DNA of 64,000 bases from Lactobacillus laiwuensis (GTDB taxonomy: Bacteria; Bacillota; Bacilli; Lactobacillales; Lactobacillaceae), in NCBI RefSeq assembly GCF_019972835.1, contig NZ_BPPB01000005.1, positions 186,001 to 250,000 of the forward strand, written 5' to 3'. Below, in pieces: positions 1 through 64,000 of this stretch. The notes under the pieces were generated by a model. The model searched no databases, had not been told where the DNA came from, and worked only from the letters and a program-made list of their open reading frames with translations. Every line of letters starts with the position of its first letter. The stretch's first letter is position 1. The translations under genes were made by a program, and so were the position numbers.

Positions 1-5
1 GTAAA

Positions 6-896
6 ATGAATTTTACCCAACTTCGTTGTTTTATCACTGTCAGTGACAATTTAAGTTTCACGATTGCAGCTCGCAAACTTAATTTTTCTCAACCTGCAAT
101 TTCCAAAAATATCAATGACTTGGAAAAAGAATTAAAAACCCAACTTCTTGTTCGTAATCCCCATCAAATCGCGTTGACAACTGATGGTATCTATTTTTAC
201 AATGTTGCTCTCAATATTCTCAAGGAAAAAGATGCTGCAATTGCTAATATTAAAAATATTCACAAAGAAAAGTCTTTCCGTGATATTAAAATAGGCTTGG
301 ATTATTCACCTTTTGAAAGCATCTTTTTAGCAGACTTTTTAAAGGGATTTGAACCAACAAGTTTCAATTTCATTATTAATTATTTAGGAAACTATGTTTC
401 TCAAATTGCTAATAGTAAAATTGATATGGCCCTACTTTCTAGTGATCTTGTTAATAATGCTGTAGGAATAAGCTTTAACCAATTACTATCGGGAAAGTTT
501 TTACTGATGTTTAATTCTAATAGCAAATTACATTTTAAAAAAATAGTAAACTTAGATGAACTTAAAAGTTATAGAGTATTAGTTTTATTTACAGATCAAA
601 CTTATCCTAGCCTTTTTAAGCTTAATCAACTTCTTTATCAAAAACTTGAGAAGAAAAATATTAAAGCAGTTGATAACTACTTTTTGATGTACAATTACGT
701 CTTGTCAACGGAAAGGGTGGTAGCGATTATTCCTAATTTTGCGATTGATCCTACTCAAAAAGGGATCAGTTACCGGCAACTAAATTACTATGATGATTTT
801 TCATATGGATTAGCATACTCATCTTTAAGGGAGAACGATCCGTTAGTTAAAAAAATAACGGCAAATTTAAGGCAAAGTATCAAATCTGATATCTAG
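6..896 (+). CDS. LysR-family transcriptional regulator
   Basis: A 296-residue LysR-type regulator. The first 60 residues form the typical winged helix-turn-helix: an FTQLRCF-like start, then the AARKLNFSQPAISKNINDLE recognition helix region. The rest fits the periplasmic-binding-like effector domain. The length is normal for the family. The start codon is only five bases from the window edge, so the ribosome binding site cannot be judged. It converges on dapF and the two are separated by a bidirectional hairpin terminator. No target or ligand can be read from the sequence. The neighbouring lysine genes are a possible but unproven target, because LysR regulators more often control divergently transcribed genes, which would lie outside the window. 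Confidence 0.85.
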   Translation: MNFTQLRCFITVSDNLSFTIAARKLNFSQPAISKNINDLEKELKTQLLVRNPHQIALTTDGIYFYNVALNILKEKDAAIANIKNIHKEKSFRDIKIGLDYSPFESIFLADFLKGFEPTSFNFIINYLGNYVSQIANSKIDMALLSSDLVNNAVGISFNQLLSGKFLLMFNSNSKLHFKKIVNLDELKSYRVLVLFTDQTYPSLFKLNQLLYQKLEKKNIKAVDNYFLMYNYVLSTERVVAIIPNFAIDPTQKGISYRQLNYYDDFSYGLAYSSLRENDPLVKKITANLRQSIKSDI

Positions 897-1027
897 ATAC
901 TATTCTTTAAAGAAAAAGCTCAATTTCAAAAGTTGTCTATGTTCTGATGTTTTTGGTAAAAAATCATAATAAATTATTAATATATTAATCAAAAACCATA
1001 ATAAAATAACTAAAAATATAAGTCATA

Positions 1028-1057
1028 AAAAACCAAACTTGTTTAAGTTTGGTTTTT
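1028..1057. terminator. bidirectional terminator between the LysR gene and dapF
   Basis: A 12-bp perfect stem (AAAACCAAACTT with AAGTTTGGTTTT) and a four-base loop. An A-run precedes it and a T-run follows it, so it can stop transcription from both convergent genes. Confidence 0.85.
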
Positions 1058-1072
1058 AAAATATCAGCTACT

Positions 1073-2059
1073 TTAGTTATTATTCACAGCAATAAAATTC
1101 TGATATGCTTCATTCTCTGAAGTAGTGGTAATCTTAAAATTATTAAAATCAGGCTGCTTCTGGTGCAAGGTACTTTCTGCAACGTCAATGTAATGTGTAA
1201 CTGTCGCATTTCCAATTAATTCGATCCAATAGCTATTGGCGGTGCGATGTACCTTTGTTTGGACAAATCCTCCGGGATTTGAAACAGTCAGCAATTTATC
1301 AAACAGATCCTGTGACTTGTTGGTCAAAGCGTAAATTAAGCTTGCTGCAGACATGCCAGTACCACAAGCGTTGGTAAAACCAACACCGCGCTCAAAAGTG
1401 CGAACGAAAAGGTGGCCAGAAGACAAAACTTGAGCAAAACTGACATTTACTCCATCTGGAAAATAAGGATTTTTATGATTTAATTTTGTTCCTAAATTTG
1501 CTAGTAGGTCACTTTTTAAAACATCATCTGAAACTAAACTAATCAAATGAGGATTGGGAACAGCAACTGCTGAAAAAGTTAACTTGAGTGCAAATTCAGG
1601 TACTGCTTGGTTTAGTAGTTCAGAGCAACCTAAGTTAGTAAAAGGAAGATCTGCAGCTGCAAAACTAACCGGACTAATTTCGACACTGACTGCTTTAACG
1701 TTTTGCGCCCAGTCTGGCTGACAACTAACACGCAAATCACTTTGCATTGTTTCGACTTTGAAAGATTGCTTGTGGTATTTTTGCGCTAGATAACGGCCCA
1801 CAGTCCGTAAGCCATTGCCACACATGGAAGCAAAAGAACCATCAGCATTAATGACCTGCATTTTGCCTAAAACTTGTGGGTGCTGCGAATTGCTGACTAC
1901 TAACAGACCATCAGCTCCGTTTAATAATCCAGTGGTAGAGTTTGTTATTTGCCGAGCCAAATTGACCAATTCGTCTTTAGTTAAAGGGGTTTGCAATTGA
2001 GTTTGATCTAGTAGAAAAAATTTATTCTGTGAACCGTGAACTTTTTGTAGTTGTACCAT
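1073..2059 (-). CDS. dapF: diaminopimelate epimerase DapF
   Basis: Converts LL-diaminopimelate to meso-diaminopimelate, the lysine precursor and peptidoglycan cross-linker; cytosolic and cofactor-independent. The two catalytic cysteines of the family are present: Cys80 in MCGNGLR and Cys232 in FTNACGTGMSA. At 328 residues it is longer than the usual 270-280; the surplus is spread over the middle and the C-terminal tail. The start is supported by an AAGGAGAG ribosome binding site. It lies 17 bp downstream of lysC on the same strand, so the two probably share a transcript. This pair is separate from the rest of the dap genes and is not downstream of the lysine riboswitch. Confidence 0.95.
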   Translation of the reverse strand: MVQLQKVHGSQNKFFLLDQTQLQTPLTKDELVNLARQITNSTTGLLNGADGLLVVSNSQHPQVLGKMQVINADGSFASMCGNGLRTVGRYLAQKYHKQSFKVETMQSDLRVSCQPDWAQNVKAVSVEISPVSFAAADLPFTNLGCSELLNQAVPEFALKLTFSAVAVPNPHLISLVSDDVLKSDLLANLGTKLNHKNPYFPDGVNVSFAQVLSSGHLFVRTFERGVGFTNACGTGMSAASLIYALTNKSQDLFDKLLTVSNPGGFVQTKVHRTANSYWIELIGNATVTHYIDVAESTLHQKQPDFNNFKITTTSENEAYQNFIAVNNN

Positions 2060-2076
2060 AAAAATCTCTCCTTAAA

Positions 2077-3429
2077 TTAATTAAAAAACTTATGATAGAT
2101 TTCTTTAACGGCAGCTGCTGCGTCTGCTTTTTTAGTACCCAGCATAATTGAGATCCTTGAAGCACCTTGGTTAATCATATGAATTGCAATATGCTTTTGT
2201 GCCAAAGGCAGCGTGATATTCTTCATTACCCCAATTTTGTTTTTCATTCCTTCTCCTACAACCATGATAATGGCATAGTCATCAATCCACTCTAATTGAT
2301 CAGGATTAAGTGCCTGTTGAATTTCAAGACACATTTGCTGGCGGATTTGTTCATTAAATTGGCGTTTGTCAAAAATCACAGTTAAATCGTCAATTCCTGA
2401 AGGCATGTGTTCATAAGATATATTAAATTTATAAAAAATTTGTAGTAATTTAAGAGTAAAACCGACCTGTTTATTTAGCAAGTATTTATGTAAATATAAT
2501 GCGGCAAAATGACCAGAACTAGCTACTCCTGTAATTGTACTTTGAGGCTGAAAATTATTTTCAGGTACGATCATTGTCCCCGGCAAATCTGGATGATTGG
2601 TATTTTTGACATTAATTGGTATTTGCCCTTCAATTGCAGGAATAATCGCTTCATCGTGAAAAACTGAAAAGCCTGCATATGACAGTTCCCGTAACTCGCG
2701 GTAGGTCATAATCTTAACGGCATGGGGATGAGCAATTATTCTAGGATCAGCAGCGTAAATAGCATCGACATCAGTGAAATTTTCATAAAGGTCAGCGTCA
2801 AGTCCCCGTGCCCAAATTGCTCCGGTAATATCAGAACCACCACGAGAAAAAGTAGCAATTAAACCGTCTTGAGTAATACCGTAAAAGCCGGGAACAATTA
2901 ATAAGTCTGAAGTTTGAGCCCATTTTTGCAAATTGCTGTAGGTTTCCGGCAAAACCTCGGTGTCACTGGGATTATCAGTCACTATAAAGCCAGATTCCTT
3001 TGGGTCTAAGAAACGAGCCGGTATATGTAGACTTTGCAAAATTAAAGTCAGAAGCTGTGCATTTAGTTTTTCCCCATGCGCTTTAAAGCCTGCCATTAAA
3101 AAATCTTTACTTGGATAAGAAACTTGAGGCAGATTATATAATTCCTGCAATAGAGGCTTTAATAATTGTTCGGGTATTTTAAAATAAGCGGCAATGTCAT
3201 GATACCTTGACCAAATTTTTGAAACAGTTTCACTATAATTTTGTTTATTAATTGTTTCCTGGGCATATTTTATTAATAAATCTGTTACTTTAGTGTCATT
3301 TTTATATCTTTTTCCTGGCGCTGACGTAACTACGATTTTACGAGCCGGATCAGCATTAATAATTTTTAAAACTTTTTGAAATTGTTCACCGTCCGCTAGA
3401 GAACTACCACCAAATTTTACAATTTTCAT
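2077..3429 (-). CDS. lysC: aspartate kinase
   Basis: Phosphorylates aspartate, the first step towards lysine, diaminopimelate, threonine and methionine. The N-terminus carries the KFGGSS nucleotide-binding motif (residues 5-10). The middle has the kinase motif FSRGGSDITG. The C-terminal third carries ACT-type regulatory sequence (GEGMKNKIGVM, then INQGASRISIML), so amino-acid feedback is likely. I start at the ATG preceded by GAAAGG rather than at the GTG 15 bases upstream, which overlaps that ribosome binding site; this gives 450 residues. Family assignment is firm. Which isozyme it is, and which amino acid inhibits it, cannot be read here; proximity to dapF suggests the lysine branch. Confidence 0.92.
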   Translation of the reverse strand: MKIVKFGGSSLADGEQFQKVLKIINADPARKIVVTSAPGKRYKNDTKVTDLLIKYAQETINKQNYSETVSKIWSRYHDIAAYFKIPEQLLKPLLQELYNLPQVSYPSKDFLMAGFKAHGEKLNAQLLTLILQSLHIPARFLDPKESGFIVTDNPSDTEVLPETYSNLQKWAQTSDLLIVPGFYGITQDGLIATFSRGGSDITGAIWARGLDADLYENFTDVDAIYAADPRIIAHPHAVKIMTYRELRELSYAGFSVFHDEAIIPAIEGQIPINVKNTNHPDLPGTMIVPENNFQPQSTITGVASSGHFAALYLHKYLLNKQVGFTLKLLQIFYKFNISYEHMPSGIDDLTVIFDKRQFNEQIRQQMCLEIQQALNPDQLEWIDDYAIIMVVGEGMKNKIGVMKNITLPLAQKHIAIHMINQGASRISIMLGTKKADAAAAVKEIYHKFFN

Positions 3430-3677
3430 GTTAATACCTTTCACAATTAAATTTAATTTAAGTAATTAGTATTGGATTTTAACATTAAAATTTTAATCTT
3501 CAACCGAAAAAGAAAGTTGCTAATTAATAACGCTATTATTTTTCTTAAGAAAACTTTGGTAAAAATACTCTCGATAAATGCCGGTATTAATAGCATTTTT
3601 TATAACTTTAAAAAAATCAATTGTAAAAAACAATTTTGCGGATTTGAAAATCAAAAAATATTTACCAGCAAAAATGG

Positions 3678-3706
3678 TTGACAATCATATTAATTAATAA
3701 TAATAT
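3678..3706 (+). promoter_or_regulatory. promoter of the lysine riboswitch and dap operon
   Basis: Consensus TTGACA (3678-3683) and TAATAT (3701-3706) separated by 17 bp. Transcription would start near 3713, just before the riboswitch. The DNA between 3430 and 3677 is very AT-rich; I see no convincing gene in it, only the divergent leader of lysC. Confidence 0.85.
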
Positions 3707-3713
3707 TTTAATA

Positions 3714-3905
3714 AATCGAAGAGGTTGCAACCAACAAAAGTAGCTGGTGGAGTTTCTGCAAAAACTAAGAAGCCAGTTAAAGGGGCGGTTGCCGAAGCGT
3801 TAGTTATTGCGGTAATTAATTAGCTGGGACGTAATCTAACAGGTTACGGACTGTCGCAATTTTATATTCGCGGAGCGCTATCGACAAAATTGATACCAGA
3901 TAATA
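3714..3905 (+). ncRNA. lysine riboswitch (L box)
   Basis: The leader shows the L-box hallmarks in order: GAGGTTGC near 3720, AGTAGCTGGTGGAG near 3740-3752, and the near-invariant GGGGCGGTTGCCGAAGCG near 3782-3799 followed by CTGGGA. A strong promoter precedes it, and a rho-independent terminator and then lysA follow. By family knowledge, lysine binding stabilises the aptamer and favours termination, so the downstream operon should be off when lysine is plentiful. The exact P1 boundaries are my estimate. Confidence 0.9.
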
Positions 3906-3912
3906 ACTTGAA

Positions 3913-3949
3913 GGTCTCTTTTGTTAGGCACAACAAAAGAGCCTTTTTT
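3913..3949 (+). terminator. riboswitch expression-platform terminator
   Basis: GGTCTCTTTTGTT pairs with AACAAAAGAGCC (one bulge) around a short loop and is followed by a run of six T. It sits between the lysine aptamer and the lysA ribosome binding site, the position expected of the regulated terminator. Confidence 0.9.
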
Positions 3950-3973
3950 ATTTAACAAAAGGGAGAGACTTAA

Positions 3974-5287
3974 ATGGCTGCTAATGATTATTACCAGACT
4001 AACGCTCAAGGTCACTTGGCAATTGGTGGAGTAGATGCATTGAAATTGGCAAAAGAATTTGGTACTCCATTAGTTGTTTATGACGTACAAAAAATCAAAC
4101 AGCAATTTCAGGCTTTCCAAAAGGCATTCGCAGAAGAAAGTGTAAATTATGCAATTAGTTATGCCAGTAAGGCTTTTGCTACAATTGCGATTTATCAGGT
4201 AATTAATGAACTTGGCGGACATGTTGATGTTGTTTCTGGCGGCGAATTGTATACAGCCTTAAAAGCAGGATTTCCGGCAGAAAAAATCAGTTTTCATGGT
4301 AATAATAAGACAGCAGATGAGTTATTAATGGCTGTGCAAAACCATGTCGGTGTCATTGTTTTAGATAATTTTTATGAAATTAAGTTGCTGACGCAAATTT
4401 TGCAAAAAACAAATGCTCAAGTGCAAGTAATGCTGAGGCTAACTCCAGGGGTCTCAGCACATACTCACGAGTATGATCAAACTGGTCAAGAGAACAGTAA
4501 ATTTGGTTTTGATATTAGATCAGGCCAAGCCGAGCAGGCATTTTTAGAGGTAAAAGCTAATAAACAGATGGACTTGATTGGCTTGCATGCACATATCGGT
4601 TCACAAATTTTGGCAACAGCGGGTTTTAAGCTGGAAGTTGAAAAACTTATGCAACTGGTCAATAACTGGAAACAAAAATATGATTACCAGCCTCAAGTCT
4701 TAAATTTAGGTGGCGGGTTTGGCATTAGATATACCAAGCAGGACAAAGTTTTGACTGCGCAAACTTTTATCAGTCAAATAGTGCAGACAGTTAAAAAATG
4801 CATACAAGAAAGTCACTTAAAAATGCCGGCTATCTGGATAGAACCGGGTCGTTCAATTGTAGGAGAGGCTGGTTATAGCTTATATACAGTTGGTGCACGC
4901 AAAGAAGTACCGGGACTATTGCCTTACGTTACAGTAGATGGTGGTATGGGAGATAATATCAGACCGGCACTTTATCAAGCACAATATGAGGCATTATTAG
5001 CAGAAAATCCTCATGCAGAGCCTGAAGAAACTGTCAGACTGGCAGGGCGCTATTGTGAATCAGGCGATATTCTTATTAACGAACTGGCACTGCCTCAAAG
5101 TAAACCAGGTGATGTAATTGCAGTTCTGGCAACTGGAGCTTATGGCTATAGTATGGCTTCAAATTACAACCGTGTTCCACGGCCAGCCGTTGTATTTGCA
5201 GAAAATGGTCAAGCACAAGTAGTAGTTACACGTGAAACTTATGCGGATCTAATTAGCCATGATCGCTTTTATCAAACGAAAGGATAA
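3974..5287 (+). CDS. lysA: diaminopimelate decarboxylase LysA
   Basis: PLP-dependent decarboxylation of meso-diaminopimelate to lysine, the last step of the pathway. It is a fold-type III (alanine racemase-like) decarboxylase. The PLP lysine is Lys66 in ISYASKAFAT; further motifs are HAHIGSQ, the glycine-rich NLGGGFG, EPGRSIVGEAG and RYCESGDIL near the C-terminus. The 437-residue length is normal. AAAGGGAGAGA supports the ATG. It is the first gene of the operon and sits directly behind the lysine riboswitch, so the enzyme that makes lysine is the one most directly exposed to lysine feedback. Confidence 0.97.
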   Translation: MAANDYYQTNAQGHLAIGGVDALKLAKEFGTPLVVYDVQKIKQQFQAFQKAFAEESVNYAISYASKAFATIAIYQVINELGGHVDVVSGGELYTALKAGFPAEKISFHGNNKTADELLMAVQNHVGVIVLDNFYEIKLLTQILQKTNAQVQVMLRLTPGVSAHTHEYDQTGQENSKFGFDIRSGQAEQAFLEVKANKQMDLIGLHAHIGSQILATAGFKLEVEKLMQLVNNWKQKYDYQPQVLNLGGGFGIRYTKQDKVLTAQTFISQIVQTVKKCIQESHLKMPAIWIEPGRSIVGEAGYSLYTVGARKEVPGLLPYVTVDGGMGDNIRPALYQAQYEALLAENPHAEPEETVRLAGRYCESGDILINELALPQSKPGDVIAVLATGAYGYSMASNYNRVPRPAVVFAENGQAQVVVTRETYADLISHDRFYQTKG

Positions 5288-5296
5288 TTAATAAAT

Positions 5297-6007
5297 ATGA
5301 AAAAAATGTCGGCTGCTGAAATCATTGATTTCATTGCTAATTCAACCAAAAAAACACCAGTTAAAGTATATGTCAAAGGTGAAATGGCTAAATTGGACTG
5401 GCCTGAAGATTGCAAAATTTTTAATGAAACTCACACCGGTGTCGTTTTTGGAGATTGGCAAGTCTTGGAACCTTTTTTAGAAAAAAACGCCAAGAAGATA
5501 ACATATTATCAAGTGGAAAATGTCAGTCGTAATTCTGCCATTCCATTATTGGATTTAAAAAATATTTCCGCCAGAATTGAACCGGGTGCGCTTATCCGTG
5601 AAAACGTTGAGATAGGGAAAAATGCTGTAATCATGATGGGTGCAGTCATTAATATTGGTGCGGAAATTGGTGAAAATGCCATGATTGATATGAATGCTGT
5701 TTTGGGCGGTAGAGCAATCATTGGTGCTAACAGCCATGTAGGAGCGGGTGCCGTAATTGCCGGAGTTGTCGAACCGGCTTCAGCACAACCTGTGAAAATT
5801 GGCAAAAACGTTTTGATTGGTGCTAATGCCGTGGTTTTAGAAGGAGTCCAAGTTGGCGACCATGCGGTAGTAGCCGCCGGGGCGGTAGTAACAAAAGATG
5901 TGCCTGCGAACAGCGTCGTTGCCGGAGTGCCGGCAAAAGTTGTTAAAATGCGTGATCAAAAAACTGCCTCTAAGACAGGAATTGAACAGGGATTAAGAAA
6001 GCTGTGA
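5297..6007 (+). CDS. dapH: tetrahydrodipicolinate N-acetyltransferase DapH
   Basis: Acetylates tetrahydrodipicolinate from acetyl-CoA, the step that defines the acetylated branch of diaminopimelate synthesis in many Firmicutes. From about residue 90 the protein is a left-handed beta-helix of hexapeptide repeats ([34 protein letters not shown]), ending in the [15 protein letters not shown] signature. The N-terminal 80 residues match the DapH-specific domain. The 236-residue length is standard. It starts 9 bp after lysA. The acetyl rather than succinyl assignment is supported by the deacetylase and aminotransferase that follow in the same operon. Confidence 0.95.
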
Positions 6008-6011
6008 ATTA

Positions 6012-7151
6012 ATGTTAACTTCTGAGCAACTTGTTAAAATCCGCCGCGATTTACATCAAATCCCTGAATTAGCCTTGCATGAACACCAAACACAAAAATA
6101 TTTATTACAGATTATTGGCAATTTTACTCAAAAATATATTGAAGTTCGCACATGCCCTGAGCTGCCCACAGCAATATTGGTCAGGGTTAAGGGAAGCAAA
6201 CCGCAAAAAACAATCGGTTATCGAGCAGATATTGACGGCTTACCTATTGAAGAAAAAACGGCTTTGCCGTTTGCCTCCCAAACTCAAGGTCAAATGCACG
6301 CCTGTGGTCATGATATTCACATGACAGTGGCACTGGGAATTTTGGATTATTTTTGTGAACATCAGCCACAGGATAATTTGCTTTTCTTTTTTCAACCAGC
6401 TGAAGAAAGTGAAAGTGGCGGTAAAAAAGCCTATGAGGCTGGAATCTTTACTGGCAAATGGCGTCCAGACGAGTTTTTTGCCTTGCATGTTACTCCTGAT
6501 TTGCCTACTGGCACAATTGGCTGCCGTTTGGGAACATTATTTGCGGGAACAACTGAAATCAATATTGATTTATATGGTAAAGATGGACATGCCGCATATC
6601 CACAACAAGCCAATGATATGGTAGTAGCTGCTGCTTCTTTAATAGAACAAATTCAGACAATTGTCTCACGTAGTATTGATCCCATTGCAAGCGGAGTTAT
6701 CACAATAGGAAAGGTCAGGGCTGGAACAGTTAGAAATGCGATTGCCGGCCATGCTCATCTTGAAGGAACTATTCGCGGACTAACCCAAAAAATGATTGAA
6801 AGAATCGATCAGCGCCTGCGGTATGTGACTCAAGGAATAGCGCAGAGTTTTAATGCTAAAGTTGATTTGCAGCTTAATCAGGGTGGTTATTGGCCAGTTG
6901 AAAATGACCCCCAAATTACAGCAGAATTCATTAATTATATGAAGAAAAATCCTCAAATTAACTACCAAGAGATGCAACCGGCTATGACAGGGGAAGACTT
7001 TGGCTACTTACTGGCACAAATTCCTGGTACTATGTTCTGGCTGGGAGTGAACGATAATTCTCAACTCCATTCTGCAACCTTTAATCCACACGAAGAAGCA
7101 ATAGTAATAGGAATTAAAGCAATGGTAGGTTTTTTACTGAGTCATATGTAG
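6012..7151 (+). CDS. dapL: N-acetyldiaminopimelate deacetylase DapL
   Basis: An M20-family metalloamidase that removes the acetyl group from N-acetyl-LL-diaminopimelate, giving LL-diaminopimelate for DapF. The metal-site motifs [22 protein letters not shown] and FFQPAEES are in the expected order, and a C-terminal MTGEDFGY completes the site. The 379-residue length is typical. It starts four bases after dapH and has only a weak ribosome binding site, so translational coupling is likely. Related amidohydrolases (hippurate or indole-acetyl-amino-acid hydrolases) share these motifs; the operon context makes the DapL assignment secure. Confidence 0.93.
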
Positions 7152-7168
7152 CTCAAAAGGAGAAAGAC

Positions 7169-8089
7169 ATGACTAATTTTGATAAAGCAGATTTAATGAC
7201 CGCGATAATTACGCCCTTTAATAAAGAAGGAAAAGTTGATTATCCCGGACTGAAAGAATTGACAGAACATTTAATTAATACGGGTAGCAACGGCTTTGTG
7301 ATTGGGGGTACCACTGGTGAAACAGCAACAATGACCCATGACGAAAAAATAGAACTATATACTAATTTTGCTCAAATAATTGCGGGACGAGTCCCTGTAA
7401 TTGCGGGCACGGGCAGTAATAATACTGCACAGACAGTTGCGTTTACTCAAGAAGTGGGGCAAATTCCCGGCATTGATATGGCTTTGGTAGTAGCGCCATA
7501 TTATAACAAGCCTAATCAAAGAGGCATTATAGCCCACTTTGAAAAAGTAGCAGAAAATTCTCCCGTACCAATTATTATTTATAACATTCCAGGTCGAACA
7601 GGAATTAAGATTAGTAAAGAAACTTTGGTTAGTCTGTCGCATAATCCTAAAATTGCTGGTGTTAAGCAATGTGCGGAGTTAGAAGACTTAGAATATATTG
7701 TTGAACACGCAGCAAGTGACTTTTTAGTGTATACAGGCGAAGACCTGCAATCTTTAACTGCTAAAGTTTTAGGTGCAAAAGGAGTGATTTCGGTAGCTTC
7801 TCATATTTATGGCTCGGCCATGCGTGAAATGTATGATGATTTAGATCAGGGCAAAGTAGCTGCAGCAGGGAAATTGCAAAGACGACTAATGCCAAAGATG
7901 CAAGCCTTGTTCATGTATCCTTCACCATCTCCAGTTAAAGCTGTGTTAAATGCACAAGGCTTACCAGCTGGTGGATGTCGCCGGCCTATTATGGACTTAA
8001 ATGAAGCAGAAAAGCGGCAATTAGCTGTTCATTTAGGTTTAGCTGATTCGGCTTTATTACATAAACTGCCGTTAGAACTAGGAGTATAA
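7169..8089 (+). CDS. dapA: 4-hydroxy-tetrahydrodipicolinate synthase DapA
   Basis: Condenses pyruvate with aspartate semialdehyde at the entry to the diaminopimelate branch. It is a class I TIM-barrel lyase: GGTTGE (residues 46-51), the catalytic tyrosine Tyr138 in [10 protein letters not shown], and the Schiff-base lysine Lys166 in IAGVKQCAE. The length of 306 residues is normal. AAAGGAGA precedes the ATG, 17 bp after dapL. The arginine usually found in the allosteric site of lysine-inhibited enzymes cannot be assigned by eye, so whether this one is feedback-inhibited is open. Confidence 0.96.
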
Positions 8090-8090
8090 T

Positions 8091-8849
8091 ATGAAAAAAA
8101 TTTTAGTAGCTGGAGCCACGGGATCTATGGGAAAACAAACGGTGCAATTAGTTAATAAATTACCTGATTGTCAATTAGTAGCTGTTTTAGCTCCAACGGC
8201 ATCTAAAAGTTCAGACTTCAAATCTTCTGTCAAATGCTTTGACAATTTGGCTGCTGTTGATATTGATGCGGATATTTGGATTGATTTTACCACCCCACAA
8301 GCCGTTTATGAAAATACCAAATTTGCTTTAAAGCACCATATGCACCCCATTGTGGGAACAAGTGGTTTAACTTCTGAACAAACAAAACAGTTACAAGAAT
8401 TGGCGAAAAAAGAAAAAGTCAGTGGCCTTATTGCTCCGAATTTTGGGTTGTCGGCTGTCTTATTAATGAAGTTTACTCAAGAAGCGGCCCGTTATTTTCC
8501 AGATGCAGAAGTCATTGAAATGCATCATGCTGATAAAAGGGATGCACCTAGTGCTACGGCTATTGCTACCGCCAAAGTGATTGCAGAAAACCGCAATTCA
8601 GAAAATTGTTCTCAAACTGCGAATGATTCTGCAGCTCGCGGTGCTGATTATGATGGCGTCCCTGTTCATTCCATTCGCTTGCCAGGATACGTAGCTCACG
8701 AACAAGTGCTTTTTGGAGGTCCCGGAGAAGCTTTAACTATCAGACAAGATTCATTTTCTCGTTCTTCATTTATGCAGGGCGTGAAAGTGGCCTTGAGTCG
8801 GGTAATGGATTTACCAGATTTAGTGGTCGGTTTAGACCAGATTTTATAA
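8091..8849 (+). CDS. dapB: 4-hydroxy-tetrahydrodipicolinate reductase DapB
   Basis: NAD(P)H-dependent reduction of the DapA product to tetrahydrodipicolinate. It has an N-terminal Rossmann motif, VAGATGSMGKQ (residues 6-16). The family signature with its catalytic pair is EMHHADKRDAPSATA. The 252-residue length is normal. The start lies one base after the dapA stop, so the two are probably translationally coupled; GGAG lies inside the end of dapA. Confidence 0.95.
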   Translation: MKKILVAGATGSMGKQTVQLVNKLPDCQLVAVLAPTASKSSDFKSSVKCFDNLAAVDIDADIWIDFTTPQAVYENTKFALKHHMHPIVGTSGLTSEQTKQLQELAKKEKVSGLIAPNFGLSAVLLMKFTQEAARYFPDAEVIEMHHADKRDAPSATAIATAKVIAENRNSENCSQTANDSAARGADYDGVPVHSIRLPGYVAHEQVLFGGPGEALTIRQDSFSRSSFMQGVKVALSRVMDLPDLVVGLDQIL

Positions 8850-8867
8850 TTTATAAGGAGAACAAAA

Positions 8868-10055
8868 ATGCCACAATTAGCTACTGATTTAACTTCTATT
8901 ATTCATACACCATTAGAAAAAATCCCTCCTTCTGGTATACGTGCTTTTGCCCAAAAAGTTGAGGACATTCCAGATTTAATAAAATTAACCTTAGGAGAAC
9001 CTGATTTAAATACGCCTGAACATGTTAAAAAAGCAGCTGCTCAGAGCATTTTAGATAATGATTCACATTACTCAGCTCAAAAAGGAACCCCCAGATTACG
9101 CAAAGCCATTAGCAATTTTTTACAGCGCAAGCAGGGCTTAACTTATGATCCTGACAGCGAAATTGTAGTCACAGTAGGTGCAACTGAAGCTATAGCCGCA
9201 ACGATGCTGGCTTTGTTTCAGCCAGGGGATGAAATTATTGTACCGACCCCCTCTTATGCCCTTTATTTCCCATTGATTCAATACACTAAAGCTAGGTTGG
9301 TTGCTATCAATACGGCGGGAACCAATTTTGTGTTGACTCCTGAAGATTTGGAAAAGACACTGGATGAGCACCCTCATGCTAAAGCAATTTTACTGAATTA
9401 TCCTACTAATCCAACCGGCAGGGAATGCCCCAGTTCTGTTTTAGAGCAAATGGCACCAATCATTAAAGAGCATCACCTTTATGTGATTTCTGATGAAATA
9501 TACAGTGAGCTGACCTATAACTTTAATCACGTATCGATTGCGCATTATTTACCCGATCGTACCCTACTAATTAATGGTTTGTCCAAGTCGCATGCGATGA
9601 CTGGTTATCGTTTGGGTTATGTGACTGGACCAGCCGCTTTAATTAGCTTAATTGCAAAAATGCACGCATTCTTGGTTACAGCTCCATCAAATCCAGCGCA
9701 AGCAGCAGCTACTGAAGCTTTGGAAAACGGTGATCAGGATCCGGCTGCAGCACGACCAATTTACCAAAAACGGCGTGATTATATTGTTGGTGCATTAAAC
9801 AAAATGGGTTTAGAAACTCATGCCAGTGAAGGTGCATTTTATGTTTTTGCTAAAATACCAGCAAGTTATGGTAAGAATGATGAAGCTTTCGCACTGGACT
9901 TGGCCCATAAAGCTAAAGTTGGAGGCACTCCAGGTAATGCTTTTGGTCCTGGCGGAGAAGGCTATATTCGCTTTTCTTATGCTGCGAGTGACAAAAATCT
10001 ACATACTGCGATGAGTCGAATCCAAAAGTTTTTAGCAGAAAAGGGTGAAATTTGA
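8868..10055 (+). CDS. patA: N-acetyl-LL-diaminopimelate aminotransferase (PatA type)
   Basis: A PLP enzyme that transfers the amino group from glutamate to N-acetyl-2-amino-6-oxopimelate, between DapH and DapL. It is a class I/II aminotransferase of 395 residues. The PLP lysine is Lys240 in LSKSHAMTGYRLGY, with YPTNPTG and SDEIYSEL upstream and an arginine in the C-terminal YIRFSYA motif for the substrate carboxylate. AAGGAG precedes the ATG. In B. subtilis the patA product serves this step; here its place between dapB and asd supports the same role. By sequence alone it could also be read as an aromatic aminotransferase. Confidence 0.9.
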   Translation: MPQLATDLTSIIHTPLEKIPPSGIRAFAQKVEDIPDLIKLTLGEPDLNTPEHVKKAAAQSILDNDSHYSAQKGTPRLRKAISNFLQRKQGLTYDPDSEIVVTVGATEAIAATMLALFQPGDEIIVPTPSYALYFPLIQYTKARLVAINTAGTNFVLTPEDLEKTLDEHPHAKAILLNYPTNPTGRECPSSVLEQMAPIIKEHHLYVISDEIYSELTYNFNHVSIAHYLPDRTLLINGLSKSHAMTGYRLGYVTGPAALISLIAKMHAFLVTAPSNPAQAAATEALENGDQDPAAARPIYQKRRDYIVGALNKMGLETHASEGAFYVFAKIPASYGKNDEAFALDLAHKAKVGGTPGNAFGPGGEGYIRFSYAASDKNLHTAMSRIQKFLAEKGEI

Positions 10056-11119
10056 TGAGAGAATACTCAGTTGCAATTTTGGGTGCTACAGGTGCAGTAG
10101 GTCAACGTTTAATTAGTGAATTGGAAAAAGCAGCAATTCCAGTCAAGCAAGTTAAATTGCTAGCGTCTAAGCGTTCAGCAGGCAAGAAATTACAATTTAA
10201 AGGCCAAGAAATTACAGTTGAAGAGGCACAAGCTGATTCATTCACTGGTGTTGACTTGGTTTTATCATCTGCTGGTGGCGCCGTTTCTAAAAAGTTATTG
10301 CCTGAAGCGGTCAAAAGGGGGGCAGTGTGTGTAGATAATACTAGTGCTTTTCGTATGAATGATGATGTTCCATTAATTGTTCCTGGAGTTAACGATGACC
10401 AATTAGTTAATCATCATGGCATCATTGCTAATCCTAATTGCTCGACCATTCAGATGGTAGCTGCACTTTATCCACTCCACATCAAGTGGGGTATTAAGCA
10501 AATCATCGTTTCAACTTACCAGGCTGTTTCTGGCGCTGGCAAAGCGGCTTGGGATGAACTACTGCAACAAGCACAAGATAGGCTGAATAATCAAAAAACT
10601 GAAGCCAAAATTTTGCCAACTGCGTCTGCTAAAAAGCATTACCTCATGGCGTTTAACCTATTGCCTCAGATTGATGTTTTTGAAGATGATGGCTATACGC
10701 ATGAAGAATGGAAAATGATTCATGAAACTAAAAAAATTTTGTTTAATGATCAGGATTCAAAGCAAATAAAAGTTACTGCTACTTGTGTTCGTGTGCCAGT
10801 TGAAATTGGTCATGGTGAAACGGTTTATTTCACCTTAAAAGATCAGTCAGCGACTGCTGCTGAAATAAAGCAGGAAATTGAGCGGACTCCCGGGTTAGTT
10901 TTACAAGATGATCCGCAAAACCAAATTTATCCGCAACCGCTTTTAGCAGCAGGTAAAAAAGAAACTTTCGTTGGCCGTATTCGTCCAGACCAGGAAAATC
11001 CCGGTGCGTTTAATATGTGGGTAGTTGCTGATAACTTATTAAGGGGCGCTGCCAGCAATACCGTGGAAATTGCAGAGTGTTTAGTCAGAGATAATTTGGT
11101 GCGTGTCCCTGATAAGTAA
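10055..11119 (+). CDS. asd: aspartate-semialdehyde dehydrogenase
   Basis: Reduces aspartyl phosphate to aspartate semialdehyde with NADPH, linking aspartate kinase to DapA. The N-terminal motif is ILGATGAVGQ, the active-site cysteine is Cys129 in ANPNCSTIQM, and a catalytic histidine lies in EEWKMIHETKKI. I start at the ATG that overlaps the patA stop by one base (TGATG), preceded by AAGGGTG; this gives 354 residues. It is the last gene of the operon and is followed by a strong terminator. With the minus-strand lysC, the whole set from aspartate to lysine is present within the first 11 kb. Confidence 0.96.
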   Translation: MREYSVAILGATGAVGQRLISELEKAAIPVKQVKLLASKRSAGKKLQFKGQEITVEEAQADSFTGVDLVLSSAGGAVSKKLLPEAVKRGAVCVDNTSAFRMNDDVPLIVPGVNDDQLVNHHGIIANPNCSTIQMVAALYPLHIKWGIKQIIVSTYQAVSGAGKAAWDELLQQAQDRLNNQKTEAKILPTASAKKHYLMAFNLLPQIDVFEDDGYTHEEWKMIHETKKILFNDQDSKQIKVTATCVRVPVEIGHGETVYFTLKDQSATAAEIKQEIERTPGLVLQDDPQNQIYPQPLLAAGKKETFVGRIRPDQENPGAFNMWVVADNLLRGAASNTVEIAECLVRDNLVRVPDK

Positions 11120-11176
11120 TGTTTTTGTTAATAAATAAGCCAAACTTTGGGCTGTTCAATATTTAATATAAAAATT

Positions 11177-11219
11177 AACTCTTTTAAACTGATTTAATTC
11201 AGTTTAAAAGAGTTTTTTT
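11177..11219 (+). terminator. terminator of the dap operon
   Basis: A 16-bp perfect stem (AACTCTTTTAAACTGA and its complement) with a six-base loop, followed by seven T. Confidence 0.93.
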
Positions 11220-11223
11220 GTTT

Positions 11224-11236
11224 AATGTTCGTAATG
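11224..11236 (-). promoter_or_regulatory. possible PurR-box half-site
   Basis: On the minus strand the site reads CATTACGAACATT, two mismatches from the B. subtilis/Lactococcus PurBox AWWWCCGAACWWT. It lies about 160 bp upstream of the transporter-ade operon. A TTGACA at 11334 may be that operon's -35 box. No second box at the usual spacing was found, so this is weak. Confidence 0.3.
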
Positions 11237-11385
11237 CTCTCGATAATACACGTATGGCAATCTTAAGCACTTTCATTAGTTGAAAAATACAAACTATTTA
11301 ATGAACAATGATAAATTTTATTCGTATTTGATGTTGACAGCAGATTAAAAATTAGATAACCTAATATACAAAGCGGAGGTAATAT

Positions 11386-12216
11386 ATGAATCGCAAAACA
11401 GCAGTATGGTTGTTAATTCCTGCATTCTTGGGAGTATTGGTATTCACTTTTTTCCCCTTAATTCAAATTGCAATACCAACATTCCAAAGTAAAAGTGGCT
11501 TCTTTTCACTTTATACGCAATTTTTAAAAAGTTCTTTTAATTGGGCAGTCATTGGACGTAGTTTTCTAATAGCAATTGTAACGGTGATTGTTGTTTTGAT
11601 CCTTGGAGTGCCTATTTCTATCTGGATAGGAAGACAAAAAACAGTAGTTAGACAAATACTAAATTTGCTAATCCTTTTTCCCATGTTAACCAATGCAGTT
11701 GTAAGAAACTTTGCCTGGATTATTATTTTGGGACATGATGGAATCGTCAATAAAACTTTGCTGGCATTGCATCTAATTAAGTCACCGCTAAATATACTTT
11801 ACACTAATACCTCTATTATTATTGGTTCAGTTTACTTGTTTTTACCAATTATGATTAATTCATTAATTGGCAGCGTGGCTGAATTAAATGTGGAGATTGA
11901 AGAAGCTGCAGCCGTTCTTGGTTCCAGTCCTTGGCGAACATTATTTAAGGTGATCATTCCTCAATTAACTACTGGCATTTTAACTGGCTGCATTTTAGTG
12001 TTTGCCGGAACAATGACAGCCTATACTACCCCAGAAATTCTTGGTGGCAACCGCCATCTGGTAATGGCGACTTTGATTTATCAGCAAGCAATGACGTTGG
12101 GCAATTGGCAAAATGCCAGCGTTATCTCATTAATTTTAATTGTTATTTCTGCTCTTTCAATGTGGCTCATGAGAAGACTTAGCCATCATTTAGATCGGAG
12201 GCCAATTAATGCTTGA
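11386..12216 (+). CDS. ABC transporter permease, PotB-like
   Basis: First membrane subunit of a spermidine/putrescine-type importer. At 276 residues it has about six hydrophobic segments. The cytoplasmic EAA loop, which contacts the ATPase, is EEAAAVLGSSPWRTLFKVIIPQ near residues 165-187. GCGGAGG precedes the ATG. The downstream permease overlaps it by 8 bp, followed by the ATPase and two receptors. The family is certain but the substrate is not: the same family carries polyamines, thiamine, phosphonates and other small cations, and the operon ends with adenine deaminase, which makes a purine or related substrate worth testing. Confidence 0.85.
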   Translation: MNRKTAVWLLIPAFLGVLVFTFFPLIQIAIPTFQSKSGFFSLYTQFLKSSFNWAVIGRSFLIAIVTVIVVLILGVPISIWIGRQKTVVRQILNLLILFPMLTNAVVRNFAWIIILGHDGIVNKTLLALHLIKSPLNILYTNTSIIIGSVYLFLPIMINSLIGSVAELNVEIEEAAAVLGSSPWRTLFKVIIPQLTTGILTGCILVFAGTMTAYTTPEILGGNRHLVMATLIYQQAMTLGNWQNASVISLILIVISALSMWLMRRLSHHLDRRPINA

Positions 12217-12997
12217 TCGTAAAAATAAAACTTTGACTGTGATTTCGATTATTATTTTGGCTTTAATCATGTTGCCATTGATTTTAGTCGTAATTACATC
12301 CTTTAATACGCAAAGCTCAATTTCATTACCAATTACCGGCTTTACCCTTTCTTGGTACAGCAATATTTTCCAACAGCCCGATTTTATTTCAGGTTTTGAA
12401 TCAAGTCTAATTGTTGCTTTGATTGCCAGCATTTCGGCTTTAGTAATTGGTATCCCTGCAGTTTACGCTTTGACGCGTTACAACATTCATCATGCTGCTT
12501 GGTTTCAATCGTTTTTCCTGAGTCCTACTTTAATTCCTGAAATTGTTATTGGATTCGCACTCTATCAAGCTGCAGTTATTACTATGAGAATTCCGGTATT
12601 TATTGGCTTGATTGTCGGACATTTTCTTTTGTGTTTACCGTATGTCATTCGTTTAATTACAGCCAGCATGCTGTTAATGGACAGTCACATCGAAGAAGCG
12701 GGCTGGATTTGTGGCTGCTCTCGCAAAAAAGGATTTTTCCTAATTGTTTTGCCAAATATTAAGGCCAGTATCATTGCTGCGTTTATGATGTGTTTCATCA
12801 ATTCCTTCAACAATATTCCAGTTTCTTTATTCATGAGCGGCCCTTCTTTAACCATGTTGCCACCGTCAATTTTAAATTATTTGCAAAATAATTATGACCC
12901 TACTGTATCAGCAATTTCTGTGCTTTTGATGATCTTTACAGCACTCATGATGTTCTTGGTTGAAAAAGCGATCGGTATTAAAAATATTACAGAGTAG
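12209..12997 (+). CDS. ABC transporter permease, PotC-like
   Basis: Second membrane subunit, 262 residues with six predicted hydrophobic helices. An EAA-type loop (EEAGWICGCSRKKGFFLIVLP) lies near residues 157-177. The start overlaps the end of the first permease by 8 bp; the ribosome binding site (CGGAGG) lies inside the upstream gene, indicating coupled translation of the two halves of the channel. Substrate unknown, as for its partner. Confidence 0.85.
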   Translation: MLDRKNKTLTVISIIILALIMLPLILVVITSFNTQSSISLPITGFTLSWYSNIFQQPDFISGFESSLIVALIASISALVIGIPAVYALTRYNIHHAAWFQSFFLSPTLIPEIVIGFALYQAAVITMRIPVFIGLIVGHFLLCLPYVIRLITASMLLMDSHIEEAGWICGCSRKKGFFLIVLPNIKASIIAAFMMCFINSFNNIPVSLFMSGPSLTMLPPSILNYLQNNYDPTVSAISVLLMIFTALMMFLVEKAIGIKNITE

Positions 12998-13009
12998 AGG
13001 AGTAGTGCA

Positions 13010-14053
13010 GTGGCAAATTTAGAAGTTCAAAATTTAGCAAAATCATACGATGGCAAAACTAAAGTTTTAAAAGATATATCTTTTGCTGTCAATAACGGAG
13101 AGCTGGTTTCAATTCTTGGTCCTTCCGGCTGTGGCAAAACGACCACACTTAGAATTATTGCCGGTTTAATTCCAGAAACTGCCGGACAAGTTTTAGTTAA
13201 CGGTAAGGATATTACTAAAGTACCTGTTTATAAGAGAAATTTCGGGATGGTTTTTCAAAGTTATGCACTTTTTCCCCATATGAATGTTTTTGATAACGTT
13301 GCTTTTGGACTGAAAATGCGCAAGCTTGACAAAAGTGCCATCAAGAAAAGAGTGACTGAAATGCTGGCAACTACCGGCTTAAGTCAACTATCTAAACAAT
13401 TTCCAGCGCAGCTTTCTGGAGGACAGCAACAAAGAGTTTCATTAGCAAGGGCTCTGGTTACCAATCCAGAATTGTTATTAATGGATGAGCCTTTGAGCAA
13501 TCTTGATGCTAAATTGCGGCTGAAAATGCGTGAAGAAATTCGCGACTTGCAGCAAAAACTTAAAATGACAGTGCTGTTTGTCACACATGATCAGCAAGAA
13601 TGTTTCGCAATTTCCGACAAGGTTTTAATTATGAAACAGGGACGCATTGATCAGTTTGATACGCCACAAAATATTTTTCATCATCCTCGGACAGAATATG
13701 TTGCCCGTTTTATTGGCTATGACAATTTTATTACTGTCACTGCTGCTAATCGTCAGGATGAGCATCATATCAAAGTAGGCGAAACAGTTTTAAATACGGT
13801 TGAACCAAATCAAGATGCAAAAGTGCTGACTATTCGTCCGGAAAACATCCACTTGAATTTGGCTGATGCTTCTGAAAATTCATTTACTGGTACTATCATG
13901 AGTCGTGAATATTTAGGACAAAGTTTTAAGTATGCCATTCATTCAGCTATAGGGGACTTTCAAGTTGAGGAAGCACGGCAAAAGATGCGCAGCTCAGGAG
14001 AAGAAGTAACGCTAACTCTTCCTGCTAAACATCTTCATCCGTTATCAGAATAA
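13010..14053 (+). CDS. ABC transporter ATP-binding protein, PotA-like
   Basis: Energising ATPase of the importer, 347 residues. Walker A is GPSGCGKTT, the ABC signature LSGGQQQRVSLARAL, and Walker B LLMDEPLSNLDA; the switch histidine is in VTHDQQEC. The C-terminal 100 residues form the TOBE-like regulatory domain usual in PotA and MalK types. A GTG start is chosen because AGAGGAG lies 8-9 bases upstream and the N-terminus aligns with the family. The gap to the upstream permease is 12 bp. Confidence 0.88.
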   Translation: MANLEVQNLAKSYDGKTKVLKDISFAVNNGELVSILGPSGCGKTTTLRIIAGLIPETAGQVLVNGKDITKVPVYKRNFGMVFQSYALFPHMNVFDNVAFGLKMRKLDKSAIKKRVTEMLATTGLSQLSKQFPAQLSGGQQQRVSLARALVTNPELLLMDEPLSNLDAKLRLKMREEIRDLQQKLKMTVLFVTHDQQECFAISDKVLIMKQGRIDQFDTPQNIFHHPRTEYVARFIGYDNFITVTAANRQDEHHIKVGETVLNTVEPNQDAKVLTIRPENIHLNLADASENSFTGTIMSREYLGQSFKYAIHSAIGDFQVEEARQKMRSSGEEVTLTLPAKHLHPLSE

Positions 14054-14076
14054 TCATTCTTTAGAAAGGTTTTGTT

Positions 14077-15129
14077 ATGAAATTTAAAAAAGCTTGTTTG
14101 TTAGCAGCTAGTTTTATCATTGCCGGCACAACTTTGGCAACTTCCGCTTGTTCGTCCAATGCTGGTAGCGGTAAGCTAACGGTTTCCACTTTTGGCTTAG
14201 CAACTAAGCAGATGCGCTCGGACGTGCTTAACCCGTTTGCTAAGAAAAATAATGTTAAGGTGTCTACACAGTTTGGGGACAGCTCAACTCGCCTAACGCA
14301 GATTGAGCACAATTCTAATTCACCGGTAGATGTCATTGAATTGGCTCAAAATAATGCGATTACTGGAGCTAAAAAGAAACTCTTTAAAAAATTGGATTTT
14401 TCCAAACTCAAGAATTTCAAGTATTTATCCGCTGACCAGCAAAAGCTGGCAAAAGATACAAATACTGTTCCGTACACTGTTAACAGTTTTGGCATTATTT
14501 ATAATCCGAAAAAGGCCCACATTAAAAGTTGGGATGACCTGTGGTCTAAGAAATTAAAGGGCAAGATTGCAATTCCGGATATTGTAACAACTTTTGGTCC
14601 TGCAATGCTCTATGTGGCAGGGGACCATGCTAAAGTCAGCGTAACAAAGGATGATGGCAAGGCTGCCTTCAAAGCGTTAAAGCAGTTAAAGCCGAACGTT
14701 GTTAAAACATATTCTCAAAGTTCAGATTTAAGCAATATGTTTAAAACGGGAGAAATTACCGCAGCGGTTGTAGGTGATTTTTCAATCAGCATGCTGCAGG
14801 CCACTAATCCTAGTTTGAAGTATCTGGTGCCAACCTCAGGAACATATGCTAACTACGATAATATTGCAATCTTGAAAAACAGTAAGAATACTCAAGCGGC
14901 ATATAAGTATATTGACTTTCGTATAAGTGAAGCTAACCAAAAGAAAGTTGCCAGTGCAAAATCTCTTAATAATGCACCGGTTAATTCACAAGTAAAATTG
15001 ACTGCTGCTGAAGCTGCCAATAAAACATATGGTGCAATTGCACAAAGAGCAAAAACTATTGACTTTTATTACGTGAACAAGCAGATGCCTTCATGGATCA
15101 GTCAATGGAATAAAATTATGAACCAATAA
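14077..15129 (+). CDS. extracellular substrate-binding lipoprotein 1
   Basis: Receptor subunit of the PotBCA-like importer, 350 residues. The signal peptide ends in a lipobox (TSAC, Cys25), so the mature protein is lipid-anchored outside the membrane. The body is a two-lobed PotD/PotF-type binding protein, with the YTVNSFGIIYNPKKA and KGKIAIPDIVTTFGPAML regions typical of the fold. It is a clear tandem paralogue of the next gene. Strong ribosome binding site (AGAAAGG). The ligand is not known; differences between the two receptors may reflect different ligands. Confidence 0.87.
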   Translation: MKFKKACLLAASFIIAGTTLATSACSSNAGSGKLTVSTFGLATKQMRSDVLNPFAKKNNVKVSTQFGDSSTRLTQIEHNSNSPVDVIELAQNNAITGAKKKLFKKLDFSKLKNFKYLSADQQKLAKDTNTVPYTVNSFGIIYNPKKAHIKSWDDLWSKKLKGKIAIPDIVTTFGPAMLYVAGDHAKVSVTKDDGKAAFKALKQLKPNVVKTYSQSSDLSNMFKTGEITAAVVGDFSISMLQATNPSLKYLVPTSGTYANYDNIAILKNSKNTQAAYKYIDFRISEANQKKVASAKSLNNAPVNSQVKLTAAEAANKTYGAIAQRAKTIDFYYVNKQMPSWISQWNKIMNQ

Positions 15130-15142
15130 TTATCAAAAAAGA

Positions 15143-15167
15143 ACTTGCCTTCATTAATAAGGCAAGT
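15143..15167 (+). other. intercistronic hairpin between the receptor genes
   Basis: ACTTGCCTT pairs with AAGGCAAGT around a seven-base loop in the 60-bp gap between the two receptor genes. No T-run follows directly, so an mRNA-stabilising or processing stem is more likely than a terminator. Confidence 0.5.
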
Positions 15168-15189
15168 ATGATTTTCGGAAAGGTCTATT

Positions 15190-16245
15190 ATGAAAATTAA
15201 AAAAGTATGTTTAATGGCAGCAAGTTTAATTGTTGCGGGAGCAGCTATTGCTACTTCAGCTTGTTCTTCTAAAGCAAACGGTGGCAAGTTGGTTGTTTCT
15301 ACGTTCGGCATCTTGACTAAGCAAATGAGATCAGATGTACTCAATCCTTTTGCCAAGAAAAATAACGTTAAAGTTTCCGCACAATTTACTGCAGATACAA
15401 CTACGAGCTTAACCCAAATTGAGCATAATCCTAATTCTTCAGTTGACGTGATTGAAGTGGCACAAAAGAATGCTTATGCGGGTACGAAAAAGAAGTTGTA
15501 TAAAAAAGTAGATTTTTCTAAAATCAAAGATTTTAAATATTTATCCAGTAGTGAACAAAAGCTGGCTAAAGACACAGGCACCGTTCCTTATACTGTTAAC
15601 AGCGTAGGTATAATTTATAATCCTAAAAAAGTTCATATTACAGAATGGGATCAACTGTGGTCTAAAAAGTTAAAGGGCAAGATTGCAATTCCTGATATCG
15701 TAACAACTTTTGGTCCTGCAATGCTGTATATTGCGGGTCGCCATGCTAAAGTCGATGTCCCAAGCGACGGTGGTAAAGCAGCTTTCAAGGCTATGAAAGA
15801 ATTGAAGCCTAATGTGGTTAAGACATACGATCAAAGTTCAGATTTAACCAATATGTTCAAAACAGGTGAAATCAGTGTGGCCGTTGTTGGTGACTATGCT
15901 ATCAGCATGTTGCAGGCTACTAATCCAGGCCTTAAATACATTGTTCCAGCATCAGGCACATATTCTAACAGCAACGTTGTTGCCATTTTAAAGAATAGCA
16001 AGAATACAGATGCTGCATATAAGTATATTAATTTTAGACTAAGTGAAGCTATTCAAAAGAGATGTGCCAGTGCAAAATCACTTAATAACGCCCCAGTTAA
16101 CACGCAAGTTAAGTTAACACCGGCTGAAGCCGCTAATAAGACTTACGGGGATGTGGCTAAACGCGCAAAGAGCATGAATTTCTTCTATGTTAATAGCCAT
16201 TTGTCTTCTTGGGTTAATCAATGGAATAAAATTATGAATCGGTAA
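15190..16245 (+). CDS. extracellular substrate-binding lipoprotein 2
   Basis: Second receptor for the same importer, 351 residues, lipobox TSAC (Cys25). It aligns with the preceding protein over its whole length and shares long blocks (STFG, TKQMRSDVLNPFAKKNNVKVS, then KGKIAIPDIVTTFGPAML). Differences are concentrated in short stretches such as the region after residue 60 and the part around residues 255-300. This is a recent tandem duplication that has kept both copies intact, which suggests that both are useful: two ligands, two affinities or dosage. Confidence 0.87.
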   Translation: MKIKKVCLMAASLIVAGAAIATSACSSKANGGKLVVSTFGILTKQMRSDVLNPFAKKNNVKVSAQFTADTTTSLTQIEHNPNSSVDVIEVAQKNAYAGTKKKLYKKVDFSKIKDFKYLSSSEQKLAKDTGTVPYTVNSVGIIYNPKKVHITEWDQLWSKKLKGKIAIPDIVTTFGPAMLYIAGRHAKVDVPSDGGKAAFKAMKELKPNVVKTYDQSSDLTNMFKTGEISVAVVGDYAISMLQATNPGLKYIVPASGTYSNSNVVAILKNSKNTDAAYKYINFRLSEAIQKRCASAKSLNNAPVNTQVKLTPAEAANKTYGDVAKRAKSMNFFYVNSHLSSWVNQWNKIMNR

Positions 16246-16307
16246 ATAGTAATTAAAAATGAAGGGTTGGAATATTTCAACTCTTTCGTTGTTTATGGGG
16301 GAGAAAA

Positions 16308-18008
16308 ATGACACAAGTTGATCTTTTGATAAAAAATGGCCATGTTTTTAATGTTTTTTTACGTAAATTTGTTGATACTCAAGTTACAGTCAAAAATGGC
16401 AAATTCTATTGGGTTAACCAAGATTTACCCGGAATTAGGGCTAAAAAGACAATTAATCTCAAAGGTAAGTATCTGATCCCAGGATTTGTTGATGCCCACA
16501 TGCATATTGATTCATCCATGACTACTCCTGCGATTATGGGACAAACAATTTTAAAATACGGTACAACAACGATTATTGCTGACGACCATGAAGTAACGAA
16601 TGTTGCTGGCATCAAGGGACTAAAAAATTTCATTGCAGAGCCGTCACCGATTGATATTTTCTTTGGCATTCCATCTTCGGTTCCATCAACGAATCCAGAT
16701 ATGGAAACAACAGGTGGCAAAATTGGCGTGAAAGAAGTACAAGAGCTGCTTAAAGATCCGAGCTTTATTTGTTTAGGCGAAGTGATGAACTTTAAGGATA
16801 TGACTTCTCCGCATAAAACCTTGATCAAAGATATTATCAAAGTTTGTCGTGAGGAAAAACCCACAATGCCTCTTGAAGGTCATGTGCCAGCATATGCTGG
16901 TGAAGATCTGGCTAAAGTTATTTATGCTGGAGTTACTACTGATCATACGGAACAGACAGCTGCCTTAGTTAATGAAAAAGTTCCTAATGGCATGTTTGTC
17001 GAGGTGCAACTGAAATCGATGTTGCAGGAAGTAATTGACACGATCATTAAGAACAATTACTTTGACCATATTGCCCTGGTAACTGATGATTCTATGCCTG
17101 ATACCTTGCTTCATGGTCACTTGAACTATTTGGTGAAAAAAGCAATCAAAATGGGGATGACACCTGAAGAAGCTATTTATATAGCTACCTATACACCGGC
17201 TCGCCATATGGGATTATGGGATAGAGGTGCAATTGCTCCCGGCCGAGTAGCTGATTTTATTATCCTCGATGATCTGCATGATTTGTCAATAGCAGCTGTT
17301 TATAAAAATGGGATAAACGCGGCAGATATCAAGGAGCAGACAGGTTACCAATTTTTGCCAGAGTTACGTCATTCCGTTAACGCACCCAAGTTACTACCCG
17401 ATGATTTTGTGGCAAAAACAGATTTAGTTGCAAACGGAGAAGTATTGGCAAATATTATTCAACTTAATCCAGCAGGTACTTTTACCAACCATATCCAAGA
17501 AAAACTGGAAGTAAAAGATCACATAGTTCAATGGCAGAAAGCCGGCTTAGCATTGATTATGGTGCAAGATCGTTATAGCGGCGATGGACACTATAGTCTG
17601 GGCTTTGTTGACCGCGGCATTGTAAAAGACGGTGCGGTAGGAGCAACTTGGGCGCATGATCACCACAACATAATGATCATGGGCACTAACACTGCCGCAA
17701 TGCTCAAGATTCAGCATCAGCTGGTTGAACAGCAGGGCGGCTATATTGCAGCAAAAGGTGACAAAATAGTTGCCAATGCAAAATTACCGATTGGTGGCGT
17801 TGCCAGTGACCAACCAATGTCTGTTTTAGGCACAGAAATAGGCAAGGTGCGCAAAACACTGCAGGAGCTAGGATATAAAAATCCTAACGAGATTATGTCA
17901 TTTTCTACTTTGTCTTTACTGGTTTCACCAACCATTAAAATTTCAGATAAGGGTCTATTTGAGGTCAAAAGTCAGAAAAAGATTCCGCTTTTTGAAGAAA
18001 TTAAGTAG
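16308..18008 (+). CDS. ade: adenine deaminase
   Basis: Deaminates adenine to hypoxanthine and ammonia, feeding purine salvage. It is a metal-dependent amidohydrolase: the metal-binding GFVDAHMHIDSSM lies near residues 59-71, followed by TTIIADDHE, LEGHVPAY and the GRVADFIILDD strand. The C-terminal domain carries HDHHN (near 448-452) and the family-specific block VASDQPMS. Its length, 566 residues, agrees with bacterial adenine deaminases. GGGGGAG precedes the ATG. It lies 62 bp behind the second receptor gene with no strong terminator between, so it is probably co-transcribed with the importer. Confidence 0.92.
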   Translation: MTQVDLLIKNGHVFNVFLRKFVDTQVTVKNGKFYWVNQDLPGIRAKKTINLKGKYLIPGFVDAHMHIDSSMTTPAIMGQTILKYGTTTIIADDHEVTNVAGIKGLKNFIAEPSPIDIFFGIPSSVPSTNPDMETTGGKIGVKEVQELLKDPSFICLGEVMNFKDMTSPHKTLIKDIIKVCREEKPTMPLEGHVPAYAGEDLAKVIYAGVTTDHTEQTAALVNEKVPNGMFVEVQLKSMLQEVIDTIIKNNYFDHIALVTDDSMPDTLLHGHLNYLVKKAIKMGMTPEEAIYIATYTPARHMGLWDRGAIAPGRVADFIILDDLHDLSIAAVYKNGINAADIKEQTGYQFLPELRHSVNAPKLLPDDFVAKTDLVANGEVLANIIQLNPAGTFTNHIQEKLEVKDHIVQWQKAGLALIMVQDRYSGDGHYSLGFVDRGIVKDGAVGATWAHDHHNIMIMGTNTAAMLKIQHQLVEQQGGYIAAKGDKIVANAKLPIGGVASDQPMSVLGTEIGKVRKTLQELGYKNPNEIMSFSTLSLLVSPTIKISDKGLFEVKSQKKIPLFEEIK

Positions 18009-18037
18009 AAAGTGCAGAAATTAATTAAATAATGACC

Positions 18038-18096
18038 AAAAAATCTGCTAGTAAGATATTGTGAGATTTCACAATATAAACTAACAGATTTTTTCA
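18038..18096. terminator. bidirectional terminator between ade and the SLAP-CAP gene
   Basis: Nested inverted repeats: outer arms AAAAATCTG/CAGATTTTT and an inner arm ATATTGTGA/TCACAATAT. A-runs and T-runs on either side fit termination on both strands for the two convergent genes. Confidence 0.8.
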
Positions 18097-18116
18097 TACT
18101 TAAGAAGTGAAGACGT

Positions 18117-19130
18117 TTATTTCTTTAACCATTCTTTTACTATAGCCTTATATTGAGCCAAAGTAATTGCGCCATCTTCTCCTTCATTAGTTGCGTTAAA
18201 AGCATCAGCAGCACCATATGGAGTTTGCGTCATATGAGCCATGCCCATTACGCGATGTCCCTTATTTAATAAGTTGGTATAGTGTCCTGCCATTCTATAA
18301 CCGTTTGTTCCTAAGACAGCTTGATGATATACAGGGTCTTCCCAATTAGGAGTGAATTCATAGGGCGCAAGGCTAGGGTTTTTCTTTACGTCCCATTCCC
18401 AGGCTACTTTTTCAGTCATCCAGTTGCTAATTGGTTCAGCACCGGCAGAAAGATTTTCCAGGTTGAAATGATAGCCGTAAAAGCCCGGATGGTTTAAGGA
18501 ACCCTGTTTTTGATAATCTGCATCAATCATGGAAATGGCTGTAGAAGTTGGGGAAATTTTTAGCTCACCAACTCCAGCTTTAGTTCTTTCCTTGTTTGCA
18601 TTAGCAAGACTTTGAAGGGAAGCTTTAATATTAACGTTGCTAGTAGCATCATCTTTGCCACCTAGTTTGACATAAGTATTAAACCACGATGGTGCGCCTT
18701 TTTGCGCTTGACTATCTATTTTGCCTGTTCTAAGTAAAGTCGCTGCTTTTTGTGCTTCCTGTCTTTGGGCAGTGGTTAGTGAAGTATCATTTGCCATAAA
18801 ATCCATCAAACTTGCCCCGTTTTTAGCAGGCCTATTTTTTGGTGTTTTGACTATATTGAGCGGTAAACCATCGTAGTAGTGGATGTATTTATTTTTACCG
18901 ATACGATAATATTTATAACCTTTAATCTTTTTAACAGAAGTATAATAAAGGCTCTTGCTCTTTTTATATACTTTTTTGGTTTTCTTGCCCTTATGATCAT
19001 AGACATATGTTTTGCTGTACACAAATATTTGATGTTTAGCAGCAGATACTGGTTGTGGACTACTAAATGAACCAGTACCTAGTAATACTAAAATACTGGC
19101 AATCATTGCAATAAGACTTTTTTTCTTCAT
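18117..19130 (-). CDS. secreted SLAP-CAP domain protein
   Basis: A cell-surface protein with a signal peptide (MKKKSLIAM start, cleavage after VSAA). A SLAP-type module of about 60 residues follows, with the paired basic/aromatic pattern of Lactobacillus S-layer anchoring domains (VYSKTYVYDHKGKKTKKVYK, then YYRIGKNKYIHYYDG). The C-terminal two thirds resembles a CAP/SCP domain: ANKERTKAGVGELKISPT, then NLENLSAGAEPISNWM, and HYTNLLNKGHRVMGMAH. I start at the ATG just after GGGAGAAG rather than 13 codons upstream, giving 337 residues. By family knowledge SLAP modules bind the S-layer or wall polymers; the CAP activity is unknown. Confidence 0.82.
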   Translation of the reverse strand: MKKKSLIAMIASILVLLGTGSFSSPQPVSAAKHQIFVYSKTYVYDHKGKKTKKVYKKSKSLYYTSVKKIKGYKYYRIGKNKYIHYYDGLPLNIVKTPKNRPAKNGASLMDFMANDTSLTTAQRQEAQKAATLLRTGKIDSQAQKGAPSWFNTYVKLGGKDDATSNVNIKASLQSLANANKERTKAGVGELKISPTSTAISMIDADYQKQGSLNHPGFYGYHFNLENLSAGAEPISNWMTEKVAWEWDVKKNPSLAPYEFTPNWEDPVYHQAVLGTNGYRMAGHYTNLLNKGHRVMGMAHMTQTPYGAADAFNATNEGEDGAITLAQYKAIVKEWLKK

Positions 19131-19181
19131 TGCTTCTCCCTTCATAAAATAATAAAACTTATTAGCCAAAAAATTATTAAA

Positions 19182-19784
19182 TTAATATAATTTAATTTTC
19201 GAATTAACGATCTTTTTATTATTATGCATTACCTTTTTCAAAAAGGATTTCTTGGCGCCACAGTTGACATACAGGTCTACTTGAGGAAGGTGGGTACTAT
19301 TGGAAAGATTGCCTTTGCGTGAAGCCTTCTGAGTAAACCACCGATATTTAGCATAATGTGGGCTATTGAAGTGCATGTCATTTTTAAAACGATATTTTTT
19401 CCCTGGCTTAAGGTGAGAGAGATCAAAGCGAAATCGCATTAAATAAACACGACCATGTACAAACCTTTTGTGGTCGATTGTATTTATGTAAATACCATCT
19501 TCTTTAGCAGAAAGTCCTGTCGCCTTTTTATTAACAACATATATGCTTGGAGTAAAGAACATTGGCTTTCCCGTGTTAACTTTTAGATGTCGAGTGAAAA
19601 AAGTAACATTTCCTACCCAATCACTATAAGCCTTTTTAGTAGAATTAACGTTATAATATTTTTTATCAAAAGCTGCTTTAATTGTTATAGCAGATGCACT
19701 AACGCTTTTAGGTGAAAATAGAATAAGGCCAGTCAATAGCATAAAAAAAGTAGCAATAATTTTAACAACTGATTTTTTCTTCAT
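19182..19784 (-). CDS. secreted protein of unknown function
   Basis: 200 residues with a clear signal peptide (KKKS start, hydrophobic core, cleavage after SVSA). The mature part is basic and aromatic-rich, and I see no lipobox, LPXTG or SLAP repeat. I do not recognise the family. It lies between two other secreted proteins on the same strand, with AAAGGGAAA before the ATG. The mixed beta-strand-like pattern (hydrophobic and aromatic residues alternating in KPMFFTPSIYVVN and RVYLMRFRFDLSHL) would fit a small extracellular beta-sandwich, which is only a guess. Confidence 0.6.
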   Translation of the reverse strand: MKKKSVVKIIATFFMLLTGLILFSPKSVSASAITIKAAFDKKYYNVNSTKKAYSDWVGNVTFFTRHLKVNTGKPMFFTPSIYVVNKKATGLSAKEDGIYINTIDHKRFVHGRVYLMRFRFDLSHLKPGKKYRFKNDMHFNSPHYAKYRWFTQKASRKGNLSNSTHLPQVDLYVNCGAKKSFLKKVMHNNKKIVNSKIKLY

Positions 19785-19828
19785 TATTTATTTCCCTTTA
19801 AAAACAGAATAAGAATATACGGATAAAT

Positions 19829-20374
19829 TTATAGGTCATCGCCGCCAATAATAAAGTCGTAATTTGGATATTTGTGATCTTTTAACTTTTTGGCAAGTTT
19901 AGCTGTCTGATACCAGTGACTATCTACATACCAATAAACATTCTGATATTCTGCATAACCTAAAACTTTATTTCCATCTAATTTAGCAACGTTATACCAA
20001 TCAAGCGTACCTTCGTCAGGGTAGCCCCAAATGCCAACTCCTGTCCAAGTATAGCCTTTTTGAGTCATTTTATTTGATAAATAAACCCAAGATCTTGTTT
20101 TTTTACTAGGTTTAGGCATAACCTTAGGTTTAGCTTTTAGCAATTTAGGATACTGGTGGCCATTTTCGTAATAAATTTGTTTTGTTTTAGTGAAAGTCAT
20201 CTTATCGATTTTCTTTGTCTTGGAATTATATGAGTACCATGTCCCACGCCAGCTTTTAGGAAAAACTGCCTGAGTTTGCTTAGCTTGCACATTACTTGGC
20301 GTATTAATAAAACTGCCAATCGTGCCAACACTTATTAAGGCAGCTACCAACATAATCACTTTTTTAAATTTCAT
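19829..20374 (-). CDS. secreted protein of unknown function
   Basis: 181 residues with a signal peptide (KFKK start, cleavage after NVQA). The mature region begins FPKSWRGTWYSYNSKTKK, a pattern seen in small secreted Lactobacillus proteins in which a beta-barrel starts with a GTWYS motif. No enzymatic motif is visible. A likely promoter lies just upstream and GAGGT precedes the ATG. It is the first of three secreted-protein genes on this strand; the gaps of about 45-55 bp allow one transcript. Confidence 0.6.
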   Translation of the reverse strand: MKFKKVIMLVAALISVGTIGSFINTPSNVQAKQTQAVFPKSWRGTWYSYNSKTKKIDKMTFTKTKQIYYENGHQYPKLLKAKPKVMPKPSKKTRSWVYLSNKMTQKGYTWTGVGIWGYPDEGTLDWYNVAKLDGNKVLGYAEYQNVYWYVDSHWYQTAKLAKKLKDHKYPNYDFIIGGDDL

Positions 20375-20416
20375 TTTTTATTACCTCTATACAAAATTCA
20401 ACTTTACTACAAACAA

Positions 20417-20445
20417 ATTATACGCTTTCTGTACTTCGTGTAACA
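20417..20445 (-). promoter_or_regulatory. promoter of the secreted-protein genes
   Basis: On the minus strand, TGTTAC and TATAAT are separated by 17 bp, about 45 bp upstream of the first secreted-protein start. The rest of the stretch from 20375 to 20579 shows nothing else convincing. Confidence 0.6.
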
Positions 20446-20579
20446 CTTTAAAACGGATAAAAAAGCATAAATAAAGAAATACCAGGCAACTAATTGAAAA
20501 TATATAAGCTCTGCTTTCAGATTTAGGCAAGGCAAAACAGCCTTTGATAAAGATACAAAACCTTTTATAGTTTGAACAC

Positions 20580-20617
20580 AAAAAATCCCAGCGCTGACTA
20601 CCTAACAGAACTGGGAT
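20580..20617 (-). terminator. terminator of guaC
   Basis: ATCCCAG and CTGGGAT arms with a run of T on the minus strand, about 70 bp after the guaC stop. Confidence 0.8.
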
Positions 20618-20688
20618 AACATTATTTTAACGGAAAAAGCAAATTATTACCATATTTGTCAATGATTTGGGGATAAAATTTAAATTGC

Positions 20689-21681
20689 TTATTTATCACC
20701 ATTCATGATTGTGTTTTTAACAATCACATAATCAACTAATTTAATTGAACTAAGATCTCTGCCCCCGGCATATGAAATTGAGGATTGCAAATCTTCCTGC
20801 ATTTCTCTTAAAGTATCGGCAATGTGGCCACGGTAGGGAACGAGCATTTGTTTACCTTCAACATTGCGATAGGCACCTTTTTGGACTTCAGAAGCTGATC
20901 CCCAATATTGCTTATAGGTTTTACCGTTAATTTTGATTACATTACCAGGTGATTCTTCATGTCCTGCAAGCATTGAACCAATCATAACCATTGTAGCACC
21001 AAACCGAACTGACTTTGCTATATCGCCGTTATAACGGATGCCGCCATCAGCAATCAGCGGTTTGCTAGCTACTTTACTGCACATTCTTAGCGCAGCGAGT
21101 TGCCAGCCACCAGTGCCAAAACCGGTTTTAAGCTTGGTAATACAAGCGCGGCCAGGACCAACACCAACTTTTGTGGCATCTGCTCCTGCACCTTCTAATT
21201 CACGCACTGCTTCCGGGGTCGCAATATTGCCTGCTGTTAAAAAAGTATCTGGCAATTTTTCTTTGATGTATTTAATCATATCAATAACATAGACAGAATG
21301 CCCATGAGCTACATCAATCGTGATATATTCAGGCTTAATGTTTTCTTCCACTAGTTGGTCAATAAAATCATATTCGCCTTTTTTAATGCCAACAGATATA
21401 GAAGCAAATAAGCCTTTTTCATGCATCATTTTGATAAAAGCGAAACGCTTTTCAGGTTGAAAGCGGTGCATGACATAGTAGTAGCCGTTTTGGGCCAGCC
21501 AAACCGCCAAGTCATCGTTAATGACGCTTTCCATGTTGGCAGGTACGACTGGTATTTTAAATGTTCGGTTTCCGAACTTAACACTGGTATCTGCGTCATG
21601 ACGGCTCTTAATGATCCCTTTATTCGGAACAAGCTGGATATCATCATAATCAAATGCTTCCATACTGAAATAATTGCTCAT
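20689..21681 (-). CDS. guaC: GMP reductase
   Basis: Converts GMP to IMP with NADPH and release of ammonia, reconnecting guanine to adenine nucleotides. It has the IMPDH/GMPR barrel, 330 residues without CBS domains, which separates it from IMP dehydrogenase. The catalytic cysteine is in [30 protein letters not shown] at the N-terminus and VPANMES are typical of the Firmicute-type enzyme. AGGAG precedes the ATG. It is transcribed divergently from purA, with PurR-like boxes in between. Confidence 0.93.
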
Positions 21682-21723
21682 AAGTAAATCGGCTCCTAAA
21701 TAAATATCTTTACAAACGAAGTA

Positions 21724-21752
21724 ACTATAATCAAAAATGCTTTTTTTGTCAA
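21724..21752 (-). promoter_or_regulatory. guaC promoter
   Basis: On the minus strand, TTGACA (21747-21752) and TATAGT (21724-21729) with 17-bp spacing; near-consensus. Confidence 0.8.
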
Positions 21753-21756
21753 TATA

Positions 21757-21801
21757 AAAATCGAACTATTAAAAATATAACCACTATAATAATTCGCATT
21801 T
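21757..21801. promoter_or_regulatory. paired PurR-like boxes between guaC and purA
   Basis: AAAATCGAACTAT (21757-21769) matches the PurBox AWWWCCGAACWWT at 12 of 13 positions. ATAATTCGCATTT (21789-21801) matches the inverted box at 11 of 13. One abuts the guaC -35 box and the other the purA -35 box. The 19-bp gap is slightly longer than the 16-17 bp usual in B. subtilis. Confidence 0.5.
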
Positions 21802-21805
21802 AAAT

Positions 21806-21834
21806 TTGACTAAAGAATGGTAAATTGCTAGACT
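21806..21834 (+). promoter_or_regulatory. purA promoter
   Basis: TTGACT (21806-21811) and TAGACT (21829-21834) with 17-bp spacing, about 40 bp upstream of the purA start. Confidence 0.65.
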
Positions 21835-21869
21835 ATTTACGTGATATTTGTAGAAATTTAATGAGGTGA

Positions 21870-23165
<1,296 letters not shown>

Positions 23166-23168
23166 TTT

Positions 23169-24464
23169 ATGCTGGAACGTTATACTCGCCCTGAAATGGG
23201 TAAAATATGGTCTGATGAAAATAAATACGAAGCATGGCTAAAAGTAGAAATTGCTGCTACCAATGCCTGGAGTGAATTAGGCGAAGTCCCAAAAGAAGAT
23301 GCTGCTAAAATTGCTCAAAATGCCAGCTTCACGCCAGAGCGGGTGGCAGAATTAGAGCAGGTAACTCATCATGACGTGGTTGCTTTTACACGAACAGTTT
23401 CTGAAAGCCTTGGACCTGAGAAAAAGTGGGTACACTTTGGGCTGACTTCGACGGATGTTGTTGATACGGCACAAGGATATATCTTAAAACAGGCAGATGC
23501 GATTATTCGTCAAGATCTGCACGAACTAAAAAAGACGATTGCTGAAAAAGCACGTAAATATAAAAATACGGTGGAAATGGGACGCACGCATGGTGTGCAA
23601 GCTGAACCCACTACTTTTGGCTTAAAACTAGCTCGCTGGTATGCGGAAATTAAGCGTGATATTGAACGCTTTGAACATGCAGCAAAAGGAGTAGAATCAG
23701 GAAAAATTTCCGGAGCCGTTGGGACTTTTGCTAACGTACCACCAGCTGTTGAAACCAGTGTCTTAAAGCAGCTAGGCTTAACTCAGCAGCCAATTACCAG
23801 CCAGGTATTGCCACGCGACTTACATGCCGAATATATTGCTACTTTGGCGTTAATAGCCACAAGTATTGAAAATTGGGCTACCGAAATTAGAAGTCTGCAA
23901 CGCTCTGAAATCCACGAAGTAGAAGAGCATTTCCGTGCAGGTCAAAAAGGTTCTTCAGCAATGCCTCACAAACGTAATCCTATTGGCTCAGAAAATCTTT
24001 GTGGTATGGCACGGGTTTTACGGGGTCATATTATAACTGCTTATGAGGATGTGTCACTTTGGCATGAACGCGATATTTCCCATTCTAGTGCTGAACGTGT
24101 AATTCTACCTGATACGACAATTGGTATTGATTATATGCTTGATCGTTTTAATCGCATTTTGACTAACCTTGATGTTTTTCCAGAAACAATGCTTAAGAAC
24201 ATGGATAAAACTTATGGTCTGATTTATTCCCAGCGCTTATTATTAAAACTGATTGATGAGGCTGGTCTTTCTCGTGAAGATGCTTATGATATGGTTCAGA
24301 AATTAACCACAAGATCTTGGAACGAAGGAATTTCCTTTAGAAAATTAGTTGAAAGCAGTTCAATCATGGACTATCTTTCAAAAGATGATGTAAGTGACGC
24401 ATTTGATTATCATTACCATTTGCGTCATGTTGACGAAATCTTTAAAAAAGTCGGTTTAGAATAA
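23169..24464 (+). CDS. purB: adenylosuccinate lyase
   Basis: Cleaves adenylosuccinate to AMP and fumarate, and acts on SAICAR in de novo synthesis. The fumarase-superfamily signature GSSAMPHKRNPIGSEN is intact, and TSTDVVDTA and GRTHGVQAEPTTFG supply other active-site residues. At 431 residues it has the usual length. It sits 3 bp after purA with only a weak own ribosome binding site. The fumarate it releases could serve the fumarate reductase-like enzyme encoded next, which is an inference from proximity. Confidence 0.96.
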   Translation: MLERYTRPEMGKIWSDENKYEAWLKVEIAATNAWSELGEVPKEDAAKIAQNASFTPERVAELEQVTHHDVVAFTRTVSESLGPEKKWVHFGLTSTDVVDTAQGYILKQADAIIRQDLHELKKTIAEKARKYKNTVEMGRTHGVQAEPTTFGLKLARWYAEIKRDIERFEHAAKGVESGKISGAVGTFANVPPAVETSVLKQLGLTQQPITSQVLPRDLHAEYIATLALIATSIENWATEIRSLQRSEIHEVEEHFRAGQKGSSAMPHKRNPIGSENLCGMARVLRGHIITAYEDVSLWHERDISHSSAERVILPDTTIGIDYMLDRFNRILTNLDVFPETMLKNMDKTYGLIYSQRLLLKLIDEAGLSREDAYDMVQKLTTRSWNEGISFRKLVESSSIMDYLSKDDVSDAFDYHYHLRHVDEIFKKVGLE

Positions 24465-24473
24465 ACAATTAGT

Positions 24474-24505
24474 AAAGCGGTTCACTTAATAGTGAGCTGC
24501 TTTTT
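24474..24505 (+). terminator. terminator of purA-purB
   Basis: A stem with arms TCACT/AGTGA extended by AAAGC/GCTTT (small mismatches), then a T-run. Confidence 0.8.
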
Positions 24506-24548
24506 GTCATGGAATTTAAATTGTTGATAAATAAAAAATGTAAGCGAT

Positions 24549-24568
24549 TATGTGATATTATTAACATA
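24549..24568 (+). promoter_or_regulatory. possible Rex-like operator upstream of the reductase
   Basis: TATGTGATATTATTAACATA is a near-palindrome resembling the Rex operator TTGTGA-N6-TCACAA, with one base off in the core TGTGA/TAACA pair. It lies about 90 bp before the reductase start. Confidence 0.3.
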
Positions 24569-24656
24569 AACACTAGATAATATTTAAAGGCTGAAAGGCA
24601 AAAATTTAAGTCTTTTAAGCTAAAATAAGATTCTTTTTTAAAAGAGGTAGTCAATT

Positions 24657-26468
24657 ATGATAGTTAATGAACATACATACTACGATGCAAGCTATGATGT
24701 AGTAGTCTTGGGCTTCGGTGGAGCCGGTGCGACCGCAGCTCGCTTTGCTGCTGATAGTGGTGCAAAAGTGCTGCTGGTTGATTCTGCACCGGAGGGTCAT
24801 GAAGGTGGTAATACAAGATATGCTGCTGAACTTGTAGGTTACAGTAGCAGCGAAGAGGATTATCGGTCCTACTATGAACATTTGGCACAACACTTTAATA
24901 TTGACCCTGAAATAGAAGACACAGTTGTTCATGGCATTACACACATGAAAGAATATTTCAAAAAGTACCTGGATGTTGCTAATCCCGTTAGCTATAAAAC
25001 CATTTTAGGATTGCCAGAAGACGCTGTAATAGCCGATCATCCTAATTTACCAGGTGCTAAAAGCTATGACATGATTACAATGGAGAAGGGTATTTTTAAC
25101 GCTTCTTTGTGGAACATTCTACGGCAAAAAGTATTGGATCGCAGTGATAAGATAGATGTTTGGTATTCTGCACCTGTTAAGCATATTCTCCAGACACCTG
25201 GTAGGAAAGTTGTGGGAGCCCAAATTGAACGTGACAATGTTTTATTAAATATTTATGCCAAAAATGGAGTAGTCTTAGCCACTGGTGGTATCGAAAATAA
25301 TCCACAAATGATCCAGGACTATATTGGCTCACACAAGTTGGTACCTTTGGGTTCACTTTATAATAAGGGTAAAGGCATTGACCTTGCTCACGAAGCAGGA
25401 GCAGATATGTGGCATATGTCAATGTATGCGGCCGGGGGAATGCAACAAGCTTTTGCTTTTTATGAACCTGGGATGAAGCGTGCACCATTTTATATGGGTA
25501 ACCCAATCTTCTATACAGGCAGTATTTTTACGGTTGGCGATGACGGCACACGCTACTTTAAGGAAGATCAAGGAGCACGTGAAGGCTATGTAGAAAATCA
25601 TGGTTCATGGTATAAACCATTGAATCCAATTCACCCTTACTTTGTCTTTGATCAAAAGCAATATGACAAGATCAGTGAGATTGATACTTTCCCTGATAAT
25701 AAAGCACTTAATTCCGTTCTTAAAGCTGATTCTGTTTCTGAATTAGCAGATAAGATGGGAGTTGCTGGGGATAAACTGCAAAGTACAATTGATGAATTTA
25801 ACTTCTTTGCCGAAAAGAAGCATGATTATGCTTATCATCGTGATCCTGCTACTTTAAGTGCATTTTCTGAAGCTGGTCCGTATTATGCCATACCGCTAGT
25901 ACAGACTATTGGCTGGTCTGAAGCTGGTCCTAGAAGAAATGCCCGCGCTGAAATTCTTGATCCTGAGCACAAACCAATTCCGCATTTGTATGGTGCCGGT
26001 GAGCTGGGCAGTAATATGTCTAACTTATATCAAGGTGGGTCCGATCTTGCGGACTGCTTGATTTTCGGTAAAATTGCCGGTCAAAATGCAGCTCATCCTA
26101 AAGACGATATCGCAGAAGTTAATGTACCTTCTCCTAAGCATGAAAAGCCGTTAAAGCCACGTCCACTTGCTTCTGATATTAAGAAAGAAGAATATCCGAC
26201 TGGCCCTGAACAATATATTGGTAAATCTACTAAAGGAATGGGAGATGAAATTGTTGTCAGGGTAACGGCCGATAAGCAAAAGAATCTCAAAAACATCGAA
26301 GTTCTGAAACAAGCTGAATCCGATGATTATGGTCAAAAGGCAATCAATGAATTACCAGCAAAAATGGTTAACGCAAATACAGTTGATGTCGATGCAATTT
26401 CTGGTGCCTCTAATACCACTAGAGGATTAAAAGACGCTGTGAGGGATGCATTAAGCAAAATTAAATAG
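24657..26468 (+). CDS. flavocytochrome-type fumarate/urocanate reductase with C-terminal FMN domain
   Basis: A 603-residue flavoprotein. The N-terminus has the FAD-binding VVVLGFGGAGATAARFAADSG motif, and the body is the fumarate reductase/succinate dehydrogenase flavoprotein fold with a C-terminal HLYGAGELGSN FAD motif. A short linker leads to an FMN-binding domain (about residues 520-603) ending in SGASNTT; by analogy with NqrC/UrdA-type proteins, Thr587 is the likely site of covalent FMN attachment by ApbE. There is no signal peptide, so it is probably a cytosolic, NADH-linked acceptor reductase. Fumarate is the simplest substrate; urocanate or other enoates are alternatives. AGAGGTAG precedes the ATG. 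A broken copy of its 3' part lies at 33.4 kb. Confidence 0.85.
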   Translation: MIVNEHTYYDASYDVVVLGFGGAGATAARFAADSGAKVLLVDSAPEGHEGGNTRYAAELVGYSSSEEDYRSYYEHLAQHFNIDPEIEDTVVHGITHMKEYFKKYLDVANPVSYKTILGLPEDAVIADHPNLPGAKSYDMITMEKGIFNASLWNILRQKVLDRSDKIDVWYSAPVKHILQTPGRKVVGAQIERDNVLLNIYAKNGVVLATGGIENNPQMIQDYIGSHKLVPLGSLYNKGKGIDLAHEAGADMWHMSMYAAGGMQQAFAFYEPGMKRAPFYMGNPIFYTGSIFTVGDDGTRYFKEDQGAREGYVENHGSWYKPLNPIHPYFVFDQKQYDKISEIDTFPDNKALNSVLKADSVSELADKMGVAGDKLQSTIDEFNFFAEKKHDYAYHRDPATLSAFSEAGPYYAIPLVQTIGWSEAGPRRNARAEILDPEHKPIPHLYGAGELGSNMSNLYQGGSDLADCLIFGKIAGQNAAHPKDDIAEVNVPSPKHEKPLKPRPLASDIKKEEYPTGPEQYIGKSTKGMGDEIVVRVTADKQKNLKNIEVLKQAESDDYGQKAINELPAKMVNANTVDVDAISGASNTTRGLKDAVRDALSKIK

Positions 26469-26496
26469 ACATTTATCAAGAATTTAATAAGTATTT

Positions 26497-26539
26497 AAAG
26501 CAGGTCATAAATTTGGTTAAAACTTATGACCTGCTTTTT
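26497..26539 (+). terminator. terminator of the reductase gene
   Basis: A perfect 13-bp stem (AAGCAGGTCATAA and its complement) followed by five T. Confidence 0.92.
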
Positions 26540-26648
26540 GTATTATGAACTTGGGGTAAAATTAAAAATTAACCTCATAATCATTAAACTGAAACTTTGT
26601 TTATGAATTTACCTAGAAATTTTGAAAAAGAAAGTGCTTTTAAAAAAT

Positions 26649-26677
26649 TTCTTAACCAAATAAGCTATATTTATAAC
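26649..26677 (+). promoter_or_regulatory. likely deoC promoter
   Basis: TTCTTA and TATAAC with 17-bp spacing, 30 bp upstream of the deoC start. Confidence 0.45.
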
Positions 26678-26706
26678 TACTTTATTTGCAGAAAAGGAGA
26701 AAAATA

Positions 26707-27360
26707 ATGGAAAAAATTAATAAATATATTGATCATACTTTATTGGAACCAAATGCAACTCAAGAGCAAATTAATAAGGTGATTGCAGAGGCTAAAAAAT
26801 ATCAATTTGCGTCTGTCTGTGTAAATCCTTTTTGGGTAAAATATGTTAGTGAAAAATTACAAGGAACAAAAATTAATACTGTAACGGTGATTGGCTTTCC
26901 CCTAGGAGCAACTACTACTGAAACTAAAGTTTTTGAAGCAACACAAGCAGTTGCCAATGGTGCCGATGAATGCGATATGGTACAAAACATCGGGGCGTTT
27001 CTTTCAGAAGACTATGATGTGGTACTTAAAGATGAAAAAGCAGTTATCGAAGCAGTACATTCAAAGGGAAAAAAGGTAAAAGTAATTCTTGAAAATTGTT
27101 TTCTTAATTCGCAGCAAATTAAAAAGGCATGCTTAATAGCAGAAAAATCTGGTGCTGATTTCGTCAAAACGTCAACTGGCTTTGCAAAATATGGAGCTAG
27201 AGCAGAAGATGTTAAGATTATGGCTGCAACTGTCGGAACTAAAATGGGCATCAAAGCAGCAGGCGGTATTCATACTAAAGCTGACGCTTGCCAAATGATT
27301 GCTAGTGGAGCTACTAGATTAGGGGCAAGTGCAAGTCTAAAAATTATAAAAGAATCGTAG
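26707..27360 (+). CDS. deoC: deoxyribose-phosphate aldolase
   Basis: Splits 2-deoxyribose 5-phosphate into acetaldehyde and glyceraldehyde 3-phosphate by a Schiff-base mechanism. Intact motifs are YIDHTLLEPNAT at the N-terminus, the EVDMV-like ADECDMVQNIG, and the catalytic lysine in FVKTSTGFAK; a second conserved lysine is in GIKAAGGI. The start is set at the ATG after AAAAGGAGAAAA, giving 217 residues, normal for the family. It has its own terminator, so it may not be part of the PTS operon that follows. With no deoxynucleoside phosphorylase in view, its substrate source (nucleosides or an imported sugar) is open. Confidence 0.95.
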   Translation: MEKINKYIDHTLLEPNATQEQINKVIAEAKKYQFASVCVNPFWVKYVSEKLQGTKINTVTVIGFPLGATTTETKVFEATQAVANGADECDMVQNIGAFLSEDYDVVLKDEKAVIEAVHSKGKKVKVILENCFLNSQQIKKACLIAEKSGADFVKTSTGFAKYGARAEDVKIMAATVGTKMGIKAAGGIHTKADACQMIASGATRLGASASLKIIKES

Positions 27361-27384
27361 TTTTAGCACAAAAATAAGTATGTA

Positions 27385-27426
27385 AAGAAGACACTGTGTT
27401 TGTTAATGCAAGGTGTCTTCTTTTTT
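27385..27426 (+). terminator. terminator of deoC
   Basis: GAAGACAC and GTGTCTTC arms with a T-run. Confidence 0.85.
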
Positions 27427-27517
27427 AGTGTAGTTTTTTGCAAAATTTTATTGAAAGCAGGTAGACTATGTGTCTTATTTTTCCAAAAAAAGTGGAAACA
27501 ATAAACTCTTTTTTATA

Positions 27518-27531
27518 TGTAAGCGGTAACG
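27518..27531 (+). promoter_or_regulatory. catabolite-responsive element (cre) of the PTS operon
   Basis: TGTAAGCGGTAACG matches the CcpA consensus TGWAANCGNTNWCA at 13 of 14 positions, 26 bp before the regulator start. This position favours repression when glucose is present. Confidence 0.7.
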
Positions 27532-27556
27532 TATTATTTGAATTGAGGTGAGGAAT

Positions 27557-29635
27557 ATGAAAGACCGGCAATTACTGATAATAAATGAATTGCTTGATAA
27601 AGAAAATTTATCAATCGCTGAATTGAGTCAAGCCTTGAATGTTTCTTCCAGAACTATCAGAAATGATGTGGATGATATTAACCGAACTTTAAGTGACCTT
27701 TCAATTACTGGAATTTCTAATAAGCGGGGACAACTTTATTTTTGTCTTGATTTGGACGCCAGACATTCCTTATCTCACTCTTTAAAAATTAGTTCGGATA
27801 CGTTTCTTGATCCTAGAGAAAGGCAGCTTCATATCATTATCAGCTTTCTAAAAGCTCCTCACCAGGTAAAAATTTATGAAGAACAAAAGCAGCTGAATAT
27901 AAGTAAAAGCACGATGGACAAGGATATGCGCCAGGTTAGAGAATTTCTTGCCAAATATTCTCTGACCTTGGATACGCAGCAAGGAGCAAAAATTGAAGGT
28001 GCTGAAAGAAATATCAGAACTATGATTCAACAATTAATTGTTGAAAATATTGATATTTCGCAATTAGCAGAAAAAGGCAGCTTTGAAGGAAGTGATAGTT
28101 ACCAAATAGTAATTGATTATTTAAATCCAAAGATACTTGAGCAAACTAATATAGTTGCTAAGGAACTAATACTTGGTGGTCGTTACGAAGGAGTTTCTGC
28201 CAGAGAAGCACAAATTTCTGTTTTAATGGCCATTTGGATTAGGCGTTTGCAGGAAAAGCAATATCTTGATGACAGTCAGGTTTCTAATTTAGAAATTGCT
28301 AACACTAGAATTATGAAATCTGTAAACAATTTGTTGGACAAGTTAAAACTGACAGTTCCGGAAAATGAAAAAAGCTATATGACTTTTATTCTTAAAACAT
28401 TTTTGGGTGAAAAAGAGGTAAGAATTGACAAATGGGCTGAATCGGAACTTCTGACTTTACGGTTAATAGATTATATGAGTGATATAGAAAAAATTAATTA
28501 CCGTGATTCGGAACAACTTTATGAACAACTTAACTCACATATTTCAGCATTTTTGCAAAGGCAAGAAAATCATATTGAAGTATTTAATCCGTTAACTGAT
28601 GTTCTTAAAACCAGCTATGCAACTATTTATCAAGATATCTCAGCTTTTTTTAAAAGCAAATACAGCAAAAACGTTTCGGCAGGAGAGAAAGCTTTCATAA
28701 CGGTTTACTTTAGTACTTATTATGAAGAAAGCGTCAAAGAAAACAACTTTTATAGAATTGCGGTTCTTTGTAATTATGGCGAAGCTACCGGTCAGCTATT
28801 GGCTGCCAATATTTCCCGAAACATGAATGTCGAAGTTGTGGCAGTTTTGGGATTACAAGATATAAATTCTTTAAGAAAGCTAAACATAGATTTTGTTGTT
28901 AAGACAATTAATGAATCAACGGGAATGGTTCCCAGTTTTAAAATGCCTCCTGTTCCCAGGAAGCAAGACTATCAAGAGTTAAAGAAATTTATTGCTAAAG
29001 CAGATATTAAAAAACATATGCTGTCTTTAAAGCAAAATCCTTCAGCTAAGAAAAATTTGCTTAAAGACACCATTTCGCTAATTGAATCAGAAACCAGAAA
29101 AAATGTTTCAGCTCGCTTAGTAGACAAGTTAATTGAAATTTTTTCTGAACATAATATTGAAATAAAAGAGAGGGAGGTGAGGCCAATGCTTCAAGATTTA
29201 TTAACTGATGACAAAATCCAAATACACATAATGGCTAATAATTGGTGTGAAGCGATTGAAAAAACCAGCCAACCGCTAATAAAAAATAAATCAATTAATG
29301 ATGATTATGTTGTCGCAATGGAAGAATCAGTTAAAAAATTCGGACCTTATATTGTCATAGGTCCTGGAATTGCTTTGGCCCATGCAAGACCGGAGGACGG
29401 GGTTGCAAAATTGGATGTCAGTGTAGCATCACTGGCTGAACCAATAAAATTTGGCAATAAGGCAAACGATCCAGTAAAAATCATTTTTGTTTTGTCTGCA
29501 ATTGACAGCTATTCACATTTAAACGTTTTAAAAGCAATTGTGGATTTAATAAATAAGCCAAATAAGATTGAAGAACTATTTAACAAGGAAGATAAAGCAA
29601 GCTTTAAAAAGACCTTGTTTGGCGTAGAAAATTAA
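27557..29635 (+). CDS. PRD-domain transcriptional regulator fused to a PTS EIIA domain
   Basis: A 692-residue regulator of the LicR/MtlR/ManR architecture. An N-terminal HTH (ELSQALNVSSRTIRNDVDDI, about residues 18-37) and a second HTH-like part around 100-150 come first. Two PRD domains (about 170-385) follow, then an EIIB-like segment with VLCNYGEATG (about 395-480). The C-terminal EIIA domain of the fructose/ascorbate type (about 540-690) has the phosphorylatable His609 in LAHARPEDG. GAGGTGAGG supports the ATG at 27557. The operon has no separate EIIA gene, so this domain may also feed phosphate to the IIB protein encoded next. Activation by PTS phosphorylation is expected from the family. 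Confidence 0.88.
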   Translation: MKDRQLLIINELLDKENLSIAELSQALNVSSRTIRNDVDDINRTLSDLSITGISNKRGQLYFCLDLDARHSLSHSLKISSDTFLDPRERQLHIIISFLKAPHQVKIYEEQKQLNISKSTMDKDMRQVREFLAKYSLTLDTQQGAKIEGAERNIRTMIQQLIVENIDISQLAEKGSFEGSDSYQIVIDYLNPKILEQTNIVAKELILGGRYEGVSAREAQISVLMAIWIRRLQEKQYLDDSQVSNLEIANTRIMKSVNNLLDKLKLTVPENEKSYMTFILKTFLGEKEVRIDKWAESELLTLRLIDYMSDIEKINYRDSEQLYEQLNSHISAFLQRQENHIEVFNPLTDVLKTSYATIYQDISAFFKSKYSKNVSAGEKAFITVYFSTYYEESVKENNFYRIAVLCNYGEATGQLLAANISRNMNVEVVAVLGLQDINSLRKLNIDFVVKTINESTGMVPSFKMPPVPRKQDYQELKKFIAKADIKKHMLSLKQNPSAKKNLLKDTISLIESETRKNVSARLVDKLIEIFSEHNIEIKEREVRPMLQDLLTDDKIQIHIMANNWCEAIEKTSQPLIKNKSINDDYVVAMEESVKKFGPYIVIGPGIALAHARPEDGVAKLDVSVASLAEPIKFGNKANDPVKIIFVLSAIDSYSHLNVLKAIVDLINKPNKIEELFNKEDKASFKKTLFGVEN

Positions 29636-29656
29636 TAGAGTTAGGAGCGTAAAAAT

Positions 29657-29962
29657 ATGGCAAAAGTACCTACAGTTTTCTTTATTTGCGGCAATGGCTT
29701 GGGCTCAAGTTTAGCTTGTCAGATGGAAGCTGATGATGTTTTTAGTGAAGCAGGTATTGAAGTTAATTCAGATCATGATTCAATTTCAGATGCACCTTCA
29801 CTTAATGCCGATATTATTGTCTCGGCAAGTAATTTTGAATCTCAATTTGCCAATATGCAGATTGATCCCAAAACCAAATTTGTCTATTTAGACAACATCG
29901 TTGATAAAGACGAAATTAAAGCAAAAGTTTTACCAGTTGTGAAACAAATTGCAGACAGTTAA
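29657..29962 (+). CDS. PTS IIB component, ascorbate/galactitol type
   Basis: 101 residues. The phosphocysteine lies in VFFICGNGLGSSLACQM (Cys11). The protein matches the SgaB/UlaB-like IIB fold in length and motif. It accepts phosphate from EIIA and passes it to the incoming sugar. GGAGCG precedes the ATG, 21 bp after the regulator. The real substrate is unknown; the IIC encoded next is ascorbate-family. Confidence 0.87.
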   Translation: MAKVPTVFFICGNGLGSSLACQMEADDVFSEAGIEVNSDHDSISDAPSLNADIIVSASNFESQFANMQIDPKTKFVYLDNIVDKDEIKAKVLPVVKQIADS

Positions 29963-29985
29963 GTTTATAAAAAGGAGTGAGAGAA

Positions 29986-31317
29986 ATGGTCGTTATTCAA
30001 TGGATAATTAACAATATCCTTACTCAGGCAGCAATTTTAATTTCATTAATTGCGATGCTGGGATTGATATTACAAGGTAAAAAAATAGGAGCGGTCATCA
30101 GTGGTACGCTTAAAACTTTGCTTGGGTTTGAAGTTTTGTCCGCTGGTTCCACAATTATTCAACAAAGTTTGGCTTATTTTGCAGTAATTTTTCAGCATGG
30201 ATTTCACACAAAAGGTATTGTCCCTAGTATTGAAGCCATTAATGGCCAGGCAATGAATAAGTTGGGTTTAGGTAATAGTATTGCCTTAACTCTTTTAGGT
30301 ATTTTCATTGTAAACATTATCATAGCCAGATTTACTAAATGGAAATATGTCTTTTTAACCGGACAAGCTTTATTATGGATGGCAACTATGACTGTTATTG
30401 GTGGTCACTTTGCCGGCTTAAAAGGTTTTCCGTTAATCTTAATGGGCAGTATTATAGGTGGTATTTTTGCTATTGCAATGCCGGCATTAGCGCAACCGAT
30501 TGTTCGTAAAATTACTGGCAGCAATGCAATTGCCCTTGGTCACTTTTGTACAATTGGATATCTAGTTGAAGCTGGCGTAGCCTGGCTAGTCAGAGATCGT
30601 AAAGTTGATCAACATGTAACTAACATTAAGGAAAGAACAGATTCTTGGGAACACGTTAAGCTTCCTAAGAGTATGTCATTTTTACAGGATAATTCCCTTT
30701 CTATTATGGTAGTAATGGTTCCTTTATACATTATTACTGCTGCTTTTGCTGGTCCTTACTGGTCTATTAAAGCTGCCGGGGGAGCTGCGGGAGGCGTAAA
30801 CTACATTATTTATGCCTTTTTACAAGCTATTCAATTTACAGTTGGTGTTTATGTAATGCTTTCAGGGGTTCGTTTGATGTTAGGTGAAATTGTTCCTGCC
30901 TTTCGTGGTATTGCTATGAAGGTAGTTCCTAATTCAGTACCTGCTCTTGACTGTCCAGTTTTATTCCCATATTCACCAAATGCAGTTATTATTGGCTTCA
31001 TAACGACAACTATTGGGACAGTGATTGGCATGTTCTTATCCCCATTAGTAGGACTAGCAGTTATCTTGCCAGGTATGACTACCAATTTCTTTGCGGGCGG
31101 TACTGCAGGAATCTTTGGTAATGCAATTGGTGGCAAACGTGGTGCCATCGTTGGTGGTATTGCACATGGTTTATTTATTACCTTGCTTCCAGCACTTTTA
31201 GTTGGCGCTTTATCATCAGTTGGCTTTGTCAACGCCACAGCTACAGATGTTGATACTATTACCGCTGCTTTATTATATCTGTGGGTTATTGCACCGGCCT
31301 TTCATGCCTTTGGCTAA
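29986..31317 (+). CDS. PTS IIC permease, ascorbate (UlaA/SgaT) family
   Basis: A membrane channel for a PTS sugar, 443 residues with about ten hydrophobic segments. The order of segments and blocks such as GALGKIIL-like LQGKKIGAVISGTLKTLLGF and VPALDCPVLFPYSPNAVIIGF agree with the UlaA/SgaT group, which lacks the covalently fused IIB seen in other families. The ATG at 29986 follows AAAGGAG at the right distance; an upstream GTG would overlap that site. By family knowledge this group transports L-ascorbate, but homologues in lactobacilli serve other ligands. No ulaD/ulaE/ulaF ascorbate enzymes accompany it. Confidence 0.88.
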   Translation: MVVIQWIINNILTQAAILISLIAMLGLILQGKKIGAVISGTLKTLLGFEVLSAGSTIIQQSLAYFAVIFQHGFHTKGIVPSIEAINGQAMNKLGLGNSIALTLLGIFIVNIIIARFTKWKYVFLTGQALLWMATMTVIGGHFAGLKGFPLILMGSIIGGIFAIAMPALAQPIVRKITGSNAIALGHFCTIGYLVEAGVAWLVRDRKVDQHVTNIKERTDSWEHVKLPKSMSFLQDNSLSIMVVMVPLYIITAAFAGPYWSIKAAGGAAGGVNYIIYAFLQAIQFTVGVYVMLSGVRLMLGEIVPAFRGIAMKVVPNSVPALDCPVLFPYSPNAVIIGFITTTIGTVIGMFLSPLVGLAVILPGMTTNFFAGGTAGIFGNAIGGKRGAIVGGIAHGLFITLLPALLVGALSSVGFVNATATDVDTITAALLYLWVIAPAFHAFG

Positions 31318-31338
31318 TTACTTTGGAGGTGTTTAATA

Positions 31339-31776
31339 ATGTCGTTTTGGTCGAAAATTTTTAAATCAAATGCAACGGAAAGTAATTCAGCTGCGGATAA
31401 AGAAACTAATGAAACAAGCAGCCAATTAACAGATGATGAAAAGCAACAGATCAAGAGTCAAATCAAAGACTTAACTGAACAACTTAATGACAATGACTCA
31501 GAATCAGTAGCAAGTAATAAACAAAAGGCCACTATTTTAACCCAGTTAGGGCAGAACTATCAAGAGTTGGGTAATGTTGATGATGCTATTGATGCTTATG
31601 AAAAAAGCTTGAAACTCAACGAGGATTTTGGTCCTGCTTTTGATGGTTTGCTTAAACTTTATGATAGTAAACGGCAAAAAGCTGCTTATGCTAAAAATAA
31701 TGATGAAATACAAAAATGGCTCAACAAAGGTGACGAATTGACGGCATTATCTAAAAAAATAATGCGTTCTAAATAA
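31339..31776 (+). CDS. small TPR-repeat protein
   Basis: 145 residues, no signal peptide. A polar Ser/Asn/Asp-rich N-terminal third is followed by a TPR-like pair: ILTQLGQNYQELGNVDDAIDAYEKSLKLNEDFGPAFDGL (residues about 68-107) has the W-L-G-Y-A-F-A-P spacing pattern of a TPR. The remainder is charged and helical. GGAGGTG precedes the ATG. It lies inside the PTS operon between IIC and the aldolase. TPR proteins act as protein-binding scaffolds; what it binds here is unknown. Confidence 0.75.
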   Translation: MSFWSKIFKSNATESNSAADKETNETSSQLTDDEKQQIKSQIKDLTEQLNDNDSESVASNKQKATILTQLGQNYQELGNVDDAIDAYEKSLKLNEDFGPAFDGLLKLYDSKRQKAAYAKNNDEIQKWLNKGDELTALSKKIMRSK

Positions 31777-31820
31777 ATTTCTGGATTATATAGTTGAGAT
31801 TAACAATTAAAGGAGAAAAA

Positions 31821-32663
31821 ATGGCTTATAAAACGTTAAAAGAAGTACTAAAAGAAGCAGAAGAAATGGATTTCACAGTTGGTGCTTTTAATGCTCATAA
31901 CTTGGAAATGGTTCCGGCTATGATTGAAGCTGCGCACGAAGAAGGTGCTCCTATTATTATTCAAACTTCTGTTGGTACGGCTGATACGGAGGGAATGAGA
32001 AACTTTGTAGCTGTTTGCAAAAGCATGGCAGAACACGAAGCAGTAGATGTTGTGCTCCACTTAGATCATGCCCGTGATATTAAAGACATTGAAAGGGCAA
32101 TTGCAGCCGGATACAGTTCGGTTATGTTTGACGGTTCATTACTTTCATTTAAGGAAAACATTGCCAAAACTAAGCGAGTTGTAGAATATGCCCATAAACG
32201 CGGTGTCTCAGTTGAGGGTGAAATTGGAACGATCGGTGGAACTGAAGAGGGTTTTACCGTTAAAGAAGGAAACTATACTCGTCCTGAAGATGCTATTAAA
32301 TTCTTGCAAGAATGTGACGTTGATGCCTTAGCTGTCGGCGTTGGTACACATCACGGGCAATTTCAATCTAAAACCGAATTGAACTTCCCACTTATTGAAG
32401 AATTGCATAGTAAACTGGATAAGCCAATGGTTATTCATGGTGGAACGGGAGTTAACGAGGAAGATTACCATAGACTGACCGAAAATGGTATTCGCAAGTT
32501 TAATGTCGGTACTGAACTATTAGTTTCATGGACGAAGAAAGCAAAAGAGATGTTTGGCAAAACAGAAGTTAATGAATCTCTGAGAAATAACATTATTCCA
32601 TGTAACGAAAGCGTTCATAACATTATTAAACATAAAATTGAATTATTCATGAATAAAGGGTGA
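31821..32663 (+). CDS. class II (zinc) fructose-bisphosphate/tagatose-bisphosphate-type aldolase
   Basis: 280 residues of the GatY/KbaY/FbaA superfamily. The zinc ligands are in VLHLDHA (catalytic-side histidine with the adjacent aspartate), GVGTHHG and MVIHGGTG, with substrate-phosphate binding by the GGTG loop. AAAGGAGAAAA fixes the ATG. It cleaves a ketose 1,6-bisphosphate or similar to DHAP and an aldehyde. Its position behind a PTS and next to a small P-loop kinase suggests a catabolic role distinct from glycolytic FBA. Sequence alone does not discriminate fructose, tagatose or another bisphosphate. Confidence 0.88.
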   Translation: MAYKTLKEVLKEAEEMDFTVGAFNAHNLEMVPAMIEAAHEEGAPIIIQTSVGTADTEGMRNFVAVCKSMAEHEAVDVVLHLDHARDIKDIERAIAAGYSSVMFDGSLLSFKENIAKTKRVVEYAHKRGVSVEGEIGTIGGTEEGFTVKEGNYTRPEDAIKFLQECDVDALAVGVGTHHGQFQSKTELNFPLIEELHSKLDKPMVIHGGTGVNEEDYHRLTENGIRKFNVGTELLVSWTKKAKEMFGKTEVNESLRNNIIPCNESVHNIIKHKIELFMNKG

Positions 32664-32668
32664 TCTCG

Positions 32669-33277
32669 TTGAAAAAAACGATGTTGCTTTTAGCCGGCTG
32701 TCCTGGCACCGGCAAATCTTACTTGGCAAAACTGATATGCGAGGCCATTCCTGATTATTTTAATGAGGTTTCTATAGATCTGTTTAAAGAACAGCTTTAT
32801 GAAAGTAAAGGTTTTGATAATCCGTCTGAAAAAACAGAGTTAGATAATCAAGCATATAATATGTTTTACCAAAAAGTCGCAAGCTTTATGCAAAAAGGTC
32901 AATCAATTATTTCTGATTACCCATTTTCCTATCGTCAGCACGATACCTTAGAAAAATTAGCTAACAAGTATCATTTTCAAGTAATTACAATTACGCTGAC
33001 CTGTGATTCAGACATTTTATATGAAAGGCAAAGAAAACGTGATCTGGATCCTGATCGTCCTTTAGGATTCATAATGAACCATTATCATAAAGGTGATACT
33101 TTGACCGACAGGACAAAAATGGATATTCAAAAAACAAAACAGGAATTTGAAAGTTTTAATAAAAAAAGGGGATATTCAACTTTTACATTAGGTAAAACAA
33201 TTTTTCTTAATGTTTCTGATTTTAGTAAAGTTGATTATGACGGTACAATTGTTAAGCTAAAAAGCTGGGTCAACTAG
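32669..33277 (+). CDS. P-loop kinase (AAA_33/zeta-like), probable sugar or metabolite kinase
   Basis: 203 residues. Walker A GCPGTGKS lies at residues 10-17, and an RQRKRDLDPDRP basic lid-like region is near 120. Walker B-like IISDYP is in the middle. The TTG start after AAAGGGTGAT gives the best ribosome binding site; the upstream GTG overlaps the aldolase stop. The protein is in the AAA_33/ZETA P-loop kinase group, not PfkB. Being last in the operon after the aldolase, it may phosphorylate the PTS product to the bisphosphate the aldolase needs; this is inference. Alternatively it is a tRNA/RNA kinase-like or toxin-like protein. Confidence 0.75.
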   Translation: MKKTMLLLAGCPGTGKSYLAKLICEAIPDYFNEVSIDLFKEQLYESKGFDNPSEKTELDNQAYNMFYQKVASFMQKGQSIISDYPFSYRQHDTLEKLANKYHFQVITITLTCDSDILYERQRKRDLDPDRPLGFIMNHYHKGDTLTDRTKMDIQKTKQEFESFNKKRGYSTFTLGKTIFLNVSDFSKVDYDGTIVKLKSWVN

Positions 33278-33326
33278 GTACAAATTTACTTCTTAAATAT
33301 TTTGTTTAATATTCATTTAAAAATAG

Positions 33327-33367
33327 TATTTTAGCCGTATTTCGTATTAAAACGAATTACGGCTTTT
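33327..33367 (+). terminator. terminator of the PTS operon, repeat copy 1
   Basis: AGCCGTATTTCG pairs with CGAATTACGGCT (one mismatch) around an eight-base loop, then four T. An almost identical copy lies exactly 1140 bp downstream at 34467. Confidence 0.8.
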
Positions 33368-33369
33368 GT

Positions 33370-33615
33370 GGTTCGGATTTGGGCGACTGTTTGATTTTCG
33401 GTAAAATTGCCGGTCAAAATGCAGCTCATCCTAAAGACGATATCGCAGAAGTTAATGACCTTCTCCTAAGCATGAAAAGCCGAAAGCCACGACCACTAGA
33501 TTCTGATATTAAGAAAGAAGAGTTTTCAACTGGGTCTGAACAATATATCGGCAAATCTACTAAAGGAATGGGGGATGAAATAGTTGTCAGAGTAACAGCC
33601 GATAAGCAAAAGAAT
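33370..33615 (+). pseudogene. 3' fragment of a second fumarate reductase-like gene
   Basis: The DNA follows the reductase gene at 26040-26285 closely, with small deletions and substitutions. It encodes the GDCLIFGKIAGQNAAHP block and the start of the FMN domain (STKGMGDEIVVRVTADKQKN). It has no upstream two-thirds and no SGASNTT flavinylation end. A single-base deletion near 33460 changes the frame before DLLLSMKS, and the reading frame returns at SRKPRPLDSD. The fragment joins the end of an IS3-type transposase at about 33615. It cannot make a reductase. Confidence 0.85.
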
Positions 33616-33710
33616 CAAAATCAAACTAAAAGGACTAACTCCGCTTGAATATCGTCAGTTAGTCCTCAGTTAATAGCTAATATAAAGTGTCCTAATTTTA
33701 GGGTTCACAT
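33615..33710 (+). mobile_element. remnant 3' end of an IS3-family element
   Basis: In one frame the DNA from 33615 encodes IKIKLKGLTPLEYRQLVLS and then stops at 33673, the classical C-terminus of IS3-family OrfB transposases (YNN-R-x-LKGLTPxEYR). About 15 bp later, GTGTCCTAATTTTAGGGTTCA resembles the right inverted repeat of such elements (GTCC-AATTTT-GGGTTCA). Only the tail is left. The insertion probably explains why the adjoining reductase copy is truncated. Confidence 0.75.
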
Positions 33711-33749
33711 CAAACTCAGTGCCTTTTTCATACTTGTCCTTGTTGTTCT

Positions 33750-34067
33750 CTACCACATAAATTTCTTAAGATTATTTAAATCAGTTACCGTTAAGTAACC
33801 AATACCTTTTAGTCTTGTTTTATCAATTCTTAGCTGATAACGCTTATTACAGTCTATCCATGATTCCTTGTTAAGGCCAGACTTTTGCCAATCGGTAATT
33901 TTAGCATACTTTGCGCGAATGTGTTTCGATTTATTCTGATATTTACTGGTAATTTTAAATACATAATAAAATTCATCATCCTGCTCAATATATAAAACTG
34001 GCCGACTTTTTCCGTTTGGTACATCTTCGTATTCAAGGTATGTTATAAAAATATCGCCCAAATTCAT
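33750..34067 (-). CDS. type II toxin, PemK/MazF-like
   Basis: 105 residues beginning MNLGDIFITYLEYEDVPNGKSRPVLYI, which matches the GDI-x-x-x-x-x-x-G-x-x-RP-x-x-V pattern of MazF/PemK-like endoribonucleases. The remainder is shorter and more divergent than MazF, so nuclease activity is an inference. It begins 12 bp after the antitoxin stop on the same strand; GGAGACCAG precedes the ATG. An RNA interferase that inhibits growth unless the antitoxin binds it is the expected role. Confidence 0.7.
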   Translation of the reverse strand: MNLGDIFITYLEYEDVPNGKSRPVLYIEQDDEFYYVFKITSKYQNKSKHIRAKYAKITDWQKSGLNKESWIDCNKRYQLRIDKTRLKGIGYLTVTDLNNLKKFMW

Positions 34068-34079
34068 TAACTGGTCTCC

Positions 34080-34352
34080 TTAATCTGCGAAAAAGTCAGC
34101 TATTTCTTTAGAGGTTTCGACCTTTTGTGCAGGAATTTTACGACTAGCTGCAATAATTTCATCTTTTAGATGGTCATAGTCATCAACTGAAAATGCTACA
34201 GGTAGTTTGCCTTTGTCAGCAATCTGTGTAAGCATCATTGAAATCACATCATTAGGTTTAAGACCAATTTTTCTAATAACTAGCTCTGCTGTATCAGCTA
34301 TTTGTTTGTCTATATTAACAGAATATCTTTTAGTAACAATCTTAGTTGCCAT
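34080..34352 (-). CDS. RelB/DinJ-family antitoxin
   Basis: 90 residues. The N-terminal stretch ATKIVTKRYSVNIDKQIADTAELVIRKIGL is the ribbon-helix-helix DNA-binding region of RelB/DinJ antitoxins, and the C-terminus (residues 50-90) would wrap the toxin. It is first in the operon, as is normal for type II systems. Two palindromic operators lie just upstream at 34402 and 34434, fitting autoregulation. RelB/DinJ antitoxins usually pair with RelE/YafQ toxins; this one is next to a PemK-like toxin, so the pairing is unusual. Confidence 0.8.
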   Translation of the reverse strand: MATKIVTKRYSVNIDKQIADTAELVIRKIGLKPNDVISMMLTQIADKGKLPVAFSVDDYDHLKDEIIAASRKIPAQKVETSKEIADFFAD

Positions 34353-34401
34353 AATTTGCCTCCCAAAATTATTTTATTACATAAATAATATCATAAAATT
34401 A

Positions 34402-34422
34402 CCTAAAATAGCATATTTTAGG
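34402..34422 (-). promoter_or_regulatory. palindromic operator 1 of the toxin-antitoxin operon
   Basis: A perfect 9-bp inverted repeat, CCTAAAATA and TATTTTAGG, around a 3-bp centre, 50 bp upstream of the antitoxin start. Confidence 0.75.
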
Positions 34423-34433
34423 CACTTTTTGTA

Positions 34434-34450
34434 AATTTTAGTCTAAAATT
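34434..34450 (-). promoter_or_regulatory. palindromic operator 2 of the toxin-antitoxin operon
   Basis: A perfect 8-bp inverted repeat, AATTTTAG and CTAAAATT, around one base. It shares the CTAAAAT half-site with operator 1; centres are 30 bp apart. Confidence 0.7.
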
Positions 34451-34466
34451 GTCTTAAATAAAACCA

Positions 34467-34507
34467 TATTTTAGCCGTATTTCATATTAAAGCGAATTAC
34501 GGCTTTT
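34467..34507 (+). repeat. hairpin direct repeat copy 2
   Basis: Matches the 33327-33367 hairpin at all but about two positions over 38 bases and can also form a terminator (AGCCGTATTTCA/CGAATTACGGCT arms plus T-run). Confidence 0.85.
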
Positions 34508-34551
34508 TAAGTGCTCTTGAATTTTTTGTTTTCTTCTGAATCAAAAAAATA

Positions 34552-34610
34552 TGCCACTTGGTTTCTTATAATTGCCACTTAGTCAAAAGTGCTAGATTTT
34601 ACATTAAAAT
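34552..34610 (+). promoter_or_regulatory. LytTR-type direct repeat and promoter
   Basis: TGCCACTT occurs at 34552-34559 and again at 34573-34580, a 21-bp period (two helical turns). A candidate -10 box TAAAAT (34605-34610) has only a poor -35 region, which the second repeat adjoins. This arrangement fits an activator-dependent promoter bound by the LytTR protein encoded just downstream. Confidence 0.6.
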
Positions 34611-34655
34611 AAGCGTTTAATTAAATCATCAAGTGATGAAGGGCAGGTGAGAAGC

Positions 34656-35117
34656 GTGAAAATAAAAATAGAACTGAATCCGGATATGGAAGATGACGAT
34701 ACCAGTGTAACAATTCATGCTAAATCTGTGACGCCAGAAGTTGAACAGATATACCGACAGTTGCAAGGTATCAGTGAACATCCTGACCAAATAGAAGGCA
34801 AAAAAGATAATGTGTCCTATTACTTGAGCATGAATGAGATTTTATTTTTTGAAACAGAAGATAAACAGGTGATTGCACATACTGCCAAGGATGCCTTTAC
34901 CGTAGACTACAAACTCTATGAACTAGAAAATTTGTTAAATAATCAGTTCATGCGGGTATCTAAGTCAACAATTTTAAATTTAAATCAAATTTATGCGTTA
35001 ACACGTTCGATTTCTAACTGTAAGATTAATTTTCGCGATTCTTATAAAACTGTCTATGTTTCACGTCACTACTATCACAATTTGAATGATAGGTTAAACG
35101 AGAGAAGGTCATCATAA
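34656..35117 (+). CDS. LytTR-family DNA-binding regulator
   Basis: 153 residues. The C-terminal 95 residues form a LytTR domain: YYLSMNEILFFETEDKQVIAHT, then MRVSKSTILNLNQI, typical of AlgR/AgrA/LytR DNA-binding proteins. The N-terminal 55 residues are acidic and do not look like a receiver domain, so the protein is not a classical two-component regulator. The GTG at 34656 follows AGGTGAG; an earlier GTG overlaps that site. The next gene starts at its stop codon. It probably autoregulates through the direct repeat at 34552. Confidence 0.85.
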   Translation: MKIKIELNPDMEDDDTSVTIHAKSVTPEVEQIYRQLQGISEHPDQIEGKKDNVSYYLSMNEILFFETEDKQVIAHTAKDAFTVDYKLYELENLLNNQFMRVSKSTILNLNQIYALTRSISNCKINFRDSYKTVYVSRHYYHNLNDRLNERRSS

Positions 35118-35878
35118 TGAAAAAATTTAAACTTAGAGAAGTATTTTGGGGCATTGCTCTAGTAGCAGCTGCCGTATTCTTAGTCCTTAATCAGCTGCAT
35201 CTGCTTTCATTTCATTTAAAAGTAAGCATGATTATTTGGACGATAATATTCGGAGCAGCACTGATCGAAAGCGTGGCTAATAAAAGTTTGTTTGGTACAA
35301 CTTTTTCCATTGCCTTTTTATTAATTGTTTACGCTGAACCCTTGCATATTACCAAAATTGTACCGTGGACGGTCTTAGTGGCGGCGTTATTAATTTATTT
35401 AGGCTTAACGCTGATTTTTAAGAGAAGCTGGTTTCCCAGGATAGTCTATTTTAACCAGAAAAAAGACGGCAAATGGAAGAACTTTAGCAATAATCGCTCA
35501 AGAATTGATAATAACGTATTCAGTAGCGGTACTGGAAAAGTTGATGGAGAAGATATAGTAATCAATCAGCGCTTATCATCAGTTTCGCGTTACGTTCATT
35601 CACAAAATTTACGCAGTATAACAATTAATTCTTCTTTGGGTGAAGTTGAAGTCTACCTTGATCAGGCTAAAGCTGCAGGCGATGTAGTGACCGTTGACAT
35701 TAGTGGCACTATGGGTGAGATTGAAATTTACGTTCCAACTTCATGGAAAGTCAACAGTGATAACTTAAACCTAGCTCTGGGAGAATTGGATATTAATGAC
35801 GAATCTACCGGTGACGGTCCTACATTAATGCTAACTGGGCATTTCAGCATGGGTGATGTGGAAGTTAATTATATTTAA
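35117..35878 (+). CDS. LiaF-like membrane protein
   Basis: 253 residues. The N-terminal 110 residues contain about four hydrophobic helices; the C-terminal half is a beta-rich repeat with the LiaF signature (SSLGEVEVYLDQ, MGEIEIYVP, LALGELDIN and FSMGDVEVNYI). In B. subtilis LiaF restrains the LiaRS cell-envelope stress system. Here the partner is a LytTR regulator rather than a histidine kinase, and the two genes overlap, so the membrane protein may sense envelope state for the LytTR protein. That role is inference. Confidence 0.8.
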   Translation: MKKFKLREVFWGIALVAAAVFLVLNQLHLLSFHLKVSMIIWTIIFGAALIESVANKSLFGTTFSIAFLLIVYAEPLHITKIVPWTVLVAALLIYLGLTLIFKRSWFPRIVYFNQKKDGKWKNFSNNRSRIDNNVFSSGTGKVDGEDIVINQRLSSVSRYVHSQNLRSITINSSLGEVEVYLDQAKAAGDVVTVDISGTMGEIEIYVPTSWKVNSDNLNLALGELDINDESTGDGPTLMLTGHFSMGDVEVNYI

Positions 35879-35893
35879 CTTGGGGAAAATAAA

Positions 35894-36229
35894 ATGGTTA
35901 ATTTAAAACAATTACATGATTATGTCAAAGAAAATTATGAAGCCGGAAACTATAAAGATGCTGAAAAAGCATATAAAAAATGGCGTGATACCAATGATTA
36001 TACCTATCATGCAGCAAAAACTGCTGTGAAAAAGAGTTCTCTCAGTGATTATCAAATGGGTTATGAACAAGCCAAAAAGGACTATGCAGAGAGTCATTCT
36101 TTCAAGGATTTTCCTAAAAAAGGTGTTAACTTAGTTAATCGTGTTACCCAGAATAAAGCAATTGAAATAGAACGCTACATTGACGGCTACAATGATGCCA
36201 AGGCCAAAATTTTACGGGCGAAAAAATAA
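35894..36229 (+). CDS. small cytosolic protein of unknown function
   Basis: 111 residues, no signal peptide or membrane segment, highly charged and helical. It contains two similar short helices (YVKENYEAGNYKDAEKAY and QMGYEQAKKDYAESHS) with conserved aromatic and acidic residues. I do not recognise the family. It lies 15 bp after the LiaF-like gene, with a weak GGGGAAA site. Co-transcription with the LytTR operon is likely. Confidence 0.65.
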   Translation: MVNLKQLHDYVKENYEAGNYKDAEKAYKKWRDTNDYTYHAAKTAVKKSSLSDYQMGYEQAKKDYAESHSFKDFPKKGVNLVNRVTQNKAIEIERYIDGYNDAKAKILRAKK

Positions 36230-36254
36230 TAGCCCATAAAGGAGATTATTAATT

Positions 36255-37094
36255 ATGTATGGCTCATTATTAGCCAATGTAAGTCCAGATAGAAAAATTA
36301 AGGAAGCTGTAGAACAATTTCCTCAACATACACAAGCCTATTATCTCGAAAATAAGCCAGTCGGGTTAATGACCTGTTGGCAAAATGCTTTTCACCCTTG
36401 TTCCTTAAATTTTGCGGGCTATCTTGCACCTAGATTAACCAGCGGTGAACAAATGCAGGTTTATGAGCAAATATTGACGGATTTAACGGCAAAAGCCCAA
36501 AAAAATCACCAAAACGCTTTAATTACTTATGATTATGCACCGCAATTACTCTTTAATGCCATTGGTCAAAAAAATGGTTTTAAGTTAATCAGAACTACTG
36601 TAGAACCCCAGATGCCCTTGAAAAGGGCACTGAAAAATATTCTAATTGCGACTGATTTACAGATGGTCACTCTACATGAAATAAAAAAAGATTCTGTAAT
36701 AATGAATAGGCTGGCACAAGTGAGTTTCTCCGATTATCAAAAAAATCATTTAGCAAATCCGGTTGCAAAGATACCTCTTAGTGAGTGGAGCAAAACCATT
36801 TTCACTGATCAACTTGAACACGCTCCCTTAGCGCTAATTGCTGCTGGACAAATTAAGGCTTATTGCTTTTCTTTTGAGGATACCCCTCAAGAATTGACTT
36901 TAGGATGGATGGGTGCTGTTAAGCCTAATTTATTAGACCAATTGCAACAACAATTGCTAAATTGGGCACAAGCAAAATATCAAACTTTAAGTGGTGAATT
37001 TGACTCTACAGACCCATTAGCAACGCGGACTTACAGCAAGTATGCGTTTAATCTGTGTCCAGTTTATGAAACGTATTTAAAGGAACTGAACTAG
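36255..37094 (+). CDS. GNAT-like acyltransferase
   Basis: 279 residues. The central region looks like a GNAT N-acetyltransferase (VEPQMPLKRAL, LALIAAGQIKAYCFSFED with the beta-bulge pattern, and a tail ending in YSKYAFNLCPVYETYL); a usual Q/R-x-x-G-x-G/A P-loop is not visible, so cofactor use is uncertain. It may be a two-domain GNAT. AAGGAGAT precedes the ATG, 25 bp after the upstream gene. Substrate unknown. Confidence 0.6.
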   Translation: MYGSLLANVSPDRKIKEAVEQFPQHTQAYYLENKPVGLMTCWQNAFHPCSLNFAGYLAPRLTSGEQMQVYEQILTDLTAKAQKNHQNALITYDYAPQLLFNAIGQKNGFKLIRTTVEPQMPLKRALKNILIATDLQMVTLHEIKKDSVIMNRLAQVSFSDYQKNHLANPVAKIPLSEWSKTIFTDQLEHAPLALIAAGQIKAYCFSFEDTPQELTLGWMGAVKPNLLDQLQQQLLNWAQAKYQTLSGEFDSTDPLATRTYSKYAFNLCPVYETYLKELN

Positions 37095-37100
37095 AAATTT

Positions 37101-37136
37101 AAAAGACACCGTTATTCAAATAATGGCGTCTTTTTA
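37101..37136 (+). terminator. terminator of the LytTR operon
   Basis: AAAGACACC and GGCGTCTTT arms (one mismatch) and a T-run. It may also serve the convergent LysR gene. Confidence 0.8.
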
Positions 37137-37141
37137 CTTAT

Positions 37142-37873
37142 CTATAATTGATAGCGATAAAAATAATAGGGGATATTCCAACTTTGCGAATCAGCTGCAA
37201 CTAAATCATCATTCATTAAGTATTTAGGCAATAATGCAATTGCCTGGCCTTTTTTGACTAGCTCTAAAATCATTTCCAGTGAATCAATTTCAGTGACACT
37301 GTTTTTATTCTGCGTTAATTTGAGAGTCAAGTTACGAAACGGACAATTTATGTCTGCGTTTATGGCAACCGGTACTCTTTTATTTTCCTGCTTTTTGCCT
37401 TTTAAAAAACAAGCTTGTAAATGACTTTTCTTGATTAACGAATATTGGGGTAAAGTGATCGGGGTAAAGGCCCAGACCATGTCATAGGGATGCTTAGTCA
37501 ATAATTCTTGAATTTCATTAGTACTTTTAATGATGACTTCATATTGATCAAGTGCAAACTGTTTCTTTTGGGTAATAACATAGCCAAAAAGCAACTCAGA
37601 GATTAAAACTTTTGGTTTGTTACTGGTTAAATCGTCTTTTAAGTTTTGATAGTTTTGTAGTGCCTTAGTCGCAAAATGATACATTTTTTGCCCATTTTTA
37701 GTTGGTTTGACCCCTAAATTAGAACGCACAAAAAGTGGTGCTTTCAGTTCTCGCTCCAATGCTTTGAGCCTGGCCGTAATATTGGATTGAGTGTAGCCCA
37801 ATTTCAATGCCGCTTTATTCAGTGATCTAGTTTCATAAATTGTTTGGTAAATATATAAATCGTTAAAATTCAT
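37142..37873 (-). CDS. LysR-family regulator (short)
   Basis: 243 residues. The N-terminal HTH is intact (YIYQTIYETRSLNKAALKLGYTQSNITARLKALE). The effector domain is shorter than the usual 230 residues, so ligand sensing may be altered. GGAG lies just before the ATG at 37873. It is transcribed divergently from the gap gene, the classical LysR arrangement, so it is a good candidate regulator of that gene. Confidence 0.83.
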   Translation of the reverse strand: MNFNDLYIYQTIYETRSLNKAALKLGYTQSNITARLKALERELKAPLFVRSNLGVKPTKNGQKMYHFATKALQNYQNLKDDLTSNKPKVLISELLFGYVITQKKQFALDQYEVIIKSTNEIQELLTKHPYDMVWAFTPITLPQYSLIKKSHLQACFLKGKKQENKRVPVAINADINCPFRNLTLKLTQNKNSVTEIDSLEMILELVKKGQAIALLPKYLMNDDLVAADSQSWNIPYYFYRYQL

Positions 37874-37977
37874 AATACTCCATATCATTAAAAGTGATAA
37901 CCCTATTATAATCTCGGATTATGCAAGGTGAATTAATTTTAATATACTAATTTCGTAATCTAAAGGGGGAACTTATT

Positions 37978-38997
37978 ATGACTACAAAAATTGGTATTAA
38001 TGGTTTTGGTCGCATTGGTCGGCTCGCTTTACGGCGAATTTATGAAGTGGCCAGTAACGACATTGAAATTGTCGCAATCAACGACTTAACCTCACCAGCT
38101 ATGTTAGCACATTTATTAAAATATGATACTGCGCATGGTCAATTTAATCATGAAGTAACTGCTACAACTAATAGTATTGTAATTGATGGTAAAAATATTC
38201 CGGTTTATGCGGAAAAAGATGCTAGTCAAATTCCGTGGGTTAAAAACGACGGGGTTAAAATAGTACTTGAATGTACCGGATTTTACACTTCAACTGCAAA
38301 ATCACAGGCTCACCTTGATGCCGGTGTTAAAAGAGTTTTAATTTCTGCTCCTGCAGGCAATATGAAGACAATTGTCTACAGTGTAAATGATGATCAATTA
38401 ACTGACTCTGATCAAATTATTTCCGCAGGCTCATGTACCACCAATTGCTTGGCACCACTAGCTCAGGCAATGAACGATGAATTTGGCATTCAGGTGGGAA
38501 TTATGTCTACAACGCATGCCTACACAGCTTCACAGATGTTACAGGATGGCCCTGATCGTGGTGGCAACGTCCGTAATGCTCGTGCCGCTGTCGCTAATGT
38601 TATTCCGCATTCAACTGGAGCAGCAAAAGCTATTGGACTAGTTATACCCGAATTGGATGGCAAACTTACGGGTATTGCACAAAGAGTTCCGGTTATTTCT
38701 GGTTCTATTACTGAACTAGCCGCTATTTTGGGAGAGAAAGTTACGGCTGAAGAATTTAACGCTAGAATTAAAAAGCATACCGAAGGCAATGCTTCTTTTG
38801 GCTATAATGACGACCAAATTGTCTCATCAGATATTATTGGCACTGAATTTGGTTCGGTATTTGATCCAACTCTGACTCAGGTTGAAACTGGTGACAATGG
38901 TGCACAATTAGTTAAAGGCTACGCCTGGTATGATAATGAGTCCGGCTTTGTAGCCCAAATGATTAGAACACTCCAAAAGATTGCCCAACTTGATTAA
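37978..38997 (+). CDS. gap: glyceraldehyde-3-phosphate dehydrogenase (stand-alone copy)
   Basis: 339 residues with [14 protein letters not shown], then the active-site Cys153 in [13 protein letters not shown]. Asp36 (AINDLT) favours NAD. Catalyses oxidative phosphorylation of glyceraldehyde 3-phosphate. It lacks the cggR-gap-pgk-tpi neighbourhood of the main glycolytic operon and instead faces a LysR regulator. The SAGSCTTN variant of the usual SNASCTTN and the separate promoter suggest a second isozyme rather than the housekeeping copy; a whole-genome search would decide. AAGGGGGAAC precedes the ATG. Confidence 0.9.
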
Positions 38998-39049
38998 TTT
39001 CAAAATTTTACTGCTATTTTAATAAATTAAAAACTGTATATCATCAATA

Positions 39050-39085
39050 AAAAAATGGTTCTGCCAAGTGCAGAATCATTTTTAT
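39050..39085. terminator. bidirectional terminator between gap and thiE
   Basis: TTCTGC and GCAGAA core arms flanked by A-run and T-run; serves both convergent genes. Confidence 0.8.
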
Positions 39086-39099
39086 TTCTTTAAAATATG

Positions 39100-39762
39100 C
39101 TAGTCATTTTTTATCCATGGCGCTGTGAGCATTTGACTGACAGTCTGCTTAATATCTTTACTTTGAGCAATCATTGAGATTACTGCAGCACCAGCTGTCT
39201 TAGTTTTAGCGATTGCCTTTAAATCGTTAACAGTTATCCCGCCAATAGCAACAATTGGCCGAGTGCTGCTTTTGACTAGTTGGCTTAAGCCGGCAATACC
39301 AATTTCGGGGTCGGCATCACTTTTAGATTGGGTGGCATAAATTGGACCACTGCCATAATAATCAATTCCGCTAATTTTATTGGCTTGTTCAACTTGCGTT
39401 AAATTCGAACAGGAATAGCCGATAATCATTTGCTCGCCAACTTCTTTAATGACCTGTCTGATTTCTTCATCACTTTGACCAACATGGACACCTTCGGCAT
39501 GAACTTGTTGTGCGAGCTGAACATCATCGTCAATGAAGAAAGGCACGTGATACGTTTGACACAATTGATGCAGCTTTTGTGCCATGGGGAGTCTCTCAGC
39601 TTCACTTAAAGTTGAATTAGGTCCCTTGTCTCGAAATTGAAAAGCAGTAATACCTGCAGCAAGTGCTTCTGCGACTATGCCCGGTAATGTTTTACCTTCT
39701 GGAACGTCTTGACTGCCACAAATAAAGTAAGCATGTAAAAAATCAGTGTTAAAGTCTTTCAT
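39100..39762 (-). CDS. thiE: thiamine phosphate synthase ThiE
   Basis: Joins hydroxymethylpyrimidine diphosphate and thiazole phosphate to thiamine phosphate. The TIM-barrel signature GSGPIYATQSKSDA (about residues 137-150) and the phosphate motif IAIGGIT are present. At 220 residues it has the usual length. AGGAG precedes the ATG. It is last of the minus-strand thi operon behind thiD. Confidence 0.95.
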   Translation of the reverse strand: MKDFNTDFLHAYFICGSQDVPEGKTLPGIVAEALAAGITAFQFRDKGPNSTLSEAERLPMAQKLHQLCQTYHVPFFIDDDVQLAQQVHAEGVHVGQSDEEIRQVIKEVGEQMIIGYSCSNLTQVEQANKISGIDYYGSGPIYATQSKSDADPEIGIAGLSQLVKSSTRPIVAIGGITVNDLKAIAKTKTAGAAVISMIAQSKDIKQTVSQMLTAPWIKND

Positions 39763-39775
39763 TATTTCTCCTAAA

Positions 39776-40582
39776 TTACTGAGCCCAATGATTTAAAGGG
39801 CCGTGACCATGACCAACTTGAATAGTTTCTTTAATAGTTTTGGTAACGTACTTTTTAGCAATTTTAATTGCCACAGGTAAACTTTGACCTAAAGCCAGCT
39901 GAGCCGTAATTGCTGCAGCTAACGTGTCACCGGTGCCATGGGTGCGCTCGGTATGTATCCTGGAACTGCTGACCCAAAGATCAGAACCATCAGCAAATAA
40001 AGCATAATCTTTTACTTCTGCGCTACTTGCATGACCGCCTTTAATTAGCACATTTTTAACTCCCATATCTTGTAATTTATGAGCTAATTCTGGATATTGG
40101 CCTTGATCTTGTACCTTGATGCCAGTTAAAGTCTCCGCTTCTGGCAAGTTGGGTGTTATTAGATCGGCTAAAGGCAGCAATTCGTTTTTAACGGTAGCGA
40201 CAGCATCTTGACTTAATAATGGTGCGCCCCCCTTAGCAATCATCACTGGATCTATGGTAATAGGACCAAAGTCATACTTTTGCAAATTAAGTGCAACTTG
40301 GTGAACGTGATCTGCATCGCCCAACATTCCTGTTTTACAAGCACGGATGTGGAAATCTTCTGCCAAAGAGGCGAATTGGGCATCGATCATTTCTAAAGGC
40401 AGTAAAAAAGATTTCTGGACGCCCAAAGTGTTTTGTGCTGTCACTGCTACTACAACAGCTGTACCAAATACTTTTTGCATTTGAAAAGTTTTTAAGTCAG
40501 CCATGATTCCAGCACCACCTCCTGAATCAGTGCCGGCAATAGTTAAAACTTGGGGAAAAGAATTAATTTTTTCTGTCATCAT
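39776..40582 (-). CDS. thiD: hydroxymethylpyrimidine/phosphomethylpyrimidine kinase ThiD
   Basis: Phosphorylates hydroxymethylpyrimidine twice in the thiamine salvage pathway. It has the ribokinase-like IAGTDSGGGAGIMADLKTF and the anion-hole/catalytic GTGDTLAAAITAQ at the C-terminus. 268 residues. Two adjacent ATG codons follow AAGGAAC; either may be used. It sits 8 bp downstream of thiM and 13 bp before thiE. A second ThiD-like protein is encoded at 46945, so this copy, under the TPP riboswitch, is the thiamine-dedicated one. Confidence 0.94.
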   Translation of the reverse strand: MMTEKINSFPQVLTIAGTDSGGGAGIMADLKTFQMQKVFGTAVVVAVTAQNTLGVQKSFLLPLEMIDAQFASLAEDFHIRACKTGMLGDADHVHQVALNLQKYDFGPITIDPVMIAKGGAPLLSQDAVATVKNELLPLADLITPNLPEAETLTGIKVQDQGQYPELAHKLQDMGVKNVLIKGGHASSAEVKDYALFADGSDLWVSSSRIHTERTHGTGDTLAAAITAQLALGQSLPVAIKIAKKYVTKTIKETIQVGHGHGPLNHWAQ

Positions 40583-40590
40583 AAAGTTCC

Positions 40591-41379
40591 TTAATCAAAA
40601 TCAGCAATTTGTTCAATATCTGCAACTTTTACTTTATACAGATAATCCATGAGATACATGCCAAAAGTAGCGGGCCCGACATTGGGATGATCTTTAACTA
40701 CTAATTGACCAGCGCAACTGAAAACTAAAGCACCTATTTGAGCTGCTTCAAAAGGATCGTCAGCAACAGCTGTAAAAGCTGTGACAATACTGGTTAACAT
40801 ATCTCCTGAGCCGACATGAGTTTTAAAAAGGGGTGAGCCGTTATGGATATGGGCTATTCTTTTACCGTCGCTTATTGTGTCTATAGGCCCGCTCGCAATG
40901 ACTGTGCAACGATATTTTTGAGCAGTTTTTGCAGTAATTTCATCAATATCGCCAGAACCGGAGCCTGCATCAATCCCCTTTGAGCTCCAATCAAAGCCAC
41001 CTAAGGCAGCTATCTCACCAATATTGCCCCGAATAATACTAGTATGAAAATCCCATAAAAGTTTATCTGTGATTTTATAACGGTACTCCACGGCGCCAAC
41101 GGCAACGGGATCAAATACTATGGGTTTATTATATTGGCGCGCTAAATCTTCCACTTTTTTAATGTGGTTAATTTGCTCTTTAGTTAAGCAACCAATATTA
41201 ACTGCCACGGCGGAAGCCATCCGCACTATTTCTTCGGCTTCAGCAACTTCATTGCTCATAATTGGTGAAGCACCAATAGCATTAACAGCATTGGCCACAT
41301 CTTGAACTGTTACAAAATTAGCAATGTTGAAAATAACCGGGTTTTCTGCTCGCAATTTGTCTAATAATTCTAACTGCAT
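40591..41379 (-). CDS. thiM: hydroxyethylthiazole kinase ThiM
   Basis: Phosphorylates the thiazole moiety for reuse by ThiE; 262 residues. Conserved blocks: NIANFVTVQDVANAVNAIGASPIMS near the start and the catalytic GSGDMLTSIV near residue 193. GGAGT precedes the ATG. It is the first gene after the TPP riboswitch. No thiC/thiG is in the window, so thiamine is made here from salvaged moieties. Confidence 0.95.
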   Translation of the reverse strand: MQLELLDKLRAENPVIFNIANFVTVQDVANAVNAIGASPIMSNEVAEAEEIVRMASAVAVNIGCLTKEQINHIKKVEDLARQYNKPIVFDPVAVGAVEYRYKITDKLLWDFHTSIIRGNIGEIAALGGFDWSSKGIDAGSGSGDIDEITAKTAQKYRCTVIASGPIDTISDGKRIAHIHNGSPLFKTHVGSGDMLTSIVTAFTAVADDPFEAAQIGALVFSCAGQLVVKDHPNVGPATFGMYLMDYLYKVKVADIEQIADFD

Positions 41380-41421
41380 TTTATTACTCCTAATTTAATA
41401 TCCTTAAAATTTTTGACTAAT

Positions 41422-41453
41422 AAAAAAACTTTGGCATATGGAAATGCCAAAGC
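41422..41453 (-). terminator. TPP riboswitch terminator
   Basis: On the minus strand CTTTGGCAT and ATGCCAAAG arms precede seven T, between the aptamer and thiM. Confidence 0.9.
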
Positions 41454-41462
41454 TAAAGCAGT

Positions 41463-41548
41463 TTTGACACGTTCCTACGCAAGTACTAACTTACAGGTTC
41501 AAAGGGTCTGAAAAATTTTCATCTCAGCCAAAAAGGCACCCCTCGTGT
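41463..41548 (-). ncRNA. TPP (thi-box) riboswitch
   Basis: On the minus strand the leader contains, in order, GAGGGGTGCC, GGCTGAGATG, ACCCTTTGAACCTG and TTAGTACTTGCGTAGGAACG, the full thi-box consensus. A terminator and then thiM follow. TPP binding should favour termination. Confidence 0.96.
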
Positions 41549-41559
41549 TATCGCTTACA

Positions 41560-41588
41560 ATTATAGCGTATTTTATTGCTTATTACAA
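41560..41588 (-). promoter_or_regulatory. promoter of the thi operon
   Basis: On the minus strand TTGTAA and TATAAT with 17-bp spacing. Between this and tenA (41590-41740) I see AT-rich DNA with no second thi box. Confidence 0.8.
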
Positions 41589-41752
41589 CGTTAGATTGAT
41601 AAAGACGCTATTTATTATAAGCTATAAGTGTTAGTATTTTAACTAATATTAAAAATGTGCTAAAAAGCAAAAAAGGATAGTGATTATAGTTAATTTTGAA
41701 TAAAGTGTAGTTAGTAATAATTAACAGTTATTTAATTTGGAGGAAAGTAAAT

Positions 41753-42412
41753 ATGAAATTCACGGATGAGCTGCACGAAGCAGGAACGGCATTGTGGCAT
41801 GAAAGTATGGTGCATCCATTTATTAAGGAATTGCAAAGTGGCGAACTCCCAATTGCAACTTTTAAATTTTATCTGTTGCAGGATCGCTATTATTTAAGAG
41901 AATTTAGCAAGTTGCATGAATTAATTGCGGCAAAAACGGATAATCAGGAAGTAAAGGAATTTTTACTGGCAGGGGCACAAGACTTGAAAGACGTTGAAAT
42001 ATCAGTGCGAGGCCATTTTTTTGAAGAATTAAAAATAACTGCGACTGAAATTTCTGCAACTCCAGTGGCTCCAACAGCTTATAACTACGTTAACCATATG
42101 CATATGACATTAAATCGATCTGGTGTTAAACCAGCGGTTGCAGCACTTTTACCATGTTACTGGCTCTATCAGGAAATTGGCCAAAAAATGGCAGAAAAGG
42201 GCTCACCGGTTTCTTATTATCAGGAATGGATTGATACTTATGATGGCGAATGGTATGGCGCCAACGTAGCAAAAATGCTGCATTTAACCAACTCTTTGGC
42301 TGAAAGTGCCACTAATGAAGAACTTGAGCAAATGCAAACTGCGTTTGTGCGCAGCAGCTATTATGAATTGCAGTTTTGGCAGATGGCTTATGAAAAGCAA
42401 GATTGGAAGTAA
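41753..42412 (+). CDS. tenA: thiaminase II / aminopyrimidine aminohydrolase TenA
   Basis: Hydrolyses thiamine breakdown products to release hydroxymethylpyrimidine for salvage. 219 residues. The catalytic residues fall at the same positions as in B. subtilis TenA: Cys135 (LLPCYWLY), Glu205 (SYYELQFW) and Asp44 (LLQDRYYLREF). TTGGAGG precedes the ATG. It is transcribed divergently from the thi operon, and no TPP riboswitch is seen in its own leader, so it may be regulated differently. Confidence 0.94.
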   Translation: MKFTDELHEAGTALWHESMVHPFIKELQSGELPIATFKFYLLQDRYYLREFSKLHELIAAKTDNQEVKEFLLAGAQDLKDVEISVRGHFFEELKITATEISATPVAPTAYNYVNHMHMTLNRSGVKPAVAALLPCYWLYQEIGQKMAEKGSPVSYYQEWIDTYDGEWYGANVAKMLHLTNSLAESATNEELEQMQTAFVRSSYYELQFWQMAYEKQDWK

Positions 42413-42599
42413 CTTCTGTAAAAACCGTTTTTATTTTATTCTTACTTGTCTTTAGTCAATTTCATAATAAAATTTTGATATTGGACAATGTAATTATTGT
42501 TCAAAGTCCCAGGAAAGTGTGCAACTTGGGGAAAGCAAGATGTACTTATTTTGTAATAATGTAGATTTACGTAATATTATTATATTAATTATTATTTAA

Positions 42600-42892
42600 G
42601 AATTTATAAAGTGTGGGCTTCTGGTGGCAGCATATATTATGAACTAAAAGCAACTGATCCTAACCCAGTATTTCTAGTCTGTAATTAGTCTGGAAAGCTA
42701 ACAATGCACTACTATGCTGGCGGAAGCAAAAAAGCAAGAACCGTCAGTTATAGAGTTGGCGGTATAGGCCGATGCCAAACTTAGCCGCAATATTCTTATT
42801 CTTGCATTCGTAGATGACATGGCTATGCCACTTTAAGCGGCAAAAGTGATGGCTTCATAGGAGATATAATGTTTCCGAGCACCGCCTTTTAA
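42600..42892 (+). pseudogene. relic of a secreted or surface protein
   Basis: Two blocks read as protein. From 42611 one frame gives VWASGGSIYYELKATDPNP, then one stop, and continues with LTMHYYAGGSKKARTVSYRVGG. From about 42826 another frame gives GYATLSGKSDGFIGDIMFP. Each runs into stops or a frameshift, and there is no start or full domain. The region from 42413 to 42600 shows nothing else. I cannot name the family. Confidence 0.5.
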
Positions 42893-43324
42893 ATGAGAAT
42901 AATAAAAATGAATGATGAACAATTTTTTAAATTAAGAAAGATACTAGATTTTTTTAAAAAACAAGCTCCGACAGCTATTATCGAAGAGAATGTAAATAGC
43001 GTTGAAAATTTTAAGGCAGAATCTGTTGATGAGTATAATAGGGCAAAAAGTTATCTTGGCGAAAATAATAGTTCGTTTAAATCTTTTCATGTAAGTGTGG
43101 ATTCCGCAAAAGATTTCTTGCGTTTATTGAATTTGCTGGGTGCAATACATGCCAATTTTAATATACGTTCAAAGCCTTTTATAATAGAAGGAGAAGAAAG
43201 CAGCAAGGCGCTAAAAAAGGAGAACGACTATTATAACCATTGGATGGAGTGTTTTTCAAACTATGAATTTATGATAGTTGATTTTGATGAAACTGCTTTA
43301 GACCAAGATCAACATTACGGTTAA
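42893..43324 (+). CDS. protein of unknown function
   Basis: 143 residues, soluble, acidic, rich in Phe and Tyr. It begins near MNDEQFFKLRKILDFFKKQ and ends MIVDFDETALDQDQ. There is no convincing ribosome binding site directly before either possible ATG (42893 or 42908), so it may be coupled to the relic upstream or itself be decayed. No family recognised. Confidence 0.45.
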   Translation: MRIIKMNDEQFFKLRKILDFFKKQAPTAIIEENVNSVENFKAESVDEYNRAKSYLGENNSSFKSFHVSVDSAKDFLRLLNLLGAIHANFNIRSKPFIIEGEESSKALKKENDYYNHWMECFSNYEFMIVDFDETALDQDQHYG

Positions 43325-43355
43325 TTTCATTAATTCATCAAAAAGGCAGTAACTG

Positions 43356-43393
43356 ATATGACCCCAAATTTGTCCTAAATTTTGGGTTCATAT
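43356..43393. mobile_element. fused IS-end palindrome (scar) 1
   Basis: A 38-bp palindrome starting ATATGACCCCAAATTT and ending AAATTTTGGGTTCATAT. Its arms look like the left and right terminal repeats of an IS3-family element placed back to back. It lies inside a longer stem AAAAAGGCAG/CTGCCTTTTT (43340-43411). Confidence 0.5.
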
Positions 43394-43464
43394 AGCTTAA
43401 GCTGCCTTTTTTAGTTCAGTTATTTCGCATTGTTGAAATCATTATATTAAAAGCTAGTATGCTA

Positions 43465-43809
43465 TTATTCATCAATTTTTTTAATATAAATTAATTTTGC
43501 TTTTCTTAATATGCCACGATCTTTAAATAGAAAGCTATAATATCTATTATTAATTTTTCCGACATAATAAAGCGTATCATAAGATCCTTGATTATCAGTA
43601 GTTATTTTAACAGAAGCAATTTTTTTATTATGTAAGCATTTATATGTGTCTAAGTTATATGAATATTTTCTTTTGCCAGCACTAAAATAAACGGCTTTTT
43701 CTAAAGAATTAATTCTATAATAATGTATAAAGCTTATTCCAATGCTGATAAAGAGAAATGTTAAAATAAATACAGTTATAGTTTTTGTTATTTTTTCATT
43801 TTTGCTCAT
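43465..43809 (-). CDS. small membrane-anchored protein of unknown function
   Basis: 114 residues with an N-terminal membrane segment (TVFILTFLFISIGISFIHYY) and a basic, tyrosine-rich outer part that ends in IYIKKIDE. No ribosome binding site is evident upstream, so expression is uncertain. It lies between the relics on both sides. Confidence 0.4.
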   Translation of the reverse strand: MSKNEKITKTITVFILTFLFISIGISFIHYYRINSLEKAVYFSAGKRKYSYNLDTYKCLHNKKIASVKITTDNQGSYDTLYYVGKINNRYYSFLFKDRGILRKAKLIYIKKIDE

Positions 43810-43840
43810 TTTTAATATGTTAGGAAGAGAGAAAAAACTA

Positions 43841-44353
43841 TGAAAACAGAATTTAAAAAATATAAACAGTCTTCTTTATTAATAGTAGCCTTAATTATAT
43901 CACTTTTGGGGTTTTAAGAATTAATATCGTTTTTGCATCAAATGATAATATGCCTGAGATGAATAATACATCTGCAGAGCCTTTTGAGCTTGTCGCAACA
44001 TATAAAAAATATAGCAACAATTGACAACACAGTGGTTATTGAAGTCAAAGGTGACGATGTAACTCTCATTAAAATATATGGAAAATAAAGATATTCCTGA
44101 ATTAGCCTACAACAAAAAAATCATTCCTTTTGTAAATAATCAAATTCGAAAATTGCAATTTTGACCACTACACCCCAATTCAGCAATTTACAGCCTGCCA
44201 AAACTATTGGTAAAGATTGGAACGATGTGTTAGTTAATAGTAAAAAACAAGAAAATTCTACTAAGCGGAGATACAATTAAATAAAGACAAAACAGATAGT
44301 GTTGTGATTTCCAATAAGCAGGTAATACAATCCACAGGTATAGAACTTGAATA
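43841..44353 (+). pseudogene. frameshifted gene for a small secreted or membrane protein
   Basis: AGGAAGAGAG precedes an ATG that starts MKTEFKKYKQSSLLIVALII, an anchor-like segment, and then stops at once. Coding resumes in other frames: VFASNDNMPEMNNTSAEPF, then IDNTVVIEVKGDDVTLIKIYG, IPELAYNKKIIPFVNNQIRK and PQFSNLQPAKTIGKDWNDV. At least three frameshifts separate these, so no product is expected. Family not recognised. Confidence 0.65.
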
Positions 44354-44383
44354 GCACTACTTTAAAATCTAATATCGCTTTTT

Positions 44384-44422
44384 ACCATATATCACTATAA
44401 AAGTGATTAAATATGGTATAAT
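44384..44422 (+). promoter_or_regulatory. operator and promoter of the Fic toxin-antitoxin operon
   Basis: Nested inverted repeats: ATCACT/AGTGAT (44391-44396 and 44401-44406) inside ACCATAT/ATATGGT (44384-44390 and 44411-44417). They overlap a -10 box TATAAT at 44417-44422, as expected for autorepression. Confidence 0.65.
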
Positions 44423-44449
44423 ATAAGTAAAGATATTGGAGGTTTTAAA

Positions 44450-44872
44450 ATGAGTGCAACAATCGTTAAACTACTCAAAAGCAAAAATATAAGCGTCGCT
44501 AAAGTCGCTGAGGCCAGCAACGTCCCACTTAGTACTTTAAGAAACTCAATTGTTAAACCAATTGAGACCTGGTCAATTAGGGTCCTTAATGCCTTTGCAA
44601 TCGCACTTAAAGAGAAGCCAGGAGATTTACTCAATATGCTAGAAACACAACCATATATTTTAGATATAAACGATGAAACGCAGACTATCCAAGGCGTTTT
44701 CATTGCTAATAAAGAAATTTACCAACAAATTAGAACTGTCGTGGAAGTCAACCACCTGGAAGGGTGGAATCCTACAGAATCAGATATCCAGGAATTGCTT
44801 GATGAAGCTATCCAGCCTGATCCAGTAGTAGCTGAGCGCTTTGAAGAAATTTGGGGCAAGGATAATGAGTGA
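44450..44872 (+). CDS. HTH antitoxin of a Fic toxin-antitoxin pair
   Basis: 140 residues. Residues 12-50 form a helix-turn-helix (KNISVAKVAEASNVPLSTL), so the protein can bind DNA and autoregulate. The C-terminal part (residues 100-140) is acidic and helical. The S/T-x-x-x-E-G inhibitory motif of VbhA-type Fic antitoxins is not visible, so inhibition of the toxin may work differently. Its stop overlaps the toxin start by 8 bp. GGAGG precedes the ATG. Confidence 0.75.
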   Translation: MSATIVKLLKSKNISVAKVAEASNVPLSTLRNSIVKPIETWSIRVLNAFAIALKEKPGDLLNMLETQPYILDINDETQTIQGVFIANKEIYQQIRTVVEVNHLEGWNPTESDIQELLDEAIQPDPVVAERFEEIWGKDNE

Positions 44873-45551
44873 TTGGATTAGTGAAACCTTGTATTCAAAT
44901 GGCGTCCTAAAAAATAAGCTCCATATCCATGACCCAAAGGAGTTAGAGAAAAAGGAATATGAGCTATCCGCTCGGAATGCTTTGTTCTTGTTGCAAAAAA
45001 AGCCCCAAATAAACGATATCGAAGACCTTAAGAAGGTACACCAATTCTTATTTGGTGAACTATACGATTGGGCCGGTAAATATCGCCCCGGCAATTTCAA
45101 TAAAAACGGGTATGAGTTTTTTGATCATACCAGATTCGATTTTGCCGAAAAAGATATTAATAACATGCTGCACAAGCACCCCGCGAGAAAGCCTTTGGCT
45201 AACAAAGACTATGCTGAGCTGCTAGACGCAATTAATTTCATGCACCCGTTTAGAGAGGGCAACGGCCGTAGTTGCAAAGTTTTTCTTTCTGCATACGCGG
45301 CTAATCATGGCCAAGTAATTGACTATCCGCGAAGAAACAAAGAGATGATTGAAGCGCAAAATGAAGCTAATGTTGACAAAATTGCTAAACTAATTAAAGT
45401 CGAAAACACACCCAGCCGCAATCGAGCGTTCCAAGTACTACAAAGTGCTGGAAAGACACTTAGCCAAGCTGAACTTGCCCAAAAATACGCTGAACAACAG
45501 GAAAAAGAGCAGCAGGGGCTTGATCGTGACGATAGCCTTGGATTAGATTAG
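44865..45551 (+). CDS. Fic-domain protein (probable AMP-transferase toxin)
   Basis: 228 residues. The Fic core HPFREGNGRSCK has its catalytic His127, but the last arginine of the canonical HxFx(D/E)GNGRxxR is a lysine (Lys138). LYDWAGKYRPGNFNK and a basic AxxxR-like helix supply other family features. An ATG inside the antitoxin end (ATGAGTGA) gives translational coupling. By family knowledge such proteins transfer AMP from ATP to a target hydroxyl; the Arg-to-Lys change could alter phosphate binding. Confidence 0.85.
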   Translation: MSDWISETLYSNGVLKNKLHIHDPKELEKKEYELSARNALFLLQKKPQINDIEDLKKVHQFLFGELYDWAGKYRPGNFNKNGYEFFDHTRFDFAEKDINNMLHKHPARKPLANKDYAELLDAINFMHPFREGNGRSCKVFLSAYAANHGQVIDYPRRNKEMIEAQNEANVDKIAKLIKVENTPSRNRAFQVLQSAGKTLSQAELAQKYAEQQEKEQQGLDRDDSLGLD

Positions 45552-45568
45552 AAAGCAGGATAAATCAA

Positions 45569-46074
45569 TTGAAGTATGAAGACAAGTTCAGACTAGCGCC
45601 TGAAGAAAATAGACGCTTTGCCAAAACTAATTTAACCAAATTAGTCTTCACGAACTCACGCTTTGAAGGCCTGACTACCACTATGCCGCAGACCCAGACA
45701 ATCATTGATGGGTCTGGGTGTTGATGGCATTCCAATCGATGATATTAATATTATCGTTCAACTTAAGCGCGGTTGGCAGTTTGCCATCAACGAAAAAATG
45801 CCCCTTGGACTTAAACTTCGAAAAGAAGCTTAATAAGATTGTTGCCCGCGATACGGCTGCCCTTCCAGGATATTTGCGTAATGGATCAGGCGGGGTGGAA
45901 ACGTACCAAGGCGAGTTTGAACCGCCTATGATTGAAGAGGGCCAGGAACAGAAATATTTAAAGCAGCTGCTAGCCAGTGATCGTACTGCCACCGATAAGG
46001 CACTGACCCTGATGTATCACAATATGCGCCAGCAAATTTTCTACGATGGTAACAAGCGAACTGCTCCAACCTGA
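45569..46074 (+). pseudogene. frameshifted second Fic-family gene
   Basis: TTG start after AGCAGGA, then YEDKFRLAPEENRRFAKTNL and FTNSRFEGLTTTMPQT in frame 1, a frameshift near 45710 to VDGIPIDDINIIVQLKRGW, and a second near 45830 to NKIVARDTAALPGYLRNGSGG. The last frame reaches the Fic motif end, FYDGNKRTA, and breaks off at PT followed by stops. It lies 17 bp after the intact Fic gene. Two frameshifts and truncation make it non-functional. Confidence 0.85.
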
Positions 46075-46134
46075 TAGTTCTGCCAAAGATGAAAGACTTT
46101 AATTTTGTCTTGCTTAGACAATTTAGACATAAAA

Positions 46135-46171
46135 ATATGACCTGCGAAATTGTCTTAATTCGGGGTCATAT
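46135..46171. mobile_element. fused IS-end palindrome (scar) 2
   Basis: A 37-bp inverted repeat starting ATATGACC and ending GGGGTCATAT. On the minus strand it starts ATATGACCCCGAATT, similar to scar 1 at 43356. The two scars bracket the Fic locus and the relics beside it. Confidence 0.45.
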
Positions 46172-46201
46172 CATTTACTACGCCTAGTAGCTTTTTGGCA
46201 A

Positions 46202-46879
46202 TTAATTTGTTTTGGCTGCTATTCGCTTATCATGCCATTCAAGAATCATCTTTACTATGGCGTTAGCGACATTCAAGTTTTTTAACAATGGTCCGTGAGA
46301 ATAGGTACCAATGAAATTGCGATAACGCAGGCCTTCAACGTGGTCTTGCGGGTTGTTGCCGTAGCCTTCAATCATTTCTCCTAAGGGATGCAGCTTATCC
46401 TGATCGTCAAAATAAGTTTGCCCGGAATGATTTTCAAAGGCCTTGACTTCGCCCCATTCACTCATGTAGCGGGTGTCGCCAATCATCCGCTTATCTGCCT
46501 TAAAAACGGTATGGAAAGGTAGAATATCTAACCCTTTGATTGTCACACCAGCATTAGTTTTGTAATAAGTACCAACGAGTTGGTAGCCACCGCAGACCCC
46601 TACCATAGGTTTGCCTGCGTTAATGTACTTGGTTAAAGTTTCCTTATGACGCGGTAAATCTTTGGCAATAACAGTTTGTTCGAAGTCCTGCCCACCGCCA
46701 AAAAAGACAAAGTCATAATCAAAAGCGTTAAATTGATCGCCAAGAGAAATATTATCAACTTGTGTATCATAGCCCTGTTTTTTTAGCAAAAACCTGATAA
46801 TTTTAACGTCGCCAGAATCACCATAGGTGTTCATCAGGTCTTCGTATAAATATGCAATCTTGATTATTTTGTTCGCCAT
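46202..46879 (-). CDS. gatD: GatD-type glutamine amidotransferase (lipid II amidation)
   Basis: 225 residues of the CobB/CobQ-like glutaminase group. The nucleophile is Cys96 in GVCGGYQLVG and the partner histidine is His195 in TYSHGPLL, matching S. aureus GatD. With MurT it amidates the iso-glutamate of lipid II. No murT is adjacent in this window. GGGG lies before the ATG. In lactobacilli murT and gatD usually sit together, so here the partner must be elsewhere or the protein has another role. Confidence 0.85.
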   Translation of the reverse strand: MANKIIKIAYLYEDLMNTYGDSGDVKIIRFLLKKQGYDTQVDNISLGDQFNAFDYDFVFFGGGQDFEQTVIAKDLPRHKETLTKYINAGKPMVGVCGGYQLVGTYYKTNAGVTIKGLDILPFHTVFKADKRMIGDTRYMSEWGEVKAFENHSGQTYFDDQDKLHPLGEMIEGYGNNPQDHVEGLRYRNFIGTYSHGPLLKNLNVANAIVKMILEWHDKRIAAKTN

Positions 46880-46944
46880 TGTTTACCAACCCCTATTTTC
46901 TTGTTTAAAGTATATCTTAATAGTTAGAAGTGGGCAAAGAATAG

Positions 46945-47763
46945 TTATTTAAGATTTTGCTGCGCTGCAAAATGATTGATTGGACCGTATTTAGAACCAA
47001 CTGCAATAGGATGGGCAATCGCTTCGTACGTGAAGTCCTTGGCAATTTGCACACTGTCAATAATGGTCTTTCCCTTGGCTAATTCAGCGGCAATTACCGC
47101 TGATAAGGTGTCACCTGTACCATTAATTCTATCTGTATTAATAAACGGCTTGGTAAATTCGTGAAATTTTCCGTCTGCAGTTAATAAGATATCAGTCACT
47201 TGTGACTGCGTAGAATCATCATGACGGCCTTTCATTAAGACGTTTTTGGCTCCCATAGTCTGCAACTTTTTAGCACCTTGGCGAATTTCTTCTTTAGTAT
47301 CCAAACTTAAGCCCGTTAATTTTTTCTGCTCGTAAAAGTTAGGCGTAATAATGTCAGCCAGTGGCATTAATTGCTCAAGAAAAGCCTGGTAAGCATCGTC
47401 ATCAAGCAAGGTATCACCGTGTTTGGTCATAATAACCGGATCGAGCACGATCTTACCCATATCATATTTGTGCAAATTAGCAGCAACGCAGGCAATTACA
47501 TCCTTGTTAGCCAGCATACCAGTTTTAAGTGCGTCAATTTTAAAATCATCGTTTAGTACATCAAATTGTTTTTGAATAAAAGAAATTGGCATGACTTCCT
47601 GGGCATATATACCAGTTGTATTACCAGCAACGGCAGCTGTTAAAAGTCCCATACCGTACACTTGACGGGCATAAAATGAATGTAAATCAGCAGTCATCCC
47701 CGCACTGCCATCGCTGTCATTTCCAGCTATTGTTAAAGCAATAATTTCTTTTTTCATTTTCAT
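46945..47763 (-). CDS. ThiD/PdxK-like phosphomethylpyrimidine or pyridoxine kinase
   Basis: 272 residues of the ribokinase-like ThiD family: IAGNDSDGSAGMTADLHSF near the start, GTGDTLSAVIAAEL near the end. It differs from the thiamine-operon ThiD (for example NDSDGSAG instead of TDSGGGAG) and resembles the Firmicute ThiD-like proteins that act as pyridoxal/pyridoxine kinases in B. subtilis (PdxK). No thi box is upstream. It lies 65 bp before gatD on the same strand. Confidence 0.8.
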   Translation of the reverse strand: MKMKKEIIALTIAGNDSDGSAGMTADLHSFYARQVYGMGLLTAAVAGNTTGIYAQEVMPISFIQKQFDVLNDDFKIDALKTGMLANKDVIACVAANLHKYDMGKIVLDPVIMTKHGDTLLDDDAYQAFLEQLMPLADIITPNFYEQKKLTGLSLDTKEEIRQGAKKLQTMGAKNVLMKGRHDDSTQSQVTDILLTADGKFHEFTKPFINTDRINGTGDTLSAVIAAELAKGKTIIDSVQIAKDFTYEAIAHPIAVGSKYGPINHFAAQQNLK

Positions 47764-47865
47764 GTATCCTCTTTTTAACGTAAGCTCTATGTAACCAGTA
47801 TAACTTAAAATAGGGATAATGTTATAATAATTTCTTGTAAAAGCAAGTCCGGGTAGTAAAATTAG

Positions 47866-49407
<1,542 letters not shown>

Positions 49408-49433
49408 GTTATTTAAAAAAGGGGGACAAGAAA

Positions 49434-50207
49434 TTGGCACATGATCGAATAGTTGCACTAGATAGTCCGATGAACTTTCGTGATGTTGGCGGTTATCAAA
49501 GTGTGACTGGTAAAACAGTTAAATGGAATAAAATTTATCGTTCAGATTCACTTAGTTCTTTAACGGCCAGGGATCAAGTTAAATTAGCTAAAATGCGTGT
49601 CACTGTTGATTGCGATTTACGCTCTGAATACGAGAAGTCCTCTTCACCGGATATTTCTTGGCCCGATGTGGAATATGTGGACTTGCCGGTATATTCTGAT
49701 AACGTCAATGATGCCCAAAACAATCGTTCAATCTACCGTTTTTTGCACCATATTCCTGATATGCACAATAATTTTATTGGTCGCATTTACCAGCAAACTC
49801 TGCTTAGTTCGCACAGTCAGGAAATGTTTGCCCGTGTTTTTGCGGAGTTGCTGGAATTGCCCGCAGATGAAGCACTGGTCTATCACTGCAGTGCTGGTAA
49901 GGACAGAACAGGAATGGTTTCGGCTTTAATATTAATGGCACTTGGAGTAGATGATGATACCATCGCCCGCGATTATTTATTAACTAACGAGTTATATGAT
50001 TTTGCTGTTTCGCGCCAATTGCCAAGTAATGATGAAATTACGCAAATGGTTTCAAAAATGAATGTAACTAAAGGTGAAGGTATAGCTATTCGCGGCATTA
50101 CAGAAACAGTCCGTGGCGGCTGGGGCGATTTTCCCACCTTTTTCAAAAAAGTATTGGGCTTTAATGATGATGACTTGGCTCAACTAAAACGAATGTACTT
50201 AGATTAG
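49434..50207 (+). CDS. tyrosine/serine protein phosphatase (Y_phosphatase3 type)
   Basis: 257 residues. The P-loop HCSAGKDRTG has the nucleophile Cys152; an N-terminal NFRDVGGY motif is also typical of this lipid/protein phosphatase group. The TTG start follows GGGGGACAAG. It lies 26 bp after glpK and 9 bp before the LacI gene, so the three probably share a transcript. The substrate (phosphotyrosine protein or phosphoinositide) is not known. Confidence 0.85.
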   Translation: MAHDRIVALDSPMNFRDVGGYQSVTGKTVKWNKIYRSDSLSSLTARDQVKLAKMRVTVDCDLRSEYEKSSSPDISWPDVEYVDLPVYSDNVNDAQNNRSIYRFLHHIPDMHNNFIGRIYQQTLLSSHSQEMFARVFAELLELPADEALVYHCSAGKDRTGMVSALILMALGVDDDTIARDYLLTNELYDFAVSRQLPSNDEITQMVSKMNVTKGEGIAIRGITETVRGGWGDFPTFFKKVLGFNDDDLAQLKRMYLD

Positions 50208-50219
50208 GGGCGAATCGTG

Positions 50220-51170
50220 ATGGTAACCTTGCTTGATGTTGCTAAAAAAGCTAATGTTTCAAAGATGACGGTTTCTCGTGTAATTAATCATCCCGAGCAG
50301 GTAACAGAGGAACTACGTATATTGGTTGAGCAGGCGATGGATGAACTTGATTATCATCCTAATTATGTTGCCCAGGCTTTGGTAAATAAGCGTACAAATG
50401 TTGTTAAGTTTGTCACGCTGGAGGATATAGATACGACAGAGCCATATTATATGAACCTGTTATTCGGCATCGCACGTGGGTTATCTAAAAAGCAGTACGC
50501 TATCCAACTTGTTACTGATAGAGGTCAGATAGAGGATGGCAACTTTGACGGTTATCTCATTACCGGCGCCCGTTCTAGCGATTATGCTTTTTTTGACAAC
50601 CTTAAAAAGCCCTTTATTTTATTTGGTGAAAATCACCATGGTTATGATTATGTGGATAATAATAATCAGTATGGTGGAGAATTAGCGACAAAATATGCAC
50701 TTTCGCGGTTATACCAAAATATTATTTTCATTGGCATTGATGTCAGAGAGCCATTTGAGTATTCACGTGAAACAGGCTACGTCAATACTTTACAGAAGAA
50801 TAAAAAGGTGCCTCAAATCTATCGCATTGCTAATCATAGTCATGCAGCGCAAGAAGTAATTAAAAATAATTTCCATAAGTTTCCTAAAGATACCTGTTTT
50901 ATCTGTGCCAGCGATCGCATTGCTACGGGAGTGGTCAGGCAATTGCAGGATGAAAAGGCTAAAGTTCCGGCTGACTTTGGTGTGATTGGCTACGATGGCG
51001 TTTTTCTCGATCAGGTTTCCAACTTAAAGTTAACTACTGTCAAACAGCCAATTTTTAAAATGGGAGAATTGCTAGCCAACATGCTCTTACGAAAAATTAA
51101 TCAAAAGGGATCTCCTCAAGGAGAGGCACTAATTAAGCCTTCCTTAGTTAAAAGAGAATCAACCAGGTAA
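50220..51170 (+). CDS. LacI-family regulator, probable maltose regulator
   Basis: 316 residues. The N-terminal HTH and hinge (MVTLLDVAKKANVSKMTVSRVINHP) is typical; the periplasmic-binding-like core follows and ends in the usual dimer interface. A GTG one codon earlier is also possible. AGGGGCG precedes the start. A terminator follows, then the maltose locus with a palindrome GGTAA/TTACC near 51381 that could be its operator. MalR function is inferred from position. Confidence 0.85.
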   Translation: MVTLLDVAKKANVSKMTVSRVINHPEQVTEELRILVEQAMDELDYHPNYVAQALVNKRTNVVKFVTLEDIDTTEPYYMNLLFGIARGLSKKQYAIQLVTDRGQIEDGNFDGYLITGARSSDYAFFDNLKKPFILFGENHHGYDYVDNNNQYGGELATKYALSRLYQNIIFIGIDVREPFEYSRETGYVNTLQKNKKVPQIYRIANHSHAAQEVIKNNFHKFPKDTCFICASDRIATGVVRQLQDEKAKVPADFGVIGYDGVFLDQVSNLKLTTVKQPIFKMGELLANMLLRKINQKGSPQGEALIKPSLVKRESTR

Positions 51171-51194
51171 AATATTTAAGTACAAATAGAAATA

Positions 51195-51237
51195 CACATA
51201 ATAATCAGATAGCGGACTGATTATTATGTGCTTTTTT
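51195..51237 (+). terminator. terminator after the LacI gene
   Basis: A perfect 14-bp stem (CACATAATAATCAG and its complement) followed by six T. Confidence 0.92.
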
Positions 51238-51373
51238 AATGGTTAAAAAGGCTAGTCTGTGAGAATTGAAATGATATAATTGAACTCACAAAAAATACAA
51301 TAGTTTTTTAGGAAAAAACATACCTGAATATACCGAACTACGCTAATTTAATTGAACTAGCGGGGATTTTTTC

Positions 51374-51397
51374 TGATAGCGGTAACATTGCTATTAC
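51374..51397 (+). promoter_or_regulatory. cre and LacI-type operator of the maltose locus
   Basis: TGATAGCGGTAACA (51374-51387) matches the CcpA consensus at 13 of 14 positions and overlaps GGTAACATTGCTATTACC (51381-51397), a GGTAA/TTACC palindrome of the LacI/MalR type. About 50 bp before the first GH13 gene. Confidence 0.65.
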
Positions 51398-51449
51398 CAT
51401 TGCCTCTCACCAGCTTTCTCAGCTAAACTTTAAGTGGAGGTATAAATTT

Positions 51450-53117
51450 ATGACGCACTGGTATGAGCATGCAATAATTTACCAAATTTATCCCAAGTCT
51501 TTTCAAGACAGTAATGATGATGGTATTGGTGATTTAAATGGAATCAGGCAGAGATTACCTTATTTACAACAGCTGGGTATTAATACTATTTGGCTAAATC
51601 CTATCTTTGTTTCACCGCAGGTTGATAACGGCTATGATGTGGCAGATTATTTTAAAATCGATCCCCGAATGGGAACAATGAAAGACATGAAAGCTCTAAT
51701 TGCTGCTTGTCACCAAGCAGGGATTCATGTGCTTTTAGATTTTGTTTTAAACCATACTTCTGATCAAAATGAATGGTTTCAAAAGGCCAAAAGTGATCCG
51801 CATAGTCAATACCGCGACTACTATATTTTTGCAGGTGCAAATAATCAGCGTCCCAATAACTGGGGCAGCTTTTTTGGCGGCAGCGTTTGGGAGCCGGATC
51901 CAGCAGGTACGGGCCAATTTTATTTCCATTTGTTTGACAAGCACATGCCCGATTTAAACTGGCGTAATCTTAAAGTAAGACAAGAAATGCTAAAAATTGC
52001 GGAATTTTGGCTGGCTCAAGGAATAGATGGCTTGCGCCTTGACGCTTTTATTCATATTGCCAAGGCAGATTTACGGCAAAGTTTTCCGGTAAAGGAAATA
52101 GCAAACGAAAACGACCAAACGATAGTTGCCGAACCCTTTTTTGCTAATTTGCCCCAAGTTCAGAAGTGGCTGCGACCATTTTGTGAGCAAATAAAAAAGG
52201 ATTATCCGGAAGCTTTGCTTTTGGGGGAAGCTGCCAGCGCTAATGTTAACTTAGCAGCGGACTATACGGCAAAAGACCACCATCTTTTAGATAGTGTTGT
52301 TACTTTTCGTTACTTTAAGGATGATCAAAGGCACATTGATCCAAACTTGCCTGCAGATTTTCAGCCTAAAGGTCTTGACTGGGATGCTTTTAAGAAGACG
52401 CAGGTTATTTGGCAACAAACTCTGGCGCAGGTTTCTCAGCCTACACTATATTGGAGCAATCACGACATGCCGCGACTGGCTAGCAGAATAGCAAGAACTG
52501 AAACACAGGCACGCAGCTTAGCAATGTTGATGTATTTGCAACGGGGAATCCCCATTATCTATTATGGCGAAGAATTGGGCTTAAAAAATCTGCTTTTTAC
52601 TGCTGAAGAAGAGTTTAATGATCAAGAGGCGGAAGGTTTTATCACGAAAGCTGCAGACTGGGGTATAACAAAAGCAGAAGCACTAAAAATGGTCAGTCAA
52701 GCGCACAAAATGCCAGCACGAGGACCGATGCCGTGGACAACTAAAAAGCCAAATTATGGTTTTTCAAAAGTGAGCCCGTGGCTTAAAGGTCAAAGTCAAA
52801 ATGACGCTAATGTTCAGGCTGAACTGAATGATCCTGCCAGTATGTTTAACTTCTACAGAAAATTGATTAGTTTGAAAAAAACAGCTTTGTTTCAAGCAGG
52901 TAGTTTTTACTTGTTAGCAACCGCTAATGACAGCTACGTTTACCAGCGGGATTTAGCAAATGATAGTGCAATCGTGGCTGTTTCACTAAGCAGTCAAAAA
53001 TTAAAAATTAAAATACCTGGTGAATATAGGAAAGTCATGTTAACTGCCGGACAGCATTATTTGAATGAAAATGAATTGATTTTGATGCCGTATTCTGGTG
53101 TAGTTTTAAGTAAATAA
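51450..53117 (+). CDS. GH13 alpha-glucosidase (oligo-1,6-glucosidase type)
   Basis: 555 residues. The GH13 catalytic triad is Asp198 (DGLRLDA), Glu260 (LLGEAAS) and Asp339 (SNHDMPR); the N-terminal WYEHAIIYQIYPKSFQDSNDDGIGDL is typical of subfamily 31. It releases glucose from isomaltose-type or short maltodextrin ends in the cytosol. AAGTGGAGG precedes the ATG. It is the first gene of the maltose operon. Confidence 0.9.
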   Translation: MTHWYEHAIIYQIYPKSFQDSNDDGIGDLNGIRQRLPYLQQLGINTIWLNPIFVSPQVDNGYDVADYFKIDPRMGTMKDMKALIAACHQAGIHVLLDFVLNHTSDQNEWFQKAKSDPHSQYRDYYIFAGANNQRPNNWGSFFGGSVWEPDPAGTGQFYFHLFDKHMPDLNWRNLKVRQEMLKIAEFWLAQGIDGLRLDAFIHIAKADLRQSFPVKEIANENDQTIVAEPFFANLPQVQKWLRPFCEQIKKDYPEALLLGEAASANVNLAADYTAKDHHLLDSVVTFRYFKDDQRHIDPNLPADFQPKGLDWDAFKKTQVIWQQTLAQVSQPTLYWSNHDMPRLASRIARTETQARSLAMLMYLQRGIPIIYYGEELGLKNLLFTAEEEFNDQEAEGFITKAADWGITKAEALKMVSQAHKMPARGPMPWTTKKPNYGFSKVSPWLKGQSQNDANVQAELNDPASMFNFYRKLISLKKTALFQAGSFYLLATANDSYVYQRDLANDSAIVAVSLSSQKLKIKIPGEYRKVMLTAGQHYLNENELILMPYSGVVLSK

Positions 53118-53128
53118 TGGAGGAAAAA

Positions 53129-54853
53129 ATGCAATTAGCAGCCCTGAAACATAGAACAGAAAGCGAAGACTGTTTTGTCATTAGTCAGCACCATGTGCGG
53201 ATTCGGTTCCATAGTGCCAAAAATGATGTTAAAAAAGTAATAGTTCACTATACAGATAATTATCTTGATACCAAGACTGATAAAACCGTGGCCATGACTA
53301 AGGCAGGGCAAGGGCAGGTAACTGATTATTGGGTAGCAACTTTGAAAGCTCCTTATCGCCGCCTTAAATATACTTTCGAAGTCGTTGGCCAGGATGACAG
53401 CCATAAAATTGTTGGAGACCGCGGGATCAAAGACTTTACTGCAGCAAATTTAGCAGCCGACAGCAGCTACTTCAAATTACCTTACTTGCATGAAATTGAT
53501 CAAACCAAAACTCCTGACTGGGTTAAAAATACTGTTTGGTATCAGATCTTTCCTGAGCGCTTTGCCAATGGTGATAAAAATAATGACCCTCAAGGCACAA
53601 AACCCTGGAATCCGCATGATCATCCCGGACGAGAAGACTTTTACGGGGGCGATTTACAAGGCATTATTGACCATCTGGACTACTTAAAGGAACTGGGAGT
53701 TAGTGGGTTATACCTGTGCCCAGTCTTTAAGGCAAGTTCTAATCATAAGTATGATACGATTGACTATCTGCAGATTGACCCTGATTTTGGTGACAAGGAT
53801 TTGTTTGCCAAGTTTGTGAGTGAAGCTCATAAAAGGGGAATGAAAGTAATGCTGGACGCTGTCTTTAATCACTTAGGTGGCCAGTCAATGCAGTGGCAGG
53901 ATGTAATCAAAAATGGTTCTAAATCGCGGTTTGCATCCTGGTTTCATATTAATCATTTTCCAGTTAAACCATATCAAGGACCTGAGGCAGGCGGTCCAAA
54001 TTATGATACCTTTGCTTTTGAGGGACAAATGCCCAAATTAAATACTGCCAATCCTGCAGTCCAAGATTTTCTGCTGGAAATCGCAACTTATTGGGTAAAA
54101 TATTTTGATATTGATGCCTGGCGGCTGGATGTTGCTAACGAAGTAGACCATCATTTTTGGCGAAAATTTCATGATGAGCTTACTGCAATTAAGCCCGACT
54201 TCTATATTGTAGGTGAAATTTGGCATAGTGCACGGCCTTGGCTCAACGGTGACGAGTTTTCTGCAGTAATGAATTATCCGTATACTTTACAGATTGAGGA
54301 ACATTTTCTGCACCAAACAAAAACAGCCCAGGAACTAGTTGCGACTCTTACTGATCAACTAATGATGTACCGCGACTGCACGAATCAGGCCATGATGAAT
54401 ATGCTTGATTCTCATGATACCGCCCGTTTACTGACGCTTGCAGGTGAAAATAAAGCGCTGGCTTTGCAAACCCTGACTTTTATGTTCGTGCAGACTGGCA
54501 GCCCGTGCATTTATTACGGTACTGAAATGGGAATGACAGGAGGAGAAGATCCCGATTGCCGCAAGCCAATGGATTGGCAAAAAAAGGGCACGCCTTTTTG
54601 GTATAAAGTGCAAAAGCTGATTGCTTTTAGAAATAATCATGCTGCTACTTTAGGTAATGGCACAATCAGTCTAAGCGTTACGTCTAGCGGCTTAATCAAA
54701 GTTAAGCGAATTGGTACAGAAAAGATCACTGCTCTTTTTAATACAAGTCCTGATAAGATTGCCGTTTCGACAAACGGCCAGGTAGCATTAAGTCAGAATT
54801 TTGCAGCTGGACAACTTGCCGAGCACGGATTTGTCATTGAACTTGCAAATTAA
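53129..54853 (+). CDS. neopullulanase / maltogenic amylase (GH13_20)
   Basis: 574 residues. An N-terminal CBM34-like domain (residues 1-120) precedes the barrel. The triad is Asp334 (DAWRLDV), Glu363 (VGEIWHS) and Asp430 (LDSHDTAR). Cytosolic cyclomaltodextrinase/maltogenic amylase that shortens imported maltodextrins and opens cyclodextrins. The ATG at 53129 follows GGAGGA; an ATG 12 bases upstream overlaps that site. Starts 11 bp after the first GH13 gene. Confidence 0.9.
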   Translation: MQLAALKHRTESEDCFVISQHHVRIRFHSAKNDVKKVIVHYTDNYLDTKTDKTVAMTKAGQGQVTDYWVATLKAPYRRLKYTFEVVGQDDSHKIVGDRGIKDFTAANLAADSSYFKLPYLHEIDQTKTPDWVKNTVWYQIFPERFANGDKNNDPQGTKPWNPHDHPGREDFYGGDLQGIIDHLDYLKELGVSGLYLCPVFKASSNHKYDTIDYLQIDPDFGDKDLFAKFVSEAHKRGMKVMLDAVFNHLGGQSMQWQDVIKNGSKSRFASWFHINHFPVKPYQGPEAGGPNYDTFAFEGQMPKLNTANPAVQDFLLEIATYWVKYFDIDAWRLDVANEVDHHFWRKFHDELTAIKPDFYIVGEIWHSARPWLNGDEFSAVMNYPYTLQIEEHFLHQTKTAQELVATLTDQLMMYRDCTNQAMMNMLDSHDTARLLTLAGENKALALQTLTFMFVQTGSPCIYYGTEMGMTGGEDPDCRKPMDWQKKGTPFWYKVQKLIAFRNNHAATLGNGTISLSVTSSGLIKVKRIGTEKITALFNTSPDKIAVSTNGQVALSQNFAAGQLAEHGFVIELAN

Positions 54854-54860
54854 TTTTAAC

Positions 54861-54889
54861 AACAACTAGTTGATGCTAGTTGTTTTTTT
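54861..54889 (+). terminator. terminator between GH13 genes and malP
   Basis: AACAACTAG and CTAGTTGTT arms and a T-run. Read-through or the promoter at 54927 would serve malP. Confidence 0.75.
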
Positions 54890-54900
54890 AAACATGATTC

Positions 54901-54955
54901 TGATACCGTTAACAGCGATTTTGCTATTGCCAAATATCCCGTTTTTGCGAATAAT
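54901..54955 (+). promoter_or_regulatory. cre and promoter of malP
   Basis: TGATACCGTTAACA (54901-54914) matches the CcpA consensus at 13 of 14 positions. TTGCCA (54927-54932) and AATAAT (54950-54955) with 17-bp spacing form the promoter. Confidence 0.65.
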
Positions 54956-54997
54956 GAAAGCGTAAACAAAAACCTCACAAAGAGGGAGCGAAAGTAA

Positions 54998-57271
54998 ATG
55001 AAACGAATTTTTGAGGTTGACCCATGGAAAGTTGCCACGCACAAGTTTTCCCCGGTGGATAAAAGGCTACAGGAAAGCATTACTGCGATTGGCAATGACT
55101 ATATGGGGATGCGCGGTAATTTTGAAGAAGGCTATTCTGGAGATCAACTGCAAGGTACATACTTAGCAGGTGTCTGGTTTCCAGATAAAACGCGAGTAGG
55201 CTGGTGGAAAAACGGCTATCCGAAATATTTTGGCAAAAGCATTAATGCCCCCAGCTTTATTGGAATTGGCATCACAGTTAATAATGAAAAAATTGACTTA
55301 GCCAAGATTAAATTTACAGATTTTTATTTTGAATTAGATATGCACCAAGGCTTGCTTAGCCGCAGTTTTATTTATGAAGGTGTGGATACTAAAGTTAAGT
55401 TTGAATTTCAACGTTTTTTACATATCAGGCTAAAGGAAGCGGCTTTAATTACTGTTAAAGCTACTGTACTTGCAGGTCAGGCAGAAATTGAGTTTAATTC
55501 AACGCTTGACGGCACAGTTACTAATGAAGACAGTAACTATAATGAACATTTTTGGCTTAGCTGCAATGAGAATGCTGCAAAGCGTTCAATTCAAGTTATA
55601 ACCAAGCCTAATCCTTACGATGTGCCTCAATTTACGGTTTTGTTAAAAGCAGGCCTAAGAAATAATAATCATGTTGTTAATGGTACTGTTAAAACTGCAA
55701 CAGCAAAGTTAAGCGAGAAACTGGCAGTTACTCTAAATGCTGGAGAAAGTTACACTCTAGAAAAAGATGTAATCGTAATTACCAGTCGTGATGTAGCACC
55801 TGAGAAGCAAAGCGATCGTGCAGATGAGTTAATGCAACAATTGCAGTCAAAAAGTTTTGCAGAAAATTTGGCCGATCATACTGCGGTTTGGCAGGATCGC
55901 TGGACTAAAAGTGATGTAGTTATTACTGGTAATGATGAAGCGCAACAGGGTATTCGTTTTAACATTTTACAGTTATTCATGACGTATTACGGTGAAGACA
56001 AGAGGCTTAATATCGGTCCTAAAGGTTTTACTGGTGAAAAATATGGGGGAGCCACATATTGGGACACAGAGGCTTTTATCTTTCCGATGTACCTTTGTAT
56101 TACTAAGCCAAATGTCACGCGGGCGCTATTACAATACAGGCATGATCAACTTGACGGTGCCTATTATAACGCCCAGCAGCAAGGCTTAGCCGGAGCGCTT
56201 TTCCCGATGGTAACCTTTAACGGGATTGAATGTCATAACGAGTGGGAAATTACTTTTGAAGAAATACACCGTAATGAAGATATTCCCTTTGCAATTAAAC
56301 GATATACAAGTTATACGGGAGACGAATCATACGTTAAGAACGAAGGCATGGATGTCCTGGTAGGCACTGCCAGATTTTGGGCTGATCGAGTCCATTATTC
56401 TAAATGGCGGCATAAATATGTTATCCACGGAGTAACAGGACCTGATGAATACGACAATAATGTTAATAATAATTGGTTTACCAACCTTATGGCGCAATGG
56501 GTACTGCAATATACTTTAGAGCGACTGCCACTTGCGGATAAGGCTGCTCAAGAGCGTTTAAATGTAACTAAAGAAGAACAGGCAAAATGGCAGGACATTA
56601 TTGAAAATATTTATTTGCCTGAAGATAAAGAACGCGGCATTTTCTTGCAGCAAGATGATTTTTTAGATAAAGATATTAGACCAGCCACAGAAATTCCGCT
56701 TGACCAAAGACCAATAAATCAGCATTGGTCTTGGGATAAAATCTTACGGTCACCTTTCATCAAGCAGGCCGATGTATTGCAGGGTATTTATTACTTGGAT
56801 GACAGGTTTACCAAGGAACAAAAAGAGCGTAACTTTGCATTTTATGAGCCGTTGACGGTACATGAAAGTTCACTTTCCGCCTGTATCCATTCAATTTTGG
56901 CAGCAGAATTAGGGCGTAAAAAGCAGTCAGTAGAATTTTATGAACGCACGGCCCGCCTAGATCTCGATAACTACAATAATGATACAGATGACGGCCTGCA
57001 CATTACTTCAATGAGCGGTTCTTGGCTGGCAATAGTCCAGGGATTTGCCGGCATGCGTTATGGTCACAATCAATTGAGATTTAATCCTTTTGTGCCAGAT
57101 AATTGGACCGGGTATAGTTTTAAAATTAATTATCGCGGCCGCTTAATTCAGGTAGAAGTAACGCATCAGGAGACACGCATTACGTTAATTAGCGGACAGG
57201 AACTGACAATTTTGGTTAAAGAACAAAAGGTTACTTTAAAAGAGGGTGAACAAAATTGCTTAAAGGCCTGA
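54998..57271 (+). CDS. malP: maltose phosphorylase (GH65)
   Basis: Splits maltose with phosphate to beta-glucose 1-phosphate and glucose, saving an ATP. 757 residues, the family length. The catalytic acid is Glu484 in GPDEYDNNVNNNW; HNEWEITFEE and the C-terminal HESSLSACIHS are typical. AGAGGGAGCG precedes the ATG. The start of pgmB lies inside its 3' end (overlap of 16 bp), coupling production of the phosphorylase and the enzyme that uses its product. Confidence 0.95.
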   Translation: MKRIFEVDPWKVATHKFSPVDKRLQESITAIGNDYMGMRGNFEEGYSGDQLQGTYLAGVWFPDKTRVGWWKNGYPKYFGKSINAPSFIGIGITVNNEKIDLAKIKFTDFYFELDMHQGLLSRSFIYEGVDTKVKFEFQRFLHIRLKEAALITVKATVLAGQAEIEFNSTLDGTVTNEDSNYNEHFWLSCNENAAKRSIQVITKPNPYDVPQFTVLLKAGLRNNNHVVNGTVKTATAKLSEKLAVTLNAGESYTLEKDVIVITSRDVAPEKQSDRADELMQQLQSKSFAENLADHTAVWQDRWTKSDVVITGNDEAQQGIRFNILQLFMTYYGEDKRLNIGPKGFTGEKYGGATYWDTEAFIFPMYLCITKPNVTRALLQYRHDQLDGAYYNAQQQGLAGALFPMVTFNGIECHNEWEITFEEIHRNEDIPFAIKRYTSYTGDESYVKNEGMDVLVGTARFWADRVHYSKWRHKYVIHGVTGPDEYDNNVNNNWFTNLMAQWVLQYTLERLPLADKAAQERLNVTKEEQAKWQDIIENIYLPEDKERGIFLQQDDFLDKDIRPATEIPLDQRPINQHWSWDKILRSPFIKQADVLQGIYYLDDRFTKEQKERNFAFYEPLTVHESSLSACIHSILAAELGRKKQSVEFYERTARLDLDNYNNDTDDGLHITSMSGSWLAIVQGFAGMRYGHNQLRFNPFVPDNWTGYSFKINYRGRLIQVEVTHQETRITLISGQELTILVKEQKVTLKEGEQNCLKA

Positions 57272-57933
57272 TTTTTGATTTAGATGGTGTGCTGACAGAT
57301 TCAGCCAAATTTCACCTGGCAGCGTGGAATAATTTAGCTCAAGAACTGGGTATTAAATTAACCAGCGCGCAGTTAGATTCTCTGCGGGGAATATCACGGA
57401 TGGATTCTCTTAATTTAATTCTGAAGTATGGCAAGCAGGAAAGTAAGTACACTGAGACCCAAAAAGAAGAATTTGCGGCAGAAAAAAATGAAAAGTTTTT
57501 AGAGCAGGTCGAAACCATGACGCCAGCCGATATTTTGCCCGGAATCACAGAATTACTGGCAGATGCCAAAAAGGCAGGTCTGAAAATGTGCATTGCTTCT
57601 GCTTCTAAAAATGCCCCCAAAATCTTGAGTAAGCTGGGTATTGCCGCTAAATTTGATCAAATTGTTAATCCTGCTTTACTGGAACGCGGTAAGCCGGATC
57701 CGGAAATTTATCAAAGAGCACAGCAATTATTGCAGTTGCATAATGATGAAGTAATTAGCTTTGAAGATGCAGCTGCCGGTGTTGCGGCAATTAAGGCTGC
57801 GCACCAGTTTGCAGTGGGAATTGGAGATAAACAAATACTTAAAGGAGCTGATTATATCGTTAAATCTACAGAAGAATTAAAGCTGGATAAAATTGTGGCT
57901 GTATTTAAGAGAAATAATAAGAAGGTAGGTTAA
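57256..57933 (+). CDS. pgmB: beta-phosphoglucomutase
   Basis: Converts beta-glucose 1-phosphate from MalP into glucose 6-phosphate. HAD superfamily, 225 residues: the nucleophile Asp8 and general acid Asp10 in FDLDGVLTDSA, the cap with HLAAWNNLA, and SASKNAP plus EDAAAGVAA. The TTG start follows GAGGGTGAAC and overlaps the malP stop. Glucose 6-phosphate then enters glycolysis. Confidence 0.96.
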   Translation: MLKGLIFDLDGVLTDSAKFHLAAWNNLAQELGIKLTSAQLDSLRGISRMDSLNLILKYGKQESKYTETQKEEFAAEKNEKFLEQVETMTPADILPGITELLADAKKAGLKMCIASASKNAPKILSKLGIAAKFDQIVNPALLERGKPDPEIYQRAQQLLQLHNDEVISFEDAAAGVAAIKAAHQFAVGIGDKQILKGADYIVKSTEELKLDKIVAVFKRNNKKVG

Positions 57934-57937
57934 AGAT

Positions 57938-59044
57938 ATGGTTGAAGTTGACTTAAACCATATGTGTAAAAAGTATGAAGGCAATGATCACTATTCAGTG
58001 AAAGACTTTGATTTACACATTAAAGATAAAGAATTCATTGTTTTTGTCGGCCCCTCAGGCTGTGGTAAATCAACTACTTTAAGAATGATTGCGGGATTAG
58101 AAGATATTAGCAAAGGTACTCTTGAAATTGATCATAAGGTAATGAATGATGTGGCACCCAAAGACCGTCACATTGCCATGGTTTTCCAGAACTACGCGCT
58201 TTATCCGCACATGTCAATCTACGATAACATGGCATTCGGCTTGAAACTGCGCCATTATCATAAAGATGAGATTGATAAAAGGGTACAAAATGCTGCTAAG
58301 ATTCTTAATTTGCGTGAATATTTAGATAAAAAGCCGGCAGAACTTTCTGGTGGTCAAAGGCAAAGAGTTGCACTAGGACGGGCAATAGTGCGGGATGCTC
58401 CCATCTTCTTGATGGATGAGCCGCTGTCAAACTTGGATGCGAAACTGCGTGTTTCCATGCGGGCAGAGATTGCCAAGCTACACCAGAACTTAGGTACAAC
58501 TACAATTTACGTTACTCATGATCAGACTGAAGCTATGACCTTGGCTGACCGGGTAGTGGTAATGTCAGTTGGTAAAATTGAACAGATTGGGACACCGCAG
58601 GAGGTATATAACCACCCAGTTAATCAATTTGTCGCCGGCTTTATCGGTTCACCGCAAATGAATTTCTTTAATGTCCACTATCATGATGGTCAAGTCTCTG
58701 ATGGTAAGGGTCTTAATCTGGGAATACCTGAAGGCAAGTCAAAACTGCTTAATGAGCACGGCTATAATGACCGCGACTTGATACTGGGTATTCGGCCAGA
58801 AGATATCCACGCAGAAGAAGCCTTTTTAGAAACTTGGCCTGACGCGGTGGTCGAATCTGAAGTCGTTGTTTCTGAACTCTTGGGAGCTACTATTCAGCTT
58901 TACCAAAGAGTGGATGAAACTGAGTTTGTAGCTAACATCAATGCCCGGGATATTTATCAACCAGGGCAAAAGGTCAAGATGGGCTTTGATTTGAACAAAG
59001 CACACTTTTTCGACAAGGATACAACCTTGGCGGTAGTTAATTAG
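57938..59044 (+). CDS. msmK: sugar ABC transporter ATP-binding protein (MsmK/MalK type)
   Basis: 368 residues. Walker A GPSGCGKST, signature LSGGQRQRVALGRA, Walker B IFLMDEPLSNLDA, followed by a TOBE-type regulatory domain with GIRPEDI. It energises MalFG. MsmK can serve several sugar importers in lactic bacteria, so it may not be dedicated to maltose. Starts 4 bp after pgmB; a 70-bp gap with AGGAGG before malE. Confidence 0.92.
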   Translation: MVEVDLNHMCKKYEGNDHYSVKDFDLHIKDKEFIVFVGPSGCGKSTTLRMIAGLEDISKGTLEIDHKVMNDVAPKDRHIAMVFQNYALYPHMSIYDNMAFGLKLRHYHKDEIDKRVQNAAKILNLREYLDKKPAELSGGQRQRVALGRAIVRDAPIFLMDEPLSNLDAKLRVSMRAEIAKLHQNLGTTTIYVTHDQTEAMTLADRVVVMSVGKIEQIGTPQEVYNHPVNQFVAGFIGSPQMNFFNVHYHDGQVSDGKGLNLGIPEGKSKLLNEHGYNDRDLILGIRPEDIHAEEAFLETWPDAVVESEVVVSELLGATIQLYQRVDETEFVANINARDIYQPGQKVKMGFDLNKAHFFDKDTTLAVVN

Positions 59045-59114
59045 GGAATAAAATCAGTGACTTTAGTTGTCATTGATATAAAAACATGTTGTTTTATATT
59101 AGGAGGTAAATAAC

Positions 59115-60338
59115 ATGAATATTTGGAAGAAAGTAGCTTTAGGAAGTACAGCAGTTTTAGCTGCAATGTCACTTGCAGCGTGTTCTAATGGTAAGTCAGA
59201 CTCTTCATCAAGCAGCAGTAGTAATCAAAATACCAAGCTGACTTTATGGGTTGATACTAACCAGGTATCATACTACAAGAAAATTGCCAGTGATTTTACT
59301 AAGTCACATAAGAATATTTCAGTGCGTGTTACGCAAAATCCAACCGGATCAGCCAATGCTAAAACTGATGTAGGCAAGGACCCTTCAAAAGCAGCCGATG
59401 TTTTTGAAGCACCAAATGATCAATTAGGTCAACTGGCAGATTCTGGTTATATTAACCCGCTGTCACCAAAAGATAGTAATAACATTAAATCTAATTACAT
59501 TGACGTTGCAGCTAAAGGCGTAACTTGGAAGGGCAAGATCTATGCTTATCCATATGCACAACAGGCACAAACAATTTATTACAACAAGTCTAAATTATCA
59601 GCAAGCGATGTAAAAGACTGGAAGACTTTAACTTCAAATGGAGTTGTGGCAACAGACTTTACTAACGCTTATGTTATGTGGCCGGTATTCTTCTCTGCTG
59701 GTACAAAGCTTTATGGTGACAGTGGTGAAGATTTGAAGGGCTCAACCTTTAATTCTGCTAAAGGTGTTAACGCATTGAAGTGGTTTGCAGAGCAAAAGAA
59801 TAACAAGGGAGTAATGCAGACCTCTAATGCTTTGAACCAATTGAAGAAGGGCAACGCTCAAGCCATCTTGGATGGTCCTTGGAACGCGGCTAACATTAAG
59901 AAGATTTTAGGTAAGAACTTTGCTGTTGCTAAGTACCCAATGATTAATGTTGGTGGCAAGAATGTGCAAATGCAAGCCTTTTTGGGAATCGAAGGGTTCG
60001 CTGTTAATGCTCATACCAAGAATCCTAAGGCTGCATCACAATTAGCAGCATTTATTACAGACAAAAAGTCACAATTAATTGCTCACAAAGAAGCTGGTCA
60101 AATCCCTGTTCTTAAGGAAGCAGTTAATGACTCAGCAATTAAGAATGATCCAGTTGCTGATGCGGTAACTGAAATGTCTAAACCTGGCAATTCAGTCTTA
60201 ATGCCGAAATTACCACAAATGTCTGTTTTCTGGAACGATGTTCCTCCTCTAATCAATGGTGCATATGATGGTAAAGTTAAACCTGATCAATATAAAGCAC
60301 AACTTGATAAATTAGCTAAGCACTCATCAAAGAAATAG
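59115..60338 (+). CDS. malE: maltose/maltodextrin-binding lipoprotein MalE
   Basis: 407 residues with signal peptide and lipobox LAAC (Cys23), then a Ser/Asn-rich linker that keeps it mobile outside the membrane. The body is a family 1 sugar-binding protein (KLTLWVDTNQVSYYKKIASDF, DVFEAPNDQLGQLADSG, FAVNAHTKN). It captures maltodextrins for MalFG. AGGAGGT precedes the ATG. A partial terminator follows. Confidence 0.92.
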   Translation: MNIWKKVALGSTAVLAAMSLAACSNGKSDSSSSSSSNQNTKLTLWVDTNQVSYYKKIASDFTKSHKNISVRVTQNPTGSANAKTDVGKDPSKAADVFEAPNDQLGQLADSGYINPLSPKDSNNIKSNYIDVAAKGVTWKGKIYAYPYAQQAQTIYYNKSKLSASDVKDWKTLTSNGVVATDFTNAYVMWPVFFSAGTKLYGDSGEDLKGSTFNSAKGVNALKWFAEQKNNKGVMQTSNALNQLKKGNAQAILDGPWNAANIKKILGKNFAVAKYPMINVGGKNVQMQAFLGIEGFAVNAHTKNPKAASQLAAFITDKKSQLIAHKEAGQIPVLKEAVNDSAIKNDPVADAVTEMSKPGNSVLMPKLPQMSVFWNDVPPLINGAYDGKVKPDQYKAQLDKLAKHSSKK

Positions 60339-60353
60339 TTAATTAAATTACTT

Positions 60354-60384
60354 AAAGGTTGGACAAGTAGTGCCCAGCCTTTTT
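60354..60384 (+). terminator. intercistronic attenuating terminator between malE and malF
   Basis: AAAGGTTGG pairs with CCCAGCCTTT (wobble and one mismatch) and is followed by T-run. It would lower malF-malG relative to malE, as is common for receptor genes. Confidence 0.65.
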
Positions 60385-60404
60385 GTTCAAGAAGAGGAAG
60401 AATT

Positions 60405-61763
60405 ATGTTTAGGAAGAAAAAACATGCGGCACCTGAAGCAACCTTTAAGGAAGTATGGTCTAAAGGCAATATTGCTACCAAATTGTCATTCTTTATTATG
60501 GGTTCCAATGCTCTGGCAAATAAGCAGTGGGTAAAAGGCATAGCATTATTGCTGACAGAAGCAGCCTTTATTGTTTGGTTTGTTTTTAGTGGCATATCCG
60601 CAATTAGTATGATGTCAAGCTTGGGACCAATTAAAAGTAAAAAGGTTGTTTATGATAGCGCACAAGGCGTTTATATTACTAAGCAACCTTCAAATTCAGT
60701 TTTGATTCTTTTGTTTGGCTTACTGGCAATTATTGTTTGCATTGCAATGGTTTACTTATACATTGTCAACCTGCGTTCTACCAGAAAAAATTATGTGCTC
60801 AAGCGGGATGGCAAACATATTTTAACCAATAAAGAAGAACTGGCAAACTTGTTTGATTCTCGTTTGCATGACACTCTGATGACTTTCCCAATCATTGGCA
60901 TTCTCTGTTTTACCATTTTGCCGACAATCTTTATGATTTCAATGGCTTTTACAAACTATGACCGGCAACACCCAATTGCCTTTTCTTGGACAGGATTTCA
61001 AGCTTTTGGCAATGTACTTAGTGGTGACCTTTCAGGTACGTTCTTCCCGGTTTTGGGTTGGACACTTATCTGGGCAGTAGCTGCTACGGCAACAACATTC
61101 TTTTTTGGAGTTTTGCTTGCCTTGCTGATTGAATCTAAGGGAATAAAACATAAAGGCTTCTGGCGGACAATCTTTGTGATTGTCTGGGCTGTACCTCAGT
61201 TTGTTTCTTTGTTAATGATGGCTCAGTTCTTAGATTATCAGGGCGCACTCAACAATATCTTAATGAATATCGGCTGGATTTCTCATCCGCTACATTTTAT
61301 TGACAGTCAAGCATCACCTTTGGTAGCACGAATAACGGTTATTATTGTTAATATGTGGATCGGTATCCCAGTTTCAATGCTGGTTTCGACTGCGATTATT
61401 CAAAATTTGCCAACCGATCAAATTGAAGCTGCAAAAATCGATGGTGCTAATGCACTACAGGTATTCAAGTCAATTACTTTTCCACAAATATTATTTGTGA
61501 TGGCACCTTCTCTTATTCAACAGTTTATTGGTAATATTAATAACTTTAACGTGATCTTCCTGTTAACTGGAGGAGCACCAATGAATAACAAGTATAATGG
61601 TGCTGGTTCTACCGACCTGTTGGTAACGTGGCTGTACAACTTAACCTTTGGTCAGGAGCAGCGCTACAATGCCTCAGCGGTCTTAGGTATCCTCATCTTT
61701 ATTATCAGTGCGGTATTTTCATTAATTGCATACCGCCATACCAATGCTTTTAAGGAGGGCTAA
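60405..61763 (+). CDS. malF: maltodextrin ABC transporter permease MalF
   Basis: 452 residues with about eight hydrophobic segments. Compared with minimal permeases it has an N-terminal extension of about 150 residues with extra helices and a polar cytosolic loop (residues 1-20 and 110-150). The EAA loop is IEAAKIDGANALQVFKSITFPQ near residues 340-360. GAGGAAG precedes the ATG. Pairs with MalG to form the channel. Confidence 0.92.
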   Translation: MFRKKKHAAPEATFKEVWSKGNIATKLSFFIMGSNALANKQWVKGIALLLTEAAFIVWFVFSGISAISMMSSLGPIKSKKVVYDSAQGVYITKQPSNSVLILLFGLLAIIVCIAMVYLYIVNLRSTRKNYVLKRDGKHILTNKEELANLFDSRLHDTLMTFPIIGILCFTILPTIFMISMAFTNYDRQHPIAFSWTGFQAFGNVLSGDLSGTFFPVLGWTLIWAVAATATTFFFGVLLALLIESKGIKHKGFWRTIFVIVWAVPQFVSLLMMAQFLDYQGALNNILMNIGWISHPLHFIDSQASPLVARITVIIVNMWIGIPVSMLVSTAIIQNLPTDQIEAAKIDGANALQVFKSITFPQILFVMAPSLIQQFIGNINNFNVIFLLTGGAPMNNKYNGAGSTDLLVTWLYNLTFGQEQRYNASAVLGILIFIISAVFSLIAYRHTNAFKEG

Positions 61764-61765
61764 AA

Positions 61766-62623
61766 ATGATATCATATCAAAATCAAAAACGCCTTTCACT
61801 CATTTTTCGTTACCTATTATTGATTATCCTGGCTGTAGTTTGGATTTTACCAATTATCTGGATAATATTAGCCAGTTTTTCCTATAATGATACGGGATTT
61901 GTTTCAACTTTTTGGCCTGACAAATTTACTTTTGACAACTACATTGGTATTTTTACTAATTCGCAGTACCCACTGGTCAGCTGGATTATTAACACATTGA
62001 TTGTTTCTATACTATCAATGATCATTTCTACTTTTTTAACGATTTCAGTTGCTTATGTTTTGTCACGGTTACGCTTTTCGTTTAGAAAGCCGTTCATGCA
62101 GATTGCACTGGTCTTGGGCATGTTTCCTGGATTTATGTCAATGATCGCTCTTTATTACATTTTAAAGGGCTTAAACATGTTAAACCTGGGCGGCCTGCTA
62201 CTGGTATATGTCGGTGGTGCTGGACTGGGATTCTACGTTGCCAAAGGCTTCTTTGACACGGTCCCATTTTCAATAGATGAAGCTGCTGAAATTGATGGGG
62301 CCACTAAATGGCAAATCTTCATGCACGTTGATTTGCCATTAGCTAAGCCTATGATAGTTTACACTGCTTTAACAGCCTTTATTGGTCCGTGGACTGACTT
62401 TATTTTCTCGGGAATTATTTTGTCAACCTCAGGCAATCCTAAAACATACACAATTGCGTACGGACTTTATAACATGGTGCACAACACTAAGGGCAATGCT
62501 ACCGCGTACTTTGCGGAGTTTGTTGCTGGTTGTGTGATTATCGCTATTCCAATCACGATCTTATTCGTCTTCATGCAGAAGTTTTACGTCAACGGTATTA
62601 CTGCTGGTGCAGAAAAGGGATAG
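61766..62623 (+). CDS. malG: maltodextrin ABC transporter permease MalG
   Basis: 285 residues with six hydrophobic helices. EAA loop: DEAAEIDGATKWQIFMHVDLP near residues 172-192. It starts 2 bp after malF (coupled) with GGAGG inside the malF end. A terminator follows, closing the maltose locus. Confidence 0.93.
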   Translation: MISYQNQKRLSLIFRYLLLIILAVVWILPIIWIILASFSYNDTGFVSTFWPDKFTFDNYIGIFTNSQYPLVSWIINTLIVSILSMIISTFLTISVAYVLSRLRFSFRKPFMQIALVLGMFPGFMSMIALYYILKGLNMLNLGGLLLVYVGGAGLGFYVAKGFFDTVPFSIDEAAEIDGATKWQIFMHVDLPLAKPMIVYTALTAFIGPWTDFIFSGIILSTSGNPKTYTIAYGLYNMVHNTKGNATAYFAEFVAGCVIIAIPITILFVFMQKFYVNGITAGAEKG

Positions 62624-62635
62624 GACTTAGTAAGA

Positions 62636-62665
62636 AAAATGCGGCTCACATGAGTCGCATTTTTT
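62636..62665 (+). terminator. terminator of the maltose locus
   Basis: AAAATGCGGCTCA and TGAGTCGCATTTT arms (one mismatch) and T-run. Confidence 0.88.
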
Positions 62666-62726
62666 GTTTGGGTAATATTTTTTGAAATCATTAAGTGGTC
62701 GTTAACATTCAATTTGTAAAAAAAGA

Positions 62727-63025
62727 TTATGAAAGTTTGTTAATCCAATTATGCCATTCTTGAATATAAAAATTAGAGTCACACGGATCCATTTTTGGAA
62801 TATAGAAAGTTGAATAATTTATTTCTTTAGAATAATGAACTGCATTATTTGCACTGCCAAAAGCACTGAGTTCTGAAATTGCGGCAGTTTTAACGTTTCT
62901 TTGAGCAATGTTACTTAAATACTGCATTAGATATTGATTGTGAATCATTCCCCCATCAGTATGAATTTCATGGTTGACTTGAGGAAATAGCTTTTTCGAT
63001 TCTGGCTGTTTGTTATTTTTTAATT
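62727..63025 (-). pseudogene. C-terminal fragment of an FGGY carbohydrate kinase
   Basis: An open frame ends at 62727 and encodes IHTDGGMIHNQYLMQYLSNI followed by an ISELSAFGSANNA segment, which is the DGG-x-x-x-N-x-x-x-Q-x-x-A-D and E-x-x-A-x-G-A-A pattern of FGGY kinases such as xylulokinase. A stop at the upstream side and absence of the N-terminal ATP-binding domain show it is a remnant. Confidence 0.6.
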
Positions 63026-63031
63026 TCTAAA

Positions 63032-63346
63032 GTGACTAATATGACAGAATTATCAATATTAATGGTAGTTGTAGGATTAGCATGGTCTTTGTTTTTACCC
63101 TATAGTTTCGGGCAAGCAATGGCTAAAGCACCAGTAGGATCAGAAAATATGAGCGTATCAGTAGCCATGGTAGGCTGCAACTTAGGCTGCTTTATAGCAC
63201 CATATGTGATGGCAGCTTTGGGGAAACTGATTGGAAATACAAGTGCAACTAAATCCTTTATAATTTGTTCAATTTCATTTGTACTCATGGCGGTAATAAT
63301 ACTATTTTATGAATTGAAGTCATCAGCAAGCCATGATAGTATTTGA
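63032..63346 (+). pseudogene. C-terminal fragment of an MFS transporter
   Basis: About 100 residues with three hydrophobic helices (VGLAWSLFLPYSFG, VAMVGCNLGCFIAPYVMAAL and FIICSISFVLMAVIILFY) that match the last helices of an MFS permease. The first nine helices are missing. Together with the FGGY kinase remnant it marks a lost sugar-use locus. Confidence 0.7.
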
Positions 63347-63384
63347 AAATTAGTTTATAAAAAATAATTATCCTAGCTAACAAA

Positions 63385-63419
63385 AATACATTGAGTTTAT
63401 TGCTCAATGTATTTTTTTA
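63385..63419 (+). terminator. terminator after the MFS fragment
   Basis: ATACATTGAG and CTCAATGTAT perfect arms followed by T-run. Confidence 0.88.
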
Positions 63420-63430
63420 TAAATATTTTA

Positions 63431-63479
63431 TTGACAAAAGGCGTAATTTGAGTAATACTGAAATCGTATTCAATATACG
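63431..63479 (+). promoter_or_regulatory. promoter and operator of the YhfZ-like gene
   Basis: TTGACA (63431-63436) and TAATAC (63453-63458), 16-bp spacing, then the inverted repeat CGTAT/ATACG (63465-63479) near the transcription start, suitable for autorepression. Confidence 0.6.
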
Positions 63480-63514
63480 GTATTTTGAATATTCTATAAA
63501 AAGGGGATTTTAAA

Positions 63515-64000
63515 TTGCAAACTGCACAGTATAAAATGAGAGGATTAGCGCTAACATTTTTAGCAAAAAAGTATTTACTTTTGGAACCTGACGATCGCGT
63601 ACCAACAGTAGAGGAATTTTGCAAAGAATCAAATATATCTCAGGGTACAATGCAGGCAGCAATTAGTATCTTAAAGGAGGATGGTGCAATTAGTACAAGA
63701 TCAAGAGGTCATTTAGGTACATTTGTTGAAAACGTTAATCATCATAAACTACTTTCTTATATAGGAAATCATACATTGGTTGGTTCATTACCACTACCAT
63801 ATACTAAAAAATATGAAGGACTCGCAACTGGAATTTACAAGGCATTTTTCAACAATGAGATTCAGGTTAGCCTTTCGTATATGAATGGTAGTGAAAAGAG
63901 ACTTTCGGGATTACAAGAAGATCGTAGCAATTTCATTATCACTTCAGGATTAACTGCTGATTATTTAATTAAAAGGAATGCCAACTTGGCTGAATTTTTA
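63515..64000 (+). CDS. GntR-type regulator, YhfZ-like (cut by window edge)
   Basis: 162 codons are visible and the frame is open to the edge. The N-terminus is a GntR-like winged helix (DDRVPTVEEFCKESNISQGT, then AISILKEDGAISTRSRGHLGTFV). The following part (LLSYIGNHTLVGSLPLPYTKKYEGLATGIYKAFF) matches the periplasmic-binding-like domain of YhfZ proteins. A TTG start after AAGGGGA is the only good one. Targets unknown. Confidence 0.7.
   Translation, partial: MQTAQYKMRGLALTFLAKKYLLLEPDDRVPTVEEFCKESNISQGTMQAAISILKEDGAISTRSRGHLGTFVENVNHHKLLSYIGNHTLVGSLPLPYTKKYEGLATGIYKAFFNNEIQVSLSYMNGSEKRLSGLQEDRSNFIITSGLTADYLIKRNANLAEFL

What the first reader, a model, noticed from the sequence alone, without database searches (positions are those of the whole stretch)
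27518..33367. Uncharacterised PTS, TPR, aldolase and kinase operon with regulator-fused EIIA
Genes in order: PRD regulator carrying an EIIA domain, ascorbate-family IIB and IIC, a TPR protein, a class II aldolase and an AAA_33-type P-loop kinase, under a cre. None of the ascorbate enzymes (UlaD/E/F/G) is present. The combination suggests import of an unknown sugar as a monophosphate, phosphorylation by a non-PfkB kinase and splitting by the aldolase. The kinase is an unusual choice for this step, and the TPR protein has no known role.
Basis: partly seen in the sequence, partly recalled or inferred. Interest (0 to 1): 0.75.

Follow-up and report, generated by a model that had tools for sequence, protein, structure and literature searches.

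The report
Orphan PTS ketose-bisphosphate operon, unknown sugar
A tightly conserved six-gene operon in many gut and food bacteria probably imports an unidentified sugar, phosphorylates it twice (the second time with an unusual kinase) and splits it into glycolytic fragments, so it points to a sugar-use pathway that still has to be identified.

Summary
PRD-EIIA, IIB, IIC, TPR, class II aldolase (ALD) and P-loop kinase (KIN) form one unit with a conserved operator and cre in front. The six functions recur together at 68 of 86 distinct KIN loci (62 with the regulator-fused EIIA). Hosts include Enterococcus, Vagococcus, Tetragenococcus, lactobacilli, Bacillaceae, Anaerostipes, a Coriobacteriaceae MAG and Gilliamella. 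It is patchy: 7 of 75 genomes of the window's genus have KIN. In five loci ALD and KIN occur with a mannose-type PTS and no TPR. So ALD-KIN is the catabolic pair and TPR goes with the IIC. Best model: PTS-made ketose phosphate, second phosphate from KIN, cleavage by ALD to DHAP plus an aldose phosphate. ALD keeps the Arg found in bisphosphate aldolases (76 of 76). The window genome shows neither transaldolase nor transketolase, which favours a C6 ketose. DeoC is near or fused to KIN at 6 of 86 loci, yet one block-bearing genome has no DeoC, so it is accessory and unexplained. Against the model: a PfkB kinase lies at seven KIN loci. No sugar is assigned. It is a new variant of PTS ketose-bisphosphate pathways, with an apparently uncharacterised kinase subfamily.

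The parts
26707..27360 (+). deoC, deoxyribose-phosphate aldolase; a separately terminated neighbour, linked to the module in several lineages
   Evidence: TIGR00126 250.6 bits against a cut-off of 117.3; fused to KIN in L010, next to KIN in L014
27384..27423 (+). hairpin plus T run, terminator of deoC
   Evidence: -18.4 kcal/mol, z -5.6
27477..27502. palindromic operator, family consensus about TTTTTGCA-N8-TTGCAAMAAT (read by eye); probable site of the PRD regulator. A weaker second copy lies at 27435-27460
   Evidence: motif found in 42 of 62 homologous upstream regions at 15 bits or more against 0.31 in shuffles; best hit on the + strand of the 64 kb window, 21.2 bits, next 16.1
27517..27531 (+). 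cre (CcpA site)
   Evidence: 1 mismatch; conserved in relatives
27548..29635 (+). PRD/Mga-type regulator with C-terminal EIIA (likely start ATG 27557)
   Evidence: HTH_11, Mga, PRD, PTS_EIIA_2; EIIA His612 and PRD His331 invariant in 69 of 69 long regulators
29657..29962 (+). EIIB
   Evidence: PTS_IIB; Cys11 in 75 of 75
29977..31317 (+). EIIC of the EIIC-GAT / L-ascorbate family
   Evidence: PF03611 2.6e-114; NF009551 669 bits against a cut-off of 657
31339..31776 (+). small TPR protein with an aromatic/Lys N-terminus
   Evidence: TPR_1; alignment of 29; model pLDDT 83
31821..32663 (+). class II ketose-bisphosphate-type aldolase (ALD)
   Evidence: PF01116 4e-88; catalytic Asp, Zn His residues and Arg255 in 76 of 76 ALDs over 250 aa
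32660..33277 (+). AAA_33/CPT-type P-loop kinase (KIN)
33333..33364 (+). hairpin after KIN, probable terminator of the unit
   Evidence: folded stretch z -4.3

Best explanation
A self-contained PTS catabolic operon for one ketose, probably of six carbons, that is not ascorbate. [quoted passage not shown] IIC imports the sugar and releases it phosphorylated at one end. KIN phosphorylates the other end. ALD splits the ketose bisphosphate into DHAP and an aldose phosphate (glyceraldehyde 3-phosphate if the sugar has six carbons), which enter glycolysis. The regulator senses PTS flux through PRD His331 and its own EIIA domain and acts at the palindrome 27477-27502; CcpA acts at the cre. The TPR protein is best read as a partner of IIC, perhaps a membrane-side scaffold. 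Shown: gene content, conserved grouping, operator and cre conservation, active-site residues, TPR-IIC and ALD-KIN co-occurrence. Inferred: every reaction step, the sugar's size, the direction of regulation, and the TPR role.
For: All six functions at 68 of 86 distinct KIN loci. All 18 genomes (of 198) with an IIC at least 68% identical are also KIN-positive. ALD-KIN persists with a mannose-type PTS in 5 loci. EIIA is a separate gene in five blocks (L014, L015, L018, L023, L037), which fits a working EIIA. ALD Arg255 is present in 76 of 76 cluster ALDs over 250 aa, in KbaY, GatY and one further own-genome aldolase (L103, taken by eye for the housekeeping FBA), but is Leu in YdjI, annotated for a monophosphate substrate; that this Arg binds the distal phosphate is recalled. 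EIIA His 69 of 69 and IIB Cys 75 of 75. The own genome has no transaldolase match, and its best transketolase hit is 34 bits against a cut-off of 682, so products other than triose phosphates would have no obvious outlet. Precedents: the PTS-kinase-GatY tagatose route (PMC10101011, abstract and passages) and the regulator-EIIA-driven asc-type PTS proposed in pneumococcus (PMC3302838, passages).
Against: A PfkB kinase lies at seven KIN loci (co-directional in L015, L018, L023, L027, L037; on the other strand about 7 kb away in L009, L028), so KIN may not be the step that makes the bisphosphate. Fold matches to KIN rank tRNA and polynucleotide kinases above PFKFB. deoC linkage is not explained. 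In L041 a GmhA-like gene (179 bits, below the cut-off of 209) stands in the place of TPR, and in G209 the block sits inside an ascorbate gene set next to transaldolase and transketolase genes; both would fit other sugar sizes.
Confidence: 0.55

Rival explanations
1. The sugar is a heptulose or pentulose. The PTS makes a 7- or 5-phosphate, KIN makes the 1,7- or 1,5-bisphosphate, and ALD splits it (sedoheptulose 1,7-bisphosphate gives DHAP and erythrose 4-phosphate).
For: All 8 fetched clusters of the sister IIC (about 42-46% identical; 8 of 47 such hits were fetched) carry transketolase, one (L137) with a transaldolase-family gene and one (L138) with two GmhA-like genes; a further one, on G209 contig C56, also has transaldolase and transketolase. 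The pneumococcal asc-type PTS with split transketolase is proposed for ketopentoses (PMC3302838, passages). L041 combines a GmhA-like gene with ALD-KIN. Kinase plus aldolase replaces transaldolase in clostridia (PMC7029132, abstract and passages).
Against: The window genome and G890 show neither transaldolase nor a real transketolase hit, and G049 lacks transketolase, so erythrose 4-phosphate would be stranded.
Confidence: 0.15
2. ALD acts on a ketose 1-phosphate made by the PTS, giving DHAP and a free aldehyde, and KIN phosphorylates that aldehyde (a glyceraldehyde-type kinase).
For: It would explain why a PfkB kinase and KIN coexist in seven loci.
Against: ALD keeps the Arg shared by bisphosphate aldolases and missing in YdjI (76 of 76).
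Confidence: 0.12
3. The pathway handles a deoxy sugar, or a sugar metabolised together with deoxyribose, and DeoC is a real step.
For: KIN-DeoC fusion in L010; DeoC at 5 further of 86 KIN loci; deoC plus ribokinase beside the block in L131 (found by a DeoC search, so not counted); G102's only DeoC is the fused one.
Against: 80 of 86 loci show no DeoC within 9 kb on the same strand, short contigs included. G066 carries the block (L012) and no DeoC match. The window deoC has its own terminator and no copy of the PRD operator (4.1 bits, rank 161). Of ten loci fetched for window-like DeoCs in the genus, six (L123-L128) have it beside a gene read by eye as deoB.
Confidence: 0.13
4. The substrate is ascorbate or one of its breakdown products.
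For: IIC is of the L-ascorbate family. In G209 the block lies between ulaA-F and ulaG.
Against: That genome already has its own ulaABC there; no UlaD/E/F/G hit in the window; the known ascorbate route needs no bisphosphate aldolase. One locus of 86.
Confidence: 0.05

Closest known systems
D-tagatose PTS pathway of Bacillus licheniformis (PTS, TagK, GatY) and the galactitol/GalNAc pathways with GatY/KbaY
   Same: PTS uptake to a monophosphate, a second kinase step, class II ketose-bisphosphate aldolase
   Different: TagK is of the PfkB type (recalled); here the kinase is AAA_33/CPT-type, the IIC is of the ascorbate family, and a TPR protein is present; no GatZ/KbaZ-like gene was seen in the block (gene list). 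ALD is only 31-33% identical to KbaY/GatY and has Gly230 where they have Ala
Pneumococcal SP2129-30 asc-type PTS with split transketolase (proposed ketopentose system) and the sister clusters L132-L139
   Same: Regulator carrying EIIA, then IIB, then ascorbate-family IIC (PMC3302838, passages)
   Different: Transketolase in place of TPR-ALD-KIN; IIC only about 42-46% identical. That SP2129-30 itself belongs to the sister group is inferred from its gene order, not aligned
L-ascorbate (ula) system
   Same: IIC family; IIB and IIA type
   Different: No UlaD/E/F/G; bisphosphate-type aldolase and kinase instead
Sedoheptulose 1,7-bisphosphate pathway of cellulolytic clostridia
   Same: Kinase plus aldolase acting on a ketose phosphate (PMC7029132, abstract and passages)
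   Different: Uses pyrophosphate-dependent PFK within the pentose phosphate pathway; no dedicated PTS is part of it (recalled)
2rhm putative kinase, chloramphenicol phosphotransferase and PFKFB (P-loop kinases)
   Different: 12-20% sequence identity for those named; the [DE]YPFS motif is invariant in the 32 KINs aligned and was not looked for in the others

Membership tests
L-ascorbate (ula) operon | IIC of the ascorbate PTS family | tested here: met
   PF03611 2.6e-114; UlaA 4rp8 is the best solved relative, 4.2e-33
L-ascorbate (ula) operon | UlaD/E/F/G enzymes in the cluster | tested here: not met
   no tblastn hit in the window at E 1e-3
PTS ketose-bisphosphate (tagatose/fructose-like) pathway | class II aldolase with catalytic Asp, three Zn His and a distal-phosphate Arg | tested here: met
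   76 of 76 cluster ALDs over 250 aa; the roles of the residues are recalled
PTS ketose-bisphosphate (tagatose/fructose-like) pathway | PfkB- or PfkA-type kinase in the operon | tested here: not met
   the window kinase is AAA_33/CPT; PfkB is present at seven other KIN loci
PTS ketose-bisphosphate (tagatose/fructose-like) pathway | enzyme activity on a ketose bisphosphate | not testable with these tools
   needs assay
TBP aldolase GatY/KbaY equivalog | NCBIfam cut-off for TIGR01858 or NF009375 | tested here: not met
   223.9 against 443.55 and 167.3 against 542 bits
Class II FBA equivalog (TIGR01859) | score over the cut-off | tested here: not met
   272.8 against 343.05 bits; over the cut-off for the broad subfamily TIGR00167, 240.3 against 215.6
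AAA_33 P-loop kinase | Walker A and family score | tested here: met
   47.9 against 27 bits; GxPxTGK invariant in 32 of 32
6-phosphofructo-2-kinase (PFKFB) | same fold and close kinship | tested here: inconclusive
Deoxyribose catabolism (deo) | DeoC | tested here: met
   TIGR00126 over the cut-off, as a separately terminated neighbour
Deoxyribose catabolism (deo) | ribokinase/deoxyribokinase gene beside deoC in the window | tested here: not met
   none among the 15 window proteins of 21876-35878 given to Pfam; a ribokinase lies beside the block in L131
Deoxyribose catabolism (deo) | dedicated deoxyribose transporter | not tested
   no transporter of that kind was searched for by family

The most novel reading that the evidence does not exclude
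KIN founds a class of AAA_33-type ketose-phosphate kinases (functional analogues of 1-phosphofructokinase or PFK on an unrelated fold) dedicated with its aldolase partner to a sugar for which no bacterial uptake route is known, and the TPR protein tethers this pair to the PTS permease for channelling. In some lineages KIN is fused to DeoC, so that a second, acetaldehyde-yielding cleavage is built into the pathway.
Probability: 0.3. Interest if true: 0.8.

Novelty: new variant of a known kind. Interest (0 to 1): 0.58.

Why it matters
The same six functions recur together in Lactobacillales, Bacillaceae, Lachnospiraceae, a Coriobacteriaceae MAG and bee-gut Gilliamella, which implies a common sugar in gut, food and insect niches whose use is not annotated. 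If the kinase step is right, it adds an unrelated enzyme family to the sugar-phosphate kinases and gives annotations such as 'AAA family ATPase' and 'tetratricopeptide repeat protein' a testable pathway. The operator and cre give a direct readout for finding the sugar.

Tried and rejected
Heptulose reading: attractive because the sister IIC clusters carry transketolase (8 of 8 fetched, of 47 hits) and GmhA-like genes occur in L138 and L041. Lowered because the window genome shows no transaldolase and no real transketolase hit.

deoC as an operon member: rejected for the window. It has its own terminator and no operator copy (rank 161), and G066 has the block without a DeoC match. Lineage-wise linkage remains unexplained. 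L122 and L131 came from a search with DeoC and are not used as counts.

The neighbouring fumarate-reductase-like gene (24657-26468) as part of the system: rejected. L122 (KIN 94% identical) has block and deoC without it and without the downstream fragment.

Transketolase-like genes (cluster c13) in L033, L036, L038, L039 first looked like a link. Read by eye they look like DXS among housekeeping genes. The split transketolase near L017 and L066 is separated from the block by one or two other genes (L078, same layout, not read in detail), so none was counted.

Single-window cre statistics were not significant; only the cross-genome count was. The sigma-70 scan was at chance, 26 against 25.8. 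The TPR fold search gave only generic TPRs, none at E 0.001 or better. Literature: searches returned no paper; some searches returned listings in which I saw nothing on this cluster, only background. led to PMC10101011, to PMC3302838 and to PMC7029132, of which I saw abstract and/or passages only. The phylum-level sample found KIN only in the own genome (1 of 398) although named loci exist in other groups, so such samples are thin. On plasmids KIN was found in 10 Enterococcus and 1 Vagococcus records. The IIC tree has a very long UlaA branch and was used only to see that the module's IICs group together.

What entered the locus count: of 11 plasmid records 4 were fetched and 3 mapped (L008, decayed, was left out); of the order-level rows two contig-edge fragments (G333, G475) were not fetched; L098 had only a 67-residue KIN remnant and dropped out. 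That leaves 91 loci; 5 with a KIN identical to another (L063, L071, L081, L087, L092) were removed, leaving 86. The 86 are distinct sequences, not independent lineages. Of them 68 have all six functions; 6 of these 68 do not have one long regulator-EIIA gene (L014, L015, L018, L023, L037 with a separate EIIA; L045 with the regulator in three ORFs and a KIN of 149 aa). Others: 5 man-type, 1 GmhA-like variant (L041), 2 with TPR not called as a separate ORF (L011, L067; in L011's genome a TPR is seen by tblastn), 5 distant KIN homologues under 35%, 5 contig-edge or decayed (L058, L064, L096, L097, L099). Operator and cre counts used 62 upstream regions left from 75 after removal of near-identical ones.
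Full report
What is there. The window lies in a 2.05 Mb Lactobacillaceae-like draft genome (44 contigs, 99.9% complete; the family is inferred from named relatives). Six co-directional genes run from 27548 to 33277: a PRD/Mga regulator with C-terminal EIIA, IIB, IIC of the EIIC-GAT/ascorbate family, a small TPR protein, a class II aldolase (ALD) and an AAA_33/CPT-type P-loop kinase (KIN). ALD and KIN overlap by 4 nt. A hairpin follows KIN. It missed deoC (26707-27360), which lies upstream and ends in its own strong terminator.

Conservation. A scan of species genomes (37 loci), an order-level sample (52 of 395 genomes with KIN), plasmids (11 records, 3 mapped) and a family sample (5 of 151) gave 91 mapped KIN loci, 86 after removal of identical KINs. 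All six functions lie together at 68 of 86. In 62 of the 68 the EIIA is fused to a long regulator as in the window; in five it is a separate gene (L014, L015, L018, L023, L037) and in L045 the regulator is in three ORFs. The other 18: 5 with a mannose-type PTS, 1 with a GmhA-like gene in the place of TPR (L041), 5 distant KIN homologues below 35% identity, 7 partial. Named hosts of the block include Enterococcus, Vagococcus, Tetragenococcus, Ligilactobacillus, Liquorilactobacillus, Domibacillus, Terribacillus, Metabacillus, Anaerostipes, a Coriobacteriaceae MAG and Gilliamella. In the window's own genus 7 of 75 genomes have KIN, a patchy pattern that suggests gain and loss; a phylum-wide sample had none beyond the own genome (1 of 398). 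Of 198 order-level genomes, 18 have an IIC at least 68% identical, and all 18 are KIN-positive; the other IIC hits fall to 42-46% and belong to a different cluster. G176 goes the other way: a 67-residue KIN remnant with only the distant IIC.

What goes with what. In the five mannose-type loci (L009, L026, L027, L028, L070) ALD and KIN sit with zinc and SDR dehydrogenase genes and a GntR gene and without TPR (family search on L027's genes only). So ALD-KIN is the catabolic pair that can be moved to another transporter, and TPR belongs with this IIC. TPR proteins share a conserved second half and, in 54 of 68 by a simple pattern, an aromatic/Lys-rich start. The model is an ordinary helical TPR with a low-confidence N-terminus (pLDDT 83). 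A scaffold at the membrane is my inference, not shown.

Active sites. The EIIA His and one PRD His (69 of 69 long regulators, duplicates included) and the IIB Cys (75 of 75) are invariant, so the PTS chain looks complete with the regulator as its EIIA; the same idea was proposed for a pneumococcal asc-type PTS (PMC3302838, passages only). In ALD the catalytic Asp, three Zn His, the Asn of the phosphate loop and Arg255 are kept in 76 of 76 proteins over 250 aa. Arg255 is also in E. coli KbaY and GatY and in one further own-genome class II aldolase (L103), but is Leu in YdjI, annotated for a monophosphate, and Asn or Val in two other own-genome aldolases. I recall, and no call shows, that this Arg holds the distal phosphate. 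Gly230 is a signature of the module (76 of 76; Ala in KbaY/GatY, Asn in L103). ALD stays below the NCBIfam cut-offs for both FBA and tagatose-bisphosphate aldolase equivalogs.

Control region. A 26-nt palindrome found by motif fitting occurs at 15 bits or more in 42 of 62 homologous upstream regions against 0.31 in shuffles; refits on 8 shuffled sets reach 8.0-8.9 bits per sequence against 16.3. The copy at 27477-27502 is the best site on the + strand of the 64 kb window. The cre at 27517-27531 is conserved too (42 of 62 against 6.6 by chance), though inside this window alone it is not above chance. Orthologous promoters are related, so these ratios overstate independence. In L131 and L014 the motif gave no strong site at the block.

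deoC. DeoC is within 9 kb on the same strand at 5 of 86 loci (WIN, L014, L023, L037, L045) and fused to KIN in L010, that is 6 of 86. With 0-2 DeoC matches over the cut-off in most of the ten genomes examined, up to 3, I estimate about one expected by chance; this is a hand estimate. L045's lies in a group that I read by eye as phosphoketolase, epimerase and isomerase genes. L131 has deoC plus a ribokinase (375 against a cut-off of 300 bits) beside the block but was found by DeoC. Against a required role: G066 has the block and no DeoC match; G102's only DeoC is the fused one. The window deoC carries no copy of the operator. I have no satisfying mechanism.

Which sugar. The sister IIC clusters that I fetched all carry transketolase (8 of 8, of 47 hits), one with a transaldolase-family gene and one with two GmhA-like genes; the published proposal for the pneumococcal one is ketopentoses. 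That would suggest C5 or C7 sugars for this family, and kinase-plus-aldolase can stand in for transaldolase (PMC7029132, abstract and passages). But the window genome and G890 have no transaldolase match (13 of 23 KIN-bearing genomes tested have none) and no transketolase hit above 34 bits. There, only a six-carbon ketose gives two products with an obvious outlet. I therefore favour a rare ketohexose. Other carriers do have transketolase or transaldolase, so this argument holds for the window's organism and not for all. In G209 the block lies between ulaA-F and ulaG, tal and tkt: one case, with its own ulaABC.

Weak points. A PfkB kinase lies at seven KIN loci (five co-directional, two on the other strand about 7 kb away), so the division of labour between KIN and PfkB is open. 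No reaction has been tested. The fusion was seen in one assembly.

Surroundings. The genes before the flavoprotein gene are adenylosuccinate synthetase and lyase; those after the operon include a RelB-type antitoxin, LytTR and LiaF-like genes. The flavoprotein gene upstream (24657-26468) has an 83% identical partial copy just after the terminator (33379-33648). L122, whose block is 94-99% identical, lacks both, so they are probably later events around the operon and not part of it.

Noticed in passing
24657-26468 and 33379-33648: A fumarate-reductase-like flavoprotein gene and an 83% identical partial copy flank the deoC-operon segment; a close relative (L122) lacks both.
   Followed up: partly
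33750-34352, minus strand: Two small ORFs; the first-transcribed (34080-34352) matches RelB antitoxin, the other (105 aa) has no Pfam match but looks like its toxin partner by position. Absent from L122 at this place.
   Followed up: partly
L132-L139: Sister clusters PRD-EIIA (or separate EIIA), IIB, IIC with split or whole transketolase, once with a transaldolase-family gene, once with two GmhA-like genes; I saw no sugar assigned beyond the published ketopentose proposal for a pneumococcal cluster of like order.
   Followed up: partly
L009, L026, L027, L028, L070: Mannose-type PTS variant with ALD, KIN, a zinc dehydrogenase, an SDR and GntR, in three of five with a PfkB kinase nearby: perhaps a second unassigned sugar cluster built on the same aldolase-kinase pair.
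   Followed up: partly
L010:8781-10040 (-): Kinase and DeoC in one 419-aa open frame with almost no linker; it is that genome's only DeoC match.
   Followed up: partly
L008: Decayed copy of the block on an E. faecalis plasmid amid transposase-like ORFs; described only.
   Followed up: no
L054 and L141 (G209): The block sits inside an ascorbate gene set: ulaA-F upstream, ulaG, transaldolase and transketolase downstream.
   Followed up: yes
L006, L007, L009: In E. raffinosus and E. gilvus the block or its man-type variant lies on plasmid records of about 0.9-1.2 Mb.
   Followed up: no
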